Of a DNA stretch of 64,000 nt, positions 1-64,000 are shown piece after piece (positions within the stretch are counted from its first letter, which is position 1; each line of letters opens with the position of its first letter). Both the position numbers and the translations under genes were made by a program. The notes beneath the pieces are model-generated. The model made no database searches, was not told where the DNA came from, and saw only the letters and a program-made list of their open reading frames with translations. Source of the stretch: Microbispora corallina (GTDB taxonomy: Bacteria; Actinomycetota; Actinomycetes; Streptosporangiales; Streptosporangiaceae); NCBI RefSeq assembly GCF_016863035.1, contig NZ_BOOC01000005.1, forward strand, positions 372,001-436,000, written 5' to 3'.

Positions 1-30
1 GGTGGGAGAGGTCACGTCAGGTTCAGCGCT

Positions 31-69
31 CCTCGTCTCGGCGTGATTCCGCCGCCTCAGGCGACGAGG
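31..69. terminator. weak inverted repeat after the AcuC-like gene
   Basis: Arms CCTCGTC (31-37) and GACGAGG (63-69) could pair just beyond the stop of the leftward AcuC-like gene. There is no T tract and the loop is long, so this is only a candidate terminator. Nothing else is recognisable in the first 70 bases. Confidence 0.25.
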
Positions 70-70
70 C

Positions 71-1234
71 TCACGGCATCGGGTCCAGGCCGTGGAAGGG
101 GAACACGGCGTTCCTCGTCGCGATCACAGCCCTGTCCACGGCGTCGGCTGGATCGTACCCTTCCGAAATGTCACGCCATTGAGGGTCCCGCCCGTCGGTC
201 ATGGTGAGCGGGGGGACGTCGCGCGTCCGCCCCTCGACCAGGGCCCGCCAGCTCGCCGGGGTCGGCGTGGCCGGCTCCACCGGCCGTCCGAGGGCCTCGG
301 CGATCAGGTGGGTCCACGCCCTCGGCACGACCTGGACCAGCTCGTAGCCCCCGCCGCCGACGGCGATCCACCGGCCGCCGGCCGTCTCGTGGGCCAGCCG
401 GTGCAGCGCCGCGTACGCCGTCCGCTGGCCGTCCAGGCTCAGCATGAGGTGGGCGAGCGGGTCGAGGGCGTGGCTGTCGCATCCCTGCTGGGTGACGAGC
501 ACCTCCGGCGCGAAGTGCCGCAGCAGCGGCGGCACGACGGCGTGGAAGGCCCGCAGCCAGCCGGTGTCGCCGCAGCCCGCGGGCAGGGCCACGTTGACCG
601 CCGTGCCCTCTGCGCCGGTCTCGTGGGGGAAGCCGGTGCCGGGGAAGAGGGTCCGCGGGCTCTCGTGCAGGCTGATCGTGAGCACCCGGGGGTCGTCCAG
701 GAACATGGCCTGCACCCCGTCGCCGTGGTGGACGTCCACGTCCACGTACGCCACCCGGGACGCGCCCTGGGACAGCAGCCAGGCGATGGCGACCGCGGGG
801 TCGTTGTAGACGCAGAAGCCGCTCGCGGCGGCCGGCATCGCGTGGTGCAGCCCCCCGGCGACGTTGACGGCGTGCTCGGCCTCGCCCGACCAGACGGCCC
901 GGGCGGCGGCCAGCGTCGCGCCGGCGACCAGCGCCGAGGCCTCGTGGACGCCCGCGAACGCCGGGTTGTCCTCGGTGCCGAGCCCGTGCCGCAGGTCCGG
1001 CCGGCCGGTCCGGGAGACCTCCTTCACCGACGCGATGTAGTCCCGGCTGTGGACGAGGGCCAGCTCGTCGTCGGTGGCGGGCGCGCATCCGATCACGTCG
1101 GCCCCGTCGAGCACGCCGAGGTCGCGGGCGAGCTCCATGGTCAGCTCGACGCGCACAGGCGCCAGCGGGTGGCCGGGGCCGAAGTCGTACGAAACCAGCC
1201 TGTCGTCCCAGACGACCCGCACCGCCTGACTCAT
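71..1234 (-). CDS. acuC: AcuC-family deacetylase (class I/II histone deacetylase fold)
   Basis: The 387-residue product matches the arginase/deacetylase fold of AcuC, a Zn-dependent protein deacetylase that reverses lysine acetylation of acetyl-CoA synthetase. The zinc/charge-relay signature is present: the His pair LHHAMP near residues 130-131, and DVDVHHGDG with D165, D167 and H169-H170. The length is typical of AcuC. The reading frame stays open upstream to about 1510, but I chose the ATG at 1234 because family homology begins there and a TACCGT -10 hexamer lies seven bases before it, which suggests a leaderless mRNA. No acs or acetyltransferase gene is visible in the window, so the substrate is inferred from the family only. 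Confidence 0.88.
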   Translation of the reverse strand: MSQAVRVVWDDRLVSYDFGPGHPLAPVRVELTMELARDLGVLDGADVIGCAPATDDELALVHSRDYIASVKEVSRTGRPDLRHGLGTEDNPAFAGVHEASALVAGATLAAARAVWSGEAEHAVNVAGGLHHAMPAAASGFCVYNDPAVAIAWLLSQGASRVAYVDVDVHHGDGVQAMFLDDPRVLTISLHESPRTLFPGTGFPHETGAEGTAVNVALPAGCGDTGWLRAFHAVVPPLLRHFAPEVLVTQQGCDSHALDPLAHLMLSLDGQRTAYAALHRLAHETAGGRWIAVGGGGYELVQVVPRAWTHLIAEALGRPVEPATPTPASWRALVEGRTRDVPPLTMTDGRDPQWRDISEGYDPADAVDRAVIATRNAVFPFHGLDPMP

Positions 1235-1241
1235 GACCGCG

Positions 1242-1247
1242 ACGGTA
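1242..1247 (-). promoter_or_regulatory. -10 element of acuC, leaderless type
   Basis: TACCGT reads leftward and ends seven bases before the ATG at 1234. This is the TAnnnT pattern with 6-8 base spacing seen at many genes here. No convincing -35 was found. Confidence 0.5.
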
Positions 1248-1337
1248 CAGCACCGCCCGCGGCCGCCGTTCATCCGCCCGACACGCCGCGGAAACACCGC
1301 CTCCCGCCTGCGGGGGGCGGCGTTCGGACGTGGACGG

Positions 1338-2518
1338 TCACTCGGCGCGCAGGGCCACCACGGGGTCCAGACGGCCGGCGCGGCGGGCCGGGGCGACGCC
1401 GAAGAACACCCCGACCCCGGCCGACACCCCGAACGCGAGCGCGACCGACCACCAGGTGATCGCGGCCGGCACCGGGGACAGCTCCTGGATGAGCAGCGCG
1501 CCCCCGACACCGAGCAGGATGCCGATCAGGCCGCCGATCGTGGTCAGCAGCACGGCCTCGATGAGGAACTGCCCGAGGATGTCGCGCTGCCGGGCGCCGA
1601 GGGCCTTGCGCAGGCCGATCTCCTTGGTCCGCTCCCGGACGCTGACGAGCATGATGTTGGACACCCCGACCCCGCCCACCAGCAGCGAGATGCCCGCGAT
1701 CGCCGCGAGCACGCCGGTCAGCATGGTGAGGACGGTCCCGATCGTGCCGAGCAGCTGCGTCTGCGTCACGGCGGAGAACTTCTCGTCCGGATAGCGGGCG
1801 TCCAGTGCCGCCACGACGCGGCGCTGCAGCGGCTCGATCTCGTCCGGGCCGGACGCGCCGATGGCGATGCCGTTGATCCTCGGCAGCCCGATGAGCCGCT
1901 GGGCCGTGGTGACCGGGACGTGCACCTCCTGGTCGCGGGCCACCCCGAAGGTGGACCCCACGGTCTCGTACACGCCGATCACCCGGAAGCGCACGCCCGC
2001 GATCGTCACCTGCCGCCCGACGGGGTCGACGTCGCCGAACAGCTTGGCCGCCACCTCGGCGCCGAGGATCGCCACCCTCCTGCGGGTGTCGACGTCGGTG
2101 GCGCTGAGGTACCGGCCGCGGCGCAGCGGGCGGTCGAAGATGTTCGGCAGGTTCTGGTCCGTCCCGGTCAGCGTGGCGAACACCTCGGTCCGGCCCACGC
2201 GCACCGGCTCCCCGGAGTTCACGGCCACCGTGACCTTCGCGGGGTCCCCGACGACCCGGCGCACGTACGCGACGTCCGACAGGTCGAGGCGGCTCTGCGT
2301 GGGGGCCGCGCCCAGCCCGACCTGACCGGGGACCACGAGGATGATGTTGCTGCCCAGCCCCGCGATCTCCTTCTCCACCGCGTTCTTCGCCCCGGTGCCG
2401 ATGGCCACGAGGATCACCACGGCGAGGACGCCGATCACCACGCCCAGCATGGTGAGCGTGCTGCGCAGCCGGTTGACCCGGAGGGCCTCCAGCGCCATCC
2501 GCAGGGCCTCGGCCGTCC

Positions 2519-2522
<4 letters not shown>
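1338..2522 (-). CDS. ABC transporter permease, MacB/FtsX type
   Basis: A 394-residue membrane protein with one N-terminal membrane segment (about residues 20-45), a long extracytoplasmic MacB-periplasmic-core domain, and three C-terminal membrane segments ending in the FtsX domain. The phrase GVSNIMLVSVRERTKEIGLR is the family hallmark. Mechanotransmission ABC proteins of this type move peptides, lipoproteins or drugs out of the envelope. The start overlaps the ATPase stop by four bases, so translation is probably coupled, and the adaptor gene lies upstream in the same run. The substrate cannot be read from the sequence. Confidence 0.88.
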
Positions 2523-3225
<703 letters not shown>

Positions 3226-3229
<4 letters not shown>

Positions 3230-4617
3230 GTCAGGGACTGCCCGGTCCGGACCGTGTCGGCGCCCTTCACGACCACCCGCTCGCCCGGCGACAGCCCGTT
3301 CAGGATCTCGACGACCGCGTCGCCCTGGGCGCCGAGCTTGACCACCCGCCGCTCGGCCCTGCCGTCCCTGACGGCCCAGACGATCGTCTCCCTGCCGCTG
3401 GTCACGATCGCGGAGGCCGGAACGGCGGTCGCGTCGGGCGACTCGCGCACGGCGAGGTGGACCACGGCGCTCATGCCGGGTTTGGGGGCCGGGGCCGGGC
3501 CGCCGTCGTCGTAGGCGCCCGCCCCGAGCCGCAGGCGCACCGGGTAGCTGACCCCGCCCGTCGCGCCCTCCTTGGGCGTCACGCCGACACCGGTCACGGT
3601 GGCCGTGTACGTCGCGCCGGTCACCGCGTCGAGCTCGACCGTCGCCCGCGTCCCGCGCCTGACCAGCAGGACGTCGGTCTCGTCCACGTCGGCCGACAGC
3701 GAGAGCGCGGAGACGTCGGTGACGGTGGCGACCGGGTCCCCCGCCGTGACCGGGACGCCGGTCGCGATCACCCCGGCCGACCGGCCGGTGGGCGCGGCCA
3801 CGGCCGACGCGGCCTGCTCGCCGGCCCCGGCGGGCAGCTGGCCGATCAGCGCGCTCAGCCCGGCCGCGCCGCCGGTCGAGGACGAGGCGCCGCCGAGCGT
3901 GACCACGCCCGCGAACGGCGCCTTGACCGTGAGGGCGTCCACGGTTCGCTGCGCCGCCCGTACGGCGGTCCTGGTCTGCGCCCGCGACGCGGCCTGGAGC
4001 GACGTCATGGAGGCGGTCAGTCCGCTCAGCCCGGCCCCCACCTGCCCGGTCACCTGGGCGAGCACCTGGTCGATCGACCGGCTCAGGCCGTCCACGACCT
4101 GGCTCAGCGCCCGTTGCTGGGCGCGCTGCTGGGCCTCGGCCGCGTCGATCGCGGACAGCAGCCGGGCCCTGACCGCCTTGTCCCCGATCGAGCGCGCCGC
4201 CTTCCTCGCCTGGGCGAAGCAGCGGGCCACCCGGGCGTCGAGCGCGCCCGGCAGGCGCAGCCGCGGCAGGCTGACCGACGCGGCCACCGGGACGGCGGAG
4301 ACGGGCCGGGACGCCTGCCTGTCGGCCTTCCTCGCCGCCGCGAGCTGCTCCTTCGCCTGCGGGGAGCCGATCCTGGCCAGGATCTGGCCCTTCTTCACGG
4401 TGTCGCCGTCCTGGACGTACAGCTTCACGATCGTCCCGGACGCGGGGGCGGTCAGCGTCGCCGTGGCCCGCGCGGCGACCGTGGCCGGGGCCTCGACGAC
4501 CTCACTGACGGCGGTGCGGGTGACGGTTCCGAGCTGCGTCTTGGGCGGCTCCGAGGAGGTGCAGCCGGCGGCCAGAAGGACGATGACAAGCGGGAGGATC
4601 CCGCGACGTAACGCCAC
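3226..4617 (-). CDS. HlyD/MacA-like efflux adaptor lipoprotein
   Basis: The frame opens at 4692, but a GTG at 4617 gives a clean lipoprotein signal (two Arg, hydrophobic core, lipobox LAAGC with Cys19) and is preceded by a TACGAT -10 six bases upstream, so I prefer a 463-residue product. It has the biotinyl-lipoyl-like half motif (KLYVQDGDTVKKGQ), a helical Ala/Gln-rich middle, a beta-barrel segment and a C-terminal membrane-proximal domain. This matches MacA/RND adaptors. In a monoderm organism it would sit on the outer face of the membrane, bound to the FtsX-like permease encoded two genes downstream. Confidence 0.82.
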
Positions 4618-4623
4618 CCGGCA

Positions 4624-4629
4624 ATCGTA
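4624..4629 (-). promoter_or_regulatory. -10 element of the adaptor-ABC operon
   Basis: TACGAT reads leftward with six bases to the GTG at 4617. It supports both the downstream start choice and a leaderless transcript. An AT-rich GGATAATAAGG lies further upstream (about 4671-4682) and could be a second promoter. Confidence 0.45.
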
Positions 4630-4692
4630 AAGCCGGGGTAAAGCGGCCTCCTCCGCGGCGCTACGAATTCCCCTTATTATCCCCCTGGACAC

Positions 4693-4961
4693 TAGGTTAT
4701 TTCGTCTTTATGGTCATAGACATGGCCGAGACGTCCACTCTCGTTCCCCGATGTCGGCTTCGGCGCTGAACGGGCGGTAACGCCCGCGTTCGACATCCTC
4801 TGTCGCGTTCTCAACGACGTCGTCCGCTCGCGGGCGGCACACCTCGGCATGCGCGGGCCCGGCGCTTCCCGTCTGGACTGCCACCGATTCGCCGTACCGG
4901 CGGCCTCGGCGCGCTCCCGATCCGATCCCTGCCGTGAAGAGTTCCCCTCAGGAGGAGTTCC
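4693..4961 (+). other. upstream region and possible leader of the flavoprotein operon
   Basis: No gene is credible in this gap between divergent operons. An imperfect two-tier hairpin can form at 4750-4797: outer arms GATGTCG (4750-4756) and CGACATC (4791-4797), and an inner six-base stem CGGGCG/CGCCCG around a GTAA loop. It does not match the SAM, cobalamin or T-box layouts I know. A strong AGGAGG ribosome site at 4950-4955 precedes the first flavoprotein gene. Confidence 0.35.
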
Positions 4962-6599
4962 GTGACCGTCACCGGCACCTCGTCCGACCCGCTCGACCTG
5001 TCCGCCGGCGTCCTCGTGGCGGGCGGCGGGCCCGCCGCCGCGTGGGCCGAGTACAAGGCCGCGCAGGCGGGCGCCGATGTCGTCCTCGCCGACAAGGGCT
5101 ACTGCGGGACCAGCGGCGCGACCGCCTCCGCGGGCACCGGGGTGTGGTACGTGCCGCCGCGTCCCGCCGAACGGGAGAGGGCCATGGCCTCCCGGGAGGC
5201 CCTCGGCGGCCACCTCGCCGACCGCCACTGGATGGCCCGCGTGCTCGACCAGACGTACGAGGGGATGGGCGAGCTGGCGGACGCCGGCCGGTACCCGTTC
5301 CCTCCCGACGGCGAGGGCGGGCAGGTCCGGCGCGGCGTCCAGGGGCCCGAGTACATGCGCCGGATGCGGATCCTGCTGCGCCGCGCCGGAGTGCGGATCC
5401 TCGACCACAGCCCGGTCGTCGAGCTGCTGACGGACGAGGACGGCGCGGTGGCCGGCGTCGCCGGTTACCAGCGGCAGCGTGACCGGCCGTACCGGGTCAG
5501 GGCGGGCGCCGTCGTACTCGCCACCGGTGGCTGCGCGTTCCTCAGCCGCGCGCTGGGCTGCGACGTCAACACCGGGGACGGGGCACTCATGGCGGCCGAG
5601 GCAGGCGCGGAGCTGTCGGGCATGGAGTTCTCCAACGCCTACGCCATCGCGCCGGAGTTCTCCTCCGTGACCAAGACGGCGTACTACTCCTTCGCGACGT
5701 TCTATCGCGAGGACGGCACGGTGCTCGAAGGGGCGGGCAGCCAGAAGGGCCGGTCGGTGATCGCCCGTACCCTGCTGACCGAGAAGGTCTACTGCCGCAT
5801 CGACCGGGCCGGCCCCGACGTCCAGCGGGCCATGCGGCTCGGCCAGCCGAACTTCTTCCTGCCCTTCGACCGCATGGGCGTCGACCCGTTCACCCGGCTC
5901 TTCCCGGTCACGCTGCTACTGGAGGGCACCGTGCGCGGGACGGGCGGGATCCGCGTGGCGGACGACGAATGCGCGACCTCCGTACCCGGCCTGTACGTGG
6001 CGGGCGACGCGGCCACCCGCGAGCTGGTGTGCGGCGGCTTCACCGGGGGCGGCAGCCACAACGCCGCGTGGGCGATCTCCTCGGGCACCTGGGCGGGGCG
6101 GGGCGCGGCCCGGTTCTCCGCGGCGCTCGCGCCCTCGGCCTCGCGCCGTCCCCTCATCCCCGCGGGCGGCGCCGGACTGCGGCCCACCGGCCGTCCCGCC
6201 GCCCGTGACGGGTACCGCGAGGTCGTCGCCGCCGTCCAGGCCGAGGTGCACCCGTACGAGAAGAACTACCTGCGGCACGGCGACCGGCTCGGGCCCGCGC
6301 TGGCGAACCTGCACGCCACGTGGGACCGGGTCCGCTCCTCGCTGTACGGCACGGGCGCGGGCGCGGTCCACGCCAGGCAGGCCGCCGCGATGACCGCCCA
6401 CGCGCGGTGGATGTACACCGCGGCCCTGGCGAGGCAGGAGTCGCGCGGCATGCACAAGCGGGAGGACCTTCCCGGCTCCGACGAGTCGTGGCGGCGCCGC
6501 CTGCTCGTGGAGGGGCTCGACGAGATCCGGGTCCGGCCCGACCCGGTCGCGCCGGTCGGCCCGCAGGAGTACGCCGATCACCTGCGGGCGGCGTCGTGA
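4962..6599 (+). CDS. FAD-dependent oxidoreductase, AprA/fumarate-reductase-like (copy 1)
   Basis: The 545-residue flavoprotein has the N-terminal dinucleotide site GGGPAA (residues 21-26), then ADKGYCGTSG (43-52), the central block NTGDGALMAAEAGAELSG and the second FAD block PGLYVAGDAA. These place it in the FAD_binding_2 family with fumarate reductase, SdhA and AprA. The His used for covalent flavin in SdhA is not seen, so FAD is probably noncovalent as in AprA. The start is a GTG six bases after AGGAGG, and the stop overlaps the ferredoxin start (GTGA). Pairing with a two-cluster ferredoxin resembles adenylylsulfate reductase, but the substrate is unknown; an organosulfur role is only an inference from the adjacent SsuA-like binding protein. 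Confidence 0.83.
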   Translation: MTVTGTSSDPLDLSAGVLVAGGGPAAAWAEYKAAQAGADVVLADKGYCGTSGATASAGTGVWYVPPRPAERERAMASREALGGHLADRHWMARVLDQTYEGMGELADAGRYPFPPDGEGGQVRRGVQGPEYMRRMRILLRRAGVRILDHSPVVELLTDEDGAVAGVAGYQRQRDRPYRVRAGAVVLATGGCAFLSRALGCDVNTGDGALMAAEAGAELSGMEFSNAYAIAPEFSSVTKTAYYSFATFYREDGTVLEGAGSQKGRSVIARTLLTEKVYCRIDRAGPDVQRAMRLGQPNFFLPFDRMGVDPFTRLFPVTLLLEGTVRGTGGIRVADDECATSVPGLYVAGDAATRELVCGGFTGGGSHNAAWAISSGTWAGRGAARFSAALAPSASRRPLIPAGGAGLRPTGRPAARDGYREVVAAVQAEVHPYEKNYLRHGDRLGPALANLHATWDRVRSSLYGTGAGAVHARQAAAMTAHARWMYTAALARQESRGMHKREDLPGSDESWRRRLLVEGLDEIRVRPDPVAPVGPQEYADHLRAAS

Positions 6600-7009
6600 T
6601 CGAGGTCGTCTCCGGCGAGCGGTGCGTCGGCTGCGACCGCTGCGTCCAGGTCTGCCCCACCAATGTCTTCGACTCCGGCCCCGGCGGCGTTCCGGTGATC
6701 GCCCGCCGGCACGACTGCCAGACGTGCTTCATGTGCGAGGCGTACTGCCCGGTGGACGCGCTCTTCGTGGCGCCCAGCCCCCAGCCGGTGGAGGCGGGCT
6801 CACCGCTGCGCGACGAGGCGCACCTCGTCGCGTCCGGCCTGCTCGGCGCCTACCGCAGGGAGATCGGCTGGGGCCGCGGCCGCACGCCGGGCGCCCTCCT
6901 CGCGGTCGGCCCCGATTTGCCCGGTCCGTCCGGTCCGGCCTCCGGATCCTCCCGGCCGGCCGCCTCCGGGTCCCCCTCCCGTCCCGTCTCCGAGAAGGAG
7001 CACCGATGA
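6596..7009 (+). CDS. 4Fe-4S dicluster ferredoxin, AprB-like (copy 1)
   Basis: A 137-residue protein with two cluster motifs: CVGCDRCVQVCP (Cys 10, 13, 16, 20) and CQTCFMCEAYCP (Cys 41, 44, 47, 51). The first cysteine of each set follows the usual CxxCxxCxxxC spacing. The tail holds a conserved IGWGRGRTPG block shared with copy 2, then a Pro/Ser-rich end. The GTG start overlaps the flavoprotein stop and the ATGA at the end overlaps the next gene, so the pair is translated together. It most likely passes electrons to or from the FAD protein, as AprB does for AprA. Confidence 0.85.
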   Translation: MIEVVSGERCVGCDRCVQVCPTNVFDSGPGGVPVIARRHDCQTCFMCEAYCPVDALFVAPSPQPVEAGSPLRDEAHLVASGLLGAYRREIGWGRGRTPGALLAVGPDLPGPSGPASGSSRPAASGSPSRPVSEKEHR

Positions 7010-8007
7010 CGACGCGACGATCGTTCGTCCTCCTGGCGGCCGCCGCGCTGGCGCTGCCCGCCGCGCTGTCGGCCTGCGGGCGGGACGCCGCGACGGGAGC
7101 CCCCTCGGGCGGCGCGAGCACGCCGTACACGCTGCGGATCGGCGTGATCGGCACCGGGAACAGGCTGACAGGCGTGTTCGGCTACCTGGACAGCGTGAGG
7201 AAGCTCATCCCCCTGCTGGCCCCCGCGGGGGTCGCCGCGGTGAAGACGTACACGTTCCCGAACGGCCCCGACCTCAACCAGGCGCTCGTGTCGGGCGCGC
7301 TCGACGTCGCGACGTACGGCGACACCCCGGCCCTGGTGGCGCGGGGCACCGGGCAGTCCAGCCGGCTGATCGCGCAGGCCACGGTCGGCCTCGACGCCGG
7401 CATCGTCACGAAGAAGCAGGGCGGGCCGGCGTCGCTCGCGGAGCTCGCGGGCCGGAAGGTCGCCGTGCAGAAGGGGTCCTACATCCACCGCTACCTGCTG
7501 GGCGCGCTCGGCGACGCCAAGGTGCGGCCGCAGGCGGTCCTGCACCTCTACAACAGCGACATGGAGGCGGCGCTGGAGCACGGGGACATCGACGCGGCGG
7601 CCCTCCCGGCCGCGAACCTGGAGGCCCTGCGGGCGAAGGGCTATCCGGTGATCGACGTGGCCTCCAAGGACCATCCCGCCTACCTGGGCACCAGCGTCAC
7701 CATCGTGCCGGACTCCTTCCTCGACCGCCATCCCGGTTTCGTGAAGGTGTGGCAGCGGGCCCAGAGGGAGGGGACCAAGCTGGTCAAGGCCAACTGGGAC
7801 GGCTATCTGGCCTTCTCGGTTAAGGTGGGCGGCTTCCCCCCCGACGTCGTGAAAGCGACGACGGTGCGGAGCCAGCTCCCCGAGGAGCCGTTCACCCAGC
7901 AGGGGCTGGCGCTGCTGGAGAGCACCAAGAGGTTCCTCGTCCAGCAGGGCTTCGTGAAGTCCGACTTCTCCATCGACCAGTGGATCGCCCCGGGAGCGCG
8001 GGGATGA
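7006..8007 (+). CDS. ABC substrate-binding lipoprotein, SsuA/TauA/NMT1-like
   Basis: The 333-residue product starts with an MTTRRSFVLL signal that has a twin-Arg motif and a lipobox LSAC at Cys24, so it is probably a Tat- or Sec-exported lipoprotein. The body is a periplasmic-binding fold of the nitrate/taurine/sulfonate group, with the usual phrases VSGALDVATYGDTPALVARG and LAGRKVAVQKGS. It lies between the two flavoprotein/ferredoxin pairs, overlapping both neighbours by four bases. No ABC permease or ATPase is adjacent, so either the transporter is elsewhere or the protein works with the redox pair directly. Preceded by an AAGGAG ribosome site. Confidence 0.83.
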   Translation: MTTRRSFVLLAAAALALPAALSACGRDAATGAPSGGASTPYTLRIGVIGTGNRLTGVFGYLDSVRKLIPLLAPAGVAAVKTYTFPNGPDLNQALVSGALDVATYGDTPALVARGTGQSSRLIAQATVGLDAGIVTKKQGGPASLAELAGRKVAVQKGSYIHRYLLGALGDAKVRPQAVLHLYNSDMEAALEHGDIDAAALPAANLEALRAKGYPVIDVASKDHPAYLGTSVTIVPDSFLDRHPGFVKVWQRAQREGTKLVKANWDGYLAFSVKVGGFPPDVVKATTVRSQLPEEPFTQQGLALLESTKRFLVQQGFVKSDFSIDQWIAPGARG

Positions 8008-9596
8008 GCCCGTCCGCTGCCCCGCATCTCGTACGGGACGCCGACGTGCTGGTCCTGGGCGGCGGCCCCGCCGGGGCGTGGGCGGCCATCGCGGCGGCCG
8101 AGGCGGGCGCCGTCGTCGTGCTGGCCGACAAGGGCTACTGCGGGACCAGCGGGTCGGCGGCCTCCGGCGGCAACAACCTGTGGTACGTGCCGCCCGACCT
8201 CGCGCTGCGCGAGGACGCGATGGCCCGGCGCGAGGCCATCGCCGGCGGGCTGACCGAGCGCCGGTGGATGGCCCGGGTGCTCGACGAGACCTACCGCCAG
8301 ATCAACCGGCTCGCCGGCTGGGGCTACCCGTTCCCGGTGGACGACGCCGGGGTGGAACGGCGCAGCAGCCTCCAGGGACCGGAGTACATGCGCAGGATGC
8401 GGCGGCGGGTCCACCGAAGCGGCGTGCTCATCCTCGATCACCATCCCGCGCTGGAGCTGCTCGCGGACGCGGACGGCGCGGTCGCGGGCGCCGCGGGGAT
8501 CCGCCGTCAGCAGGGCGGCGGGCGCTGGGAGGCCCGGGCCCGGGCGGTCGTCCTCGCCACCGGCGGGTGTGCGTTCCTGTCCGGCGCCTTCGGGCTCAAC
8601 GTGGACACGGGGGACGGCCACCTCATGGCGGCCGAGCTGGGGGCGGAGCTGTCGGGCATGGAGTTCTCCAACGCCTACGCCCTGTCCCCCGCGTACGGTT
8701 CGCACACCAAGGGCCTAATGATGCAGTTCGCCAGCTATTACGACGAGGACGGCGACAGGCTGGACGTCGGGGACATGACGGCGGCCCGGCGCCCGATCGC
8801 CCGGATGCTCGCCGACGGCCGGCAGGTGTTCGCCCGGTTGGACAAGGCCCCGCCGGGCCTGCGGGAGGCCATGCGCCAGGCGCAGCCCAACTACTTCCTG
8901 CCCCTCGATAAGGCCGGCATCGACCCCTTCGCCCAGTCCTACCCGGTACGGCTGGTGTTCGAGGGCACCGTACGCGGGACCGGCGGCCTGCGGGTCACCG
9001 GCGACGACTGCGCCACCACCGTCCCCGGCCTGTACGCGGCGGGCGACGTGGCCACGCGCGAGCTCATCACGGGCAGCGTCAGCGGCGGCGGCAGCCACAA
9101 CGGCGCCTGGGCCGTCTCCTCCGGCACCTGGGCGGGCGCCGCGGCCGCGGCCTTCGCCGCGAGGCAGCGCCGTGCGGACAGGCCGCGTGCGGCGGGGCGG
9201 GCGGGCCTGCGCCCGTACGGCCCGGCCGGCGGCGGTCCGGACGCGGCCGAGGTCGTCGGGGCCGTGCAGGAGGAGATCCTGCCGCTCGGCCGCAACTACT
9301 TCCGCTCCTCGGAGGGGCTGCGGCGCTCCCTCGGCGCGCTGGACGGGCTGTGGACGTCGGTCGCCGCCCACCTGACCGGCGAGGGCCGGGAGGCCCTGCG
9401 GGCCAGGCAGGCCGCGGCCATGGTGGCGCACGGACGCTGGATGTACCGGGCCGCGCTCGCCCGGGAGGAGTCGCGCGGCATGCACCAGCGGGTCGACCGG
9501 CCGGCGGCCGACCCCCGGCTCGCCCACCGCGTCCGGGTGGGCGGCCTAGACGAGATCTGGACCGCGGCTGAGGAGACCCGGGAGGTGACGGCGTGA
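8004..9596 (+). CDS. FAD-dependent oxidoreductase, AprA/fumarate-reductase-like (copy 2)
   Basis: The 530-residue paralogue of the flavoprotein three genes upstream keeps the same landmarks: GGGPAG (19-24), ADKGYCGTSG (41-50), GLNVDTGDGHLMAAELGAEL, PGLYAAGDVATRELI, and the C-terminal RQAAAMVAHGRWMY and ESRGMH blocks. By eye more than half of positions agree with copy 1; the stretch before the substrate-side loop (residues 50-60 and about 235-260) differs most. The ATG at 8004 overlaps the stop of the binding protein. Keeping two full copies in one operon suggests a heteromer or two related substrates rather than recent duplication. Confidence 0.83.
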   Translation: MSPSAAPHLVRDADVLVLGGGPAGAWAAIAAAEAGAVVVLADKGYCGTSGSAASGGNNLWYVPPDLALREDAMARREAIAGGLTERRWMARVLDETYRQINRLAGWGYPFPVDDAGVERRSSLQGPEYMRRMRRRVHRSGVLILDHHPALELLADADGAVAGAAGIRRQQGGGRWEARARAVVLATGGCAFLSGAFGLNVDTGDGHLMAAELGAELSGMEFSNAYALSPAYGSHTKGLMMQFASYYDEDGDRLDVGDMTAARRPIARMLADGRQVFARLDKAPPGLREAMRQAQPNYFLPLDKAGIDPFAQSYPVRLVFEGTVRGTGGLRVTGDDCATTVPGLYAAGDVATRELITGSVSGGGSHNGAWAVSSGTWAGAAAAAFAARQRRADRPRAAGRAGLRPYGPAGGGPDAAEVVGAVQEEILPLGRNYFRSSEGLRRSLGALDGLWTSVAAHLTGEGREALRARQAAAMVAHGRWMYRAALAREESRGMHQRVDRPAADPRLAHRVRVGGLDEIWTAAEETREVTA

Positions 9597-10015
9597 TCGA
9601 GATCGTCAGCCGCGACCGCTGCGTGCGGTGCGACATCTGCGTCAAGGTCTGCCCGATGGACGTGTTCGAGCCCGGGACGGACGGGGTGCCGGTGATCGCC
9701 AGGCAGCCCGACTGCCAGACGTGCTTCATGTGCGAGGCGCACTGTCCCGCGGACGCCCTCTTCGTGGCCCCGCTCGCCGGCCCGGCCCCGGCCGGCTCGC
9801 CGTACACGGACGAGGCGGCGCTCGTCGCGTCGGGCGCGATGGGCCGCTACCGCCACGTCATCGGCTGGGGGCGGGGCCGCACGCCGGGCAGCCGGCTCGA
9901 CAAGAACTTCGTCTTCACCGCCCGTCTGGCCGCCTCCGGAGGCGAAGGCCCGTCCCGGACGGACGCCTCCGGAGATGACGCCGGGGTCTCGGAACGTCAG
10001 CCGGAGGCGAGCTGA
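9593..10015 (+). CDS. 4Fe-4S dicluster ferredoxin, AprB-like (copy 2)
   Basis: The 140-residue partner of the second flavoprotein has cysteines at exactly the same positions as copy 1 (10, 13, 16, 20 and 41, 44, 47, 51) and the shared IGWGRGRTPG block. The tail differs from copy 1 and is rich in Ser, Gly and Asp. The GTG start overlaps the flavoprotein stop. The last 19 bases overlap the convergent proC gene, so the operon has no room for a terminator before proC. Confidence 0.85.
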   Translation: MIEIVSRDRCVRCDICVKVCPMDVFEPGTDGVPVIARQPDCQTCFMCEAHCPADALFVAPLAGPAPAGSPYTDEAALVASGAMGRYRHVIGWGRGRTPGSRLDKNFVFTARLAASGGEGPSRTDASGDDAGVSERQPEAS

Positions 10016-10791
10016 CGGCTGCGGTCGCGGGCCGCCTCGATGGCGTCGAGGAACGCGGCCCGGACCCGGTGGCGCTCCAGCTCCGCGATGGCGGAGATCG
10101 TGGTCCCGCCGGGGGAGGTCACGGCCTCGCGGAGGATCACCGGGTGCTCACCGGAGTCGCGCAGCATGGTCGCGGCTCCGACGATCGACTGGACGACCAT
10201 GTCGAGGGCGGCGGCGCGCGGCATGCCCAGCAGGATCCCCGCGTCGACCATGGCCTCGACCAGATAGAAGAAGTACGCCGGGCCGCTGCCGGACAGCGCG
10301 GTCGCCGCGTCCTGCTGGGACTCCGGGATCCGCAGGACCTTGCCGACCGGGCTGAGCAGCTCCTCGGTGCGCTTGAGGTGCTCCTCGCCCGCGTGCGCGC
10401 CGGCCGAGATCACGCTCATGGCCTCGTCGACGAGCACCGGCGTGTTCGACATGACGCGGACGACGGGCACCTGCTCCCCGAGCCGCGCCTCGACGAAGGC
10501 GGTCGTGATGCCGGCCGCGACCGAGATGACCAGCCGTCCGCCGGGAACGTGCGGGGCGATCTCGGCGAGCAGCGTGTGCATGTCCTGCGGCTTGACCGCG
10601 AGGATCAGGGTGTCGGCCTCCTCGGCCGCCTCGGCGTTGCCGGCCACCCGCACGCCGTACCGCTCGCGCAGCGCCTCGGCCCGCTCAGGACGCCGGGCGG
10701 TGGCGATGACCTCGGACGGCCCGAGCCCGGCGCGCAGCAGCCCGGACATGAGGGCCTCGCCCATCTTGCCGGTCCCGAGTATCGCGATCAT
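9997..10791 (-). CDS. proC: pyrroline-5-carboxylate reductase
   Basis: The 264-residue enzyme reduces pyrroline-5-carboxylate to proline with NAD(P)H in the cytoplasm. It has the N-terminal Rossmann motif GTGKMG, the ProC signature around GSGPAYFFYLVEAM and the SPGGTT loop. Length is normal for ProC. It is transcribed against the redox operon and overlaps its last gene by 19 bases. A GGTGAGG ribosome site precedes the ATG at 10791. Confidence 0.95.
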   Translation of the reverse strand: MIAILGTGKMGEALMSGLLRAGLGPSEVIATARRPERAEALRERYGVRVAGNAEAAEEADTLILAVKPQDMHTLLAEIAPHVPGGRLVISVAAGITTAFVEARLGEQVPVVRVMSNTPVLVDEAMSVISAGAHAGEEHLKRTEELLSPVGKVLRIPESQQDAATALSGSGPAYFFYLVEAMVDAGILLGMPRAAALDMVVQSIVGAATMLRDSGEHPVILREAVTSPGGTTISAIAELERHRVRAAFLDAIEAARDRSRQLASG

Positions 10792-10934
10792 GGCTGCACC
10801 TCACCGACGTGGGCTCCGGGGATCTTCCTCGCAGCTTACCGAGGGCGCGCCGGTGCGCGGGAACGCGGACTTCACACGATCGCCGAACTGAATGTTGCGG
10901 TTTCACAACCAACCGAGGACATCCGTCGCCTTAT

Positions 10935-10994
10935 ACCGGCTTTATGCGGAGGATCTACCGGATGGTGCCATAAGCCGGTTCCAACGGAGGAACC
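10935..10994 (+). promoter_or_regulatory. two hairpins in the leader of the secreted peptidase gene
   Basis: Arms ACCGGCTT(T)ATG (10935-10946) and CATAAGCCGGT (10969-10979) pair over eleven bases with one bulge. A second hairpin GGTTCC/GGAACC (10977-10982 with 10989-10994) follows and covers a GGAGG. The true ribosome site GAAGGGG lies just after. The two hairpins share three bases, so they may be alternative folds. Confidence 0.4.
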
Positions 10995-11015
10995 GCCGGC
11001 GTCGAAGGGGTTTAC

Positions 11016-12587
11016 GTGAAGAGAATCCTCACAGCGCTGGCCACCGCCGGCCTGGGGCTCACCGGACTGCTGGTCGCGGGACCCGCGACGGCCAGTGCCC
11101 AGCATGCCTCCGACTACACTCCTCCCGCTCCTCAGTGGGCCCAGTGCGAGGGCCTTCCCGCCGGAATCGAGTGCGCGATGGTCGAGGTCCCCCTCGACTA
11201 CGGCAACCCCCGGGGCCAGAAGATCAAGATCGCGGTCTCCCGCAAGAAGGCGACCGATACCGCGAACTACCAGGGCGCCGTGCTGTTCAACCCCGGCGGA
11301 CCGGGCGGCAGCGGGCTCGCCTACCCCGCCGTCATGACCACGCGGCTGGGCGCCGCCCTCGCGGCGAAGTACGACCTGATCGGATTCGACCCCCGCGGCG
11401 TCGGCTCCAGCGAGCCCGCGCTCCGCTGCGACGTCCACTTCTTCGACCCGGTGCGGCCCGACTACGTGCCGTCCAACCTCGCCGAGGAGCTGGCCTGGGT
11501 CAAGCGGTCGAAGGGCTACGCCGAGGCGTGCGGCAAGACGTACGGCCACCTGCTCGACCACATGACGACGGTCGACGCGGCCACGGACATGGACCAGATC
11601 CGCAAGGCCCTGGGCCAGAGCCAGATCAGCTACGTCGGGTACTCCTACGGCACCTACCTGGGCGCCACGTACGCCACCCTGTTCCCGACCAAGGTCCGCC
11701 GCCTGGTCCTGGACAGCATCGTCAACCCCGAGCGGGTGTGGTACGACGCCAACCTCGACCAGAACCACGCCTTCGAGGCCCGGGCCAAGGACTTCTTCGC
11801 CTGGATCGCCACGTACGACGCGACGTACCACCTCGGCACGACCGGGGCCGATGTCGAGAAGGCGTTCTACGCGGCCCGCGCCAAGCTGAAGGCCGCGCCG
11901 GCCGAGGGCCGGGTCGGGCCGGACGAGTTCGACGACACCTACCTCGCGGGCGGTTACCTCAAGAGCCGCTGGCCGCTGCTGGCCAACGCACTGTCGCGCT
12001 ACGTCACGGCCTCCGAGACCGCGCCCCTGCTCGCGGCGTACGCCACGTACGGCGACAGCAGCGGCGACGACAACTCCTTCGCCGTCTACTCGGCCGTCGA
12101 GTGCTCGGACGCCAAGTGGCCGCGCAACTGGGGCACCTGGCACCGCGACTGGTGGCAGTCGTACCGGACCGCCCCCTTCCTGACGTGGGGCAACGCCTGG
12201 TTCAACGCCCAGTGCGCCTACTGGCCCGTCCGGGTGACCCACGAGCAGCGCATCGACGGCCGGCAGGTCAAGAACGCGCTGTTCTTCCAGGACACCAAGG
12301 ACGCCGCCACTCCGTACCAGGGCGGCGTCGAGATGCACAAGCGGTTCCCGAACTCCCGGCTGGTCGTCATGGACGGCGGCGGCAACCACGGCCTGACCGG
12401 CCGCGGCAACGCCTGCATCGACGACATCTGGAAGGCGTACCTGTCCGACGGCACGCTGCCGGCGAGCAAGCCGGGGCCGGACGTGCACTGCGCGCCGTTC
12501 GCCGACCCGGTCCCGCCGGCCTCCGCGACGACGCTGATGAAGTCGTCGGCCGCGCAGGACGACGACTGGGTGCCCGGCGAGCGCTGA
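11016..12587 (+). CDS. secreted alpha/beta-hydrolase, tripeptidyl aminopeptidase family (S33)
   Basis: The 523-residue product starts with a Sec signal peptide (about residues 1-30, ending near ATASA). It has the SlpD/TAP-like features: FNPGGPGGSG as oxyanion loop, the nucleophile elbow GYSYG with Ser210, an Asp in the QDTKDAATP stretch and a late His in GGNHG, followed by a C-terminal TAP-like domain. Relatives in Streptomyces trim N-terminal tripeptides from extracellular substrates. The GTG start is preceded by GAAGGGG. It is monocistronic, ending at a strong bidirectional hairpin. Confidence 0.9.
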   Translation: MKRILTALATAGLGLTGLLVAGPATASAQHASDYTPPAPQWAQCEGLPAGIECAMVEVPLDYGNPRGQKIKIAVSRKKATDTANYQGAVLFNPGGPGGSGLAYPAVMTTRLGAALAAKYDLIGFDPRGVGSSEPALRCDVHFFDPVRPDYVPSNLAEELAWVKRSKGYAEACGKTYGHLLDHMTTVDAATDMDQIRKALGQSQISYVGYSYGTYLGATYATLFPTKVRRLVLDSIVNPERVWYDANLDQNHAFEARAKDFFAWIATYDATYHLGTTGADVEKAFYAARAKLKAAPAEGRVGPDEFDDTYLAGGYLKSRWPLLANALSRYVTASETAPLLAAYATYGDSSGDDNSFAVYSAVECSDAKWPRNWGTWHRDWWQSYRTAPFLTWGNAWFNAQCAYWPVRVTHEQRIDGRQVKNALFFQDTKDAATPYQGGVEMHKRFPNSRLVVMDGGGNHGLTGRGNACIDDIWKAYLSDGTLPASKPGPDVHCAPFADPVPPASATTLMKSSAAQDDDWVPGER

Positions 12588-12605
12588 CACCCCACTCGTA
12601 CGAAA

Positions 12606-12636
12606 GAGCCCCCGGTCCGTCGAGGACCGGGGGCTC
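12606..12636. terminator. bidirectional terminator hairpin
   Basis: A perfect 13-base stem (GAGCCCCCGGTCC with its complement) and a five-base loop lie between the convergent peptidase and ABC-2 permease stops. Both directions lack a long T run, as is usual in high-GC actinobacteria. Confidence 0.8.
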
Positions 12637-12653
12637 TCCCGTGCGCGGAGCCC

Positions 12654-13388
12654 CTACGGCGTGCGCCGGCGCAGGGTGGCGGCGCCGAGGACGAGGGCCA
12701 GCAGCGCGGCCCCGGCCACGATCAGCAGGTCGCGCCAGAACTCCCCGCCGATGTCTCCGCCGACGACCGCGTCCCTCATCGCCTCGATGGCGTACGACAT
12801 GGGCAGGACGTCGGAGATCCACTCCAGCGGCGCCGCCATCTGGGCGCGGGGCACCAGGATCCCGCCGAGGAGGATCTGGGGGATCATGACGATCGGCATG
12901 AACTGCACGGCCTGGAACTCGGTGCGGGCGAACGCGCTGCACAGCAGGCCGAGCGCGGTGCCGAGCAGCGCGTTGAGCAGCGCCACGAGCACCAGCGGCC
13001 ACAGGTCGCCGGGCAGGTCGAGCCCGAGCCAGGTCAGCGAGACGGTCAGCGCCAGCGCCACCTGGACGCAGGCCATCAGCCCGAACGCGATGCCGTAGCC
13101 GAGCAGCAGGTCGAGCTTGCCGAGCGGCGAGGCCATCAGCCGCTCCAGCGTGCCCGACGTCCGCTCCCGCAGCGTGGCGATCGAGGTGACCAGGAACATC
13201 ACCAGGAACGGGAACACGCACAGCAGGATCGGGGCCCACATGGCGAACGACCTCTCGTCGTCCATCACGTAGTAGAGAAGGATCATCACCAGCGTCGGCA
13301 CGAGCACCATGAGCGCGACCGTGCGGTGGTCGTGGCGCAGCTGGTTCATGATCCGGCGCGCCGTCGCGATCGTGATCGCCGGGTTCAT
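12654..13388 (-). CDS. ABC-2 type transporter permease
   Basis: A 244-residue integral membrane protein with about six predicted membrane segments and the ABC-2 family pattern (TSGTLERLMASPL between the first two segments, then the IPQILLGGILVPR loop). Start ATG at 13388 overlaps the ATPase stop as ATGA, so the two are coupled. Exporters of this two-gene form carry drugs, polysaccharides or lipids; no substrate clue is visible beside it. The frame is open further upstream but that part lies inside the ATPase gene. Confidence 0.85.
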   Translation of the reverse strand: MNPAITIATARRIMNQLRHDHRTVALMVLVPTLVMILLYYVMDDERSFAMWAPILLCVFPFLVMFLVTSIATLRERTSGTLERLMASPLGKLDLLLGYGIAFGLMACVQVALALTVSLTWLGLDLPGDLWPLVLVALLNALLGTALGLLCSAFARTEFQAVQFMPIVMIPQILLGGILVPRAQMAAPLEWISDVLPMSYAIEAMRDAVVGGDIGGEFWRDLLIVAGAALLALVLGAATLRRRTP

Positions 13389-14113
13389 GCCGCCGCCCTC
13401 TCCTCGACGAGGCGCAGGAACGCCTCCTCCAGATCCGTGGTCCGGGTGCGCTCGCGCAGCCCGTCCGGTGTGCCGTCCGCGAGGATCTCCCCCTGGCGCA
13501 GCACGAGGAGCCGTTCGCAGCGGGCGGCCTCGTCCATGACGTGGCTCGACACGAGCAGCGTCACCCCGCGATCGGCGAGGCCGTGGAACAGCCGCCACAG
13601 CTCCTGCCGCAGGACCGGGTCGAGCCCGACCGTGGGCTCGTCGAGCACGACCAGCTCCGGGGAGCCGAGCAGGGCGACCGCGAGGCTCGCCCGGCTGAGC
13701 TGGCCGCCCGACAGCGAGCCGCCGAGCTGGTGGGCCGCCCCGGTGAGGCCGACCTCCTCCAGGACGCGCTCGACGTCGTCCTTGGGCGCGCCGAGCACGG
13801 CGGCGAAGTAGCGCAGGTTCTCCCGCACCGACAGGTCCCGGTAGACCGCCGGGTTCTGCGTCGAGTAGCCGATCAGCCGCCGCAGCCGGGGACTGCCCGC
13901 CGGCTCGCCGAGGACGGTCACCTCGCCTCCGGCGACGATCTGGACGCCCACGATCGCGCGCATGAGCGTGGTCTTCCCGCAGCCGCTCGGGCCCAGCAGG
14001 CCCGTCACCTCACCTCGGGGCACGTCGAAGGTCAGCCCGTGCAGCACCTCGACGCCACCCCTCGACACCCGCAGATCCCGTACGGCTATCGCGGGCCCGA
14101 CCGAATTCATCAT
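13385..14113 (-). CDS. ABC transporter ATP-binding protein, DrrA/CcmA-like exporter
   Basis: The ATPase of about 242 residues has Walker A GPSGCGKTT (about residues 42-50), signature LSGGQLSR and Walker B LVVLDEPTVGLD. It pairs with the overlapping ABC-2 permease. A TAAATT hexamer ends six bases before the first ATG, pointing to a leaderless transcript; a second in-frame ATG follows immediately. No regulator of the drug-exporter kind is adjacent. Confidence 0.87.
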   Translation of the reverse strand: MMNSVGPAIAVRDLRVSRGGVEVLHGLTFDVPRGEVTGLLGPSGCGKTTLMRAIVGVQIVAGGEVTVLGEPAGSPRLRRLIGYSTQNPAVYRDLSVRENLRYFAAVLGAPKDDVERVLEEVGLTGAAHQLGGSLSGGQLSRASLAVALLGSPELVVLDEPTVGLDPVLRQELWRLFHGLADRGVTLLVSSHVMDEAARCERLLVLRQGEILADGTPDGLRERTRTTDLEEAFLRLVEERAAA

Positions 14114-14119
14114 GCGTTG

Positions 14120-14125
14120 AATTTA
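14120..14125 (-). promoter_or_regulatory. -10 element of the ABC-2 exporter operon
   Basis: TAAATT reads leftward, six bases before the ATG at 14113, in an AT-rich stretch. Confidence 0.5.
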
Positions 14126-14193
14126 ACCGGTCGCGAGGGTGACGTCAACGTGTCCCCGCTGAACCAGGCGGGCCCGTGGCCCGTCTACAGAAC

Positions 14194-14652
14194 ATGAGGA
14201 AGCTCTGGCTCGTGGCACTCCTGTCCATGGCGGTCGCCTGCGGGGAGACCCCCTCGACGACGACCGCGTCCTCCGTCCCGACCACCCCGTCCGGGGAGCC
14301 CGTGGGCGTCCCCGCGAGCTCGGCCGCGCCGGCCGCGACGCCTTCGCCGTCGCCCGTGACGCCCGTCGGGCACACGCTGCGGACGCACAAGGTCACATGG
14401 CTCAGCGCGACCCCCGTGGACGACGGCGCGCGCCTGCGGCTCGTCTGGTGGTCCGGCGTCGAGCCCTGCTCGGTCCTCGACCGGGTGGAGGTGAAGGAGA
14501 GCGCGGACGAGGTCGTCGTGACCCTGTACGAGGGCCAGGACCGCCGCTCCCCCGACGCGGCCTGCATCGAGATCGCCATCCAGAAGACGACGACGGTGGC
14601 CCTGACGTCGCCGCTCGGCGCCCGGAAGGTGGTCGACGGCGCCGCCTCGTGA
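14194..14652 (+). CDS. small putative lipoprotein, paralogue A
   Basis: A product of 152 residues if the ATG at 14194 is used; a GTG at 14176 would add six. The signal MRKLWLVALLSMAVAC ends at a plausible but non-ideal lipobox Cys. A 40-residue Ser/Thr/Pro/Ala linker is followed by a folded domain with phrases HKVTWLSATPV, WWSGVEPCSVLD and VVVTLYEG, holding two cysteines likely to form a disulphide. I do not recognise the family. The next gene encodes a related domain. It diverges from the ABC-2 exporter operon. Confidence 0.65.
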   Translation: MRKLWLVALLSMAVACGETPSTTTASSVPTTPSGEPVGVPASSAAPAATPSPSPVTPVGHTLRTHKVTWLSATPVDDGARLRLVWWSGVEPCSVLDRVEVKESADEVVVTLYEGQDRRSPDAACIEIAIQKTTTVALTSPLGARKVVDGAAS

Positions 14653-14683
14653 ACCAGCCGGGCGCGCGAGCCGTCCAAGGAGC

Positions 14684-15142
14684 ATGCGGACCCTTCGCGG
14701 CGCCACCACAGCGGTTCTGACGGTCCTGGCGGTCACGGCCGCCCCTCTCACGCCGGCCCTCGGCTCATCGGCGGCGACCGTCACCGCCGTCACCGCCTCC
14801 GCCTTCACGGCCCCGGCCTCCGCCTTCACGGCGGCGGCGCCCTCGGCCGCGGGCCGCCATCGGCGCACCGTCGGTGTGCACAAGGTCCGCTGGTCCTCGG
14901 CCACGCCGGTCGCACACGGCCGCAAGGTCCGCCTCACCTGGTGGTCCGGCGTCGCCCCCTGCACCGTGCTCGACCACGTGTCCGTCAGGGAGACGGCCAG
15001 GAAGGTGGTCGTGACGATCTGGGAGGGCGCCAAGCCCTCCGCCGCCCACGCGGTCTGCCCCGCCATCGCCGTCCGGAAGACGGCCACCGTCGCCCTCAAG
15101 AAGAGGCTGGGGTCCAGGAGACTGGCCGACGGCGCCCGCTGA
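14684..15142 (+). CDS. small exported protein, paralogue B
   Basis: The 152-residue product has an Ala-rich Sec signal without a lipobox, an Ala/Thr/Ser linker and a domain parallel to paralogue A: HKVRWSSATPV, WWSGVAPCTVLD, VVVTIWEG, and a second Cys in the same place. Start ATG at 14684 follows AAGGAG closely. The pair probably arose by tandem duplication and then diverged in anchoring, one as lipoprotein and one as free or wall-associated protein. Function unknown. It lies just upstream of the heat-shock promoter. Confidence 0.68.
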   Translation: MRTLRGATTAVLTVLAVTAAPLTPALGSSAATVTAVTASAFTAPASAFTAAAPSAAGRHRRTVGVHKVRWSSATPVAHGRKVRLTWWSGVAPCTVLDHVSVRETARKVVVTIWEGAKPSAAHAVCPAIAVRKTATVALKKRLGSRRLADGAR

Positions 15143-15211
15143 CCAGCGCGAACCTCCACACGTCTACACCTCTCCCGCTTCCGCCCGAAATGTCCCTCGG
15201 AGGCGGGATGA

Positions 15212-17856
<2,645 letters not shown>

Positions 17857-17865
17857 TCACCCGGA

Positions 17866-17897
17866 GTCTCTCCCGATCGGGAAGGATCGGGAGAGAC
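17866..17897 (+). terminator. internal hairpin between grpE and dnaJ
   Basis: A perfect 13-base stem (GTCTCTCCCGATC with its complement) and a six-base loop, followed at 17908-17917 by CCCCTTTTCT. It has the shape of an intrinsic terminator but lies inside an operon, so it may act as a partial attenuator or an RNA-processing site. Confidence 0.6.
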
Positions 17898-17934
17898 GAC
17901 CAATGACCCCTTTTCTCTGTGAGGGAAGCGATAG

Positions 17935-19113
17935 ATGAGCACCAAGGACTACCTGGAAAAGGACTACTACGCCGTCCTTGGTGTGCCCAAGACCGCGACC
18001 GCCGAGGAGATCAAGAAGGCCTACCGGAAGCTGGCCCGGCAGTACCACCCGGACGCCAACCCGGGCAACAAGGAGACCGAGGAGAAGTTCAAGGAGGTCT
18101 CCGAGGCCTACGACGTGCTGTCCGACACCAAGCGCCGCAAGGAGTACGACGAGGCCCGCACGCTCTTCGGGTCGGGCCTCGGCGGCTACGCCGGCACCGG
18201 CGCACAGCGCGGCGGCGGCTTCAACTTCGACTTCGGCGACCTGTTCGGCGGCAGCGGCGGCGGGACCGGCGGCGGTGAGCGCATCGGCGACCTGTTCGGC
18301 GGGCTGTTCAACCGGGGCGGCGGGACGCGCACCACGACCACCTCGCGGCCGCGGCGCGGCCAGGACATCGAGTCCGAGGTCACGCTCGGCTTCGGCGAGG
18401 CGGTCGACGGCACCACGGTGTCCCTCAGGCTGACGAGCTCCTCGGCCTGCGCCGCCTGCGGCGGTACCGGCGCCAAGGCCGGCACCACGCCGCGGGTCTG
18501 CCCGACCTGCGAGGGCACGGGCGCGGCCAGCCGCAACCTCGGCAACTTCGCCTTCTCCGAGCCGTGCCGCGACTGCCGCGGCCGCGGCCTCGTGGTCGAC
18601 GACCCCTGCCCGGTCTGCGAGGGCAGCGGCCGGGGCAAGAGCACCCGCACGATCCAGGCCCGCATTCCGGCCGGGGTGGGCGACGGGCAGCGCATCCGGA
18701 TCAAGGCCAAGGGGGCGCCCGGCGAGAACGGCGGCCCCGCCGGCGACCTCTACGTGCTGGTCCACGTGAAGCCGCACCCGGTGTTCGGCCGCAGCGGGGA
18801 GAACCTCACCGTGACCGTGCCGGTCGCCTTCCCGGAGGCGGCGCTCGGCGCCGAGATCAAGGTGCCGACGCTCAAGGGCATGCCGGTGACCCTGCGGATT
18901 CCCGAGGGCACCCCCAATGGGCGCACGTTCCGGGTCCGCGGCCGCGGCGCCGCGCGCAAGGACGGCACGAAGGGCGACCTGCTGGTCACCGTGCAGGTGG
19001 CGGTGCCCCAGAACCTCGACGACAAGGCCCGGGCCGCTCTGGAGGAGTTCAGGGACGCCACCGAGGGCCCCGACCTACGCGAAGAGCTGATCAAGCAGGC
19101 CAGAAGCGAGTGA
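17935..19113 (+). CDS. dnaJ: Hsp40 co-chaperone DnaJ
   Basis: The 392-residue type I DnaJ has a J domain with the HPD triad (YHPDANPG), a Gly/Phe-rich region, and four zinc-finger repeats [24 protein letters not shown] and CPVCEGSG, followed by the two beta-sandwich substrate domains. It stimulates DnaK ATPase. GAGGGA precedes the ATG at 17935. As in other actinobacteria this is the DnaJ1 copy linked to hspR. Confidence 0.96.
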
Positions 19114-19117
19114 GCCG

Positions 19118-19465
19118 ATGGATGCGAACTTTTTCGATCTTTCCGATGACACACCCGTATACGTGATCTCGGTGGCCGCCCAGCTCTCCGGGCTGCACCC
19201 GCAGACCCTCCGCCAGTACGACCGGCTCGGCCTCGTCAGCCCCGGCCGTACGGCGGGCCGCGGGCGGCTCTACTCCACGCGGGACATCGTGCTGCTGCGC
19301 GAGGTCCAGCGGCTGTCCCAGGAGCACGGCATCAACCTCGCCGGAATCAAGCGCATCCTCGAGCTCGAGACCGAGAACATGCGTCTGCGGGAGGAGGTCG
19401 CCCGGCTCAGGGGCGAGCTCACCATGATGAGGGCGCTGGTCCGCTACGAACTGCCGCCCGCGTAA
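19118..19465 (+). CDS. hspR: heat-shock repressor HspR (MerR family)
   Basis: The 115-residue regulator has a MerR winged helix ([22 protein letters not shown], split around residues 15-36) and a C-terminal coiled coil ([21 protein letters not shown] region). HspR represses its own operon through HAIR sites with DnaK as co-repressor. It is shorter than the Streptomyces protein at the C-terminus. Only four bases separate it from dnaJ. Two matching HAIR sites upstream of dnaK close the feedback loop. Confidence 0.94.
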
Positions 19466-19492
19466 CGTCGCGAATCGAGGCATCGAACACAT

Positions 19493-22084
19493 ATGGACTA
19501 CAAACTCACGCAGAAGAGCCAGGAGGCTCTGTCGGGGGCGGTCCGCCGCGCGGCCGCCGAGGGCAATCCCGAGGTCGCGCCCGCCCACCTGTTCGCGACC
19601 ATGCTGACCCAGACCGGCGGCATCGCCGTACCGCTCCTGGAGGCGGTGGGCGCCGACTGGAAGCGGCTGCGCGTCCAGACCGAGGAGCTGCTCGACCGCC
19701 TGCCCAAGGCGCAGGGCTCCACGGTGAGCGCGCCGTCCAGCTCCCGGCAGCTCCTCACCGTGCTCAACACGGCGGCCCAGCGCGCCAAGCAGCTCGAGGA
19801 CGAGTACGTCTCGACCGAGCACCTGCTGGTCGGGCTCGCCGCGGACGGCGGCCAGGTGGCCGACCTGCTCAAGGCCGAGGGCGCCACACCCAACGCCCTG
19901 CTGGAGGCGTTCGAGAAGGTCCGCGGGCACGCCCGGGTCACGAGCGAGACGCCCGAGGACACCTACCAGGCGCTGGAGAAGTACGGCGTCGACCTCACCG
20001 AGCGGGCCCGGTCCGGCAAGCTCGACCCGGTCATCGGCCGGGACGGCGAGATCCGCCGCGTGGTCCAGGTGCTGTCGCGCCGCACCAAGAACAACCCCGT
20101 GCTGATCGGCGAGCCCGGCGTCGGCAAGACGGCCGTCGTCGAGGGCCTCGCCCAGCGCATCGTGGCGGGCGACGTGCCGGAGAGCCTGCGCAACAAGCGC
20201 CTCGTCGCGCTCGACCTGGGCGCGATGGTCGCCGGAGCCAAGTACCGCGGCGAGTTCGAGGAGCGCCTCAAGTCCGTGCTCAACGAGATCAAGGAGAGCA
20301 ACGGCCAGATCGTCACGTTCATCGACGAGCTGCACACGATGGTCGGCGCCGGGGCGGCCGAGGGCGCGATGGACGCCGGCAACATGCTCAAGCCCATGCT
20401 GGCCCGCGGCGAGCTGCGCATGATCGGCGCCACCACGCTCGACGAGTACCGCGAGCGCATCGAGAAGGACCCCGCGCTCGAGCGGCGGTTCCAGCAGGTC
20501 TACGTCGGCGAGCCGACGGTCGAGGACACGATCGCGATCCTGCGCGGGCTGAAGGGCCGCTACGAGGCGCACCACCAGGTGCAGATCTCCGACAGCGCCC
20601 TGGTCGCCGCGGCGACGCTCTCCGACCGCTACATCACCGCCCGGTTCCTCCCCGACAAGGCGATCGACCTGGTCGACGAGTCGATGTCCCGGCTGCGCAT
20701 GGAGATCGACTCGCGGCCCGTGGAGATCGACCAGCTCCAGCGCAACGTCGACCGGCTCAAGATGGAGGAGCTCGCGCTGGCCAAGGAGACCGACGAGGCG
20801 AGCCGCCAGCGGCTGGCCAAGCTCCGCGAGGAGCTGGCCAACCGTCAGGAGGAGCTGAGCGCGCTCATCGGCCGCTGGGAGCGGGAGAAGGCCGGCCTCA
20901 ACAAGGTCGGCGAGCTGAAGAAGCAGCTCGACGAGGCGCGCGGCGCGGCCGAGCGGGCCCAGCGCGACGGCGACTTCGAGGCCGCGTCCCGGCTGATGTA
21001 CGGCGACGTGCCGCGGCTGGAAAAGGAGCTCGCGGAGGCGACCAAGGCCGCCGAGAAGGCCGAGGCCGAGTCCGAGCCGATGGTCAAGGAGGAGGTCGGC
21101 CCCGACGACATCGCCGAGGTCATCTCGTCCTGGACCGGGATCCCCGCCGGGCGGCTGCTCGAGGGCGAGACGGCCAAGCTGCTCCGCATGGAAGACGAGC
21201 TGGGCAAGCGCCTGATCGGGCAGAAGGACGCCGTCCAGGCCGTGTCCGACGCCGTGCGACGGGCGCGGGCCGGCATCTCCGACCCCGACCGGCCCACCGG
21301 CTCCTTCCTGTTCCTCGGCCCGACGGGCGTCGGCAAGACCGAGCTGGCCAAGGCCCTCGCTGAGTTCCTGTTCGACGACGAGCGCGCGATGACCCGCATC
21401 GACATGAGCGAGTACGGCGAGAAGCACAGCGTCGCCCGGCTCGTCGGCGCACCGCCCGGCTACGTCGGATACGAGGAGGGCGGCCAGCTCACCGAGGCCG
21501 TCCGCCGCCGGCCGTACACGGTCGTGCTCCTCGACGAGATCGAGAAGGCCCATCCCGAGGTCTTCGACATCCTGCTCCAGGTGCTCGACGACGGCCGCCT
21601 GACCGACGGGCAGGGCCGCACCGTCGACTTCCGCAACACGATCCTGATCCTGACCTCCAACATCGGCTCGCAGTTCCTCGTGGACCCGACGATGGAGACC
21701 CAGGCCAAGCGCGACGCCGTGCTCAACGCGGTGCGCGCGTCGTTCAAGCCGGAGTTCCTCAACCGGCTCGACGACATCATCGTGTTCGACGCGCTCGGGA
21801 CCGAGGAGCTGTCGCAGATCGTCGACCTGCAGGTGTCCCGGCTCGCCCAGCGGCTGTCCGACCGGCGGCTGCGCCTGACGGTCACCCCCGCCGCCCGCGA
21901 CTGGCTGGCGCTGACCGGCTACGACCCGCTGTACGGCGCCCGCCCGCTGCGCCGGCTGATCCAGTCGGCCATCGGCGACAAGCTGGCCAAGGAGCTGCTG
22001 TCCGGTGCCGTCCACGACGGCGACGAGGTAATCGTCGACTTTGACGAAGCAGGGGACACGCTCAGCATCCGGGCCTCTCGGTAA
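19493..22084 (+). CDS. clpB: disaggregase ClpB
   Basis: The 863-residue Hsp100 has the N-terminal Clp repeat domain, NBD1 with Walker A GEPGVGKT, the middle coiled-coil domain (residues about 410-530), and NBD2 with GPTGVGKT and [13 protein letters not shown]. It extracts polypeptides from aggregates with DnaK. It begins 27 bases after hspR with no hairpin or HAIR element between, so it appears to be the last gene of the HspR operon; in Streptomyces it is usually a separate unit with its own HAIR. Confidence 0.96.
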
Positions 22085-22123
22085 GGTCTTCGCCACCATT
22101 GCGGCAAGCCGCTCCCGGGCTTT

Positions 22124-22175
22124 CCCCCTGATCGCTACGTTCGGCGTTCGTCGGACTACGTACGCGATCAGGGGG
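22124..22175 (+). promoter_or_regulatory. long hairpin that hides the next gene's ribosome site
   Basis: CCCCCTGATCGC (22124-22135) pairs perfectly with GCGATCAGGGGG (22164-22175), and TACGT (22136-22140) with ACGTA (22058-22062 within the loop side, offset by one bulge at 22163; true positions 22158-22162). The 3' arm carries the GGGGG that would be the ribosome site for the ATG at 22182. It may be the clpB terminator, a translational switch, or both. Confidence 0.6.
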
Positions 22176-22181
22176 ACGTGG

Positions 22182-23357
22182 ATGTCCAGGACGTCACGAA
22201 GTATTCGAGGGCGGTGCGTCGTGCTGGCGGCCGTCACCATCGGGGTGAGCTGGCTCACGGGGGGCCATGCCATGGCGGAGGACGGGACCAACGCCGCCGG
22301 CGCCTGCGAGGCGCAGAACCAGAACGTGCCGGGCGGGCTGGCCAATCTGGCCCCCGCCACGGGCGTGCTGAGCATCGCCGACGCCGCCGGTGCGGCGGCC
22401 GCCCAGGGCCGGCCGTCGCTTCCGGGCAGGACCGTCTCCGGCGCCCTTCCCACCCGGGTGGGGCTGCCCGCCCTGCCGGCCGCGCCCGGGACCAAGACCC
22501 TTCCCGCACCGCTGTCCGCGGCTCCCCGGGCCGGTCTGCCGGCCATCACCCCTCCCAAGATCCCCAGCACGGGCGCCGTCTCCGGGGCCGCCTCCCAGGT
22601 GCCGTCGAAGGCCGCGCTCCCGCAGACCAAGATGCCCCTCCTCGCCGCGGCGCCGTCCCGCCCGGACACCTCCGACGAGGTCTGCGCGCCGGCGGCCGCT
22701 CCGATGGCCGCACCGCTCACCGCGCCGCTGGACCGTCCGCGCACGGACGCCCGGGTCCACCCGATCGGCGAGGCGCACCCCAAGGCCCACCGGCGCCACC
22801 CCAAGCCGGAGGCCCAGCAGAACGGCAACCAGCAGAACACGCCCGCCGAGCAGGACAGGAAGGCGCGGCAGGACGCCGCCGGCGCCGCCACGGATACGGC
22901 GGACCAGAGCTCCGGCAGCTTCCAGGCCTCCAGCTCCGACCAGAGCCGCGAGCAGCGCAGGCTGCACCGCCACCGTCACCACAAGCAGGGCGCCCAGGCG
23001 GCCGGTCAGAACGGCGCCGCCGACGTGAGCCAGGCGGCGCCCCCAGTCCAGCAGCCAGTCCAGCAGCCAGTCCAGCAGCCGGGCGCGACCGGCCAGGACA
23101 CTGCGGCCACCGCACCGCAGGACGCCGCGGCGCACCAGCGCAGGCACCACAGGCACCGCAAGCACCACCGCCGCCACGAGGCGGACGGCGCCGCGACCGG
23201 CCAGACCGGCGCGCAGGATTCCCGTCCGGAGCGTGAGGGCCGCGTGTATCCGAAGGCGGCGGTCCAGCCGCAGAGCGCCGACATCACCGCTCCCGCCCTT
23301 GACCAGGCGGCGGGCGTGGGCGACCTCGCCGACGCCGGGAGGACGATCCTGCCGTGA
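22182..23357 (+). CDS. exported His/Pro/Ala-rich protein of unknown function
   Basis: The 391-residue product has a Sec signal (MSRTSRSIRGR, then a hydrophobic core ending near HAMA). The rest is low-complexity: a Pro/Ala-rich first half and His/Arg clusters (HRHRHHK and HRRHHRHRKHHRRHE), with three exact PVQQ repeats. There is no recognisable domain and few cysteines. The His clusters could bind metal or anionic polymer in the wall, but that is inference. The ATG at 22182 is chosen because GGGGG lies six bases before it and the signal begins there. It ends at a good terminator. Confidence 0.6.
   Translation: MSRTSRSIRGRCVVLAAVTIGVSWLTGGHAMAEDGTNAAGACEAQNQNVPGGLANLAPATGVLSIADAAGAAAAQGRPSLPGRTVSGALPTRVGLPALPAAPGTKTLPAPLSAAPRAGLPAITPPKIPSTGAVSGAASQVPSKAALPQTKMPLLAAAPSRPDTSDEVCAPAAAPMAAPLTAPLDRPRTDARVHPIGEAHPKAHRRHPKPEAQQNGNQQNTPAEQDRKARQDAAGAATDTADQSSGSFQASSSDQSREQRRLHRHRHHKQGAQAAGQNGAADVSQAAPPVQQPVQQPVQQPGATGQDTAATAPQDAAAHQRRHHRHRKHHRRHEADGAATGQTGAQDSRPEREGRVYPKAAVQPQSADITAPALDQAAGVGDLADAGRTILP
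23043..23078 (+). repeat. three exact 12-base repeats inside the His-rich gene
   Basis: Three copies of CCAGTCCAGCAG in tandem encode Pro-Val-Gln-Gln units. Being in-frame and exact, they are prone to length change by slippage. Confidence 0.85.
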
Positions 23358-23363
23358 CCGGGG

Positions 23364-23390
23364 TGCGGGCTCCGGCTGGGAGCCCGCACG
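23364..23390 (+). terminator. terminator of the His-rich protein gene
   Basis: The stem GTGCGGGCTCC/GGAGCCCGCAC is perfect over eleven bases with loop GGCTG, directly after the stop at 23357. Confidence 0.75.
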
Positions 23391-23503
23391 GTCCGGAAAC
23401 GGAGACCGATAGAAAAGGGGCACACGCCCCACCGGCCCGCCGGAGGCGGGTCCCAGGGTCGCGACCCTGCCGCACCGCCCAGCGCGGACGGCCGGAGGGT
23501 CGC

Positions 23504-23600
23504 GGCCCTGCTTTGCATATAGCGGCCCTGCTCTGCGCGAAGCGGCTCCGCTCTGCACGAAGCGGACTGCTCTGCGCGAAGCGGCCCCGCTTCGCCCATA
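23504..23600. repeat. degenerate 20-base tandem repeat, five units
   Basis: Units start at 23504, 23524, 23544, 23564 and 23583 and follow the pattern GGCCCTGCTCTGCGCGAAGC with changes; the fourth is 19 bases and the fifth is incomplete. No spacers separate them, so this is not a CRISPR. Confidence 0.8.
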
Positions 23601-23708
23601 GGAGGAAACCGGGCCGGGGCTGTCACGGCCCCTTTCCTCGTCGTACATCCCCCGTCCGCACGCGTCGGGCAGGCTGGAGGGGCCGGACCGGCCGCGGGGA
23701 CGGCAGCG

Positions 23709-23735
23709 AAAGGGGCCGTGATCCACGGCCCCTTT
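23709..23735. terminator. bidirectional terminator hairpin
   Basis: AAAGGGGCCGTG pairs over twelve bases with CACGGCCCCTTT around a three-base loop. A-rich on one side and T-rich on the other, it can stop transcription both ways, including the leftward gene that ends at 23832. Confidence 0.75.
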
Positions 23736-23831
23736 TCGTATGCGGGAACGTCTCGCCGGGTCGCGGCCCCGGGTCGTGTCCCTTACGGGAGTGGCTCGAC
23801 TCGTGTCCCTGACGGGAACCGGGTCGTGTCC

Positions 23832-24368
23832 CTACCGGGAGATGTCGAGCAGGGCGTCGAGGTCGTCCTCGGGCAGCCCGAGGTCGACCCGGATGCGGTA
23901 GCGGGTGCGCAGCAGCGAGTCCCTGATGGGCGAACCGGGCGGGCAGGCGCGCACGCCCCGGGTGGCCCACTCCAGGGCGCCGTCCGGGTCGCCATAGGCC
24001 GCCAGCGTCTCCGCCACGGTGAGGGCGGTGGCCGGGTTCCAGCCGTCCGCCTCGATGGCGGCGACGACGTCCCGGGCCTCCTCCGGCCGGTCGAGCTCGA
24101 ACAGCGTGTCGGCGATTCCGGCCCGTGGATCGACCGGCACCTCGCCACCGTCCTCGACCGCGCTCTGGAAACGGTCCAGAGCGGTCGCGGGCTGCCCCGC
24201 CTGACGCCACTCCTCGGCCGCGAGCACGAGGATCGCGGCCCGCGACATCTCCCCGGATTCATATCCACCTGCCAGCGCGTCGAGCCGGCGGGCGAGGGCG
24301 CCGTGGTCGTCGAGCAGCAGGGCCTGCTCGAGCAGTCGGTCCAGCTGCTCATTTGTCACATGTGACAC
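23832..24368 (-). CDS. tetratricopeptide-like cytoplasmic protein
   Basis: The 178-residue acidic, helical, Ala/Leu-rich product has repeat-like segments (LFELDRPEEARDVVAAIEAD, LAAYGDPDGALEWATRGV) that resemble TPR helices. No signal peptide or catalytic motif is seen. I chose GTG 24368 because a TAGCCT -10 lies seven bases upstream, leaving VSHVTNEQ as N-terminus; GTG 24359 is the alternative, and the frame is open to 24503. Related short TPR proteins are widespread in actinobacteria without assigned role. Confidence 0.68.
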   Translation of the reverse strand: MSHVTNEQLDRLLEQALLLDDHGALARRLDALAGGYESGEMSRAAILVLAAEEWRQAGQPATALDRFQSAVEDGGEVPVDPRAGIADTLFELDRPEEARDVVAAIEADGWNPATALTVAETLAAYGDPDGALEWATRGVRACPPGSPIRDSLLRTRYRIRVDLGLPEDDLDALLDISR

Positions 24369-24381
24369 AGAGCCGAGGCTA
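24354..24381 (-). promoter_or_regulatory. promoter and palindromic operator at the TPR gene start
   Basis: TAGCCT (24376-24381, leftward) lies seven bases before GTG 24368. The perfect palindrome TGTCACATGTGACA (24354-24367) starts at the next base, so it covers the 5' end of a leaderless mRNA. The half-site TGTCAC resembles, but does not match, the CRP half-site TGTGA. Confidence 0.5.
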
Positions 24382-24425
24382 CCGACGTCCGCGTGTTTTC
24401 GCAGGACATCCCCGGGACATCGGCA

Positions 24426-24501
24426 GGCATTACCAATGCCACAATTCGTGCACGTTTGGCTACTTACCGCTTTTCTCCTCAGGTACCCGGGCATATTGCC
24501 C
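24426..24501 (+). promoter_or_regulatory. two small inverted repeats before an exported-protein gene
   Basis: GGCATT-ACC-AATGCC (24426-24440) and GGGCA-TAT-TGCCC (24489-24501) lie in the divergent promoter region. They differ from the palindrome at 24354, so at least two regulators may act here. No local regulator can be assigned. Confidence 0.35.
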
Positions 24502-24541
24502 ACGCTGTGCTAATCCCAGCTCGGCGGAGGAGCGATACGCC

Positions 24542-24928
24542 ATGTCCAAGCGGGTCATTCTGACTCTGGCTTCCGCTGCTGTGCTGTCCGCCCTCGTCCC
24601 GGGCGTCGCCGGTTACGCGACGGCGCAGTTCCAGGCGCTCGACCAGGCGCGCAAGGAGCTGGCCCGGCTGCAGGCCCAGCTGCAGATGATGGAGCTGACC
24701 GTGGAGCCGGCGGCCGCCGTGCCCTGCGGCCCCTCCGGGCGCGGCCACTCGGGCACGGAGACGGCGCTCGACGACGACAGGGAGCTGACCATCCCGCCGC
24801 GGACGCACACGAGGCCGTGGAACAACGCGACCTCCGGACGCGTGCTCACGCCCACCCTGTTCACCTCGCTGTCCGTGCCGAACACGGTCTCCGGGCCGGA
24901 GCCCGGCGCACCGCGCCGGCTCAACTGA
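24542..24928 (+). CDS. small exported protein with a short coiled coil, unknown function
   Basis: The 128-residue product has a Sec signal (MSKRVILTLASAAVLSALVPGVAGYATA) followed by a heptad-rich helix (QARKELARLQAQLQMMEL) and a disordered, Pro/Thr-rich tail. GGAGGAG lies well spaced before the ATG at 24542. No family recognised. It converges with the TetR gene and overlaps its end by eight bases. Confidence 0.65.
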   Translation: MSKRVILTLASAAVLSALVPGVAGYATAQFQALDQARKELARLQAQLQMMELTVEPAAAVPCGPSGRGHSGTETALDDDRELTIPPRTHTRPWNNATSGRVLTPTLFTSLSVPNTVSGPEPGAPRRLN

Positions 24929-25643
24929 CGGAGGTCTCTCCATCCCTTTGGACGCCGCGCAGCTGCCGGGACAGGTAGCCGCGGACCAGTTGCTTGGCCT
25001 CGGCCACGATCTCGGGCGCGCCACGCGGGTCGTGGCGGAAGGCGAGCTTCAGGACCGCGTCGCCCGCCTCGACCGCGACGAGGATGGCACGATCCAGGTC
25101 TTCGCTGTCGACGAGCCCGAACTCGGCCAGCAGCAGCGCCCGGAGTCGTCCGGCGATGACCGTGTTGTTGTCGGCCACCGAGTCGAGCAGGTTGAGGTCG
25201 AACACGTCGCCGAAGTGCAGCGAGCGGAAGCCGGGCACGGTCCGGTGCATCTCGACGTACTCGTCGATGATGGCGTCGACCGCGTCCCACCAGCCGCTGT
25301 AGTCCTCACAGATGAAGCGGCGCCCGACCCTGGCCACGAACCGCTCGACGTTGCGCCGGGTGAGGGCCTGGGTCAGCGCGCGCTTGTCCGGGAAGAACTG
25401 GTAGACCGAGCCGATCGCGACCCCGGCGCGCTCGGCGACCCGGGTGGTGGACAGGCTCTCGTAGCCGCCCTCGTCCAGCAGCTCGGCGCAGGCGTCCAGC
25501 ATCCGCTCGACCCTGCGGGCGCTGCGCCGCTGGATGGGCCGCCGCCGCAGCGGCTCGCCCTGGTCTGGCGAGGGGGACGCCTCGGGGTCCCCCTCCACCG
25601 GTGGCCGCTCGCGTTCCGTCATGTGCTCACTTACCGGCCGCAT
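24921..25643 (-). CDS. TetR-family transcriptional regulator
   Basis: The product of about 240 residues has an N-terminal helix-turn-helix (STTRVAERAGVAIGSVYQFF then PDKRAL, about residues 63-90) after a charged leader of some 40 residues, then an all-helical ligand domain. The start is uncertain: ATG 25643, GTG 25649 and ATG 25622 are in frame and none has a strong ribosome site. Its target is not evident: it is convergent with an exported-protein gene and 800 bases from the next start. Confidence 0.85.
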   Translation of the reverse strand: MRPVSEHMTERERPPVEGDPEASPSPDQGEPLRRRPIQRRSARRVERMLDACAELLDEGGYESLSTTRVAERAGVAIGSVYQFFPDKRALTQALTRRNVERFVARVGRRFICEDYSGWWDAVDAIIDEYVEMHRTVPGFRSLHFGDVFDLNLLDSVADNNTVIAGRLRALLLAEFGLVDSEDLDRAILVAVEAGDAVLKLAFRHDPRGAPEIVAEAKQLVRGYLSRQLRGVQRDGETSVS

Positions 25644-25757
25644 GGACACACCACCATCTTGCCCGCTGGAGGGCGTACGGTCAGGCCTTACCGGGCACTC
25701 GCCTTATTTGCCGGGCCTTTCCCCCACCCGGCCGGTCCGAAGCCCCCCGCCCGCTCG

Positions 25758-26840
25758 TCAGGCCGGGTCGCCGGACAGGCCGGTGCAGCCGCGCAGGCCC
25801 TCGAACGCCGACAGGGCCCGGTCCTTGGCCGCGCCCGTGGCCGGGATCGGGACGCCGCCGCTGATGCGGGCGGGGGTCCACTGGTCCTTGAGCACACGGC
25901 GGCCGTTGATCGTCAGCGTGAGCACGCCCGTCGTGCCGGTGTCCGGCCCCCAGTTGTAGAAGGCGAAGTTGCCCAGGCCGTAGGCGACGTACGCCCGGCC
26001 CGAGTAGCCGGCGCCCAGCAGGATGTGGGCGTGGGACCCGACCACGACGTCGGCGCCGGCCTTCACGAGCGTGGCGGCCAGGCTCCGCTGCGCCGGGGTG
26101 GGGCACTTGACGAGCTCGGTGCCCCAGTGGAGGAAGACGATGACCGTGTCCGAGGTCTTGCGGGCCTGCCGCACGGCCTGGACGAGCCGCGGCTCGTTCT
26201 TGGCGGAGGCGAGGCCGCCCTTGTCGTCGGTGGCCGTCCAGGACTGGATGAACTGCGAGTCGAGCACCTGGGTGGCCCCGATGACCGCGACGCGGTTGCC
26301 GTTGACGGTCGCGCGGAACGGCCGGTACGCCTCGGCGGCGTCCTTGCCGATCCCGACGACCGGGAAGCGGCTCTTCCTGATCGCCGCGAGCGTGTCGCGC
26401 AGGCCGCCCTCCATGTAGTCCATGCCGTGGTTGTTGGCCATGGTCACGACGTCGACCCCGGCGGCCTTGAGCGCGGTGAACGCCGCCGGCGGGGCGCGGA
26501 AGGTGAACTGCTTGCCCGGCGCGGGGGTGCCGCCGGTGGTGATGGCGGTCTCCAGGTTGAGGGCCGTGAGGTCCGACCTGCGCAGGACGCTCGCGATGGG
26601 CCCGAGGGCCGTGCGCGGGTCGCTGTCGAGGCGGGTGCGCAGCACGCCCTCGAAGTGCACGTCACCCGCGAACGAGATGGTGTACGGCTTGCGCGCGGGC
26701 TTCGGGGACGCCGTGGGGGACGCCTCGTTCCGCTGCTGCGAGGAGGCCGAGGGGATCGGCTCTCCCTCGGCGGCGGTGCACCCGACGGCGAGGAGGGCGA
26801 CGGTGGCCGCGATGAGGGACAGGGCCGGGGGACGTCTCAC
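25758..26840 (-). CDS. CapA-family metallophosphatase lipoprotein
   Basis: A product of about 360 residues with a lipoprotein signal ending in LLAVGC, a Ser/Pro linker, and a CapA/PGA_cap fold: ISFAGDVHFEG, NLETAITTGG, MANNHGMDYMEGG, FLHWGTEL and VVGSHAHILLG carry the Asp, Asn and His expected to bind two metal ions. In Bacillus, CapA/PgsA belongs to poly-gamma-glutamate export; actinobacterial relatives stand alone and their substrate is unknown. GTG 26840 follows CAGGTG and gives a compact signal; ATG 26858 is the alternative. Confidence 0.83.
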   Translation of the reverse strand: MRRPPALSLIAATVALLAVGCTAAEGEPIPSASSQQRNEASPTASPKPARKPYTISFAGDVHFEGVLRTRLDSDPRTALGPIASVLRRSDLTALNLETAITTGGTPAPGKQFTFRAPPAAFTALKAAGVDVVTMANNHGMDYMEGGLRDTLAAIRKSRFPVVGIGKDAAEAYRPFRATVNGNRVAVIGATQVLDSQFIQSWTATDDKGGLASAKNEPRLVQAVRQARKTSDTVIVFLHWGTELVKCPTPAQRSLAATLVKAGADVVVGSHAHILLGAGYSGRAYVAYGLGNFAFYNWGPDTGTTGVLTLTINGRRVLKDQWTPARISGGVPIPATGAAKDRALSAFEGLRGCTGLSGDPA

Positions 26841-26947
26841 GGCACCTGAGCATGCCATCTCGCGCCCGGATCTGGGGAGTCCGACATCCGGAGGCGGGGA
26901 ACGCGGAAGCCGGATGCCCCGTCCCCACAGGCTGAACGATTCCTTTA

Positions 26948-26977
26948 CTTGAATCATTCAGGTTTAGCGGATAGCGT
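26948..26977 (+). promoter_or_regulatory. promoter and operator of the Fur-family regulator/catalase operon
   Basis: TTGAAT (26949-26954), 17 bases, TAGCGT (26972-26977), then six bases to the GTG start. TGAAT-C-ATTCA (26950-26960) is an inverted repeat over the -35, where the encoded Fur-family protein could block its own operon. Confidence 0.65.
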
Positions 26978-26983
26978 GGCAGT

Positions 26984-27484
26984 GTGCAGGACACCAGCCG
27001 ACTCCGCCAGGCAGGACTGCGGGTGACCGCGGCCCGTCTGGCGATCTTGCAGACCGTCAGGGACGGGGACCACCTCGACGTGGACGCGATCCACCACGGT
27101 GTGTGCGAACGCGTCGGCCAGGTTTCCCTCCAAGCCGTCTACGACTCGCTGAACGCGTTGCACCGCGGCGGGCTGCTCCGCCGCATCGAGCCAGCGGGGA
27201 GCCCCACGCGGTACGAGACGCGGGTGGGGGACAACCACCACCACCTCGTCTGCCGCCGCTGCGGGAGGGTCACGGACGTCGACTGTGCCGTGGGGCACGC
27301 CCCCTGCCTCGACCCGGTGTCCGACGCCGGGTTCCTGGTCGACGAGGCGGACGTCATCTACTGGGGCGTCTGCCCCGAGTGCCGCGCCGGCGACCGGAGT
27401 CTCACGGCCGGCGAGCACCACTCCACCGCGACCGCGCCCGAATCCGTTTCCCGCGACGAGGAACCCGGGAGGACCGCCCCATGA
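26984..27484 (+). CDS. Fur-family peroxide/iron regulator (FurA/CatR-like)
   Basis: The 166-residue regulator has the Fur winged helix (VSLQAVYDSLNALHRGGLL), the metal-site run NHHHLVC and two CxxC pairs (Cys 90/93 and 130/133) for structural zinc. Linkage to a catalase by an ATGA overlap is the CatR/FurA arrangement, in which the metal-bound protein represses catalase until peroxide oxidises it. The GTG start has a leaderless-type promoter six bases upstream. The C-terminal 30 residues are a disordered extension. Confidence 0.9.
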   Translation: MQDTSRLRQAGLRVTAARLAILQTVRDGDHLDVDAIHHGVCERVGQVSLQAVYDSLNALHRGGLLRRIEPAGSPTRYETRVGDNHHHLVCRRCGRVTDVDCAVGHAPCLDPVSDAGFLVDEADVIYWGVCPECRAGDRSLTAGEHHSTATAPESVSRDEEPGRTAP

Positions 27485-28929
27485 CCGACAGGCCGATCAC
27501 CACCACCGATGCCGGGATCCCCGCGCCGAGCGACGAGTTCTCGCTGTCCGTCGGCCCGAACGGCCCCCTGCTGCTGCAGGACCACTACCTGATCCAGAAG
27601 ATGGCCCACTTCAACCGGGAGCGGGTCCCCGAGCGCGTGGTCCACGCCAAGGGCGGCGGCGCGTACGGCGTGCTGCGGATCACCGAGGACGTGAGCCAGT
27701 TCACCAAGGCGAAGCTCTTCCAGAAGGGCCAGGAGACCGACCTCTTCCTCCGGTTCTCGACGGTCGCCGGTGAGCTGGGCAGCGCGGACACCCAGCGCGA
27801 CCCCCGCGGCTTCGCGATCAAGTTCTACACCGATGAGGGCAACTACGACCTCGTCGGCAACAACACACCGATCTTCTTCATCCGCGACCCGCAGAAGTTC
27901 TCCGACTTCATCCACTCCCAGAAGCGCCGCGCGGACACCAACCTGCGCGACCACAACATGCAGTGGGACTTCTGGACGCTGTCGCCGGAGTCGGCCCACC
28001 AGGTGACGTTCCTGATGACCGACCGCGGCACGCCGAAGAGCTGGCGGCACATGCACGGCTTCGGCTCGCACACGTTCCTCTGGTACAACGCGGCCGGGGA
28101 GAAGTTCTGGGTGAAGTACCACTTCAAGACCGACCAGGGCATCGAGAACTTCACCGACGCCGAGGCGGCGGCGGTCGTCGCGCAGGACGCCGACCACCAC
28201 CTCCGCGACCTGAACACGGCGATCAGGAACGGCGACCACCCCTCGTGGACGGTCAACGTGCAGATCATGCCGTTCGAGGAGGCGGCCGACTACCGCTTCA
28301 ACCCGTTCGACCTGACGAAGGTGTGGCCGCACGGCGACTACCCCGAGATCACGATCGGCAGGTTCGTCCTCAACCGCAACCCGGAGAACTACTTCGCCGA
28401 GGTCGAGCAGGCCGCGTTCGAACCGGCCAACCTGGTGCCGGGCATCGGGGCCTCGCCGGACAAGATGCTGCAGGGCCGGCTGTTCTCCTACCCGGACACC
28501 CACCGCCACCGCATCGGCCCGAACTACCTCCAGCTGCCGGTGAACCGGCCGAAGTCGCCCGTCCACAGCTACAACAAGGACGGCGCGATGACGTTCGCGA
28601 ACCCGGCCGACCCGCTGTACGCGCCGAACAGCGCCGGCGGCCCGGCGGCCGACGCCTCGCTCTTCGCCGGCGAGAACTACCGGATCGCCGGTGAGATCAT
28701 CCGCAGCGCGTACGCGCGGCACCGCGAGGACGACGACTTCGTCCAGCCGCGGGCCCTGTGGGAGAACGTGCTGTCCGAGACCGACCGGGAACACCTGGTG
28801 GGCAACATCGTCGGCCACGCCTCGGCTCCCGAGGTGACGGCCGGCATGAGGAAGCGCGTGGTCGACTACTGGACCAACGTGCACAAGGACCTCGGCCAGG
28901 GCGTCGCCCAGGGCCTCGGTCTCTCCTGA
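27481..28929 (+). CDS. katA: monofunctional haem catalase
   Basis: The 482-residue clade-3-size catalase turns hydrogen peroxide into water and oxygen. The distal His is H55 in RVVHAKGGGAYG, the distal Asn lies in LVGNNTPIFF, and the proximal haem Tyr is in RLFSYPDTHRHR. The length excludes the large-subunit clade. ATG overlaps the Fur-family stop (ATGA), so regulator and enzyme are co-translated. A strong hairpin follows. Confidence 0.96.
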   Translation: MTDRPITTTDAGIPAPSDEFSLSVGPNGPLLLQDHYLIQKMAHFNRERVPERVVHAKGGGAYGVLRITEDVSQFTKAKLFQKGQETDLFLRFSTVAGELGSADTQRDPRGFAIKFYTDEGNYDLVGNNTPIFFIRDPQKFSDFIHSQKRRADTNLRDHNMQWDFWTLSPESAHQVTFLMTDRGTPKSWRHMHGFGSHTFLWYNAAGEKFWVKYHFKTDQGIENFTDAEAAAVVAQDADHHLRDLNTAIRNGDHPSWTVNVQIMPFEEAADYRFNPFDLTKVWPHGDYPEITIGRFVLNRNPENYFAEVEQAAFEPANLVPGIGASPDKMLQGRLFSYPDTHRHRIGPNYLQLPVNRPKSPVHSYNKDGAMTFANPADPLYAPNSAGGPAADASLFAGENYRIAGEIIRSAYARHREDDDFVQPRALWENVLSETDREHLVGNIVGHASAPEVTAGMRKRVVDYWTNVHKDLGQGVAQGLGLS

Positions 28930-28945
28930 CCCCCGTTCCCCCGTG

Positions 28946-28981
28946 CTACGGCTTGCGCAGCCCCGGCGGCGCAAGCCGTAG
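28946..28981. terminator. catalase operon terminator
   Basis: CTACGGCTTGCGC pairs perfectly over 13 bases with GCGCAAGCCGTAG around a ten-base loop, between katA and the convergent DUF397 gene. Confidence 0.8.
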
Positions 28982-28997
28982 CCATGTCCGGGAGCGC

Positions 28998-29204
28998 TCA
29001 GACGTCGAACTCGCCGTCCTTGACGCCGCCGATGAACGCGTCCCACTCCTGTGGGGTGAAGACGAGGACGGGACCGTCCTGGTTCTTGCTGTCCCGAACG
29101 CCGACGTCGCCTCCGGGCAGGACGGCGATCTCGACGCAGGCGCAGTTGTTGGCGCTGCGGCTGCTCTTCCACCAGGAGACGCCGGGCAGGTCAGTTGCGT
29201 TCAT
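28998..29204 (-). CDS. DUF397 small protein
   Basis: The 68-residue product matches the actinobacterial DUF397 pattern: WWKSSRSANNCACVEIAV, VRDSKNQDGPVLVFTPQEW and a final Phe/Gly stretch. Proteins of this family almost always sit beside an XRE-DUF5753 regulator, as here (61 bases downstream of it). In Streptomyces such pairs act in development, with the small protein proposed as partner or antagonist of the DNA-binding protein. Confidence 0.9.
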   Translation of the reverse strand: MNATDLPGVSWWKSSRSANNCACVEIAVLPGGDVGVRDSKNQDGPVLVFTPQEWDAFIGGVKDGEFDV

Positions 29205-29265
29205 CTATTCGGTCTCTTTCCCCCGCGGTTCGTCCCTTCCGGGTGACCGCGGGGCGGCTATGGGC

Positions 29266-30123
29266 TCATCGCCATCGACTGGAACTCTTCTCGATGAGGT
29301 GCCGGGAGGCCTCGGCGTCGAGCGCCTTGGTCTCCAGGTAGTCGAAGGCGACCTCGTAGCGGTAGACGATGGTCTCGTCCTCGACAAGACGCCCGCCCAG
29401 GAGAGCCTCCAGGTACACGACGTCATGGAACTCCGGCACCTTGAGGTGGCAGAACGCCCCGGTGTTGATCGGATGCTCCGCCTCCAGAGGCAGGACCCGG
29501 ATCGTCACATGGGGCAGCTCCGTCGCCTCGACCAGGCGCCCGATCTGCTCGCGCATCACCTCGTCGTCACCGAAGCGGCGCAGCAGGACGGACTCCTCCA
29601 TGACGACCGACAGGTTCAGCGGGCTCTCCGCCTCGAGGACGGCCTCCTGGCGCGCCATCCGGACCTCGATCCGGCTCCGGACGTTGCCTGGCGCCTCCAG
29701 CGTGCTCCGCTGACCGCTCTCCATCATGGCTCGGACGTACGCCTCGGTCTGGAACAGGCCCGGCACAACTTGGGGTTCCCAGTTGCGTGCCGCCGTGGCC
29801 TCGGCCTCCAACCCCAGGAACGTCGTGTATTCCTTGGGGAGGGAGTCCCGATACTCCTCCCACCAGCCCCTGCGCGCGGCGTCCCGGTGCAGGGCGAGCA
29901 GCTCGTGGCGCTGGCTGGAATCTACCATGTAGATCAAGAGAAGGGCCTCCACGTCGGCCCTGCGTGGCGACGTCCGCGCGGTCTCGATGCGGCTCACCTT
30001 CGCCGCGGACCAGCCCAGACGCGCGGCCACCTGGTCGCCGGTCAGGTCGGCGCGCTCGCGTAACCTTCGGAGCTCCTGTCCCAGCCGCCTCCGGCGGACG
30101 GTTGGGCTGCCATGGTCCGGCAT
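29266..30123 (-). CDS. XRE-family regulator with DUF5753 domain
   Basis: The 285-residue regulator has an N-terminal XRE helix-turn-helix (LTGDQVAARLGWSAAKVSRI, about residues 28-47) and the C-terminal DUF5753 domain (QVVPGLFQTEAYVRAMM onward). The ATG at 30123 follows a strong GGAGG. Relatives are WhiJ-type regulators of mycelial development and secondary metabolism. Three GCAA/TTGC inverted repeats in the upstream divergent region are its likely autoregulatory sites. Confidence 0.9.
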   Translation of the reverse strand: MPDHGSPTVRRRRLGQELRRLRERADLTGDQVAARLGWSAAKVSRIETARTSPRRADVEALLLIYMVDSSQRHELLALHRDAARRGWWEEYRDSLPKEYTTFLGLEAEATAARNWEPQVVPGLFQTEAYVRAMMESGQRSTLEAPGNVRSRIEVRMARQEAVLEAESPLNLSVVMEESVLLRRFGDDEVMREQIGRLVEATELPHVTIRVLPLEAEHPINTGAFCHLKVPEFHDVVYLEALLGGRLVEDETIVYRYEVAFDYLETKALDAEASRHLIEKSSSRWR

Positions 30124-30200
30124 CCCGGCGGACCTCCTTCGCCGCGCCACGAGGGCGTACGAGATGGGACGCCCTTTCCGGAAGGCTACCTCGCCGGCCC

Positions 30201-30273
30201 CCGTGCAACTTGCACGGCAAGATTCGCCGCATACACGCAAGATTGTTGCGGATTTCCTTTCGGCAAGTATTGC
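30201..30273. promoter_or_regulatory. three GCAA/TTGC inverted repeats between divergent genes
   Basis: CCGTGCAA-C-TTGCACGG (30201-30217), CGCAA-GATTG-TTGCG (30236-30250) and GCAA-GTA-TTGC (30263-30273). The same half-site recurs with different spacers, and GCAAGATT occurs twice as a direct repeat. They are placed to control both the XRE gene and the small rightward ORF. Confidence 0.55.
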
Positions 30274-30402
30274 AGGGATATCGCTCCTGGGTCACGATCG
30301 AGCCGGGGAGGACTCCCGGAGGTCGGGGAGGCGCCGGTGGGGATGCGGCGCGTCGCTCCGCGGACCTGCCCCATGTGGACTCCGCCGAAAGAAGGAGTTT
30401 CC

Positions 30403-30609
30403 TTGCATCCCTACGGTACGAACTGGCTGTCCCTCTTCAGGACCCGGATGACCATGGCGGACCTGGCCCTGTGCGCCGACCAGGACCGATGGGCCCGCCA
30501 GCTCAAGTGGACGGTGAACCGCACGGGTTTCGGCGCCCGCCAGTACCGCGACCCGCGCTTCGACCTCGTGCAGGAGCTCGAAGAGGTCGGCCGCCTGTTC
30601 TCCGCCTGA
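30403..30609 (+). CDS. 68-residue protein with TTG start, unknown function
   Basis: An AAGGAG six bases before TTG 30403 decides this start. The product (HPYGTNWLSLFRT, then TMADLALCADQDRWARQLKW) is compact, with a helix-rich centre and a terminal EELEEVGRLF-like helix, and contains no membrane segment. It is divergent from the XRE-DUF5753 gene and shares its repeat-bearing promoter region, so the two may be co-regulated. I do not recognise a family. Confidence 0.55.
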   Translation: MHPYGTNWLSLFRTRMTMADLALCADQDRWARQLKWTVNRTGFGARQYRDPRFDLVQELEEVGRLFSA

Positions 30610-30688
30610 CCCGGCCCGGGGCTTCCCGGCCCGGCCTCCGCGGGACAAGATGAGTTCGGCGAGCAGACCGAGCGTCAGGAGGCCGTAC

Positions 30689-32854
30689 GTGGAGACCGTG
30701 CACCGGACCTGCCCGTTGTGCGAGGCCGTCTGCGGCCTGCGGATCACCCTCGACGACTCGGGACGGGTCGCCGAGGTCCGCGGAGACCGGGACGACCCGT
30801 TCAGCAGGGGCTACATCTGCCCGAAGGGGGCCTCGCTCGGCCGTCTCGACGAGGACCCCGACCGCCTCTCCGCGCCGCTGGTCCGCAAGGGCGGCGAGTG
30901 GCGCGAGGTCTCCTGGGAGGAGGCGTTCGCCGCGGTCGAGGAGGGCCTCGCGCGCGTCCCCGGCCCGGCGCGGGCCGTCTACCTCGGCAACCCGAACGCC
31001 CACACCATGGCCGGCGCCCAGTACGGCTCCCCGCTCGTGCGGGCGCTCGGCACCCGCAACGTCTTCTCCGCCAGCACGGCCGACCAGATGCCCAAGCACG
31101 TCGCGTCCGGCCTGATGTTCGGCGACCCGATGGCGATCCCGGTGCCCGACCTCGACCGCACCTCCTACCTCCTCATGCTGGGGGCCAACCCGCTGGAGTC
31201 GAACGGCTCGCTGTGCACGGCCCCCGACTTCCCCGGCCGGCTCAAGGCGCTGCGCGGGCGCGGCGGCCGGCTCGTGGTCGTCGACCCGCGCCGCACCCGC
31301 ACGGCCGCGCTGGCCGACGAGCACGTCTTCGTCCGCCCGGGGACCGACGCGTACCTGCTCGCCGGGATCGCGCACACGCTGATCGCCGAGGACCTCGTGA
31401 CGGTCCGGGTCCCCGCGAACGGCCTGGCCGAGGTGGCCGGGGCGCTGCGCGACCTCACCCCGGAGGCCTGCGCCGCCGCCTGCGGGGTGCCGGCCGACGT
31501 CGTCGTACGGCTGGCCAGGGAGCTGGCCGCCGCGCCGTCCGCCGCCGTCTACGCCCGCATCGGCACCTGCACGGCCGAGTTCGGCACGATCGCCCAGTGG
31601 CTCGTGGAGGTGGTCAACGCGCTGACCGGGAACCTCGACCGGCCCGGCGGCGCGATGTTCGCGCGGCCCGCGACCGAGGCGCCGGGGCGGCGCAGGCCGT
31701 ACCGGACGGGGCGCTGGCACAGCCGGGTGCGCGGCCTGCCGGAGACGAACGGCGAGCTGCCGGTCGCGACCCTGGCCGACGAGATCGAGACGCCCGGCGA
31801 GGGCCGGATCAGGGCGCTGGTCACGGTGGCGGGCAATCCGGTGCTGTCCGCGCCGAACGGCGCGCGGCTTGGCCGGGCGCTCGCCGGGCTCGAGTTCATG
31901 GTCAGCGTCGACCCCTACCTGAACGAGACGACGCGGCACGCCGACGTCGTCCTGCCGCCGCCCCGGGTGCTGCGGTCGGGCCACTACGACTTCGCGCTGC
32001 TCCAGTTCGCGGTGCGCAACTACGCCCGCTACTCGCCCCCGGCCCTCCCGTTGGACGGCCGGCCGTCGGAGGCCGAGATCCTCGCCCGGCTCGCCATGAT
32101 CGCCGCGGGACAGGGGGCCGACGCGGACCCCGCCGCGCTCGACGAGCTCGTCCTCGGCCAGATGCTCCGGGCGGCGGTCGACGCCGAGGGCCCACTGCAT
32201 GGCCGCGACCCCGCCGAGTTGCGGGCGGCCCTCACCGGGGCCGACGGCGCCGAGAGGCGGCTCGACGCCATGCTGCGCCTCGGCCCGTACGGCGAGTGGA
32301 ACGGCGGCAAGCTCTCGCTCCGCACGCTGCTGGACGCCCCCCACGGGCTCGACCTCGGGCCGCTGGAGCCCCGCATCCCGGGCAACCTGCGTACGGCCTC
32401 CGGGGTGGTGGAGCTGGCCCCGCGGCCCATCCTCGACGACCTGGCCCGGCTCCGGGCGAGCCTCGGCAGGCCGGCCCCGGAGTTCGTGCTCATCGGCAGG
32501 CGGCACCTGCGCTCGAACAACAGCTGGCTGCACAACGTCGGCCCGCTCGTCGGCGGCACCAACCGCTGCACGCTGCAGATCAACCCGGCCGACGTGGCCC
32601 GGCTCGGGCTGGACGGCACGGCGGTGGTCCGCTCGGCGGCGGGTGAGCTGTCCGTCCCGCTCGAACCCACCGAGACGATCATGCCGGGCGTCGTGAGCCT
32701 GCCGCACGGCTGGGGGCACGAGGGCAGCCCGCAGGCCGTGGCCGCGCGGAACGCCGGGGTCAACGTCAACGTCCTGACCGACGAGACCGTGGTCGACGCG
32801 CTGTCCGGCAACGCGGTCTTCAACGGCGTCCCGGTGACGATCGCGGCCTCGTGA
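30689..32854 (+). CDS. molybdopterin-dependent oxidoreductase with [4Fe-4S] cluster
   Basis: The 721-residue enzyme belongs to the DMSO reductase/formate dehydrogenase superfamily. The N-terminal cluster ligands are Cys 8, 11, 15 and 44 (CPLCEAVCG, YICPKG), followed by the bis-MGD domains; NPLESNGSL and GNPVLSAPNG are cofactor contacts, and the C-terminal molydopterin-binding domain holds LRSNNSWLHNVG. No partner subunit or Tat signal is present, so it is cytoplasmic and takes electrons from an unknown carrier. GTG 30689 is chosen because AGGAGG lies six bases upstream, although the frame opens at 30650. Confidence 0.88.
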   Translation: METVHRTCPLCEAVCGLRITLDDSGRVAEVRGDRDDPFSRGYICPKGASLGRLDEDPDRLSAPLVRKGGEWREVSWEEAFAAVEEGLARVPGPARAVYLGNPNAHTMAGAQYGSPLVRALGTRNVFSASTADQMPKHVASGLMFGDPMAIPVPDLDRTSYLLMLGANPLESNGSLCTAPDFPGRLKALRGRGGRLVVVDPRRTRTAALADEHVFVRPGTDAYLLAGIAHTLIAEDLVTVRVPANGLAEVAGALRDLTPEACAAACGVPADVVVRLARELAAAPSAAVYARIGTCTAEFGTIAQWLVEVVNALTGNLDRPGGAMFARPATEAPGRRRPYRTGRWHSRVRGLPETNGELPVATLADEIETPGEGRIRALVTVAGNPVLSAPNGARLGRALAGLEFMVSVDPYLNETTRHADVVLPPPRVLRSGHYDFALLQFAVRNYARYSPPALPLDGRPSEAEILARLAMIAAGQGADADPAALDELVLGQMLRAAVDAEGPLHGRDPAELRAALTGADGAERRLDAMLRLGPYGEWNGGKLSLRTLLDAPHGLDLGPLEPRIPGNLRTASGVVELAPRPILDDLARLRASLGRPAPEFVLIGRRHLRSNNSWLHNVGPLVGGTNRCTLQINPADVARLGLDGTAVVRSAAGELSVPLEPTETIMPGVVSLPHGWGHEGSPQAVAARNAGVNVNVLTDETVVDALSGNAVFNGVPVTIAAS

Positions 32855-32920
32855 CCGCCGCCGGAGCGGTGCGCGGCACGCGGGGACCGGGTCATCGGGC
32901 GCGCTTTGATCGTGAGCGGT

Positions 32921-32926
32921 TAGGCT
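32921..32926 (+). promoter_or_regulatory. -10 element of the HD gene, leaderless type
   Basis: TAGGCT ends seven bases before the GTG at 32934, with no ribosome site between. Confidence 0.55.
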
Positions 32927-32933
32927 TGCGCAG

Positions 32934-33536
32934 GTGACGACCGCGCTCTCCCAGGAACGGCTCCAGGCCCAGATCACGTTCGCCATGGAGATCGACAAGC
33001 TGAAGCGCGTCATCCGGCGCAACACGCTGATCGACGGCTCCCGCCGGGAGAACGACGCCGAGCACTCCTGGCACATCGGCATGATGGCCATGGTCATGGC
33101 GGAGCACGCGCCGCCGGGCGTCGATCTCGACCGGGTCATCGCCATGCTGCTCGTCCACGACATCGTGGAGATCGACGCCGGGGACACGTTCATCTACGAC
33201 CAGCGGGCGGTCGAGCGTCAGAGCGCGCTGGAGCAGGCGGCGGCCGACCGGATCTTCGGGCTGCTCCCGGAGGACCAGGCCAAGCGGCTGCGCGCGCTGT
33301 GGGACGAGTTCGAGGAGCGCACCACGCCCGAGGCGCGCTTCGCCAAGGCCCTCGACCGGCTCGCCCCCATCGTCGTCAACCACCACAACGACGGCGGCAC
33401 CTGGGCGCTGTACAAGGTGACCGCGCGGCAGGTGCTGGAGAAGGTGCAGATCATCAGCGAGGGCTCCCCGGAGCTCGGCGCGTACGCGGTCGGGCTCGTC
33501 GAGTCGTCGGTCGCCCGGGGGCACCTCGCGCCCTGA
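32934..33536 (+). CDS. HD-domain phosphohydrolase (YfbR/HDDC2-like 5'-deoxynucleotidase)
   Basis: The 200-residue protein has metal-binding EHSWH (His44, His47), VHD (His75-Asp76), and a late NHHND as in HDDC2/YfbR enzymes that remove phosphate from deoxynucleoside monophosphates. It stands alone behind a leaderless-type promoter. The substrate is taken from the family and is not proven here. Confidence 0.85.
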   Translation: MTTALSQERLQAQITFAMEIDKLKRVIRRNTLIDGSRRENDAEHSWHIGMMAMVMAEHAPPGVDLDRVIAMLLVHDIVEIDAGDTFIYDQRAVERQSALEQAAADRIFGLLPEDQAKRLRALWDEFEERTTPEARFAKALDRLAPIVVNHHNDGGTWALYKVTARQVLEKVQIISEGSPELGAYAVGLVESSVARGHLAP

Positions 33537-33613
33537 GGGCCCGCCCCCGCCTCGCCGCGCCGATGTTCATGGGCGTGCCGCATGGGTACGGGCTCTGTGT
33601 TAGGGGGCGAGAG

Positions 33614-34525
33614 ATGGAAGAGACCACCAGGTCGCGACGCACGGGCCGGCTGCCACGGATGATTCCATCGCCGGACCTCCTCGACGGGCTGGAGCGCAGC
33701 ACCGCGTTCGACAAGCCGATCGGGGCTCTCACGAAGACCGTGCGTCGCAAGCTCGGTCCGGGAAAGTTACGCGACTTCCTGCACGGGGTGCCCATCGGGC
33801 ACCCGTTGCATCCCGCGATGGCGATGGTGACGTTCGGCTGCTGGCTGTCCACGGCCGTCCTGGACGCCACGAAGGCCGACCCGCGCGCCGCCCGCACCCT
33901 CATCACGGCAGGGCTCGGGAGCGCGCTGCCGACCGCGGCGGCCGGTATCACCGACTGGTCGACCCTCCACCGCGAGCAGCAGCGGGTGGGCGTCGTGCAC
34001 GCGCTGACCAACGCCGCCGCGGCCGCCCTGTACACGGGCTCGCTGCTCATGCGGCTGGCGGGTCGTGAGCGCGCCGGCCGGGCGCTCGCGTACGCCGGGC
34101 TCGGCGCGGCGAGCGCGGGCGGCTACCTCGGCGGCCACATGGCCTACCGTCAGGCGGCCGGGGCCAACCACGCCGAGTCGGTCAGCCATCTGGTCCCTCT
34201 GGGATGGCACGACCTGTGCGCGCTGAAGGACCTGCCGAACGGCCGGCCGGTCCGGCGGCGCCTGGGGTACATCGACCTGTTCGTGCTCCGCCTCGGCGAC
34301 GGGGTGAGCGTGCTCGCCGACAGCTGCTCCCATCTGGCCGGCCCGCTGCACCAGGGCAGGGTCACGGCGGAGGACGGCGAGACCTGCGTCGTGTGCCCGT
34401 GGCACGGCAGCGTGTTCCGCGTCGCGGACGGCTCGGTCGTCCACGGCCCCGCCACCGCCCGTCAGCCCGCCTTCCAGACGCGGCTGCGGCACGACGGCGT
34501 CGTCCAGGTGCGCCCGGCCGACTGA
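33614..34525 (+). CDS. DUF2231 membrane domain fused to a Rieske [2Fe-2S] domain
   Basis: The 303-residue protein has about four membrane segments (residues 60-180, DUF2231) followed by a Rieske domain with Cys238-x-His240 and Cys261-x2-His264 (CSH, CPWH). The fusion suggests a membrane-bound electron carrier. The start ATG 33614 follows GGGGGCG. Codon 52 (33767-33769) is TTA, a rare leucine codon in this GC range that is often growth-phase dependent in sporulating actinobacteria. Confidence 0.87.
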   Translation: MEETTRSRRTGRLPRMIPSPDLLDGLERSTAFDKPIGALTKTVRRKLGPGKLRDFLHGVPIGHPLHPAMAMVTFGCWLSTAVLDATKADPRAARTLITAGLGSALPTAAAGITDWSTLHREQQRVGVVHALTNAAAAALYTGSLLMRLAGRERAGRALAYAGLGAASAGGYLGGHMAYRQAAGANHAESVSHLVPLGWHDLCALKDLPNGRPVRRRLGYIDLFVLRLGDGVSVLADSCSHLAGPLHQGRVTAEDGETCVVCPWHGSVFRVADGSVVHGPATARQPAFQTRLRHDGVVQVRPAD

Positions 34526-34570
34526 CCCCCGCGGCGTCCCGATCCCAGGCGTCCGGTGTCGTGGACGGGG

Positions 34571-34804
34571 TCACCCCTCGTCCGGGCCCCGGTCGTCGGC
34601 CGGATGCTCGACCAGGGCGAGGATCCGGTTGGACATGAACCGGGCGGTCCGCACGGGGGTTCCGTTCCGGGTCACCTCGGTGACCTCCACCACCCCCCGC
34701 CCGGTAGTGATCTCGATGCGGCGTCCCGCGCGGGTCGCCACCACTTCGTAGGTGCGGGGCGTGCCGCCCGCGTCGATGACGATCTCCACCCGGTCGCCCT
34801 TCAT
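34571..34804 (-). CDS. small beta-rich protein of unknown function
   Basis: A 77-residue product (MKGDRVEIVIDAGG, ATRAGRRIEITTG), probably a small beta barrel. It lies six bases or less downstream of the TauE-like exporter gene, judged from stop and start positions, and is read in the same direction, so it is probably the second gene of that operon. ATG 34816 would add four residues. No family recognised. Confidence 0.55.
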   Translation of the reverse strand: MKGDRVEIVIDAGGTPRTYEVVATRAGRRIEITTGRGVVEVTEVTRNGTPVRTARFMSNRILALVEHPADDRGPDEG

Positions 34805-34822
34805 AAGGGGACACATACCCTT

Positions 34823-35572
34823 TCAGGACAGCAGCTTCACAATCGCCACGATCCCGACCGCGACGATGAACCCGCGCAGGAGCGGAGCGGGCAGCCGGCG
34901 GCCCACCCGGGCGCCGAGGAACCCTCCGGCCGCCGAGCCGAGGGCGACCATCGGCGCCGCCGTCCAGTCCACCGGCGCGATCAACGTGAAGAGGATCGCG
35001 GCGGTCGCGTTGACCAGCAGCGACAGCAGGTTCTTGGCCGCGTTCACCCGCTGGATGTCCTCATCGAGGAAGCTGCCGAGCAGGCCGATGAGCACGATGC
35101 CCTGGGCCGCTCCGAAGTAGCCGCCGTAGACGCCGGCAAGCAGCACCCCCAGCCACAGCCACGGGCCGCCGTGCGCGTGCGGCCGGCGCCGTACGGCGAG
35201 CCAGGAGTTGAGCCGGGGCTGCACCACGACCAGGACGCAGGCGATCCCGATGAGCACCGGCACGATCACGTTGAACGCGTCGGCGGGCAGGCGCAGCAGC
35301 AGCACACCGCCGATGAGGGAGCCGGCGACCGACGCGAGGCCGAGGCGGAGCAGGCGGTCGCGCTGGCCGCGCAGCTCCGGGCGGTAGCCGAGCACCCCGG
35401 TCACGCCGCCGGGGACGAGGCCGATGTTGTTGGAGACGTTCGCCGTGATCGGGGGAAGGCCGATCGCCAGCAGGGTCGGGAACGTGATGAGCGATCCGGA
35501 GCCCACGACCGCGTTGATGGCCCCGGCGCCCACCCCGGCCGCGAACACCGCGGCCGCCTCCAACGGCGTCAC
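34823..35572 (-). CDS. TauE/SafE-family sulfite/organosulfonate exporter-like permease
   Basis: The 249-residue membrane protein has about seven to eight hydrophobic segments and the family pattern of two related halves (GAGAINAVVGSGSLITFP and GVYGGYFGAAQGIVL). TauE/SafE proteins move sulfite, sulfoacetate and similar anions. It is not next to the flavoprotein/ferredoxin operon, so a shared pathway is only conjecture. GTG 35572 follows GGAGGGG. Confidence 0.87.
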   Translation of the reverse strand: MTPLEAAAVFAAGVGAGAINAVVGSGSLITFPTLLAIGLPPITANVSNNIGLVPGGVTGVLGYRPELRGQRDRLLRLGLASVAGSLIGGVLLLRLPADAFNVIVPVLIGIACVLVVVQPRLNSWLAVRRRPHAHGGPWLWLGVLLAGVYGGYFGAAQGIVLIGLLGSFLDEDIQRVNAAKNLLSLLVNATAAILFTLIAPVDWTAAPMVALGSAAGGFLGARVGRRLPAPLLRGFIVAVGIVAIVKLLS

Positions 35573-35642
35573 TTGTCGTCACCCCTCCGGTACGGCTGTC
35601 GCCCGATGCTAGAGGGACGCGCCGAGCCGTCCGGCACCGCCC

Positions 35643-36431
35643 TCACGCGGGACGGGCGTACCAGCGGCCCTGCTGGCCGCGGTCGAGGACGAGGGGGACA
35701 CCGAAGGTCTGGGAGAGGTTCTCCGGGGTCATCACCGAGTCGACCGGCCCCTGGGCGACGACCGACCCGTGGCGCAGCATCAGCACGTGGGTGAACCCGG
35801 CCGGGATCTCCTCGACGTGGTGGGTGACCAGCACCATCGTGGGCGACTTCGGGTCCTGGGCGAGCGCGCCCAGGCGGCGGACGAGGTCCTCCCGGCCGGC
35901 GACGTCGAGACCGGCCGCGGGCTCGTCGAGGAGCAGCAGCTCGGGGTCGGGCATCAGGGCACGGGCGATCTGCACCCGCTTGCGCTCGCCCTCCGACAGC
36001 GTGGCGAACCGCCGCCGGATCAGGTGGGCGCACCCGAGCTGGTCGATCAGCTCCACGGCCCGCGTCACGTCGTGCGAGTCGTACTCCTCGGTCCACCGGC
36101 CGAGGATGGCGTACGACGCGGTGAGCACGAGGTCGATGACCTTCTCGTCCGGCGGGATGCGCTCGGCGAGGGCGGCGCTCGCCAGCCCGATCCTGGGCCG
36201 CAGGTCGAACACGTCCGTCTGGCCGAGCCGCTCCCCCAGGATCTCCACGACACCCTCGGACGGGTAGAGCAGCGAGGCGGCCACCTGCAGCAGCGTCGTC
36301 TTCCCCGCGCCGTTGGGACCGATGACGACCCACCGCTCGTCTTCGCGGACGCTCCAGTCGATGCCGCGCAGCAGGACGGCGCCGTCCCTGCGGACGGCCA
36401 CATCCTGAAGCAGTAGCACCTGACCGCCCAT
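35643..36431 (-). CDS. ABC ATPase, ModF/YlmA-like
   Basis: The 262-residue protein has Walker A GPNGAGKTT (38-46), signature LSEGERKR and Walker B LLLLDEPAAGLD. The signature with SEGER rather than SGGQ is seen in the ModF/YlmA group (COG1119). No permease is nearby, which is normal for this group and leaves its partner unknown. The ATG at 36431 follows GGAGGGGG. Confidence 0.87.
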   Translation of the reverse strand: MGGQVLLLQDVAVRRDGAVLLRGIDWSVREDERWVVIGPNGAGKTTLLQVAASLLYPSEGVVEILGERLGQTDVFDLRPRIGLASAALAERIPPDEKVIDLVLTASYAILGRWTEEYDSHDVTRAVELIDQLGCAHLIRRRFATLSEGERKRVQIARALMPDPELLLLDEPAAGLDVAGREDLVRRLGALAQDPKSPTMVLVTHHVEEIPAGFTHVLMLRHGSVVAQGPVDSVMTPENLSQTFGVPLVLDRGQQGRWYARPA

Positions 36432-36484
36432 CGTGGTCCCCCTCCCGTGGTTCGCTGAGATAAAACTATGGCAGCCCGAGCACA

Positions 36485-36490
36485 TATCGT
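36485..36490 (+). promoter_or_regulatory. -10 element deciding the start of the next gene
   Basis: TATCGT ends seven bases before GTG 36498, matching the leaderless spacing seen elsewhere in the window. Confidence 0.5.
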
Positions 36491-36497
36491 GGATCGG

Positions 36498-37220
36498 GTG
36501 CGCACTGATTCACCGATCTCCGCCACGCTCGTCGCCTGGGGCAACGCCTGGCTGGCCGGGCACGTCGGACTCGACGACGCCCTCGACCGCGTGGAGCGCG
36601 ACGCGGGCCCCCAAGTGGTGACGGACGGCGTGGCCGAGATCACACTGCGGGTCTTCCTGATGGACCTGCGGCGCGAGGGCCTGTCCGCCTTCCGGCTGTC
36701 CCTGCCGGTGCCCGGCGACCCGCTCGGGCTGACCGGTCCCCCCGCGTTCAACGGCGCCGCCATCGACGCCGGGCAGGCCGCCGTCGCCGTCCTGCCCGGG
36801 CGGTGCGCCGGGCTGCTGCCGGCCGTCGACCGGCGGGGCTCGTCGTACAGCGGCATCCTGTGGACGGCGGCGGAGGCGTCCCCCACGCCGCCCGACGTCC
36901 CGTCGCTGGCCGAGGCCGAGCGGGACCTCGCCGCCGCCATGCGCGCGGCGACCGACGCGCTGACGAACGTGGACGGTCCGGCCCAGGGCTTCCCCTCCAT
37001 CGGCGACGGGGAGGACACGCTCGCCCCCGGCTACCCGGGGCGGGCCCATCGCGTGGGCGCCCTCGCCTCCCGTCTCGCCCTCGCCCTGCGCCTCGCCGAC
37101 GAGCGGGGCCTCACCTCCGGCCAGGTCTCCGTCCGGGGCCAGGCGCTGCGCGACCTCGACCGCGCCGTACGGCGGGCCCGTGTCGCGGCCCACCACGCGA
37201 TCGTCGAATCCCAGGTCTGA
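36498..37220 (+). CDS. conserved actinobacterial protein of unknown function
   Basis: The 240-residue protein starts VRTDSPISATLVAWGNAWLAG and runs through an alpha/beta region (VAEITLRVFLMDLRREG, RLSLPVPGDPLGLTGPP) to a helical C-terminus rich in Arg/Ala. It has no signal, membrane segment or motif that I can name. An ATG at 36468 is in frame, but the -10 at 36485 argues for GTG 36498. It is divergent from the ModF-like ATPase. Confidence 0.72.
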   Translation: MRTDSPISATLVAWGNAWLAGHVGLDDALDRVERDAGPQVVTDGVAEITLRVFLMDLRREGLSAFRLSLPVPGDPLGLTGPPAFNGAAIDAGQAAVAVLPGRCAGLLPAVDRRGSSYSGILWTAAEASPTPPDVPSLAEAERDLAAAMRAATDALTNVDGPAQGFPSIGDGEDTLAPGYPGRAHRVGALASRLALALRLADERGLTSGQVSVRGQALRDLDRAVRRARVAAHHAIVESQV

Positions 37221-37238
37221 CGCGCACCCGGACCGGGC

Positions 37239-38147
37239 TCACCGCTTGGCGACCGCCTCGCGGACGGCGGGCACGACCTCCTGGGCCCAGCGGGCCAGGA
37301 GGGTGGGGTCGGGGGCGCCGTGGCCGGCGGAGAAGAGCGTGAAGCCCGACGCGCCGTGTTCCAGCACGGCTCCGGTCAGTTCCTCGACCCACTGGGCGGC
37401 GGAACCGCCGATCCAGCGGCCGTCGGAGTCGCGGGTGGCGGGCAGCGGCCGGTCGGTGATGCGCCCGGGGAAGTTGAAGACCGTGCGGATCTCCCGCGGA
37501 TCGCGGCCGGCGGAAGCCGCCGCCTCGTCGACGACCGGCCGCGACGTGCGGTATCGATCGCTGAGCCAGTCGGCCGCGTGGCCGGGGATCCAGCCGTCGG
37601 CCACCCGGCCGGTGGCAGCCAGGGATCTGCGGCCGACCGATCCGGTCCACACGGGCGGCGCGGGCACCGGGGCCGGCTCGATCTGGTTCACCTTGTAGTG
37701 CCTGCCCTCGTAGGTGACCGGTGGGCCGCCGCCCGACAGCAGCTTGACCAGGACGATCGCCTCCTCGAATGCGTCCACGGCGTCGCCTGACGTCAGCCGC
37801 GGCACCCCCAGGTCGGCGATGCGATCCCACAGCCCGCCCGCGCCCATGCCGAGCACGATCCGGCCGCCCGACAGCGCCGACAACGACGTCACCAGCCTGG
37901 CCAGCAGGGGAGCGGGCCGGGTCGGCAGATTGGTGACGTTGGCGAGACCGGTGATGTTCCGCGTACGGCCGAGGATGAAGCCGAGCGCGGCGTAGGCGTC
38001 CACACGTCCGCCAAGGTAGGGATGGTCCGACAAGGTGAAGATGTCGAGCCCGTCCCGGTCGGCCTGCTGAGCCATGCGCAACAACTCTGGTATGTCGTCG
38101 ATGCCGGAGTGCGCACCGAACCCGAAGACGACGTCATGTGCCGGCAC
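37239..38147 (-). CDS. luciferase-like (LLM) flavin- or F420-dependent oxidoreductase
   Basis: The 302-residue TIM-barrel protein has SDHPYLGG near the N-terminus, the GRIVLGMGAGG block and the C-terminal GRVADGWIPG loop, the set typical of F420-dependent LLM enzymes. GTG 38147 follows GGAAAGG. A TAAGCT -10 (38170-38175) and a 41-base palindrome directly upstream tie it to the MarR-family gene just upstream. Substrate unknown. Confidence 0.85.
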   Translation of the reverse strand: MPAHDVVFGFGAHSGIDDIPELLRMAQQADRDGLDIFTLSDHPYLGGRVDAYAALGFILGRTRNITGLANVTNLPTRPAPLLARLVTSLSALSGGRIVLGMGAGGLWDRIADLGVPRLTSGDAVDAFEEAIVLVKLLSGGGPPVTYEGRHYKVNQIEPAPVPAPPVWTGSVGRRSLAATGRVADGWIPGHAADWLSDRYRTSRPVVDEAAASAGRDPREIRTVFNFPGRITDRPLPATRDSDGRWIGGSAAQWVEELTGAVLEHGASGFTLFSAGHGAPDPTLLARWAQEVVPAVREAVAKR

Positions 38148-38169
38148 TGTTCTGCCTTTCCACCCAAGG

Positions 38170-38214
38170 AGCTTAGTTCGTACCACGAACCATATTGGTT
38201 CGTGGTACGAACTA
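38170..38214. promoter_or_regulatory. MarR-type operator, 41-base palindrome, before the LLM gene
   Basis: 19-base arms mirror perfectly around a TAT centre (38174-38214). Each arm contains TTCGT-ACC-ACGAA or its complement, so two operator copies face each other. The leftward -10 TAAGCT (38170-38175) overlaps the palindrome by two bases, so bound repressor would cover the promoter. Confidence 0.8.
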
Positions 38215-38231
38215 CAACGCCCTGCCAGGCT

Positions 38232-38687
38232 TCAGCGCATGGCGTCCGGCTCCTGGAAGACGGTGGGGACCTTGTTGTCCGTCACGACACGGCCGAGCAG
38301 GGCGGCGAGCGTGTCGCGCTCCGACGGCGTCAGCCCCGAGGTCAGCTCCTCGACGCGGCGGCAGGTCTCGCTGTAGAACTCACCGGCCAGCTTGACGCCC
38401 TGCCTGGTGAGGGACACCCGCACCGCCCGGAGGTCCTCGGGGTCGGGTGTGCGTCGCACCAGCCCGTTGCGCTCGCTGCGGTCCACCAGACCGGTCAGGC
38501 TCGCCTTGGCCAGGCCGAGCATCGCGCCCAGTTCGCTCATGCCATAGGGCTGCGCCATCAGGACGCACAACAACTGGCCCTGCTGCTGGGTGAGGCCGTG
38601 CCCGCGGGCGGAATTCGCGTACACGGCGTTCACCAGGAACGTGGACCGCACCAGTGCGGCCACCGTCCCGATCTGGCTCTCACTCAC
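38232..38687 (-). CDS. MarR-family transcriptional regulator
   Basis: The 151-residue winged-helix protein has MSELGAMLGLAKASLTGLVD as recognition region (about residues 50-69) and the wing around RTPDPEDLRAVRVSLT. It lies directly upstream of the LLM gene with the 41-base operator between. A further TTCGT-GAG-ACGAA copy is at its own promoter, so it likely represses both and is released by a small effector. GTG 38687 has a TACCCT -10 six bases upstream. Confidence 0.88.
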   Translation of the reverse strand: MSESQIGTVAALVRSTFLVNAVYANSARGHGLTQQQGQLLCVLMAQPYGMSELGAMLGLAKASLTGLVDRSERNGLVRRTPDPEDLRAVRVSLTRQGVKLAGEFYSETCRRVEELTSGLTPSERDTLAALLGRVVTDNKVPTVFQEPDAMR

Positions 38688-38693
38688 AGATCC

Positions 38694-38718
38694 AGGGTAA
38701 CCAATTCGTGAGACGAAC
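38694..38718 (-). promoter_or_regulatory. marR promoter with single MarR-type operator
   Basis: The -10 TACCCT (38694-38699) precedes GTG 38687 by six bases. TTCGT-GAG-ACGAA (38705-38717) lies in the spacer and repeats the half-sites of the palindrome at 38174-38214. Confidence 0.7.
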
Positions 38719-38728
38719 TATCATTTCG

Positions 38729-39352
38729 TCAGGCCAGGTCGTGGCGTACGGCGTAGAGGGCGGCCTGGGTGCGGTCCTGGACGCCGAGCTTCATCAGGAC
38801 GTTGGAGACGTGGGTCTTCACGGTCTTCTCGGCGACGACGAGCTCGCGGGCGATCTCCCGGTTGGAGCGGCCGGCCGCGATCAGCCGGAGAACCTCGCGC
38901 TCCCGGTCGGTCAGGCCCGCGACCGGCGCGTCCGCGGATGGCGGCGCGGGAGCGGCCAGGACGGCCTCGGCCGCCTCGGGCGCGAGCAGCACCTGGCCGC
39001 CGTGGACCGCCCGGATGGCCCGCACCAGCGCCTCCGGGTCCACGTCCTTGTAGAGGAAACCCGCCGCGCCCGCGCGCATCGCCGGGACCACGTCGCCCGC
39101 GTCGGCGGCCGAGGTCAGCACGATCACCCGGACGTCCCGGCCGCCGATCTCGGCGAGCGCGGCGAGGCCGTCGAGCACGGGCATCTTCAGGTCGAGCAGC
39201 AGGACGTCGGGGGCGAGGGACCGGGTCAGCTCGACCGCCTCCGCGCCGTCGCCGGCCTCCCCCACGACGGCGATGTCGTCCTGGATCTCCAGGAACGTCC
39301 GCAGGCCCCGCCGCACCACGGGATGGTCGTCGGCGAGCAGCACCCGGATCAC
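38729..39352 (-). CDS. NarL/FixJ-type response regulator
   Basis: The 207-residue protein has a receiver with the acidic pair DD near residues 8-9 and phosphoacceptor D54 (LLLDLKMP), followed by a LuxR-type helix-turn-helix ([22 protein letters not shown]). The GTG start overlaps the histidine kinase stop (GTGA), making a two-component operon. The target genes are not evident. Confidence 0.92.
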
Positions 39353-40494
39353 GCGGGCACCTCGAGGCGGACGGTCGTGCCCTTCCCCAGGGCGGAGACG
39401 ACGGTCAGGGAGCCGCCGACCCCCTGGGCCCGGTCGCGCATGGACGGCAGGCCGAGGCCGTGGACGCCCGCCTCGTCGAAGCCGGCGCCGTCGTCGGCCA
39501 CCTCCAGCGTGAGCGCCGGTCCCCGGTGCGTGAGCCGTACGGCGACGCGGGACGCCGAGGCGTGACGCAGGGCGTTGTGCAGCGCCTCCTGGGCGACCCG
39601 GAGCACGGCGACCTCGATCTCGGGCGGGAGATCCCCGGGCGGCTCGCCCTCGAAGGCGAAGACGACCTCGGCCGGGTGCAGCCGGTCCAGCAGCTGTGCA
39701 TGCTTGCGCACGCACTCCACCAGGCCGTGCCGGTCGAGCTCGGGCGGCCGCAGTTCGACGATCACGGCGCGCAGCTCGGCGAGCGCCTCGCCGGCCAGCC
39801 GTTCGACCCGCTCGATCTCCCGTATGGCGCGGTCCGGATCCCGGCGGGCGAGCGCCGCGGCGGCCTGGGCGGTCAGCCGCAGCGAGAACAGCTTCTGGCT
39901 GACGGCGTCGTGGAGCTCGCGGGCCATCCGCGTCCGTTCCTCGATCACCGTGAGCTCGCGGCCCCGCTCGTACAGCCGGGCGTTGGTGAGCGCGATGGCC
40001 GCGTGCGCCGCGAACAGCGTCAGCAGCTCCTGGTCGGCCTGGGTGAATCCGCCGGGCGTCCTCTTGTTGGACAGGAAGATGATGCCGAGGACCTGGTCGC
40101 CGTCCATGATCGGCACGCCGAGGAAGTCCTTGAGCACAGGATGGGCCCGGGGCCACCACTCGAACCTGGGGTCCTTGCGGATGTCGGGGAGCCGCACGGG
40201 CGCCGCGTCCCGCAGCATTGCGCCGAGCATCCCGTGCTGGCGCGGGGTCGGCCCGATGGCCGCCCACTGCTCACTGGAGATGCCCTCGGCGACGAACTCG
40301 GCGAACGAGCCGTCGTCGTCGGGCACCCCGAGAGCCGCGTAGCGGGCGTCGAGCAGCCGCCCGGCCGACCGGACGATCACCTGCAGCACCTCGCGGACCG
40401 ACAGATGCCGGGTGACCGCCAGCACGGCGGAGCTGACCGCGTGCAGCACCTCGTCGCGGTCGCGCGCGCCGGCGACCTCGCTCACCTGGGACAC
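39349..40494 (-). CDS. GAF-domain sensor histidine kinase (HisKA_3)
   Basis: The 381-residue kinase is soluble, with a GAF domain (about residues 25-175), a HisKA_3 segment with phospho-His195 in RELHDAVSQ and a HATPase domain ending [11 protein letters not shown]. The FLGVPI-GDQVLG block recalls the GAF domains of DevS/DosT-type redox or gas sensors, but a haem His cannot be assigned by eye. It feeds the overlapping response regulator. GTG 40494 has TAGTCT seven bases upstream. Confidence 0.9.
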
Positions 40495-40501
40495 GCCCCA
40501 C

Positions 40502-40507
40502 AGACTA
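40502..40507 (-). promoter_or_regulatory. -10 element of the two-component operon
   Basis: TAGTCT reads leftward, seven bases before GTG 40494. Confidence 0.5.
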
Positions 40508-40629
40508 GGTCGTCGCCGCGCCCCTCGCGGTCCGGCGGGAGACCGGAAGGGTCTCGGCCGGTGGACCTAGGGCCAACTGCCGAGCCCACGCCCGGTCGGC
40601 GGCCCGATGTGCGCGCCGGGGCGCGTTCC

Positions 40630-40635
40630 TAGCGT
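40630..40635 (+). promoter_or_regulatory. -10 element of the SDR/QueA-like operon
   Basis: TAGCGT ends seven bases before ATG 40643 without a ribosome site between. Confidence 0.55.
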
Positions 40636-40642
40636 GAGCCGC

Positions 40643-41305
40643 ATGAAACAGGCACTCATCACCGGAGCGTCGCGGGGGCTGGGGCTGGCCCTCGCCAGGG
40701 CGCTCGCCGCCGACGGCTGGTCGCTGCTGCTCACGGCGAGGGGCGAGGAGGACCTCTTCTCCGCGGCCTTCGACCTGGACGCCCGGGCGATCGCCGGGGA
40801 CGTCGCCGACCCGGCCCACGTCGCCCGGCTCGCCGAGGCCGCGCCGGAGCTGGACCTCCTCGTCAACAACGCGAGCGGGCTCGGCCCGACGCCGATGCCG
40901 CGCCTGGCCGACTACCCGCTCGACGCGCTGCGGGCCCTGGTCGAGACCAACGTCGTCGCCCCGCTCGGACTCGTCCAGGCCACCCTGCCCGCCCTGCGCA
41001 AGCGCCGCGGCGCGATCCTGAACGTCTCGTCGGACGCCGCCGTGGAGGCGTACGAGGGGTGGGGCGGGTACGGCGCGACGAAGGCCGCGCTCGACCAGAT
41101 CTCGAACGTGCTGGCCGCCGAGGAGCCCGACGTCGCCGTCTGGTGGGTCGACCCGGGCGAGATGAACACCAGCATGCTGGCCGCCGCGGTCGGCGAGCAG
41201 GAGGCCGGCGCCGCCCCGCCGCCGGAGAGCGTCGCGGCCGCGCTGCTCCGGCTGGTCGCCTCGCGCCCGGAGAGCGGCCGGTTCACCCGGGGAGAGCTGG
41301 GATGA
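40643..41305 (+). CDS. short-chain dehydrogenase/reductase
   Basis: The 220-residue Rossmann enzyme has TGASRGLG (7-14), NNAS (75-78), the catalytic Ser in NVSSDAA and Y143-x3-K147 (YGATK), so the active site is complete. Its ATGA overlaps the QueA-like gene start. The substrate is unknown. Coupling to the QueA-like gene suggests a shared step rather than general metabolism. Confidence 0.87.
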   Translation: MKQALITGASRGLGLALARALAADGWSLLLTARGEEDLFSAAFDLDARAIAGDVADPAHVARLAEAAPELDLLVNNASGLGPTPMPRLADYPLDALRALVETNVVAPLGLVQATLPALRKRRGAILNVSSDAAVEAYEGWGGYGATKAALDQISNVLAAEEPDVAVWWVDPGEMNTSMLAAAVGEQEAGAAPPPESVAAALLRLVASRPESGRFTRGELG

Positions 41306-42459
41306 CCGCCGGCCTCTCCACGACCCCCGGACCACGCGGAACACCATCCACCACCGCTCCGGGCTCGCTCGACTTCGCGCTGCCGGAGGCACTGGAGGCG
41401 CGGCAGCCGCCGGAGGCGCGGGGACTGCGGCGCGACGGGGTGCGGCTCATGGTCTCCCGCCGGGGCACCGGCGAGATCACCCACCACACCTTCCATGACC
41501 TGCCCGCGCTGCTGTCCCCCGGCGACCTGCTCGTGGTCAACAACTCGGCCACGCTGCCGGCCGCCGTACGGCTCGACCGGCTGGCCGTGCACTTCTCGGG
41601 CCGGCTCCCGTCGGGCGAGTGGCTGGTCGAGCTGCGGCGCCGGACGGCGACGGCGACCGAGCCCTACTCCGGCGCCGCGCCCGGCGAGTGGCTGCCGCTG
41701 CCCGGCGGGGCCACGCTCCGGCTGGCCGGCCAGGTCACGCCCCGGATGTGGCGGGCCGTGCTCGACCGCGACGTGCCGGAGTACCTGGCCGAGCACGGCG
41801 TCCCCATCCGGTACGGCTACGTCCCCCGCGACTGGCCGATCTCGGCCTACCAGACGGTCTTCGGAGTGGAACCGGGCAGCGCGGAGATGCCGAGCGCCGG
41901 CCGGCCCTTCACAGCGCGGCTGGTCGCGGAGCTGGTGAGCCGGGGGATCGCGATCGCGCCGGTCACCCTGCACACCGGGGTCGCCTCGCCGGAGAAGGAC
42001 GAGCCGCCGTACCCGGAGTGGTTCTCGGTGCCGGCGTCGACGGCCCGGCTGGTGAACCTCACCCGCGCGGGCGGCGGCAGGGTCGTCGCGGTCGGGACGA
42101 CCGTGGTGCGGGCCCTGGAGACGGCCGCCCTCGACGCTCCCCGGCCCACGGACGGCGTCGAACCCGCCGGCGCCGACGGGACGGCCGGCACGGGCGGTGT
42201 CGATGGCGCGAGCGGCACGGACGGCGCCGACGGCGCGGTGGTCAGGGCGGCCTCGGGGTGGACCTCGCACATCGTCACGCCCGAGGTGGGAGTCCGGGCG
42301 GTCGACGGGCTCATCACGGGGCTCCATGAGCCGCGCTCGACCCATCTGATGATGTTGTCGGCCGTGGGCGGTCCGGGGCTCGTCGCCCTCTCGTACCAGG
42401 TCGCGCTCGACGAGGGCTATCTGTGGCACGAGTTCGGGGATGCGCACCTCATCGTCTGA
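41302..42459 (+). CDS. QueA-like S-adenosylmethionine:tRNA ribosyltransferase-isomerase family protein
   Basis: The 385-residue protein aligns with QueA, which moves the ribosyl group of SAM to preQ1 in tRNA, but several blocks differ: VVNNSATLPA, VTLHTGVAS and VGTTVVRALET are close to the queuosine enzyme, whereas the SAEMPSAGRPFT block differs from its AAPTAGLHF. An insert of about 38 residues, all Gly/Ala/Asp/Thr (279-316), breaks the fold. No other queuosine gene lies in the window. It may be a true QueA or a divergent SAM-using relative working with the upstream SDR. Confidence 0.78.
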   Translation: MTAGLSTTPGPRGTPSTTAPGSLDFALPEALEARQPPEARGLRRDGVRLMVSRRGTGEITHHTFHDLPALLSPGDLLVVNNSATLPAAVRLDRLAVHFSGRLPSGEWLVELRRRTATATEPYSGAAPGEWLPLPGGATLRLAGQVTPRMWRAVLDRDVPEYLAEHGVPIRYGYVPRDWPISAYQTVFGVEPGSAEMPSAGRPFTARLVAELVSRGIAIAPVTLHTGVASPEKDEPPYPEWFSVPASTARLVNLTRAGGGRVVAVGTTVVRALETAALDAPRPTDGVEPAGADGTAGTGGVDGASGTDGADGAVVRAASGWTSHIVTPEVGVRAVDGLITGLHEPRSTHLMMLSAVGGPGLVALSYQVALDEGYLWHEFGDAHLIV

Positions 42460-42507
42460 CCGTCCGGCGTGATCCAACCGTGATGTCGATCGTCAAGGCT
42501 TGCCCGC

Positions 42508-43053
42508 ATGCGAACCCTCATCGTCAAGTTAACGACGCTTCTGGCGGTTCCGCTCACCGCGGCCGCCCTTACCGCCGGCCCGGCCGCCGCGGCCTCCGCC
42601 TCCACCACGTCGTCGACCGCCGCCAAGGCGGCCTCCGCCCCCGTCCGGATCCTGGTGAACTACCCGTACCGCGTGCGCGCCGGACGCGTGGTCTCCTTCA
42701 AGGTCCGGCTGGTCAACAACACCAAGAGCAAGACACACGAGATCTTCCTGGCGACCAAGTTCCCGAAGGGCGTCTCGAAAGTCCGGATCTATGTCCCGAA
42801 GGGCTCCAACTACCACGAGCGCTGCTCGCGAGAGCAGACCCGGGCGCTGTGCGTCTTCCCCGGCCTGAGCAGGGCCCACACGTACACGGTCTGGGCGAAG
42901 GCCTGGGTCAGCGGCTCGGCCCGCGGCAAGCTCTACGGATACATCGGCGGCGTCGTCACCGACACCTCGCTGGACACCGATCCGCGCGAGCTGCTGAGCG
43001 AGTTCGGCGACGACATCAACTGGATCAAGACGAAGAGCACAATCTATAGATGA
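42508..43053 (+). CDS. exported protein with one Ig-like/DUF11-like domain, paralogue 1
   Basis: The 181-residue product has a Sec signal ending near PAAAASA and a beta-rich domain (VRILVNYPYRVRAGRVVSFK, FPKGVSKVRIY) with two cysteines in RCSREQTRALC. It recalls the DUF11/CARDB-like sandwich found in wall proteins. A second, related gene follows. Codon 8 (42529-42531) is TTA, rare here. Start ATG 42508 follows AAGG. No sorting signal is seen, so it is probably released. Confidence 0.7.
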   Translation: MRTLIVKLTTLLAVPLTAAALTAGPAAAASASTTSSTAAKAASAPVRILVNYPYRVRAGRVVSFKVRLVNNTKSKTHEIFLATKFPKGVSKVRIYVPKGSNYHERCSREQTRALCVFPGLSRAHTYTVWAKAWVSGSARGKLYGYIGGVVTDTSLDTDPRELLSEFGDDINWIKTKSTIYR

Positions 43054-43179
43054 TATGTAGACCTGCATGAGATCTTCATAAAAAAGATCTTTCCCTGTGA
43101 GGTACAGAAGTGGTAAAAAATCCCACGAATTAACGGGGGTTTAACCGTTTCCCCCTCGTCCTCAGGGAGACCTGTTCTC
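43054..43179 (+). other. AT-rich promoter region between two exported paralogues
   Basis: The gap is unusually AT-rich for the window, with runs such as AAAAAAGATC and GGTAAAAAATC, two AGATCT palindromes (about 43071 and 43086) that could pair, and GGTTTAACC near 43138. It most likely carries the promoter of paralogue 2 and a weak terminator for paralogue 1. Confidence 0.45.
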
Positions 43180-43734
43180 ATGCGCCACCTCTCCAAGCTG
43201 GCCGGCCTCGCGCTGGTCGCTCCGCTCGCGGGCGCCACGTTCTTCGCCGCCGCCCCGGCCTCTGCCGCGCCGGCGACGGTGAAGTCCGCGACCACCAAGG
43301 CGGACGACCCGTACTCCGTGTTCAAGGTCAAGCTGCGCTACCCGACCAAGGCGAAGGTCAACCGTAAGATCACGTACAAGCTCGACGTGGTCAACAGCGG
43401 GCCGTACGACGCGAACTACTACTGGCTGGGCGGCACGCTGCCCAAGGGCGTCAAGAAGGTCTGGTACACCGGCTCCAAGGGCACGCAGTGCGACTGGTCC
43501 GGCCGCTCGATCATCTGCTGGAACCCGTACATCCTCGAGGTCGACGACTCCGACTTCGTGGACATCACGGTCCAGTTCAAGAAGGGCTACACCGGCAAGG
43601 CCAGCGCTCGGCTCGGCGCCATCGTGTTCGACGTGCCGACCGGCGCCGAGGACCTCGACCGCCGCGCCCTGAAGGCGCTCGGGTACAAGAGCTGGTTCTA
43701 CAGCAAGGCCGCCACGACCCGTATCACCAAGTAG
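43180..43734 (+). CDS. exported protein with one Ig-like/DUF11-like domain, paralogue 2
   Basis: The 184-residue product has a Sec signal ending ASAAPA and the same domain plan as paralogue 1: KVKLRYPTKAKVNRKITYK, LPKGVKKVWY, and two cysteines (TQCDWSGRSIICW). The sequences are clearly related but diverged. Lys/Tyr-rich strands suggest a surface adhesin or structural role, which is inference. A clear terminator follows. Confidence 0.72.
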   Translation: MRHLSKLAGLALVAPLAGATFFAAAPASAAPATVKSATTKADDPYSVFKVKLRYPTKAKVNRKITYKLDVVNSGPYDANYYWLGGTLPKGVKKVWYTGSKGTQCDWSGRSIICWNPYILEVDDSDFVDITVQFKKGYTGKASARLGAIVFDVPTGAEDLDRRALKALGYKSWFYSKAATTRITK

Positions 43735-43750
43735 CGTCCTCGCGACGCGG

Positions 43751-43778
43751 ACGCCCGCCTGGCGGACCAGGCGGGCGT
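43751..43778 (+). terminator. terminator of the exported paralogue pair
   Basis: ACGCCCGCCTG pairs with CAGGCGGGCGT around a six-base loop, followed by TT. Confidence 0.8.
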
Positions 43779-43845
43779 TTCCCGTTTCCGGGGGTCTGCC
43801 GGCGGCGCGGCGGGCGCCGTTCAGCGTGAACGAGGCGGCCGCGCT

Positions 43846-43854
43846 GAAACTTTC
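43846..43854. promoter_or_regulatory. GAAA-C-TTTC palindrome, possible LacI-type operator
   Basis: GAAACTTTC with C/T and G/C flanks lies just beyond the 3' end of the leftward LacI gene. Palindromes GAAA-N-TTTC are used by LacI-family regulators of xylan and xyloside genes in actinobacteria. It is not at a promoter I can see, so function is uncertain. Confidence 0.3.
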
Positions 43855-43871
43855 GCGCCGGCGGCCGTCCT

Positions 43872-44909
43872 CTAACCGCGGGGAGGGGCGGTGCTCTCCC
43901 GTACGACGAGGGTGGTGGCGAGCTCCACGCGGTGCTGTTCGAGGGGCTCCTGACGGGCCAGGGCGACCACCATCCGGGCCGCGGCCGCCCCCATCTGCAC
44001 GAGCGGCTGCCGCACGGTCGTCATCGGCGGCCCGGCCCAGGCGGTGAACGACAGGTCGTCGAACCCGACGACGCTGAGGTCCTCGGGGATGCGCACCCCG
44101 GCCCGCCGGGCGGCCTCGTACACCCCGAACGCCTGCAGGTCGTTGGCCGTGAAGACCGCCGTCGGGGGGTCGGGCAGGCCCAGCAGGGCGGCTCCGTCGC
44201 GCAGGCCGCCCTCGACGTACAGCGTGCTGACCTTCACCAGGTCGGGGTCCACGGGAACGCCCGCCGCGTCCATGGCGGCCCGGTAGCCGTCGAGCCGCGC
44301 CCGGCAGCAGGGCCACTCGACCGGTCCGCTCAGCATGGCGATGCGGCGGTGCCCCAGCTCCAGGAGATGCCGGGTGGCGGCCATCCCGCCGCTCCAGTTG
44401 GTGGCGCCCACCGAGGGCGTCAGGTGCAGCGGCTCCCCGGTCGGGTCGAGCACGACCAGGGGGATGCCGCGCGTGGCGAGCTGGCTCTGCTGGTGCCCGG
44501 TCAGCTCGGAGAAGACCGCGATCACGCCGGTCGGCCGCCGGGCGAGGACCTGCTCGGTCCACGCCTTGCCGGGGGTGAGCCGCCCCTGCATCTCGGTGAG
44601 CACCACGGCGAGCTCGTGCTCCCGCGCGACCTGCTCCACGCCACGGATGATCTCCAGGGCCCAGAGGCTCTCCAGGGCGTGGAAGACCAGTTCGATGATG
44701 GCGGCGGGCGCCGGGTTGTCCCGCCGGTACCCGTGCTCGCGCAGGACGGCCTCGACCCGCTGCCGGGTGCTCAGGGCCACCCCGGCCTGCCCGTTGATCA
44801 CCCGGGACACCGTCGGCGCCGACACCCCGGCCAGGCGGGCGATCCTGGCGACGGTCAGCCCCGTCCGCTCGGTGGAATCGCCGCCGGCGTCCGAACCGGT
44901 CGAGATCAC
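43872..44909 (-). CDS. LacI-family transcriptional regulator
   Basis: The 345-residue regulator has the LacI helix-turn-helix (VARIARLAGVSAPTVSRVIN, about residues 19-38), the hinge helix and a periplasmic-binding-like sugar domain. No sugar transporter or glycosidase lies within reach, so its regulon is elsewhere. GTG 44909 has TAGACT six bases upstream. Confidence 0.9.
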   Translation of the reverse strand: MISTGSDAGGDSTERTGLTVARIARLAGVSAPTVSRVINGQAGVALSTRQRVEAVLREHGYRRDNPAPAAIIELVFHALESLWALEIIRGVEQVAREHELAVVLTEMQGRLTPGKAWTEQVLARRPTGVIAVFSELTGHQQSQLATRGIPLVVLDPTGEPLHLTPSVGATNWSGGMAATRHLLELGHRRIAMLSGPVEWPCCRARLDGYRAAMDAAGVPVDPDLVKVSTLYVEGGLRDGAALLGLPDPPTAVFTANDLQAFGVYEAARRAGVRIPEDLSVVGFDDLSFTAWAGPPMTTVRQPLVQMGAAAARMVVALARQEPLEQHRVELATTLVVRESTAPPRG

Positions 44910-44915
44910 GGCGTC

Positions 44916-44921
44916 AGTCTA
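44916..44921 (-). promoter_or_regulatory. -10 element of the LacI gene
   Basis: TAGACT reads leftward with six bases to GTG 44909, the leaderless spacing. Confidence 0.5.
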
Positions 44922-45014
44922 GGTGCCGTCCGGGTGGGTCACCAGCGCCGGTCCGGCACCCCGCCCTACGGGCGGTTCCACGGGCGGCCGGACGCGGGGG
45001 CCGGGCCGGCACGG

Positions 45015-45917
45015 CTACGCCGCCACGGGCTCGCGCTCGCCGCCCACCAGGGCGGTCCGCACCTGCGCCTCGGTGACCCTGGCGAGCGCCTTGCGCGCCT
45101 CGCACCGGCGCCTGGGGCGCGGGAGCCGTACGCCGGGGAAGACCGTGACCTCGGCCACCAGGCCCCTGATGGACACCACGCGCAGGATGGACGCCAGGAG
45201 CGTGTCGTCGCCCACATAGCCGGCCCCGGTGGCCAGGGCGCCGCCCTGCACGAACCGCAGCGCCAGCGGCCGCACGGGGACCCCCGCGTCCAGGGCGGCC
45301 TGGAAGACGGCCGGGCGGAACGGGCCCATCTCCCGTCCGCACCACGTGGTGCCCTCGGGGAAGGCGGCGACGTTTTCCCCCGCGCGCAGCGCGGCGGCCA
45401 TGCCGGCGACGACCTCGGGAAGGCCCCCGAGGCGGTCCCGGTCGATGAACATGGCGCCGCCGCCGGCGGCCAGCGTGCGGATCAGCGGCCACTGGGCGAT
45501 CTCGCTCTTGGCCAGCGGGCGGCAGGGGATGCTGGCGGCGACGACCAGCGGGTCGAGCCACGACACGTGGTTGCACACGAGCAGCGCGGGACCGGTCTCG
45601 GCGGGCTCGGTGCGCACCTCCACGGAACCGCTCACGAACGCGAACCCGCGATGGGTCTCGATCCGGATCCCGAGGGCCCGCAGCAGCAGCCGCGACCAGA
45701 CCATGGTGAGCCGGGCCCGCCTCGCCGCGTCGAACCGGCGGGCGCCGAGCGCGAGCGGCACGCCGAGCAGGATCACCAGGACGGCCCCCACGATGCGCGC
45801 CGTACGGCGGACCGGGCCGGCCGTGGCCGAGGGCTCCCGCAGGCACTCCTCGGGCGTGCACGGCGACGTCGGCGTCCAGGCCGACGGGGCGAGTGGAAGG
45901 TGGACGAGGGTGTTCAC
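45015..45917 (-). CDS. PlsC-family acyltransferase, probable OlsA-like O-acyltransferase
   Basis: The 300-residue enzyme has a membrane anchor (about residues 40-58), the acyltransferase HX4D site NHVSWLD (His117, Asp122) and the FPEGTT phosphate-binding motif near residue 194. It overlaps the OlsB-like gene by four bases. The pair has the composition of ornithine-lipid synthesis: OlsB makes lyso-ornithine lipid and OlsA adds the second acyl chain. A general lysophosphatidate acyltransferase is the alternative. GTG 45917 follows GGAGGA. Confidence 0.82.
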   Translation of the reverse strand: MNTLVHLPLAPSAWTPTSPCTPEECLREPSATAGPVRRTARIVGAVLVILLGVPLALGARRFDAARRARLTMVWSRLLLRALGIRIETHRGFAFVSGSVEVRTEPAETGPALLVCNHVSWLDPLVVAASIPCRPLAKSEIAQWPLIRTLAAGGGAMFIDRDRLGGLPEVVAGMAAALRAGENVAAFPEGTTWCGREMGPFRPAVFQAALDAGVPVRPLALRFVQGGALATGAGYVGDDTLLASILRVVSIRGLVAEVTVFPGVRLPRPRRRCEARKALARVTEAQVRTALVGGEREPVAA

Positions 45918-46630
45918 ACCATTCCTCCGAGGAAGTGCCGCAGGTAGCGGGCGTCGACGTTGGCCACGGAGAGCAGGACGAAGAAGTCGGCGGTGCCGAA
46001 GTCGGCGTCGTGCGCCGGCGCCCCGCACACCCAGGAGCCGAGCCGCAGGTAGCCGCGCAGCAGCGACGGCAGCACGAACCGGTCGGGCCGCCGCACGCCC
46101 GCGTCCTTCCACGGCACGCGCGGGGTGACGCGGTACTCCTCGGGGCCCAGGGGCACCCGGTCCACCACGCCGGCGGCGACGGCGCCTCCGTCGTCGAGGG
46201 GGACCGAGCAGCAGCCGCCGAGCCAGGCGTACCCGCCGTCCAGCATGTACTGGGCGATTCCGGCCCACATGAGGCCGACGACCGCCCCACGCCGGTGGTC
46301 CCGGTGGACGCACGTGCGTCCCGCCTCGACCATGCCGCCGCGCAGCCCGTCCAGCGCGCCCAGGTGGAACTCGCCCTCGGAGTACAGCCGGTCGGCCCGT
46401 CCCGGCGGCAGCAGGCGGTAGGTGCCCACCACCGCGTCGCCTTCCCGCACCAGCAGGTGGTCGCAGTACGCGTCGAGGCCGTCGATGTCGTAACCGTTCA
46501 CCGGGGAGTCGAGCCGAGCGCCCATCTCCTCGGCGAACACCTGGTGGCGGAGTCGCTGGGCGGCGCGGACGTCGGCGGCGCTCTCGGCCAGGCCCACCGT
46601 GTACCGGCCGGTGTCAAGGGAAATCGTCAT
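45914..46630 (-). CDS. GNAT-fold N-acyltransferase, OlsB-like
   Basis: The 238-residue protein matches the OlsB/hemolysin-type acyltransferase group (COG3176): RLRHQVFAEEMG, CDHLLVREGDAVVGTYRLLPP and GRTCVHRDHRRGAVVGLMW cover the acyl-ACP and amine sites. It would acylate the alpha-amino group of ornithine with a 3-hydroxy acyl chain at the membrane surface. ATG 46630 follows AGGAAGGA; the frame is open upstream to 46801 but without homology. Confidence 0.8.
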   Translation of the reverse strand: MTISLDTGRYTVGLAESAADVRAAQRLRHQVFAEEMGARLDSPVNGYDIDGLDAYCDHLLVREGDAVVGTYRLLPPGRADRLYSEGEFHLGALDGLRGGMVEAGRTCVHRDHRRGAVVGLMWAGIAQYMLDGGYAWLGGCCSVPLDDGGAVAAGVVDRVPLGPEEYRVTPRVPWKDAGVRRPDRFVLPSLLRGYLRLGSWVCGAPAHDADFGTADFFVLLSVANVDARYLRHFLGGMV

Positions 46631-46792
46631 GACCACGCGTCCTTCCTCGTGGAGGTATCGCCGACGGCAGGCGGGCCTGCTTCCGCGGCTGCTGACCATG
46701 ACGACATGGCGAAATGACCGCTCCCCCTCACATCGGGGGCACGCAGGCGTCCGCATCGTGAACCTCATGCACGTGCGTGACGCATCGCCCAG

Positions 46793-46798
46793 TAACCT
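46793..46798 (+). promoter_or_regulatory. -10 element of serB
   Basis: TAACCT ends eight bases before GTG 46807, with no ribosome site between. Confidence 0.5.
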
Positions 46799-46806
46799 CA
46801 AACAAC

Positions 46807-48030
46807 GTGAACCAGCGCACGCTCCTGATCACGCTGACCGGTCCGGATCGGCCGGGGGTCACCTCACGGCTGTTCACCGTGTTGTCGGGGTTCCCCGTGA
46901 CCGTCGCCGACGTGGAGCAGGTCGTCATCCGGGGCAGGCTGACCCTCGGCGTGCTCGTCGCGTACGCGGGCGGGCCGCCCACCGGCACCGGCGGCACCAT
47001 CGGCGGCCTGTGGACGGCCGTCGAGCAGGTGGCGGCCGACCTGGACATGGACCTCGAGATCGCCACGGGCACGGTCTCCAAGGAGAAACGGCGGCGCGGG
47101 CGGCTGCACGTCACCGTCCTCGGCTCGCCCCTGACGCCGGCGGCCATGGCCGGCATCGCCGGCCGGGTCGCGGCGAGCGGCGCCAACATCGACCGCATCG
47201 AGCGCCTGTCGAGCTACCCGGTCACATGCATCGAGATGGCCGTCTCCGGGGCCGACCCCCAGGCCATGCGCGCCGAGCTTGCCGCCGAGGCGGCCGCGCA
47301 GCAGGTGGACGTCGCCGTCCAGCGCAGCGGCCTGCACCGCAGGGCCAAGCGGCTGATCGTGATGGACGTCGACTCGACGCTGATCCAGAACGAGGTCATC
47401 GAGCTGCTGGCCCGGCACGGCGGCTGCCTCGACGAGGTGGCCCGGGTGACCGACGAGGCCATGCGCGGCGAGCTCGACTTCGCCGAGTCGCTGGTCAGGC
47501 GGGTGGCGCTGCTGCGGGGCCTGTCGGAGGAGGTCTTCGAGAAGGTCACCAAGGAGGTCGTGCTCACCCCCGGCGCCCGCACCCTCGTACGGACGCTGAA
47601 GCGGCTCGACTACCGCTTCGCCATCGTGAGCGGCGGCTTCACCCAGATCACCGACGCCCTCGTGGCCGACCTCGGGATCGACTACTCGGCGGCCAACACG
47701 CTGGAGGTGGTCGACGGCCGCCTCACCGGCCGGGTGATCGGGGAGATCGTCGACCGGCCGGGCAAGGCCCGGGCGCTGGAGCGCTTCGCGGCCCAGGCGG
47801 GCATCCCGCTCAGCCAGACCGTGGCGATCGGCGACGGCGCCAACGACCTTGACATGCTGGCCCTCGCCGGGCTGGGCATCGCGTTCAACGCCAAGCCCGT
47901 CGTTCGGCAGGCCGCCGACACCGCGCTCAACGTGCCGTACCTCGACTCGATCCTCTACCTGCTCGGCATCTCCCGCGAGGAGGTCGAGGCCGCCGACGCC
48001 GAGGACGGCGTCCCGCCCGCCGCCCGCTGA
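46807..48030 (+). CDS. serB: phosphoserine phosphatase with N-terminal ACT domains
   Basis: The 407-residue enzyme has two N-terminal ACT-like domains (residues about 1-170), then the HAD phosphatase core with D187-x-D189-x-T (MDVDSTLI), the SGGF motif and GDGANDLDML. It makes serine from phosphoserine, and the ACT part binds amino acids for feedback. GTG 46807 is decided by the -10 at 46793 and homology. Confidence 0.95.
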   Translation: MNQRTLLITLTGPDRPGVTSRLFTVLSGFPVTVADVEQVVIRGRLTLGVLVAYAGGPPTGTGGTIGGLWTAVEQVAADLDMDLEIATGTVSKEKRRRGRLHVTVLGSPLTPAAMAGIAGRVAASGANIDRIERLSSYPVTCIEMAVSGADPQAMRAELAAEAAAQQVDVAVQRSGLHRRAKRLIVMDVDSTLIQNEVIELLARHGGCLDEVARVTDEAMRGELDFAESLVRRVALLRGLSEEVFEKVTKEVVLTPGARTLVRTLKRLDYRFAIVSGGFTQITDALVADLGIDYSAANTLEVVDGRLTGRVIGEIVDRPGKARALERFAAQAGIPLSQTVAIGDGANDLDMLALAGLGIAFNAKPVVRQAADTALNVPYLDSILYLLGISREEVEAADAEDGVPPAAR

Positions 48031-48056
48031 CCGGCCCGCCGCGGGTCGGGTGCGGG

Positions 48057-50144
48057 TCAGGTGCGGCCGAAGGCGGTCGTGGCAGCGCGGGCCAACTCCA
48101 GGGCGTGGTCGTGCAGCGAGCGCAGCGCCTGGTCCACGGCGGCCGTCTGGAGCAGCGACCGGCGCACCTTCGTCCGGGTGCCGCCCCGGTCGTCGTCCAG
48201 GTCCGCCAGGTGCCGCTCGGCCAGCTCCCCCAGCCACGCCGTGTCGTCGGCGAGGTGACGGTCCACCTCGCCCGTGACGTCGAACGGCTCCCCGCCCTCG
48301 ACGGCCTCACCGGCGGCCTCCAGGCGCTCCCCTACGGCGTCGAGCACGTCGGCCACCGGCCCGCTCCGGGCCGGCTCGTCCCGCAGCACCGACGTCAGCG
48401 TGAGCAGGTCGTCGCGCACCCGCTGGGCCGCGTCCACGGCGCGCTCCAGGTCGCCGTGGGCCGCCCCGCCGGGCTCCTGGGCCACGGAGCGCAGCGAACC
48501 CGACAGCATGTCGGCGTCCACGCCGGCCTTGCTGATCTTCTCCTCGGCCCTGGCCGCCGTGGTCTTCCCCCGGCTGAGCTGGGCCAGCGCCCGGGCCGCC
48601 GCGGCGTGCGACGTGAGCAGCCGGGCCGTCCGGTCTGCCAGGCGCACGGTCTCGCCCCTCGGCCACAGCAGGCGCGTGCAGGCGATCGCGATGAGCCCGC
48701 CGAGGATCGTCAGCACCACCCGCGACTCGGCGACGCCGGCCGTCTGCGGCACCTGGAAGTCGAGCAGCAGCAGCACGCACATCGTCATGAACGTCGCCCA
48801 GTAGGCGTGGTGGGTCGAGGCCAGCCCGAACGCCAGCGCCGCCGACACCCCGATCAGCACCAGCAGCGGCCAGTGCCCCGGGGCCATGTGCAGGATCACG
48901 GCCGACACGACGCCGCCGGCCGTGCTGCCCCCGACCCGGGCCCACACCTTGGCCCGGGTCTCGCCGTACGTCGGCTGGATGGTGACCAGCACCGCGATGA
49001 CCAGCCAGTGCGGGAAGGCCGGGCGGTAGAGCACGATCACCAGCGAGGCGAAGGCCGTGCCGAGCAGGACGCGCAGGGCGTGCCGCACTCTGGGGTTGTC
49101 GAATCCCACGCCCGAGGCGGCCTCGGTGCCCGGCAGCGGGGGCAGGGGCGGCAGGGTCAGCCCGCGCGAGCACAGCAGCCGGGCGGCCTCCTGCGAGCCC
49201 TCCAGGGCCTCCCGGACGCGGCCGGAGGCGTGGGCGATCTGGCGGAGCAGGACGAGCACGACCATCGACCGTTCCCCGCCGCCGGCCTCCTCGCGCAGGG
49301 CGTCGACCCGCCGCGCGAAGTCCACTATCCGCTCCTGCCCGGCCGGCGGGCACTGCGCCAGGTACGCGCGCAGGGCGCGGGCGATGGAGTCCACCAGGTC
49401 GCGCAGGCCGATCGCGCCGCACGCCTCGGGGGCGCGGCGGTGCAGCGTGACCATGAGCCCGCGCAGGGCCACGATCTCGTGGAACACCCGGCGCAGCGCG
49501 GTCGCGACCTCGTCCGCCGCCGCCGAGCGCTGCCAGCGGCGGCGCGTGCGGGCCGTGCGCACCTCGTTCAGGGCGCCCACGGCCCGGCGCCGCAGCCGGT
49601 CCCACTCCTCGGGAGCGAGGTCCGGGTCGGCCGCGGCCTCGACCAGGTCGGCCAGCCTGTCGGCCGCCTCCGACAGCGTGGTGACCAGCGGCCGGGTCCG
49701 CCGCCACGGCCACGGCAGCGTGAGCATGACGCTCGACAGCAGGCCCCCGAGAAGCTGGAGAGCCGTGTGCGGGACCGGGTCGAGGGGCAGCGCGTTCGAA
49801 GCCGTGAGCAGCAGCGTCAGCGCCGGGGTGACGCCCACCGGGCGGATCAGCCCGCCGATGCCGGCGAGGACCGAGGCGACCACCACCATGACCCAGCTGT
49901 GGCCGGCCAGCAGGACGCCCAGCGACGTGCCGACGCCCACGGAGACGACCACGCCCAGCAGGTACGTCGTCCTGACCCCGGCCGGGTCGGCGTTGGCCCG
50001 GGCCGCCACCAGCCACGCGCCGAGGCCCACGGTCGCCCCGCCCGCCGGATGGCCGGTGAGCATCCCGACGAGCAGGGGGATCACGAGGCAGGCGGCTCCG
50101 GACAGCCCGAAGCCGAGCGCGAGGCGGGGATCGTCCAGCCTCAA
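48057..50144 (-). CDS. FUSC-family membrane transporter, large
   Basis: The product of about 695 residues has two clusters of membrane segments (residues about 10-150 and 360-500) and cytoplasmic helical parts, the FUSC/aromatic-acid-exporter plan with an internal repeat. The annotated frame starts at TTG 50144. A CTG at 50177 with AGGGGGA five bases upstream would add eleven residues and may be the true start. The C-terminal 180 residues are long helices. Confidence 0.8.
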   Translation of the reverse strand: MRLDDPRLALGFGLSGAACLVIPLLVGMLTGHPAGGATVGLGAWLVAARANADPAGVRTTYLLGVVVSVGVGTSLGVLLAGHSWVMVVVASVLAGIGGLIRPVGVTPALTLLLTASNALPLDPVPHTALQLLGGLLSSVMLTLPWPWRRTRPLVTTLSEAADRLADLVEAAADPDLAPEEWDRLRRRAVGALNEVRTARTRRRWQRSAAADEVATALRRVFHEIVALRGLMVTLHRRAPEACGAIGLRDLVDSIARALRAYLAQCPPAGQERIVDFARRVDALREEAGGGERSMVVLVLLRQIAHASGRVREALEGSQEAARLLCSRGLTLPPLPPLPGTEAASGVGFDNPRVRHALRVLLGTAFASLVIVLYRPAFPHWLVIAVLVTIQPTYGETRAKVWARVGGSTAGGVVSAVILHMAPGHWPLLVLIGVSAALAFGLASTHHAYWATFMTMCVLLLLDFQVPQTAGVAESRVVLTILGGLIAIACTRLLWPRGETVRLADRTARLLTSHAAAARALAQLSRGKTTAARAEEKISKAGVDADMLSGSLRSVAQEPGGAAHGDLERAVDAAQRVRDDLLTLTSVLRDEPARSGPVADVLDAVGERLEAAGEAVEGGEPFDVTGEVDRHLADDTAWLGELAERHLADLDDDRGGTRTKVRRSLLQTAAVDQALRSLHDHALELARAATTAFGRT

Positions 50145-50196
50145 CGCCCCGGCGGAGGTGATGTCTCTCAGGCGCAGGGCGTCCCCCTACCCGGAA

Positions 50197-50664
50197 TCAG
50201 GGGTGATACGTACGGACCAGGCGGCCGGAGCCGGCGCCCGCCTCCTCCCACGGGCCGGCGAGCTCGATCACGGCGAACGCGCCGGGCGGGAAGCCGTCGA
50301 CCCGCTCCCCGGTGAGGGACGCCACCAGCTCGTGGACGCCCGGGTTGTGGCCCACGAGCACGAGCGACCCCACGCCCGGATCGGTACGGCGGAGCAGGTC
50401 GAGCAGGTCGTCGGGGAAGGCCTCGTAGATGTCCCGCTCGATCTCGACGGGTGCGTCGAGGCCGAGCAGCTCGGCGGTGCGCCGGGTGCGGACCGAGGGC
50501 GAGGCGATGACCAGGGCGGGGCGCAGCGGCCGGATGTGCTCGCCGGCCTCACGGGCGTCGCGCTCCCCGCGGCCCGTCAGCGGCCGCTCCGGGTCGGACA
50601 GCCCCGGCTCGTGCCCGGCCTTGGCGTGCCGTACGACGACGAGGGTGCGCGTGGAGGGGCTCAT
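50197..50664 (-). CDS. sixA: SixA-like histidine phosphatase
   Basis: The 155-residue enzyme has the RHAKAG catalytic motif (Arg12-His13), the VIASPSVRTRRTAELL block and the second His in VGHNPGVHEL. SixA-type proteins remove phosphate from phosphohistidine. The ATG overlaps the stop of a 33-codon upstream ORF (ATGA), so its translation depends on that ORF. The ATG itself has no strong ribosome site. Confidence 0.88.
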   Translation of the reverse strand: MSPSTRTLVVVRHAKAGHEPGLSDPERPLTGRGERDAREAGEHIRPLRPALVIASPSVRTRRTAELLGLDAPVEIERDIYEAFPDDLLDLLRRTDPGVGSLVLVGHNPGVHELVASLTGERVDGFPPGAFAVIELAGPWEEAGAGSGRLVRTYHP

Positions 50665-50762
50665 CCGGCGGCCCACACGGCGAGGCCGATGATGACGGCG
50701 AACATCGCGGCCATGGCCAGCAGGATCAGGGCCAGTGTCCGCCCGCCGTTCGGCTTGTCCAT
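50661..50762 (-). CDS. 33-residue single-pass membrane microprotein
   Basis: MDKPNGGRTLALILLAMAAM starts a 33-residue peptide with a polar N-terminus and one membrane helix. It lies upstream of sixA and overlaps it by four bases. A GAGG site and a TACACT -10 eight bases before the ATG support expression. It may position SixA at the membrane or serve as a coupling leader. No family is known to me. Confidence 0.65.
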   Translation of the reverse strand: MDKPNGGRTLALILLAMAAMFAVIIGLAVWAAG

Positions 50763-50770
50763 AGCGCCTC

Positions 50771-50776
50771 AGTGTA
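50771..50776 (-). promoter_or_regulatory. -10 element of the microprotein/sixA operon
   Basis: TACACT reads leftward, eight bases before the ATG at 50762. Confidence 0.45.
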
Positions 50777-50780
50777 TGAA

Positions 50781-50812
50781 GAAGGTCCCCCGCTTCGGAG
50801 CGGGGGACCTTC
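50781..50812. terminator. terminator hairpin between hppA and the sixA operon
   Basis: A 14-base perfect stem (GAAGGTCCCCCGCT and complement) with a four-base TCGG loop. It would end hppA transcription before the microprotein/sixA promoter at 50771. Confidence 0.82.
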
Positions 50813-50838
50813 CGTACGGCTGATTCTCCGGACGGCCG

Positions 50839-50864
50839 CGCGCCCCGGCGGGTGCCGGGGCGCG
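50839..50864 (-). terminator. second hairpin after hppA
   Basis: CGCGCCCCGG pairs with CCGGGGCGCG over ten bases around a six-base loop, just beyond the hppA stop. It probably acts with the hairpin at 50781. Confidence 0.6.
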
Positions 50865-50874
50865 ACGGACACGA

Positions 50875-53202
<2,328 letters not shown>

Positions 53203-53868
53203 CCGTCCTCCTCGGCCAGACGGGGATTCGGTTCCTGCCCGGACGGCGCTGCTGACGATCCTGGTGGCCCCGCGGCGCACTCCCGGGCGGTTGGCAATGC
53301 CGCTTCCGGTTGCATCCGCAATACCTTGGCCGGTGCGGGGAGTCTACGCAGCAAGGCCACGGATATGAAGGCCTCTGCCCCGCGTAATCGAACCGTCGTC
53401 CAGTAATGGCGCAACATTTGCTCCGGCGTGGAGACGCTTTGACCAGGTGAGTCAGGATGACGGCGGATGTGGTCGTCCTTGTTACGGCAGAACCGTATCT
53501 ATTGTTTCGGTCATCCCAAAGATCGGATGAGCATGCCCGTGTCCGCCGTCTGCCTGCGGGGTCGGGAGGACGCGCGATCGCACGGGCACGCAGCGTCAAC
53601 GACCGGCGCAGGCCGGAGGCGGCGCGGGGGCATGGGGAAGCGCATGGAGGGGCGACGTGAGGGCGCCGGAACTCGGCCCGCGGGCGTTCCGGGCGAATGC
53701 GGGTTCTCCGGCGTACGAGGTTCCGAGCATGGGCCATGAGGGCGCGACGCCGGGCCGGAGGCCGTACGGAAGGGGGCGGGGCGGAAGCCCGGCAGGAGAA
53801 AGCTTCCCGGCCGGGGGACGGCTCGACCGGGGGACGCTCTACGCGACCGGAGGCTTCCGGCCGGCGGA
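53203..53868. other. gene-free region upstream of hppA
   Basis: I find no credible gene in these 666 bases; the frames that cross it lack homology and ribosome sites. It should hold the hppA promoter, with TAGACT (53341-53346, leftward) as the best -10 and a leader of about 130 bases. The remainder up to the anti-sigma stop has no strong hairpin that I could see. Confidence 0.5.
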
Positions 53869-54297
53869 TCAGACGGCGGCGATGCCGTGCGGGGACGCGG
53901 GCCAGCTCATGCGGATGCGCATGCCCTTGGGCCCGGGCGACACCTCGACGTCGTCGGCGAGCCCGGCGATGACCGCGATGCCGAGACCGGCCATCTCCGG
54001 CATGGCGCTGCCGTCGGCCTCCAGGACGTGCGGACGCATGTCCTCGCTCGGGGCGACGTCGGTCACGGTGACCTCGAAACGCCCCGCGTCGTCGCGTAAC
54101 TCGATGCGTACCGGCTCCCCCGGGCAGTGGAGGCGGTGCGCCTCCACAGCCCGTGAGCACGCCTCTCCGACGGCGAGCCGCACCTCGTCCAGGAGCGCCT
54201 CCGCGACGCCGGTGCGCCGGGCGATCGCCGTGGCGACCAGCCGTGCGGTGCGCACGTGGGCGGGCAGAGCGCTGAACGTCAGCTCGACGGTGGCCAT
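53869..54297 (-). CDS. anti-sigma-factor kinase, RsbW-like (bldG partner)
   Basis: The 142-residue protein has the HATPase_c_2 fold: DEVRLAVGEACSRAVEAH carries the N-box (Glu/Ala in place of the usual Asn triplet), GLGIAVIAGLADDVEV the G2 box, and MRIRMSW the last strand. It would bind and phosphorylate BldG and hold a sigma factor. It lies 19 bases downstream of bldG and is read with it, as in the Streptomyces bldG-orf3 operon. The Asn box change may lower kinase activity. Confidence 0.87.
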   Translation of the reverse strand: MATVELTFSALPAHVRTARLVATAIARRTGVAEALLDEVRLAVGEACSRAVEAHRLHCPGEPVRIELRDDAGRFEVTVTDVAPSEDMRPHVLEADGSAMPEMAGLGIAVIAGLADDVEVSPGPKGMRIRMSWPASPHGIAAV

Positions 54298-54316
54298 GGT
54301 GCTTGTTCCTCGGCCG

Positions 54317-54667
54317 TCACTTGTCCCGGCCGTGGGCTTCCTTGGCCTCCTCGACCGAGGCGTAGATCCCGAAGACCTTCGTCAGACCGGTGATGCGGAA
54401 AATCTTCAGAATCCGCTCCTGTGTGCAGACGAGCTCCAGGGAACCGTCATGCGCCCGCACCCGCTTGAGGCCGCCGACCAGCACACCAAGGCCAGTCGAG
54501 TCCAGGAAGTCCACCTTCTCCATGTTCACGAGCAGGTGGAAGTTGCCCTTGTTGACCAGGTCGATCAGCAGCTCACGCAGTCTGGGCGCGGTGTAGACGT
54601 CGATCTCACCCTCGACATCGACGATGGTGAGATTGTCCTCGGAATGGTGGTCCAACTTCAGATCCAC
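54317..54667 (-). CDS. bldG: anti-sigma-factor antagonist BldG
   Basis: The 116-residue STAS protein is nearly colinear with Streptomyces Bld[37 protein letters not shown] and [16 protein letters not shown]. Ser57 in DSTGLG is the phosphorylation site. Unphosphorylated BldG binds the anti-sigma factor and frees its sigma factor for development. GTG 54667 follows GGAGGATCT. Neighbours hppA and the divergent helicase support orthology. Confidence 0.94.
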
Positions 54668-54832
54668 AGATCCTCCAGCGCCTTACTTGCGTAGGTCTCC
54701 ATGCGGATCGAGCATCCTGGTAGTCCCAGAACGACGACCCTGACGCGCGGCATTCAACCACGCTGCGACTCCGTGTCTATACGAAATCACGACTCCGGGC
54801 GACTCTCCCCGCAGATGCCAAACTGGAAACCA

Positions 54833-57511
54833 GTGACTCCGACTTCTTCGTCCTCGCATCGAACAGGCACCCTCCTCGCCCGCCTGCTCGCGGTTCCCGC
54901 ACGCCAGCGGCGGGTCACCCATGTGGAGCATGTTCCAGCACGTCAGGCGGGTCAAGCCCAGTGGCCGGATTGGGCCCCGGAGCTCCTGCTCTCCCGGCTG
55001 GAGAACCAGGGCATATCGGGCCTTTGGCAACATCAGCTCGAGGCGGCCGAGCTTGTCCGGCGTGGCCAAAACGTGATCATTGCCACAGGCACCGCGTCTG
55101 GAAAATCCCTGGCCTACCTGCTTCCGGCCGCGACGGAGATCTTCCAGGGCGGGTCCGTCCTCTACCTCACCCCCACGAAGGCTCTCGCCGCCGACCAGCT
55201 CAGAGCCCTGCGCCGGCTGCACCTGACCCAGATCCGGGCGGCGACCTTCGACGGCGACACCCCGGCCGAGGAGCGCCGCTGGATACGCCAGAATGCCAAT
55301 TATGTCCTAACAAATCCGGATATGTTGCATCGGTCCATCCTGCCGAGGCACGCCTCCTGGTCCTCCTTCTGGCGGCGCCTGCGGCTGGTGGTGGTGGACG
55401 AGTGCCATGGGTACCGCGGTGTCTTCGGGTCGCACGTGGCCCAGATCCTGCGGCGGCTCCGCCGGGTGTGCGCGAAGTACGGCTCCGAGCCCGTGTTCCT
55501 GCTCGCGTCGGCCACCGCCAGCGACCCCGCGGTCGCGGCGATGCGCCTGACCGGCCTTGAGATGGCCGAGGTGACCCGGGACGCCTCTCCCCGGGGTTCG
55601 ACCACCTTCGCCCTGTGGGAGCCCCCTCTGACCGATCTGCGGGGCGAGGGAGGGGCCCCCGTCCGCCGTACGGCCACGGCGGAGGCCGCGGATCTGCTGG
55701 CCGACCTCGTGATCGAGGACGTCCGGACCCTCGCCTTCGTTCGCTCTCGCCGAGCGGCCGAGACCGTCGCTCTTACCGCCCGCCGCAATCTCGAGGAGGT
55801 CGAGGACCTCCTCCGCGCCGGTCCCCACGGCCAGCCGGCCTCGGCGTTCGAGGACCTCGACGAACACGGCGAGCACGGCGCTCCCCCGCGTCTCCTCGGC
55901 GACGTCTTCGGTGGACAAGCCGACGCCGGGCCCGGGTCCGGCCGGGAACACGAGGACCCCCAGTCCCCGGACGGCCCGGCCCACCTGCACGGACACGGCG
56001 GGCCGGACGGCGGGGGCCGAGGGGACCTCGCGGCAGACGTCGCGGCAGACATGGCAGCGGACCTCCCGTTGGACCTCCCGTTGGACGGAGGCGTCGACGG
56101 AAGGGATCTCTCCCGTACGGAGGAGGGCGGGCACGACCCCGGTGACGGCGGGCGCGACCTTCTCGGACCGGGACGGCTGGCCGACCGGGTCGCGGCGTAC
56201 CGCGCCGGCTACCTGGCCGACGATCGGCGCATGCTGGAGAAGGCCCTGCGGTCGGGCGAGCTGACCGGCCTGGCCACCACGAACGCGCTCGAACTCGGCG
56301 TGGACGTCTCGGGCCTCGACGCCGTCCTCATCGCGGGCTGGCCGGGGACCCGGGCGTCGCTGTGGCAGCAGGCGGGCCGGGCCGGCCGGGCGGGGCAGGA
56401 CGCGCTGGCCGTGCTGATCGCCCGCGACGACCCGCTGGACACCTACATCGTCCACCACCCCGAGGCGGTGTTCGGCCAGCCTGTCGAGACGATCGTGCTC
56501 GACCCGGACAACCCCTACGTGCTCGCGCCCCATCTGTGCGCCGCCGCGGCGGAGATCCCGCTGACCGAGGACGATCTGGAGATCTTCGGCCCGGCCGCGC
56601 CCGCCGCTCTGGACGACCTCGTGGAGCGCGGGCTGCTCCGCAAGCGGGCCTCCGGGTGGTTCTGGACCAGCAAGGAGCGGGCCGCCGATCTCGCCGACAT
56701 CCGGGGGACGGGCGGGGCGCCCGTACAGGTCGTCGAGGCGTCGACCGGACGCCTGCTGGGCACCGTGGACGAGTCGTCGGCCCATACGTCCGTCCACGCC
56801 GGAGCCGTCTACCTGCATCAGGGCGAGACGTTCGTCGTCGACGTGCTCGACCTCGAGGCGGGGGTCGCGCTGGTGACGGCGGCCAGTCCCGACTACTCGA
56901 CCTTCGCCCGCGACGTGACCGACATCAGGGTGATGGAGTCGTCCCGGTCACGGCCGTTCGGGCCGGGCGAACTGCACTTCGGGTCGGTGGAGGTCACCCG
57001 GCAGGTCGTCTCCTACCTGAAGCGGCGCACGCAGAGCGGTGAGATCCTCGGTGAGGAGCCGCTCGACCTGCCGCCCCGGACGCTCTGCACGCGCGCCGTC
57101 TGGTGGACGCTCCCCGCCGACGCCCTCGTGCCCCTGGTGTCCGACTCCGGAGGCGGGACCGTCGACCTCGGCGGCTCCGCCCACGCCGCCGAGCACGCCT
57201 CGATCGGCCTGCTGCCGCTGTTCGCGACCTGCGACCGCTGGGACATCGGCGGCGTGTCGACCGAACTCCACCCCGACACGGGCCTGCTCACGGTCTTCGT
57301 GTACGACGGCCACGACGGCGGGGCCGGCTTCGCCGAACGCGGGTACGCCAGGGCCACGGAGTGGCTCACCGCGACCCGGGAGGCCATCGCCTCCTGTGAG
57401 TGCGAACGGGGCTGCCCGTCCTGCATCCAGTCGCCCAAGTGCGGCAACGGCAACGAACCGCTCGACAAGGCGGGAGCAATCCGCCTCCTCGACGTGCTCC
57501 TGCCCCGCTGA
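54833..57511 (+). CDS. DEAD/DEAH helicase with DUF1998 (MrfA/YprA-like)
   Basis: The 892-residue helicase has Walker A TGTASGKS (85-92), a DECH motif (189-192), a second RecA domain with GRAGRAGQD, and a C-terminal DUF1998 with a Cys cluster (CECERGCPSC, PKC) expected to bind zinc. MrfA of Bacillus, of this family, repairs mitomycin damage. Residues about 329-446 are an acidic low-complexity insert before the second RecA motif. GTG 54833 is chosen over the open frame from 54701 by homology; no strong ribosome site decides it. Confidence 0.88.
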   Translation: MTPTSSSSHRTGTLLARLLAVPARQRRVTHVEHVPARQAGQAQWPDWAPELLLSRLENQGISGLWQHQLEAAELVRRGQNVIIATGTASGKSLAYLLPAATEIFQGGSVLYLTPTKALAADQLRALRRLHLTQIRAATFDGDTPAEERRWIRQNANYVLTNPDMLHRSILPRHASWSSFWRRLRLVVVDECHGYRGVFGSHVAQILRRLRRVCAKYGSEPVFLLASATASDPAVAAMRLTGLEMAEVTRDASPRGSTTFALWEPPLTDLRGEGGAPVRRTATAEAADLLADLVIEDVRTLAFVRSRRAAETVALTARRNLEEVEDLLRAGPHGQPASAFEDLDEHGEHGAPPRLLGDVFGGQADAGPGSGREHEDPQSPDGPAHLHGHGGPDGGGRGDLAADVAADMAADLPLDLPLDGGVDGRDLSRTEEGGHDPGDGGRDLLGPGRLADRVAAYRAGYLADDRRMLEKALRSGELTGLATTNALELGVDVSGLDAVLIAGWPGTRASLWQQAGRAGRAGQDALAVLIARDDPLDTYIVHHPEAVFGQPVETIVLDPDNPYVLAPHLCAAAAEIPLTEDDLEIFGPAAPAALDDLVERGLLRKRASGWFWTSKERAADLADIRGTGGAPVQVVEASTGRLLGTVDESSAHTSVHAGAVYLHQGETFVVDVLDLEAGVALVTAASPDYSTFARDVTDIRVMESSRSRPFGPGELHFGSVEVTRQVVSYLKRRTQSGEILGEEPLDLPPRTLCTRAVWWTLPADALVPLVSDSGGGTVDLGGSAHAAEHASIGLLPLFATCDRWDIGGVSTELHPDTGLLTVFVYDGHDGGAGFAERGYARATEWLTATREAIASCECERGCPSCIQSPKCGNGNEPLDKAGAIRLLDVLLPR

Positions 57512-57865
57512 AATCCATCCCGCGATCGCACCGCGGCGTGGAGGACGTGACCGGCGTGACGCGCGGGCACCTGGGCACATTGGGACGCTCGGAACGCCTG
57601 GCGAGGGCGGCCTGGCCCGGGCGCCCGGCCCGGGGCGCCCAAGCGCCTTGGGGCGCCCTGGACGCCGGGGCGTTTGGGACGCCCGCGGGCAGTCTGGCCC
57701 GCACGCCTGGCCCGGGGCGGCCGCGACGGCGCGCCTGGCCCGGGACGCCTAAGCGCGCTGGGGCGCCCAGGGCGCGTGGCCCGCGCGCCTGGCCCGGGGC
57801 GCGGGTGAGCGAACGATCAGGCTCGGGCGCGCCGGGCCGTCCGGTGTCGCCGGTTGTGCCGTGGG
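57512..57865. other. GC-rich repeat region between convergent genes
   Basis: No gene is credible here. The 12-mer GCCTGGCCCGGG occurs at 57610-57621, 57705-57716, 57733-57744 and 57787-57798, mixed with GGCGCCC and GGGGCG runs. Many of these can fold back, so the region may serve as a long terminator between the helicase and the convergent membrane protein gene. Confidence 0.6.
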
Positions 57866-59695
57866 TCAGAGATCGCGGGTGCCGCTGGGAACGGCGTCGT
57901 CGTCCTCCTCCGTCCAGACGTCGTGCTGCGGCTGCCTGGGACGGTCCCAGAGGCCGTCGTCGAGCCGAGGCCGTGGGAGGTCGTTCCCACCAGGACGTCG
58001 GTGAGGCATGAGGTCGTCGTCCAGCCGCGGCTGAGGGGCCGTGGACGCGGCGCTGACCGAGGTGAAGGATGCCGACCCGTCCTCGGCCGCACCGGCCGCA
58101 CCGGCCTCGAGCGCCGCCGTGTCCGAGCCCCGCGTGGAGGCGGAGGCAGGCACAGAGGCGGCAGCGGACTCCGAGGCCGGGACACGACCGGGAGCGCCGG
58201 GTTCGGCCGCGTCGTCGGACAGGATGTCCGCGGGGAGACGCGGTCCCGAGGAGCCCGTGGAGTCGGCCGGAGCCGGTCCATCGAGCTTTCCGGTAGAGCC
58301 GCCATCTGTGGGGGACGAGCCGTTCCGGTCGTCCGGTCCGATGGCCTGCCCCGACCCGGTAGAGATCCCTCCGGCTCCGGATGCCGCCGTCTCCGAACCC
58401 GTTCCTCCAGGACCGGTGACCGCGGTGGCGTCGTCGGCCCCTGCCGGGGCGTCCGCCGGCTCCGGGAGACCGTCCCGGGCTCCCCGATCCCCGGCAGCGG
58501 TGCCGGTGCCCGGGCCCGTGTCGCCGGCGGCACGCGGCTTCGAACTGGCGAGGATCACGGTCGGGCGGCGCGTGGCGGACGACTTGGTCCGCGCGGAGGC
58601 TCCCGTGGTCGTCCCGGCCGTCGGGGAGGGACCGATGGGCCCCGTCGTGGCCATCGGACGAGCGGGGCCGGCCCCCGAACCGCTCCTACGGCGTACGAGC
58701 GCGCCCAGGTGAGCTCCGATGAGGAGCAGGACCACGGCGATGGCCGCGTAGATCCCGTAGCTCAGGCCACCCAGGGGCGCGAAGGACGACTGAGCCGAGA
58801 CGTCGGGGGCGTCGCTCTTGGCGGGGGCGACCTCCGGGCCGGCCGGGTCACCGGTGCCGTTCACGTCGGGCAGCTTCAGCTTGGTGTTCCCGTGCCCCTT
58901 GGGGACGCTGGGCAGCGGGTTCGGCAGCGTGGTCGTGGGCAGGCGCCTGTCGCCGGTCTTGCTCGCCGCCTGCGACTTCTCCGACGCGGGCTTCTGGGAC
59001 GCGGTCGCCGACGGCTTGGGCGCGGGGATGCTCACAGAGGCAGTGGCGGCTCCGGGCGACCCGATGACGCCCCCTTGACCGTCGGAACGGAACGCCCGCA
59101 CGGCCAGGTCCACCTTCTGGCCCGCCGCCTTCGCCGGCACCGCGACGCTCGCCTGGCAGGTGGAACCCGAACAGGCCTCGTCGGCCGACACCGATCCTGA
59201 GGCGCCGGTCTTCCTCGAAGAGATCTCATACGACCTCAGGTCGGGCTCGGCGCCCTTCGCCCAGGTGACAACAACAGTGGACGCGTTCTTGAGCCGTGCC
59301 TCGACGCCCGACGGCGTCTGCGGAGGCCGGCTCAGGACGAACGTCGACGTCTTGTAGGTCTTGTTCGTGATCTCCCCGTACAGGGTGACCGTGAAGGTGC
59401 CGTTCGGAGCCTCACCAGGGTCGAAGGAGCCGCTGATCGTCTGGTTCGCCCCACCGGAGCCGATCTTCTGACGGGACACCGATGGGCCCTCTACGTACAG
59501 GGCCATGCTGACCTGGTACCAGTCGGTCTTGGCGGAGATCGCCACGGGCCCCGGTGTCCGGATCGTCTGGCCGTCGGCCGGGGAGAGGATCTCGCCGTCG
59601 GCCGCGCTCGCGGGGGCCACGCTCAAGATCAGCGCGGACACCACCGCCAGCGGCATGAGCACCGCCGCGGCGGCCAACCTGCGGACACTGGTCAC
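57866..59695 (-). CDS. exported fibronectin-type-III membrane protein
   Basis: The 609-residue protein has a Sec signal (VTSVRRLAAAAVLMPLAVVS, ending PASAAD), an Ig-like region, a fibronectin type III domain (PSGVEARLKNASTVVVTWAK onward), a Pro/Ser linker, one membrane helix (about residues 311-333, followed by RRR) and a cytoplasmic tail of some 270 disordered, Gly/Ala/Ser-rich residues. GTG 59695 follows GAAGGGG; TTG 59716 is the longer alternative. Its place next to the tad cluster suggests a surface role, but none is shown. Confidence 0.75.
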   Translation of the reverse strand: MTSVRRLAAAAVLMPLAVVSALILSVAPASAADGEILSPADGQTIRTPGPVAISAKTDWYQVSMALYVEGPSVSRQKIGSGGANQTISGSFDPGEAPNGTFTVTLYGEITNKTYKTSTFVLSRPPQTPSGVEARLKNASTVVVTWAKGAEPDLRSYEISSRKTGASGSVSADEACSGSTCQASVAVPAKAAGQKVDLAVRAFRSDGQGGVIGSPGAATASVSIPAPKPSATASQKPASEKSQAASKTGDRRLPTTTLPNPLPSVPKGHGNTKLKLPDVNGTGDPAGPEVAPAKSDAPDVSAQSSFAPLGGLSYGIYAAIAVVLLLIGAHLGALVRRRSGSGAGPARPMATTGPIGPSPTAGTTTGASARTKSSATRRPTVILASSKPRAAGDTGPGTGTAAGDRGARDGLPEPADAPAGADDATAVTGPGGTGSETAASGAGGISTGSGQAIGPDDRNGSSPTDGGSTGKLDGPAPADSTGSSGPRLPADILSDDAAEPGAPGRVPASESAAASVPASASTRGSDTAALEAGAAGAAEDGSASFTSVSAASTAPQPRLDDDLMPHRRPGGNDLPRPRLDDGLWDRPRQPQHDVWTEEDDDAVPSGTRDL

Positions 59696-60006
59696 GACGC
59701 ACCCCTTCGTCGACAACGCCGGCCACCCCGCCTCCCCGCATGCGGTCGGCGACGGAGGGTAAGCGGAACCTTATTCCAGACGTCACCTCTTGGACGTGAT
59801 GTCCAAGAAGTCGTGATTCTATTGCGACACTTCACCTTCTGACCCGGTCCGACGTTAGCGCCACAGCAGTCCCAGAAGTACGGCTCCATACGCATTGGAG
59901 GCCCTGCTCCCCACTCGCGCTCTTCGCCCCACGTCCAAGCCGCGCTGCTCAGCGGCTGCTGCCGTACCGTTGCGGGGCGCCTCGTCACGAGATGCGGTTG
60001 GGGCGA
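59696..60006 (-). other. upstream region of the fibronectin-type protein gene
   Basis: No gene is credible. The region holds an AT-richer stretch (59760-59835), the inverted repeat at 59789-59809, and downstream of the Tad protein stop nothing that looks like a terminator. Confidence 0.45.
59789..59809. promoter_or_regulatory. inverted repeat, possible operator
   Basis: TCTTGGAC-GTGAT-GTCCAAGA: eight-base arms around five bases, about 95 bases before the start of the fibronectin-type gene. The matching regulator is unknown. Confidence 0.4.
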
Positions 60007-61131
60007 TCAGCTCTCGGCCCCGACCGGTCCCGCCCTCGCGAGGGCCGTCGCGACGCGCCTCCCCAGCGTCGGGGCGGTGAACGGCACCGTCGTGGAGACG
60101 TCGGCGACGCCGCCCGACACAGCGCAGGAGACGACCTCGGCGCCGTTAGCCGCGGCGATGTCGGCGGCGTGCTCGCATGCCTTCTCCGGCCTGGCGATGG
60201 CCCAGGAGGCCGCTGCGAGGGCGGAGAGGTCGGCGGCGTTCTGCGCCTGATGCCGAGCGACCCGGGCCACACCCACCTGGACGACGACCATGGCAGACAT
60301 CCAGATCATCGCCATGAGCGCGACCATCCAGATCGTGGCCGCCCCTCGATCGGGGTCCTGCGGGCGGGGGAGAGCCCCGCGCCGCGGACGACGTCGCGAT
60401 CCCCACGTCAGGAGGCCCGTGGCGGGCAGGAACGCGACGACGCCCGCCGCCCCTGCGGGAGGTGACACCGCCCGGTCACCCCGCCTGTCGGAATTCGCCG
60501 CCGACCGCTCCTTGCGGAGAACGCCGGAAGCAGGCCCCGGCGCGGGGAGCGGGTCTGCGGGTGGGACCGAGGGCAGACTTCCGGAGGCTGCCTGAGTAGA
60601 GGGACCGCTCGCACCGCCTTCGACGATGACGCCGGGCTCGGTGGCGGCGACGGCGAACGCCTCCACCCGCGTGGGCGGCACCATGCCCCGCCACAAGGGC
60701 TGGACGGAGGCGACGACCTCCACCCTGGTCGTGACCGCTCCGAGCACGACCTCGACTCGTGCACCCGGCGGGGCCGCCCGGGACACCGCGGCCCGCACCG
60801 CGTCCACCGCCTCTCCGCGGGCCGCGGCCCGGGCTCCTGCCCGAGCCGCGTCCACGCACTGCAGATGCGCACCGACAACAGTCACCGCCCATAGCGCGGC
60901 CGCCAGGACGACCACGAGAGCCGGTAGCGCCACCGCCGTCTCCGCCGTCACCGACCCTCGCTCCGGCCGTCCTTCTGGCAGCGCCCTCGCGGGAGGGTCT
61001 CCGGCGGCGATCGCGGCGCGGGCATGGCGCCCGGCCGGGCGCAGCGCCCCGTACGTTTCGCGATCTGGCCCGTGCCGCCGTTCCGACCGACGTCGGCCGT
61101 CCGTCCTCTCCAGGTCGTCGCTCCGGGTCAT
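60007..61131 (-). CDS. TadE-TadG-like fused pilus-assembly protein
   Basis: A single 374-residue frame joins two proteins that are normally separate. Residues about 58-110 form a TadE unit (RGSVTAETAVALPALVVVLA, membrane helix, then AARAGARAAARGE). Residues about 258-300 form a Rv3654c/TadG-like unit (RGAATIWMVALMAMIWMSAM, then AQNAADLSALAAASW). A Pro/Ala linker of about 90 residues connects them and contains no stop. ATG 61131 follows TGAGGA. A merged gene, or a lost stop, is possible; a frameshift cannot be excluded by eye. Confidence 0.75.
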   Translation of the reverse strand: MTRSDDLERTDGRRRSERRHGPDRETYGALRPAGRHARAAIAAGDPPARALPEGRPERGSVTAETAVALPALVVVLAAALWAVTVVGAHLQCVDAARAGARAAARGEAVDAVRAAVSRAAPPGARVEVVLGAVTTRVEVVASVQPLWRGMVPPTRVEAFAVAATEPGVIVEGGASGPSTQAASGSLPSVPPADPLPAPGPASGVLRKERSAANSDRRGDRAVSPPAGAAGVVAFLPATGLLTWGSRRRPRRGALPRPQDPDRGAATIWMVALMAMIWMSAMVVVQVGVARVARHQAQNAADLSALAAASWAIARPEKACEHAADIAAANGAEVVSCAVSGGVADVSTTVPFTAPTLGRRVATALARAGPVGAES

Positions 61132-61136
61132 CGTCC

Positions 61137-61664
61137 TCAGCCCGCCAGCTTGAGGGCCTTCTGGATGAGCGCGGCGAGCATCGAACGCACCTCGGCGCTC
61201 GTCACGACCTTCCACAACAAAGCCGCGAAGCCGCAGGCGGCGATCGTGCCCACGGCGTACTCCGCTGTCGACATCCCCGCCTCGGCCCTGCCTCGCAGGA
61301 GCAGAGTCCACTGCACTCCCGCGGATCGAGCCTGCGCGCGTGTCGTGGTGACCAACTCCCGGCAAGCGGCGACCAGCTCTCGGATTCCCATCCGCGCCGC
61401 CCGGGCCCGCACCCCGGCCGACATGGACACGACACAGGCGCCGAGAGGAAGGGGGCGCCCGACGGTCATCCACAGGCCGGCGACCGCCGAGGCAGCCGCC
61501 GATCGATGGCGGCTCGTCCTGCGGACGCCGCGTGCGGCTCGGGTGAGGCCCAGGGATCGCCGGAGCCGGGCCAGGAGGCCGGGCTTGCGGTGCCGGGCGC
61601 GCCCCACGCCCTCCGTCAGCGCCAGGATGGGCTGCGACAGCTGCTCGGCCGTCGTGTGGCTCAT
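61137..61664 (-). CDS. DUF4244 Flp-pilin-like protein
   Basis: The 175-residue product ends in the DUF4244 domain: the class III prepilin cleavage motif G130-MSTAEY (Gly, then Glu135-Tyr136) followed by one membrane helix (AVGTIAACGFAALLWKVV). This is the Flp-like pilin of actinobacterial tad loci. The N-terminal extension of about 129 basic residues is longer than usual for pilins. ATG 61664 follows AGGAGG, which argues that the extension is real. Confidence 0.8.
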   Translation of the reverse strand: MSHTTAEQLSQPILALTEGVGRARHRKPGLLARLRRSLGLTRAARGVRRTSRHRSAAASAVAGLWMTVGRPLPLGACVVSMSAGVRARAARMGIRELVAACRELVTTTRAQARSAGVQWTLLLRGRAEAGMSTAEYAVGTIAACGFAALLWKVVTSAEVRSMLAALIQKALKLAG

Positions 61665-61755
61665 AGGTCCTCCTGCAGGTCGGGGCGGACCGTCCGCCCG
61701 TGCCGACCACAGACTGCGTGTTCGGGCCGAACCTTCAGGGAGGCGAATCCAGTTC

Positions 61756-61893
61756 TGTGGACAAGCGAGGGGAAGGAGCGCCAGAGGCACGAACGGCTGA
61801 GCCGGGAAAGGCGGCTACGTCCGCTTCTGCACCTCACGGATTTCCACAGCTGTGGACAGCGTCGTCCCCAGCTGTGAATAACGGGTGTCCACA
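61756..61893. promoter_or_regulatory. cluster of DnaA-box-like 9-mers within the tad operon
   Basis: TTGTCCACA (61756-61764, minus), CTGTCCACA (61851-61859, minus), TTATTCACA (61873-61881, minus) and GTGTCCACA (61885-61893, plus). A perfect palindrome TCCACAGCTGTGGA (61843-61856) joins two head-to-head copies. The gap of 235 bases between tadC-like and pilin genes is the only long one in the operon. No dnaA, dnaN or AT-rich unwinding region is present. Confidence 0.55.
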
Positions 61894-61899
61894 GGTGGA

Positions 61900-62694
61900 T
61901 CACGGCAGCAGGATCTGCGTGGCCAGACCGGCGACCACCGGGACGATGCCCAGGAGCACGAAGGCCGGAAGGAAGCAGAGCCCGAGAGGCGCCACGGCCT
62001 GGACGCCGACGCGACGGGCGGCCGCGGACGCCGACGCCCTGGCCGTCTGCCGGGCGTCGTCGGCGAGCCGGGTGAGGACGTCGGCGACCGGTGCGCCGCT
62101 CTGAGCGGCTCTGATCATCGTGCGGGAGAGCGGGGCCAGCGACACATCGCCGGTGAGCGCGGCCCAGGCCGCCTCCGGATCGGCGCCGAGCCGGATCTGG
62201 GCGCCCACCCACTCCAGGCGATCGCCCAGCGGACCCCCGATGGCCTGCGCGGCGGTCTCCACAGCCCCGCCGAGCGGGCGGCCCGCCCGAAGACACGCGA
62301 CCATCAGATCGGCGGCGAACGGAAGATCTGCCGCCATCCGCTCTCGACGACGTCGGGCCTCGGGCGGTTCACGCCTGTGGACGACCACGAGCGCACCCGC
62401 CGCCAGCAGGGCTCCCGTGAGGAGGCCGGGGGCTCCGCCCACCAGGAGGAACCCCACGAAAGCCACCGGCGCAGCGACCAACGCGCCGACTCTCCGATCG
62501 GGCCGGCGAGGCTCCCCGGTCGTGGTACCCGTGCCGCCGCCCTGCTCGGACGCCAGGGCGCGGAGGCGATCCACCGGTGAGCGCCTGGCCGGCCAGATCC
62601 ACAGGCTGACCGCGAACATGATCCCGGCCGCGAGAGCGATCACGAGAACCGCCCTCCCGACCCCGGCGTCTCCTCCGCGCAGGCGACCACGCAT
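61900..62694 (-). CDS. tadC: TadC-like inner-membrane pilus protein (type II secretion F family)
   Basis: The 264-residue protein has about four membrane segments and a T2SSF core (ADLPFAADLMVACLRAGRPL, then MIRAAQSGAPVADVL). With TadB it forms the membrane platform that the TadA motor works on. ATG 62694 and GTG 62703 are both possible starts; neither has a strong ribosome site. Confidence 0.85.
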   Translation of the reverse strand: MRGRLRGGDAGVGRAVLVIALAAGIMFAVSLWIWPARRSPVDRLRALASEQGGGTGTTTGEPRRPDRRVGALVAAPVAFVGFLLVGGAPGLLTGALLAAGALVVVHRREPPEARRRRERMAADLPFAADLMVACLRAGRPLGGAVETAAQAIGGPLGDRLEWVGAQIRLGADPEAAWAALTGDVSLAPLSRTMIRAAQSGAPVADVLTRLADDARQTARASASAAARRVGVQAVAPLGLCFLPAFVLLGIVPVVAGLATQILLP

Positions 62695-62725
62695 CCCACC
62701 CACCGGACGCCGAACGCCAAAGCCA

Positions 62726-63457
62726 TCACGAGACCCGCCCTCTCGACTCCGGCGTCTGCTCCGCGCGGGCGACCAGGCGTCCGGTCCACCAGACCCCGGC
62801 GGCGTCGAGTCCAAGCCCCACAGCCAGGCAGGCCAGCCCGGCGGGCCCGCCCAGCAGGAAGGCCAGGGGGCTCATCCCGAGGCCGGCGCCCATGAGCAGC
62901 CCGAGCACGGGCAGGACGGCGAGCATCCGCGCCGTCGCACGAGGCCCGGCGAGCTGCGCCGCCACCTCCTGGCGGTGGGCCTCGGCCTCGCGCAGGGACG
63001 CGCTCAGGCGTTCGACCAGGGCGGTCAGTCCGGCGCCGGCGGTGACGCCCACCCGCCAGCAGGCCGCCAGCCGCAGCAGCCCCTCACCACCCCGGGCCGG
63101 GGCGGCCCTCCGCAGCGCGGCCGCGACGTCGCCGCCGTCGCGCGCGGCCGCGGCCACCGGTGGCAGCACGGCCGGGTCGTGCGGGTCGGCCGAGGCCACG
63201 GCTCGTGCGAGGGCGTCACCGGGCGTCCGGCCCGCGGCGAGTTCGGCAGCGAGGCTCTGGCACAGCTCGATCGAGATCTGCCGCCAGGCGGCGGCGTCCG
63301 CCGCCGGCCTCCGCCTGCGCAGCGCCGCCGTCCACAGGCCGCGGAGGGGTCCCGTGCGGGACGTGCGCGTGAGGAGGATGAGCCGGGCAGTGACGGCGTC
63401 CGGACCCACGGCGACCCAGCCGGCCGTCGCCGCGGCCAGTACGGCGATCAGGACCAT
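62726..63457 (-). CDS. tadB: TadB-like inner-membrane pilus protein (type II secretion F family)
   Basis: The 243-residue protein has an N-terminal helix, a T2SSF core (ELCQSLAAELAAGRTPGDAL) and C-terminal membrane segments around VLGLLMGAGLGMSPLAFLLGG. Its start overlaps the tadA stop (GTG 63460 or ATG 63457 after GGGGAGGGG), so the two are coupled. Confidence 0.86.
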   Translation of the reverse strand: MVLIAVLAAATAGWVAVGPDAVTARLILLTRTSRTGPLRGLWTAALRRRRPAADAAAWRQISIELCQSLAAELAAGRTPGDALARAVASADPHDPAVLPPVAAAARDGGDVAAALRRAAPARGGEGLLRLAACWRVGVTAGAGLTALVERLSASLREAEAHRQEVAAQLAGPRATARMLAVLPVLGLLMGAGLGMSPLAFLLGGPAGLACLAVGLGLDAAGVWWTGRLVARAEQTPESRGRVS

Positions 63458-64000
63458 CACACCCCTCCCCGGCAAAATCCCGAGGCGTCGGACGCCACAT
63501 CGGCGGACGGCGCGGGTGCGAAGGCCATGGCGGTCCCCGGGCATCGGGAGGCCAGCGCGTCGGCGGCGGGTCCGCGAGCGACCGTGCCGCGGGCGTCGAA
63601 GGCCAGCGCCGGCACGGCTGTGACGAGCCCGGAGGATAGACGGTCGAGCAGGCAGATCTCCGACACGCGCCGGGGACCGCCGCCGGGCTCCCGTACGAGA
63701 TGGACGACCACGTCGAGGGCGGCGGCGATCTGACTGTGGACGGCCTCCCGGGAGAGCCCGGCCGCGCACGCGAGGGCCTCGAGCCGCGCCGGCACGTCGG
63801 CCGCGTTGTTGGCGTGCAGGGTGCCGCAGCCGCCCTCGTGCCCCGTGTTGAGCGCGGCCAGGAGGTCGACGACCTCGGAGCCGCGCACCTCGCCCACGAC
63901 GACGCGGTCCGGGCGCATGCGAAGCGCCTGACGTACGAGATCACGCAGGGTGACCCCGCCCGCGCCTTCGAGGTTGGGCGGACGGGCCTCCAGGCGTACG
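63457..64000 (-). CDS. tadA: TadA/CpaF-type secretion ATPase, C-terminal part, cut by the window
   Basis: About 180 C-terminal residues are present, entering at VRLEARPPNLEG and including RMRPDRVVVGEVRGSEVVDLL (Walker B region split by eye), the His box GHEGGCGTLHANNAADVPARLE, and the end DASGFCRGGV. It is the ATPase that drives Tad/Flp pilus assembly. The N-terminal domain and Walker A lie beyond the right edge. Confidence 0.9.
   Translation of the reverse strand, partial: VRLEARPPNLEGAGGVTLRDLVRQALRMRPDRVVVGEVRGSEVVDLLAALNTGHEGGCGTLHANNAADVPARLEALACAAGLSREAVHSQIAAALDVVVHLVREPGGGPRRVSEICLLDRLSSGLVTAVPALAFDARGTVARGPAADALASRCPGTAMAFAPAPSADVASDASGFCRGGV

Follow-up and report, generated by a model that had tools for sequence, protein, structure and literature searches.

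A probable Asf-type sulfonate-sulfur operon with two diverged AsfA/AsfB pairs and lost importer genes in Microbispora corallina

The window analyzed here is a stretch of 64,000 nucleotides from Microbispora corallina, a soil-type actinobacterium (contig NZ_BOOC01000005.1, positions 372,001 to 436,000). It carries a five-gene operon on the plus strand (4962–10015), in which two flavoprotein/ferredoxin pairs flank an SsuA-like lipoprotein in the order A1, B1, lipoprotein, A2, B2 (Table 1). The initial annotation, made from the sequence alone, had described a four-base overlap at every junction and the absence of any sulfate-activation gene, permease or ATPase, and both descriptions hold. Open reading frame (ORF) coordinates place overlaps at four of four junctions (GTGA, ATGA, ATGA and GTGA, in gene order). 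No sulfate-activation gene was noticed among the ORFs of the window, which were read by eye and scanned in part, and the window contains no ABC permease or ATPase belonging to the unit. The upstream ABC genes (1338–3229), which run on the minus strand, stand next to a gene for an HlyD-type fusion protein; they look like an exporter and lie outside the unit. At its 3′ end, B2 overlaps by 19 bases with a minus-strand ORF (9997–10791) that we take, by eye, to be ProC. No LysR (asfR) regulator was seen beside the unit, its neighbors being the HlyD-type protein and the presumed ProC. An adjacent LysR regulator is a trait of the Pseudomonas asf cluster and not of the AsfA/AsfB protein family.

Table 1 Features of the five-gene operon and its upstream flank, in window coordinates
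Feature	Position	Strand	Remarks
SsuB-like ATPase gene 3′ end, probable relic	4804–4961	+	alignment with ATPase genes of kin, directly upstream of A1
A1: AsfA-type FAD flavoprotein, paralogue 1	4962–6599	+	GTG start, 545 aa
B1: AsfB-type 2x[4Fe-4S] ferredoxin	6596–7009	+	GTG start, 137 aa
SsuA/NMT1-type substrate-binding lipoprotein (SBP), AsfC-like	7006–8007	+	ATG start, 333 aa
A2: AsfA-type FAD flavoprotein, paralogue 2	8004–9596	+	ATG start, 530 aa
B2: AsfB-type 2x[4Fe-4S] ferredoxin	9593–10015	+	GTG start, 140 aa

The two flavoproteins are 56% identical. A1 matches FAD_binding_2 and Succ_DH_flav_C, A2 matches FAD_binding_2, and the domain search revealed no separate NAD(P)H-reductase domain in either; their AF2 models have pLDDT values of 87.9 (A1) and 87.5 (A2). 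The motif ADKGYCGTSG, noted previously near both N-termini, occupies residues 43–52 of A1 and 41–50 of A2, and the lack of the covalent-FAD His of the SdhA/FrdA type is evident from alignment with FrdA, whose His loop (SHT) falls on an SGA stretch of A1 and A2, with Gly in the His column. Both ferredoxins, which share 61% identity, give Fer4 matches, and their eight Cys residues, likewise recognized before, stand at identical positions (10, 13, 16, 20, 41, 44, 47 and 51) and are invariant in an alignment of 36 proteins.

The pairs had been likened to adenylylsulfate reductase AprA/AprB, with profile searches against AprA, FrdA and SdhA as the proposed check. In these searches all cut-offs were widely missed: the AprA model gave 31 and 38 bits (cut-off 557), and the SdhA, FrdA and NadB models gave at most 91 bits (cut-offs 452 to 1196; among the best 25 of 35 and the best 25 of 55 model matches). 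A search of the genome with TIGR02061 (aprA) found matches elsewhere (E ≤ 0.001), none at the operon and none over the cut-off. Profile alignment to six AprA sequences (95% probability, weak in the relevant stretch) does not show the stretches in which we assume the active-site Arg and His to lie as kept. An AprAB identity was rejected on the model cut-offs and the gene neighborhood, and an SdhA, FrdA or NadB identity on cut-offs missed by hundreds of bits and on missing residues. FrdA/SdhA and L-aspartate oxidase have the same fold as A1 and A2 (TM over the model of about 0.60–0.80 among the matches listed), while the partner of A1 and A2 is an eight-Cys ferredoxin rather than a protein of the FrdB type. 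The likeness to AprAB survives in the fold and in the pairing of an alpha with a beta subunit, but the closest known kind is AsfA/AsfB. AprAB and the PAPS reductase of M. thermolithotrophicus (MtPAPSR) are described as an FAD-bearing alpha subunit of the fumarate-reductase family with a 2x[4Fe-4S] beta subunit (PMC10322725). This composition is shared by the window pairs, which differ in their low identity (16–19% in fold alignments), the unmet cut-offs and the lack of noticed sulfate-activation genes.

On the C. metallidurans CH34 megaplasmid, A2 matches one place only (53.3% identity over 90%), and A1 is 57% identical to this AsfA candidate, which was identified by elimination in a record unannotated there; the identities relate to the CH34 and not the S-313 protein. 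CH34 is reported to carry asfRAB on that replicon, AsfA/AsfB being Rmet_4334/5 (PMC2864759). Based on 53–57% identity to the sole AsfA-like place on a replicon reported with asfRAB, we assign A1 and A2 to the AsfA family by sequence, B1 and B2 to AsfB, and regard the lipoprotein as AsfC-like. Two hallmarks of asf loci are present, namely an asfB-type ferredoxin directly downstream of each A gene and a linked AsfC-like substrate-binding protein, here between the pairs. The asfRABC cluster (P. putida S-313; AsfA/AsfB of CH34) has the same reductase-type flavoprotein, ferredoxin and SBP in the order A-B-C. In contrast, the window has two A/B pairs in one operon and no adjacent LysR gene was seen; importer genes stand upstream in kin of the operon and are missing here. 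None of the curated NCBIfam models was matched over cut-off by the AsfA/AsfB-type proteins examined.

The published role of Asf is the desulfurization of aryl sulfonates, and in Pseudomonas it is needed for the use of aryl- but not alkyl-sulfonate sulfur; a transposon mutant of asfA in P. putida S-313 lost aryl-sulfonate use and kept aliphatic-sulfonate use (PMC4267179). The asfA gene serves as a marker of soil bacteria able to release the sulfur of aromatic sulfonates (PMC9694294). In the portions of the literature covered, AsfA/AsfB are described solely as an electron-transfer pair, without a purified-enzyme reaction, and the covered parts of PMC7661421, PMC8557817 and PMC3506598 held nothing decisive on the operon's function. 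Placement in a family whose reaction is already assigned, which would have spoken against the initial annotation, has occurred by half: the genetic role is known, and a reaction was not found in these sources. The Asf family is known but poorly understood.

The lipoprotein carries a lipobox-like LSAC near residue 25 of its translation and matches the aliphatic-sulphonate-binding protein structure 2x26 (E = 3e-12); against TIGR01728 (SsuA_fam) it scores 116.1 bits, below the cut-off of 163.5, and is called SsuA-like rather than assigned SsuA. The order permease-ATPase-A1-B1-SBP-A2-B2 is common to 18 of the 19 distinct tandem loci from actinobacteria, and the window is the sole locus lacking the permease and ATPase genes ahead of A1. 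The segment directly upstream of A1 is a probable relic of an SsuB-like ATPase 3′ end. It aligns locally and co-linearly with the kin locus L027 at 4804–4954 (3 of 500 shuffles as good), and its end-anchored score at 40, 60, 80, 120 and 200 nt was matched by none of 300 shuffles against L027 and by 0, 1, 0, 3 and 5 of 300 against L026, the shuffles (run for these two loci) preserving dinucleotides and not codon structure. Local alignments with L026 (the best) and L196 were not co-linear. Because 18 of the 19 tandem loci keep the genes and a probable co-linear ATPase relic persists in the window, the absence of the importer points to loss in the Microbispora corallina lineage. In the Nonomuraea operon, the permease is best matched by the SsuC model (244.6 bits, cut-off 347) and the ATPase by SsuB (249.5 bits, cut-off 395). 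Elsewhere in the M. corallina genome there is an Ssu-type permease/ATPase pair, 47% and 64% identical to those of Nonomuraea, beside an SsuD-like gene (442 bits, cut-off 510). The genome also encodes a monooxygenase of the NtaA/DmoA family that shares 59% identity with one located close to a Pseudonocardia asf locus.

Among the best 80 of at least 571 relatives, those nearest to A2, 79 have a B gene immediately after A, 42 have a same-strand SBP no more than 2.5 kb away, 38 have SBP, ATPase and permease all within 6 kb, and 26 have an LLM or TauD oxygenase within 6 kb. In the survey suggested with the initial annotation, the five-gene order recurs in other genera and linkage to the binding protein is conserved, rather than missing as would have counted against it. 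Nonomuraea glycinis and Streptomyces hoynatensis are among the relatives that carry the unit. The same pair-SBP-pair order is found on a plasmid of Paenibacillus cellulositrophicus (L025, ATPase-permease-permease-A-B-SBP-A′-B′), although there the importer is kept and A′ forms a long branch of unsure tree position. Since the same order recurs in other genera and on the Paenibacillus plasmid, the five-gene arrangement is not due to chance.

In a tree of unknown root, with A1 and A2 copies drawn from 12 loci including the window, A1 falls with the other first copies in a clade of 18 rows (support 97) and A2 with the other second copies in a clade of 36 rows (97); the Paenibacillus copies join their sides only by a weakly supported branch (62). 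B1 and B2 separate likewise, the B2 group being set apart by a branch (support 95) in a tree of 115 columns with many unresolved forks. A1 and A2 accordingly appear as two old clades of long-separated copies. A recent tandem duplication was rejected, as the A copies fall in two clades (18 and 36 rows) and B1 and B2 split alike. Of the A2-specific substitutions, 13 of 20 fall in segments aligning with FrdA active-site loops, which were picked by hand after the columns had been seen and rest on alignment rather than measured distances. These pocket changes would imply different specificities of A1 and A2, and the A2-specific residues provide a short list for testing. The operon differs from the described Asf cluster in its two long-separated enzyme copies and in the loss of its membrane-transport genes; a two-copy actinobacterial operon is not named in the asfA literature found, and an earlier description is possible. 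The two-clade operon offers a natural comparison of A1 alone, A2 alone and both, and actinobacterial asfA counts may mix two paralogues.

Taken together, we consider it probable that the unit is an operon of the Asf type that scavenges sulfur from sulfonates, with AsfA/AsfB pairs that have diverged from each other and with its importer genes lost. The earlier idea that the redox system is a dedicated one, linked to the import of an organosulfur anion, is supported. The substrate would most likely be an aromatic or similar sulfonate, bound by the lipoprotein and passed to an SsuBC-type importer; as the operon's own importer genes are lost, the paralogous Ssu-type importer encoded elsewhere in the genome, at C1:236780–238811, may serve it. 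Each AsfA would bear FAD and the active site, and AsfB would carry electrons via its two [4Fe-4S] clusters, in a direction that we infer. The redox step would enable cutting of the C-S bond, a reaction in which a flavin-dependent monooxygenase of the SsuD/LLM or TauD type, encoded at another locus, would probably take part, and the sulfite set free would then be assimilated. Because their pocket residues differ, the two paralogues could broaden the substrate range. Counted against the Asf reading are the SBP score below the SsuA cut-off, the lack of a LysR gene seen beside the unit, the identification of the CH34 AsfA candidate by elimination, and the oxygenase genes, none of which stands between permease and B2 in tandem operons and which have no LLM or TauD match within 2 kb after B2 in 9 of 11 named ones.

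With its transporter genes lost, the system may stand idle in this strain, and a decaying operon, out of use since the importer genes were lost, would explain the probable ATPase relic, the absence of the unit from 14 other genomes of the genus searched and a somewhat raised dN/dS of B1 (0.40 and 0.43 in window pairs, 0.28 between the two kin, Nonomuraea and Spongiactinospora). However, the five frames are intact and their overlaps kept, paralogous importer genes are present in the genome, and pairwise dN/dS values, which are not a branch test, are 0.23–0.44 for all five window genes against the two kin; those of A1 and A2 (0.23–0.25) are lower than between the kin (0.28–0.31), and those of SBP and B2 are similar. 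We therefore consider decay unlikely. An obligate A-B-A′-B′ assembly, active only as a mixed complex, had also been envisaged and would suit the tight operon and the side-by-side A1 and A2 genes of 19 distinct actinobacterial loci. It is not supported in this form and seems very improbable, because 15 of 19 genomes entered via an A2 locus carry no A1; conversely, both genomes entered via an A1 locus carry no A2 (E ≤ 1e-80; several of these genomes are drafts of unstated completeness). Moreover, L209 has permease-ATPase-A1-B1-SBP without A2, and mycobacterial loci read SBP-permease-ATPase-A2-B2.

Other readings concern the chemistry. FrdA and SdhA are the best sequence and fold matches of A1 and A2, and the ligands of the NMT1/SsuA superfamily also include nitrate and pyrimidine precursors, among others, which would suit a fumarate-reductase- or dehydrogenase-type enzyme acting on a carboxylate or enone that is imported, with the SBP serving a non-sulfur anion. 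Yet in the alignment the two FrdA residues that we take to contact the dicarboxylate are not kept, the His after MEFVQF meeting Tyr and the Arg of NRLGSN having no matching Arg. Together with the SsuB/SsuC-like importer genes of kin and the aryl-sulfonate phenotype reported from Asf genetics (PMC4267179), this makes such an enzyme distinctly unlikely. A reductase of activated sulfate resembling AprAB or MtPAPSR, converting nucleotide-bound sulfate to sulfite, would agree with the shared fold and pairing: the MtPAPSR alpha subunit (8a8o_A) fits the A1 and A2 models with TM 0.75 and 0.79 and a full-length profile match of 88 bits, and B1 is co-linear with the beta subunit (8a8o_C, E = 1.5e-8, second in the PDB match list). 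FrdA and SdhA nevertheless match better and NadB about as well, the AprA score and TIGR02061 speak against it as given above, and partner genes in kin encode a sulfonate-type importer and not ATP sulfurylase or APS kinase, which renders this reading highly improbable.

Within the Asf assignment, it is conceivable, though improbable, that the AsfAB pairs are themselves C-S-cleaving enzymes and not electron suppliers to an oxygenase. A flavin in an APS/PAPS-reductase fold would then remove the sulfite group from the imported sulfonate with electrons delivered through AsfB, and the operon would comprise two desulfonases that differ in specificity and are supplied by a single binding protein. Compatible with desulfonase activity are three observations: tandem operons have no oxygenase from permease to B2, no separate NAD(P)H-reductase domain was seen in A1 or A2, and of the 11 named tandem loci 9 have no LLM or TauD match within 2 kb after B2. 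The other two (L030 and L034) do carry an LLM-family gene about 200–300 nt after B2, with 26–28% identity to the Pseudonocardia one.

The initial annotation had read the unit as five genes overlapping by four bases at every junction, and the open reading frame coordinates bear this out. Two flavoproteins (A1 and A2, 56% identical) and two ferredoxins (B1 and B2, 61% identical) are arranged around a substrate-binding lipoprotein (SBP). Upstream, on the opposite strand, are a HlyD-type fusion protein and ABC genes, and downstream an opposite-strand ORF, which we take to be ProC, overlaps B2 by 19 bases. Elsewhere in the window, a TauE/SafE sulfite-exporter family protein (34823-35572, minus strand) lies 25 kb from the operon, and a molybdopterin oxidoreductase with an Fe4S4 domain occupies 30650-32854 (plus strand).

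Genes of the five-gene unit, in window coordinates
Gene	Position	Strand	Description
A1	4962-6599	+	flavoprotein ORF
B1	6596-7009	+	ferredoxin ORF
Lipoprotein (SBP)	7006-8007	+	ORF between the two pairs
A2	8004-9596	+	flavoprotein ORF
B2	9593-10015	+	ferredoxin ORF

Pfam places A1 and A2 in FAD_binding_2 with Succ_DH_flav_C, B1 and B2 in Fer4 families and the lipoprotein in NMT1. Against NCBIfam, all matches of the flavoproteins fell far below cut-off (best 91 bits vs. 819), including an AprA model (31 and 38 bits, cut-off 557), and the lipoprotein scored 116 bits with SsuA_fam (cut-off 163.5). A structure was predicted for A1 from 55 aligned rows (mean pLDDT 87.9) and for A2 from 42 (87.5). 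FrdA/SdhA headed the fold matches of both models, the top rows reaching TM 0.76-0.79; methanogen PAPS reductase (0.75/0.79) and AprA (0.72/0.75) were listed too. The proposed comparison with AprA, FrdA and SdhA yielded a shared fold in the models (TM 0.72-0.79) but no family assignment by NCBIfam flavoprotein cut-offs. A Gly in A1 and A2 aligns with the FAD-binding His of FrdA. Pfam revealed no separate NAD(P)H-binding domain in either; the Pyr_redox_2 match covers the FAD part.

A closer relationship emerged from 59 plasmid records matching A2, every one at <60% identity; those in the 40 rows listed come from proteobacteria, actinobacteria and Paenibacillus, and Nostoc appears in the overall count as well. 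One match, on a Cupriavidus metallidurans CH34 replicon, occurs at one place only, and the genome paper reports asfRAB on that replicon, with AsfA/AsfB as Rmet_4334/5 (PMC2864759). By elimination the match would be AsfA, the sequence record being without annotation there. A review describes the Asf cluster as extra equipment required for aromatic desulfonation in Pseudomonas putida S-313. It encodes a reductase paired with a ferredoxin, a binding protein together with an ABC transporter, and a regulator of the LysR type; mutants in asfA could no longer use aromatic sulfonates but still used aliphatic ones (PMC4267179). We are confident that the window flavoproteins and ferredoxins belong to the Asf family.

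The substrate is probably a sulfonate. The SBP would pass it to an SsuBC-type importer, AsfAB would then perform a flavin/Fe-S redox step coupled to C-S cleavage, and the sulfite would be assimilated. The suggested redox system for an imported organosulfur anion is supported, with AsfA/AsfB rather than AprA/AprB as its nearest known counterpart; the AprA scores stayed below the model cut-off. Excerpts of a review describe AsfAB as an electron chain serving an oxygenase. Since no separate NAD(P)H domain was recognised in A1 and A2 and tandem operons (both A-B pairs around the SBP) contain no oxygenase between permease and B2, AsfAB could instead act directly on the sulfonate, which we regard as unlikely.

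The five-gene order with its SBP recurs in other actinobacterial loci, as the suggested neighborhood survey revealed. Among the best 80 of 571 relatives in a scan of named genomes, shares that apply to near relatives of A2, B directly follows A in 79, an SBP lies ≤2.5 kb away on the same strand in 42, SBP, ATPase and permease occur within 6 kb in 38, and 26 have an oxygenase of LLM or TauD type within that distance. The order A-B-SBP-A-B was found in 11 of these 80, all with permease-ATPase directly upstream and two with an LLM-family gene right after B2. In the taxonomic family, 29 of 297 genomes carry A at E ≤ 1e-80, 13 of them, the window's own included, with two; across the phylum, four out of 396 genomes carry A at E ≤ 1e-60 (own included; three candidates scored per genome). 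The unit was absent from all 14 other genomes of the genus searched. Nine of 15 stretches taken from family genomes are tandem, all permease-ATPase-A-B-SBP-A-B; two of them duplicate named loci at 100% identity (L198 that of L036, L199 that of L028), the best match of the other seven to a named locus is ≤95.5% identical, and the A1 match in L197 is no more than partial. A Paenibacillus plasmid has the order ATPase-permease-permease-A-B-SBP-A'-B'. Five Bradyrhizobium loci (L055, L063, L051, L054, L064) have a second A-B pair roughly 6 kb or less from the usual asfAB, forming a far branch (length 1.64; e.g., L055 at 11986-13542). Three loci (L021, L024, L090; Cupriavidus, Azospirillum and one Bradyrhizobium) share an amidohydrolase gene beside their SBP, ATPase and permease genes. 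L002 and L207 each have A1-B1 arranged back to back with a dioxygenase gene of TauD type (89% identity between the two), and no SBP was found in the stretch retrieved.

Absence of ABC permease and ATPase, as initially noted, holds for the five-gene unit, but related loci have both: of 19 distinct tandem loci in actinobacteria, the window's among them, 18 carry importer genes, and the best models for the Nonomuraea permease and ATPase are SsuC and SsuB. Just 5' of A1, window positions 4804-4954 are co-linear with the 3'-terminal 165 nt of the ATPase gene in Spongiactinospora (L027). This local alignment was equalled by 3 of 500 shuffles, and the junction-anchored score was reached in 0 of 300 at each of five lengths; against the Nonomuraea locus (L026) it was reached in 0, 1, 0, 3 and 5 of 300. 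Shuffle statistics cover these two loci, L196 and L197 being compared by alignment alone. The alignment with L197 (a 94% relative of L027) also extends to window base 4954; those of L196 and L026 fall elsewhere in the ATPase gene. Judged from these alignments, the segment is probably what remains of the ATPase gene. Pairwise dN/dS of the five window genes against L026 and L027 is 0.23-0.44, compared with 0.28-0.49 between those two loci; values are lower in window pairs for A1 and A2, higher for B1 (0.40, 0.43 vs. 0.28) and mixed for SBP and B2. Permease and ATPase paralogues exist in the same genome (C1:236780-238224; 47% and 64% identical to those of the Nonomuraea operon), adjoined by an SBP and an SsuD-like gene. 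Another flavoprotein resembling AprA/FrdA, this one with HEAT repeats, is encoded in G000:C2:58000-72000 (L142, 4770-7481, minus strand); it matches PRK13800 above cut-off (1581 bits) and has SBP, ATPase and permease of sulfonate/nitrate type nearby. Weak A2 matches (~32%) in other genomes of the genus may or may not represent this protein type.

In a tree of 107 A proteins, first and second copies of 12 actinobacterial tandem loci fall into separate clades (18 and 36 rows, support 97 each), and B1 and B2 separate likewise (support 95, from few columns), suggesting that A1 and A2 are two old paralogues. Fixed differences between 12 A1-clade and 18 A2-clade proteins occupy 20 columns. A2 looks like the changed copy, because the commonest residue in 18 AsfA of other phyla agrees with A1 at 13 columns and clearly with A2 at four, being neither or mixed at three. 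Thirteen of the 20 lie within four segments aligned to FrdA flavin/substrate loops, by a hand count with segments picked afterwards. His234 and Arg316 of A2, present in 18/18 A2-clade proteins, could fit a different anion. Among 30 genomes searched for copy number, all nine tandem genomes had both copies; of the 19 reached via an A2 locus, 15 had that copy alone and four had more, and both of those reached via an A1 locus had A1 alone. Because of these single-copy genomes, each A-B pair can serve by itself, and the A-B-A'-B' assembly suggested initially is not required. In Pseudonocardia acaciae (G455:C4:269071-270437), an A1-like gene is matched as two adjoining pieces that differ in frame (78% and 70%) and leave out query residues 254-315, so that this copy may be broken.
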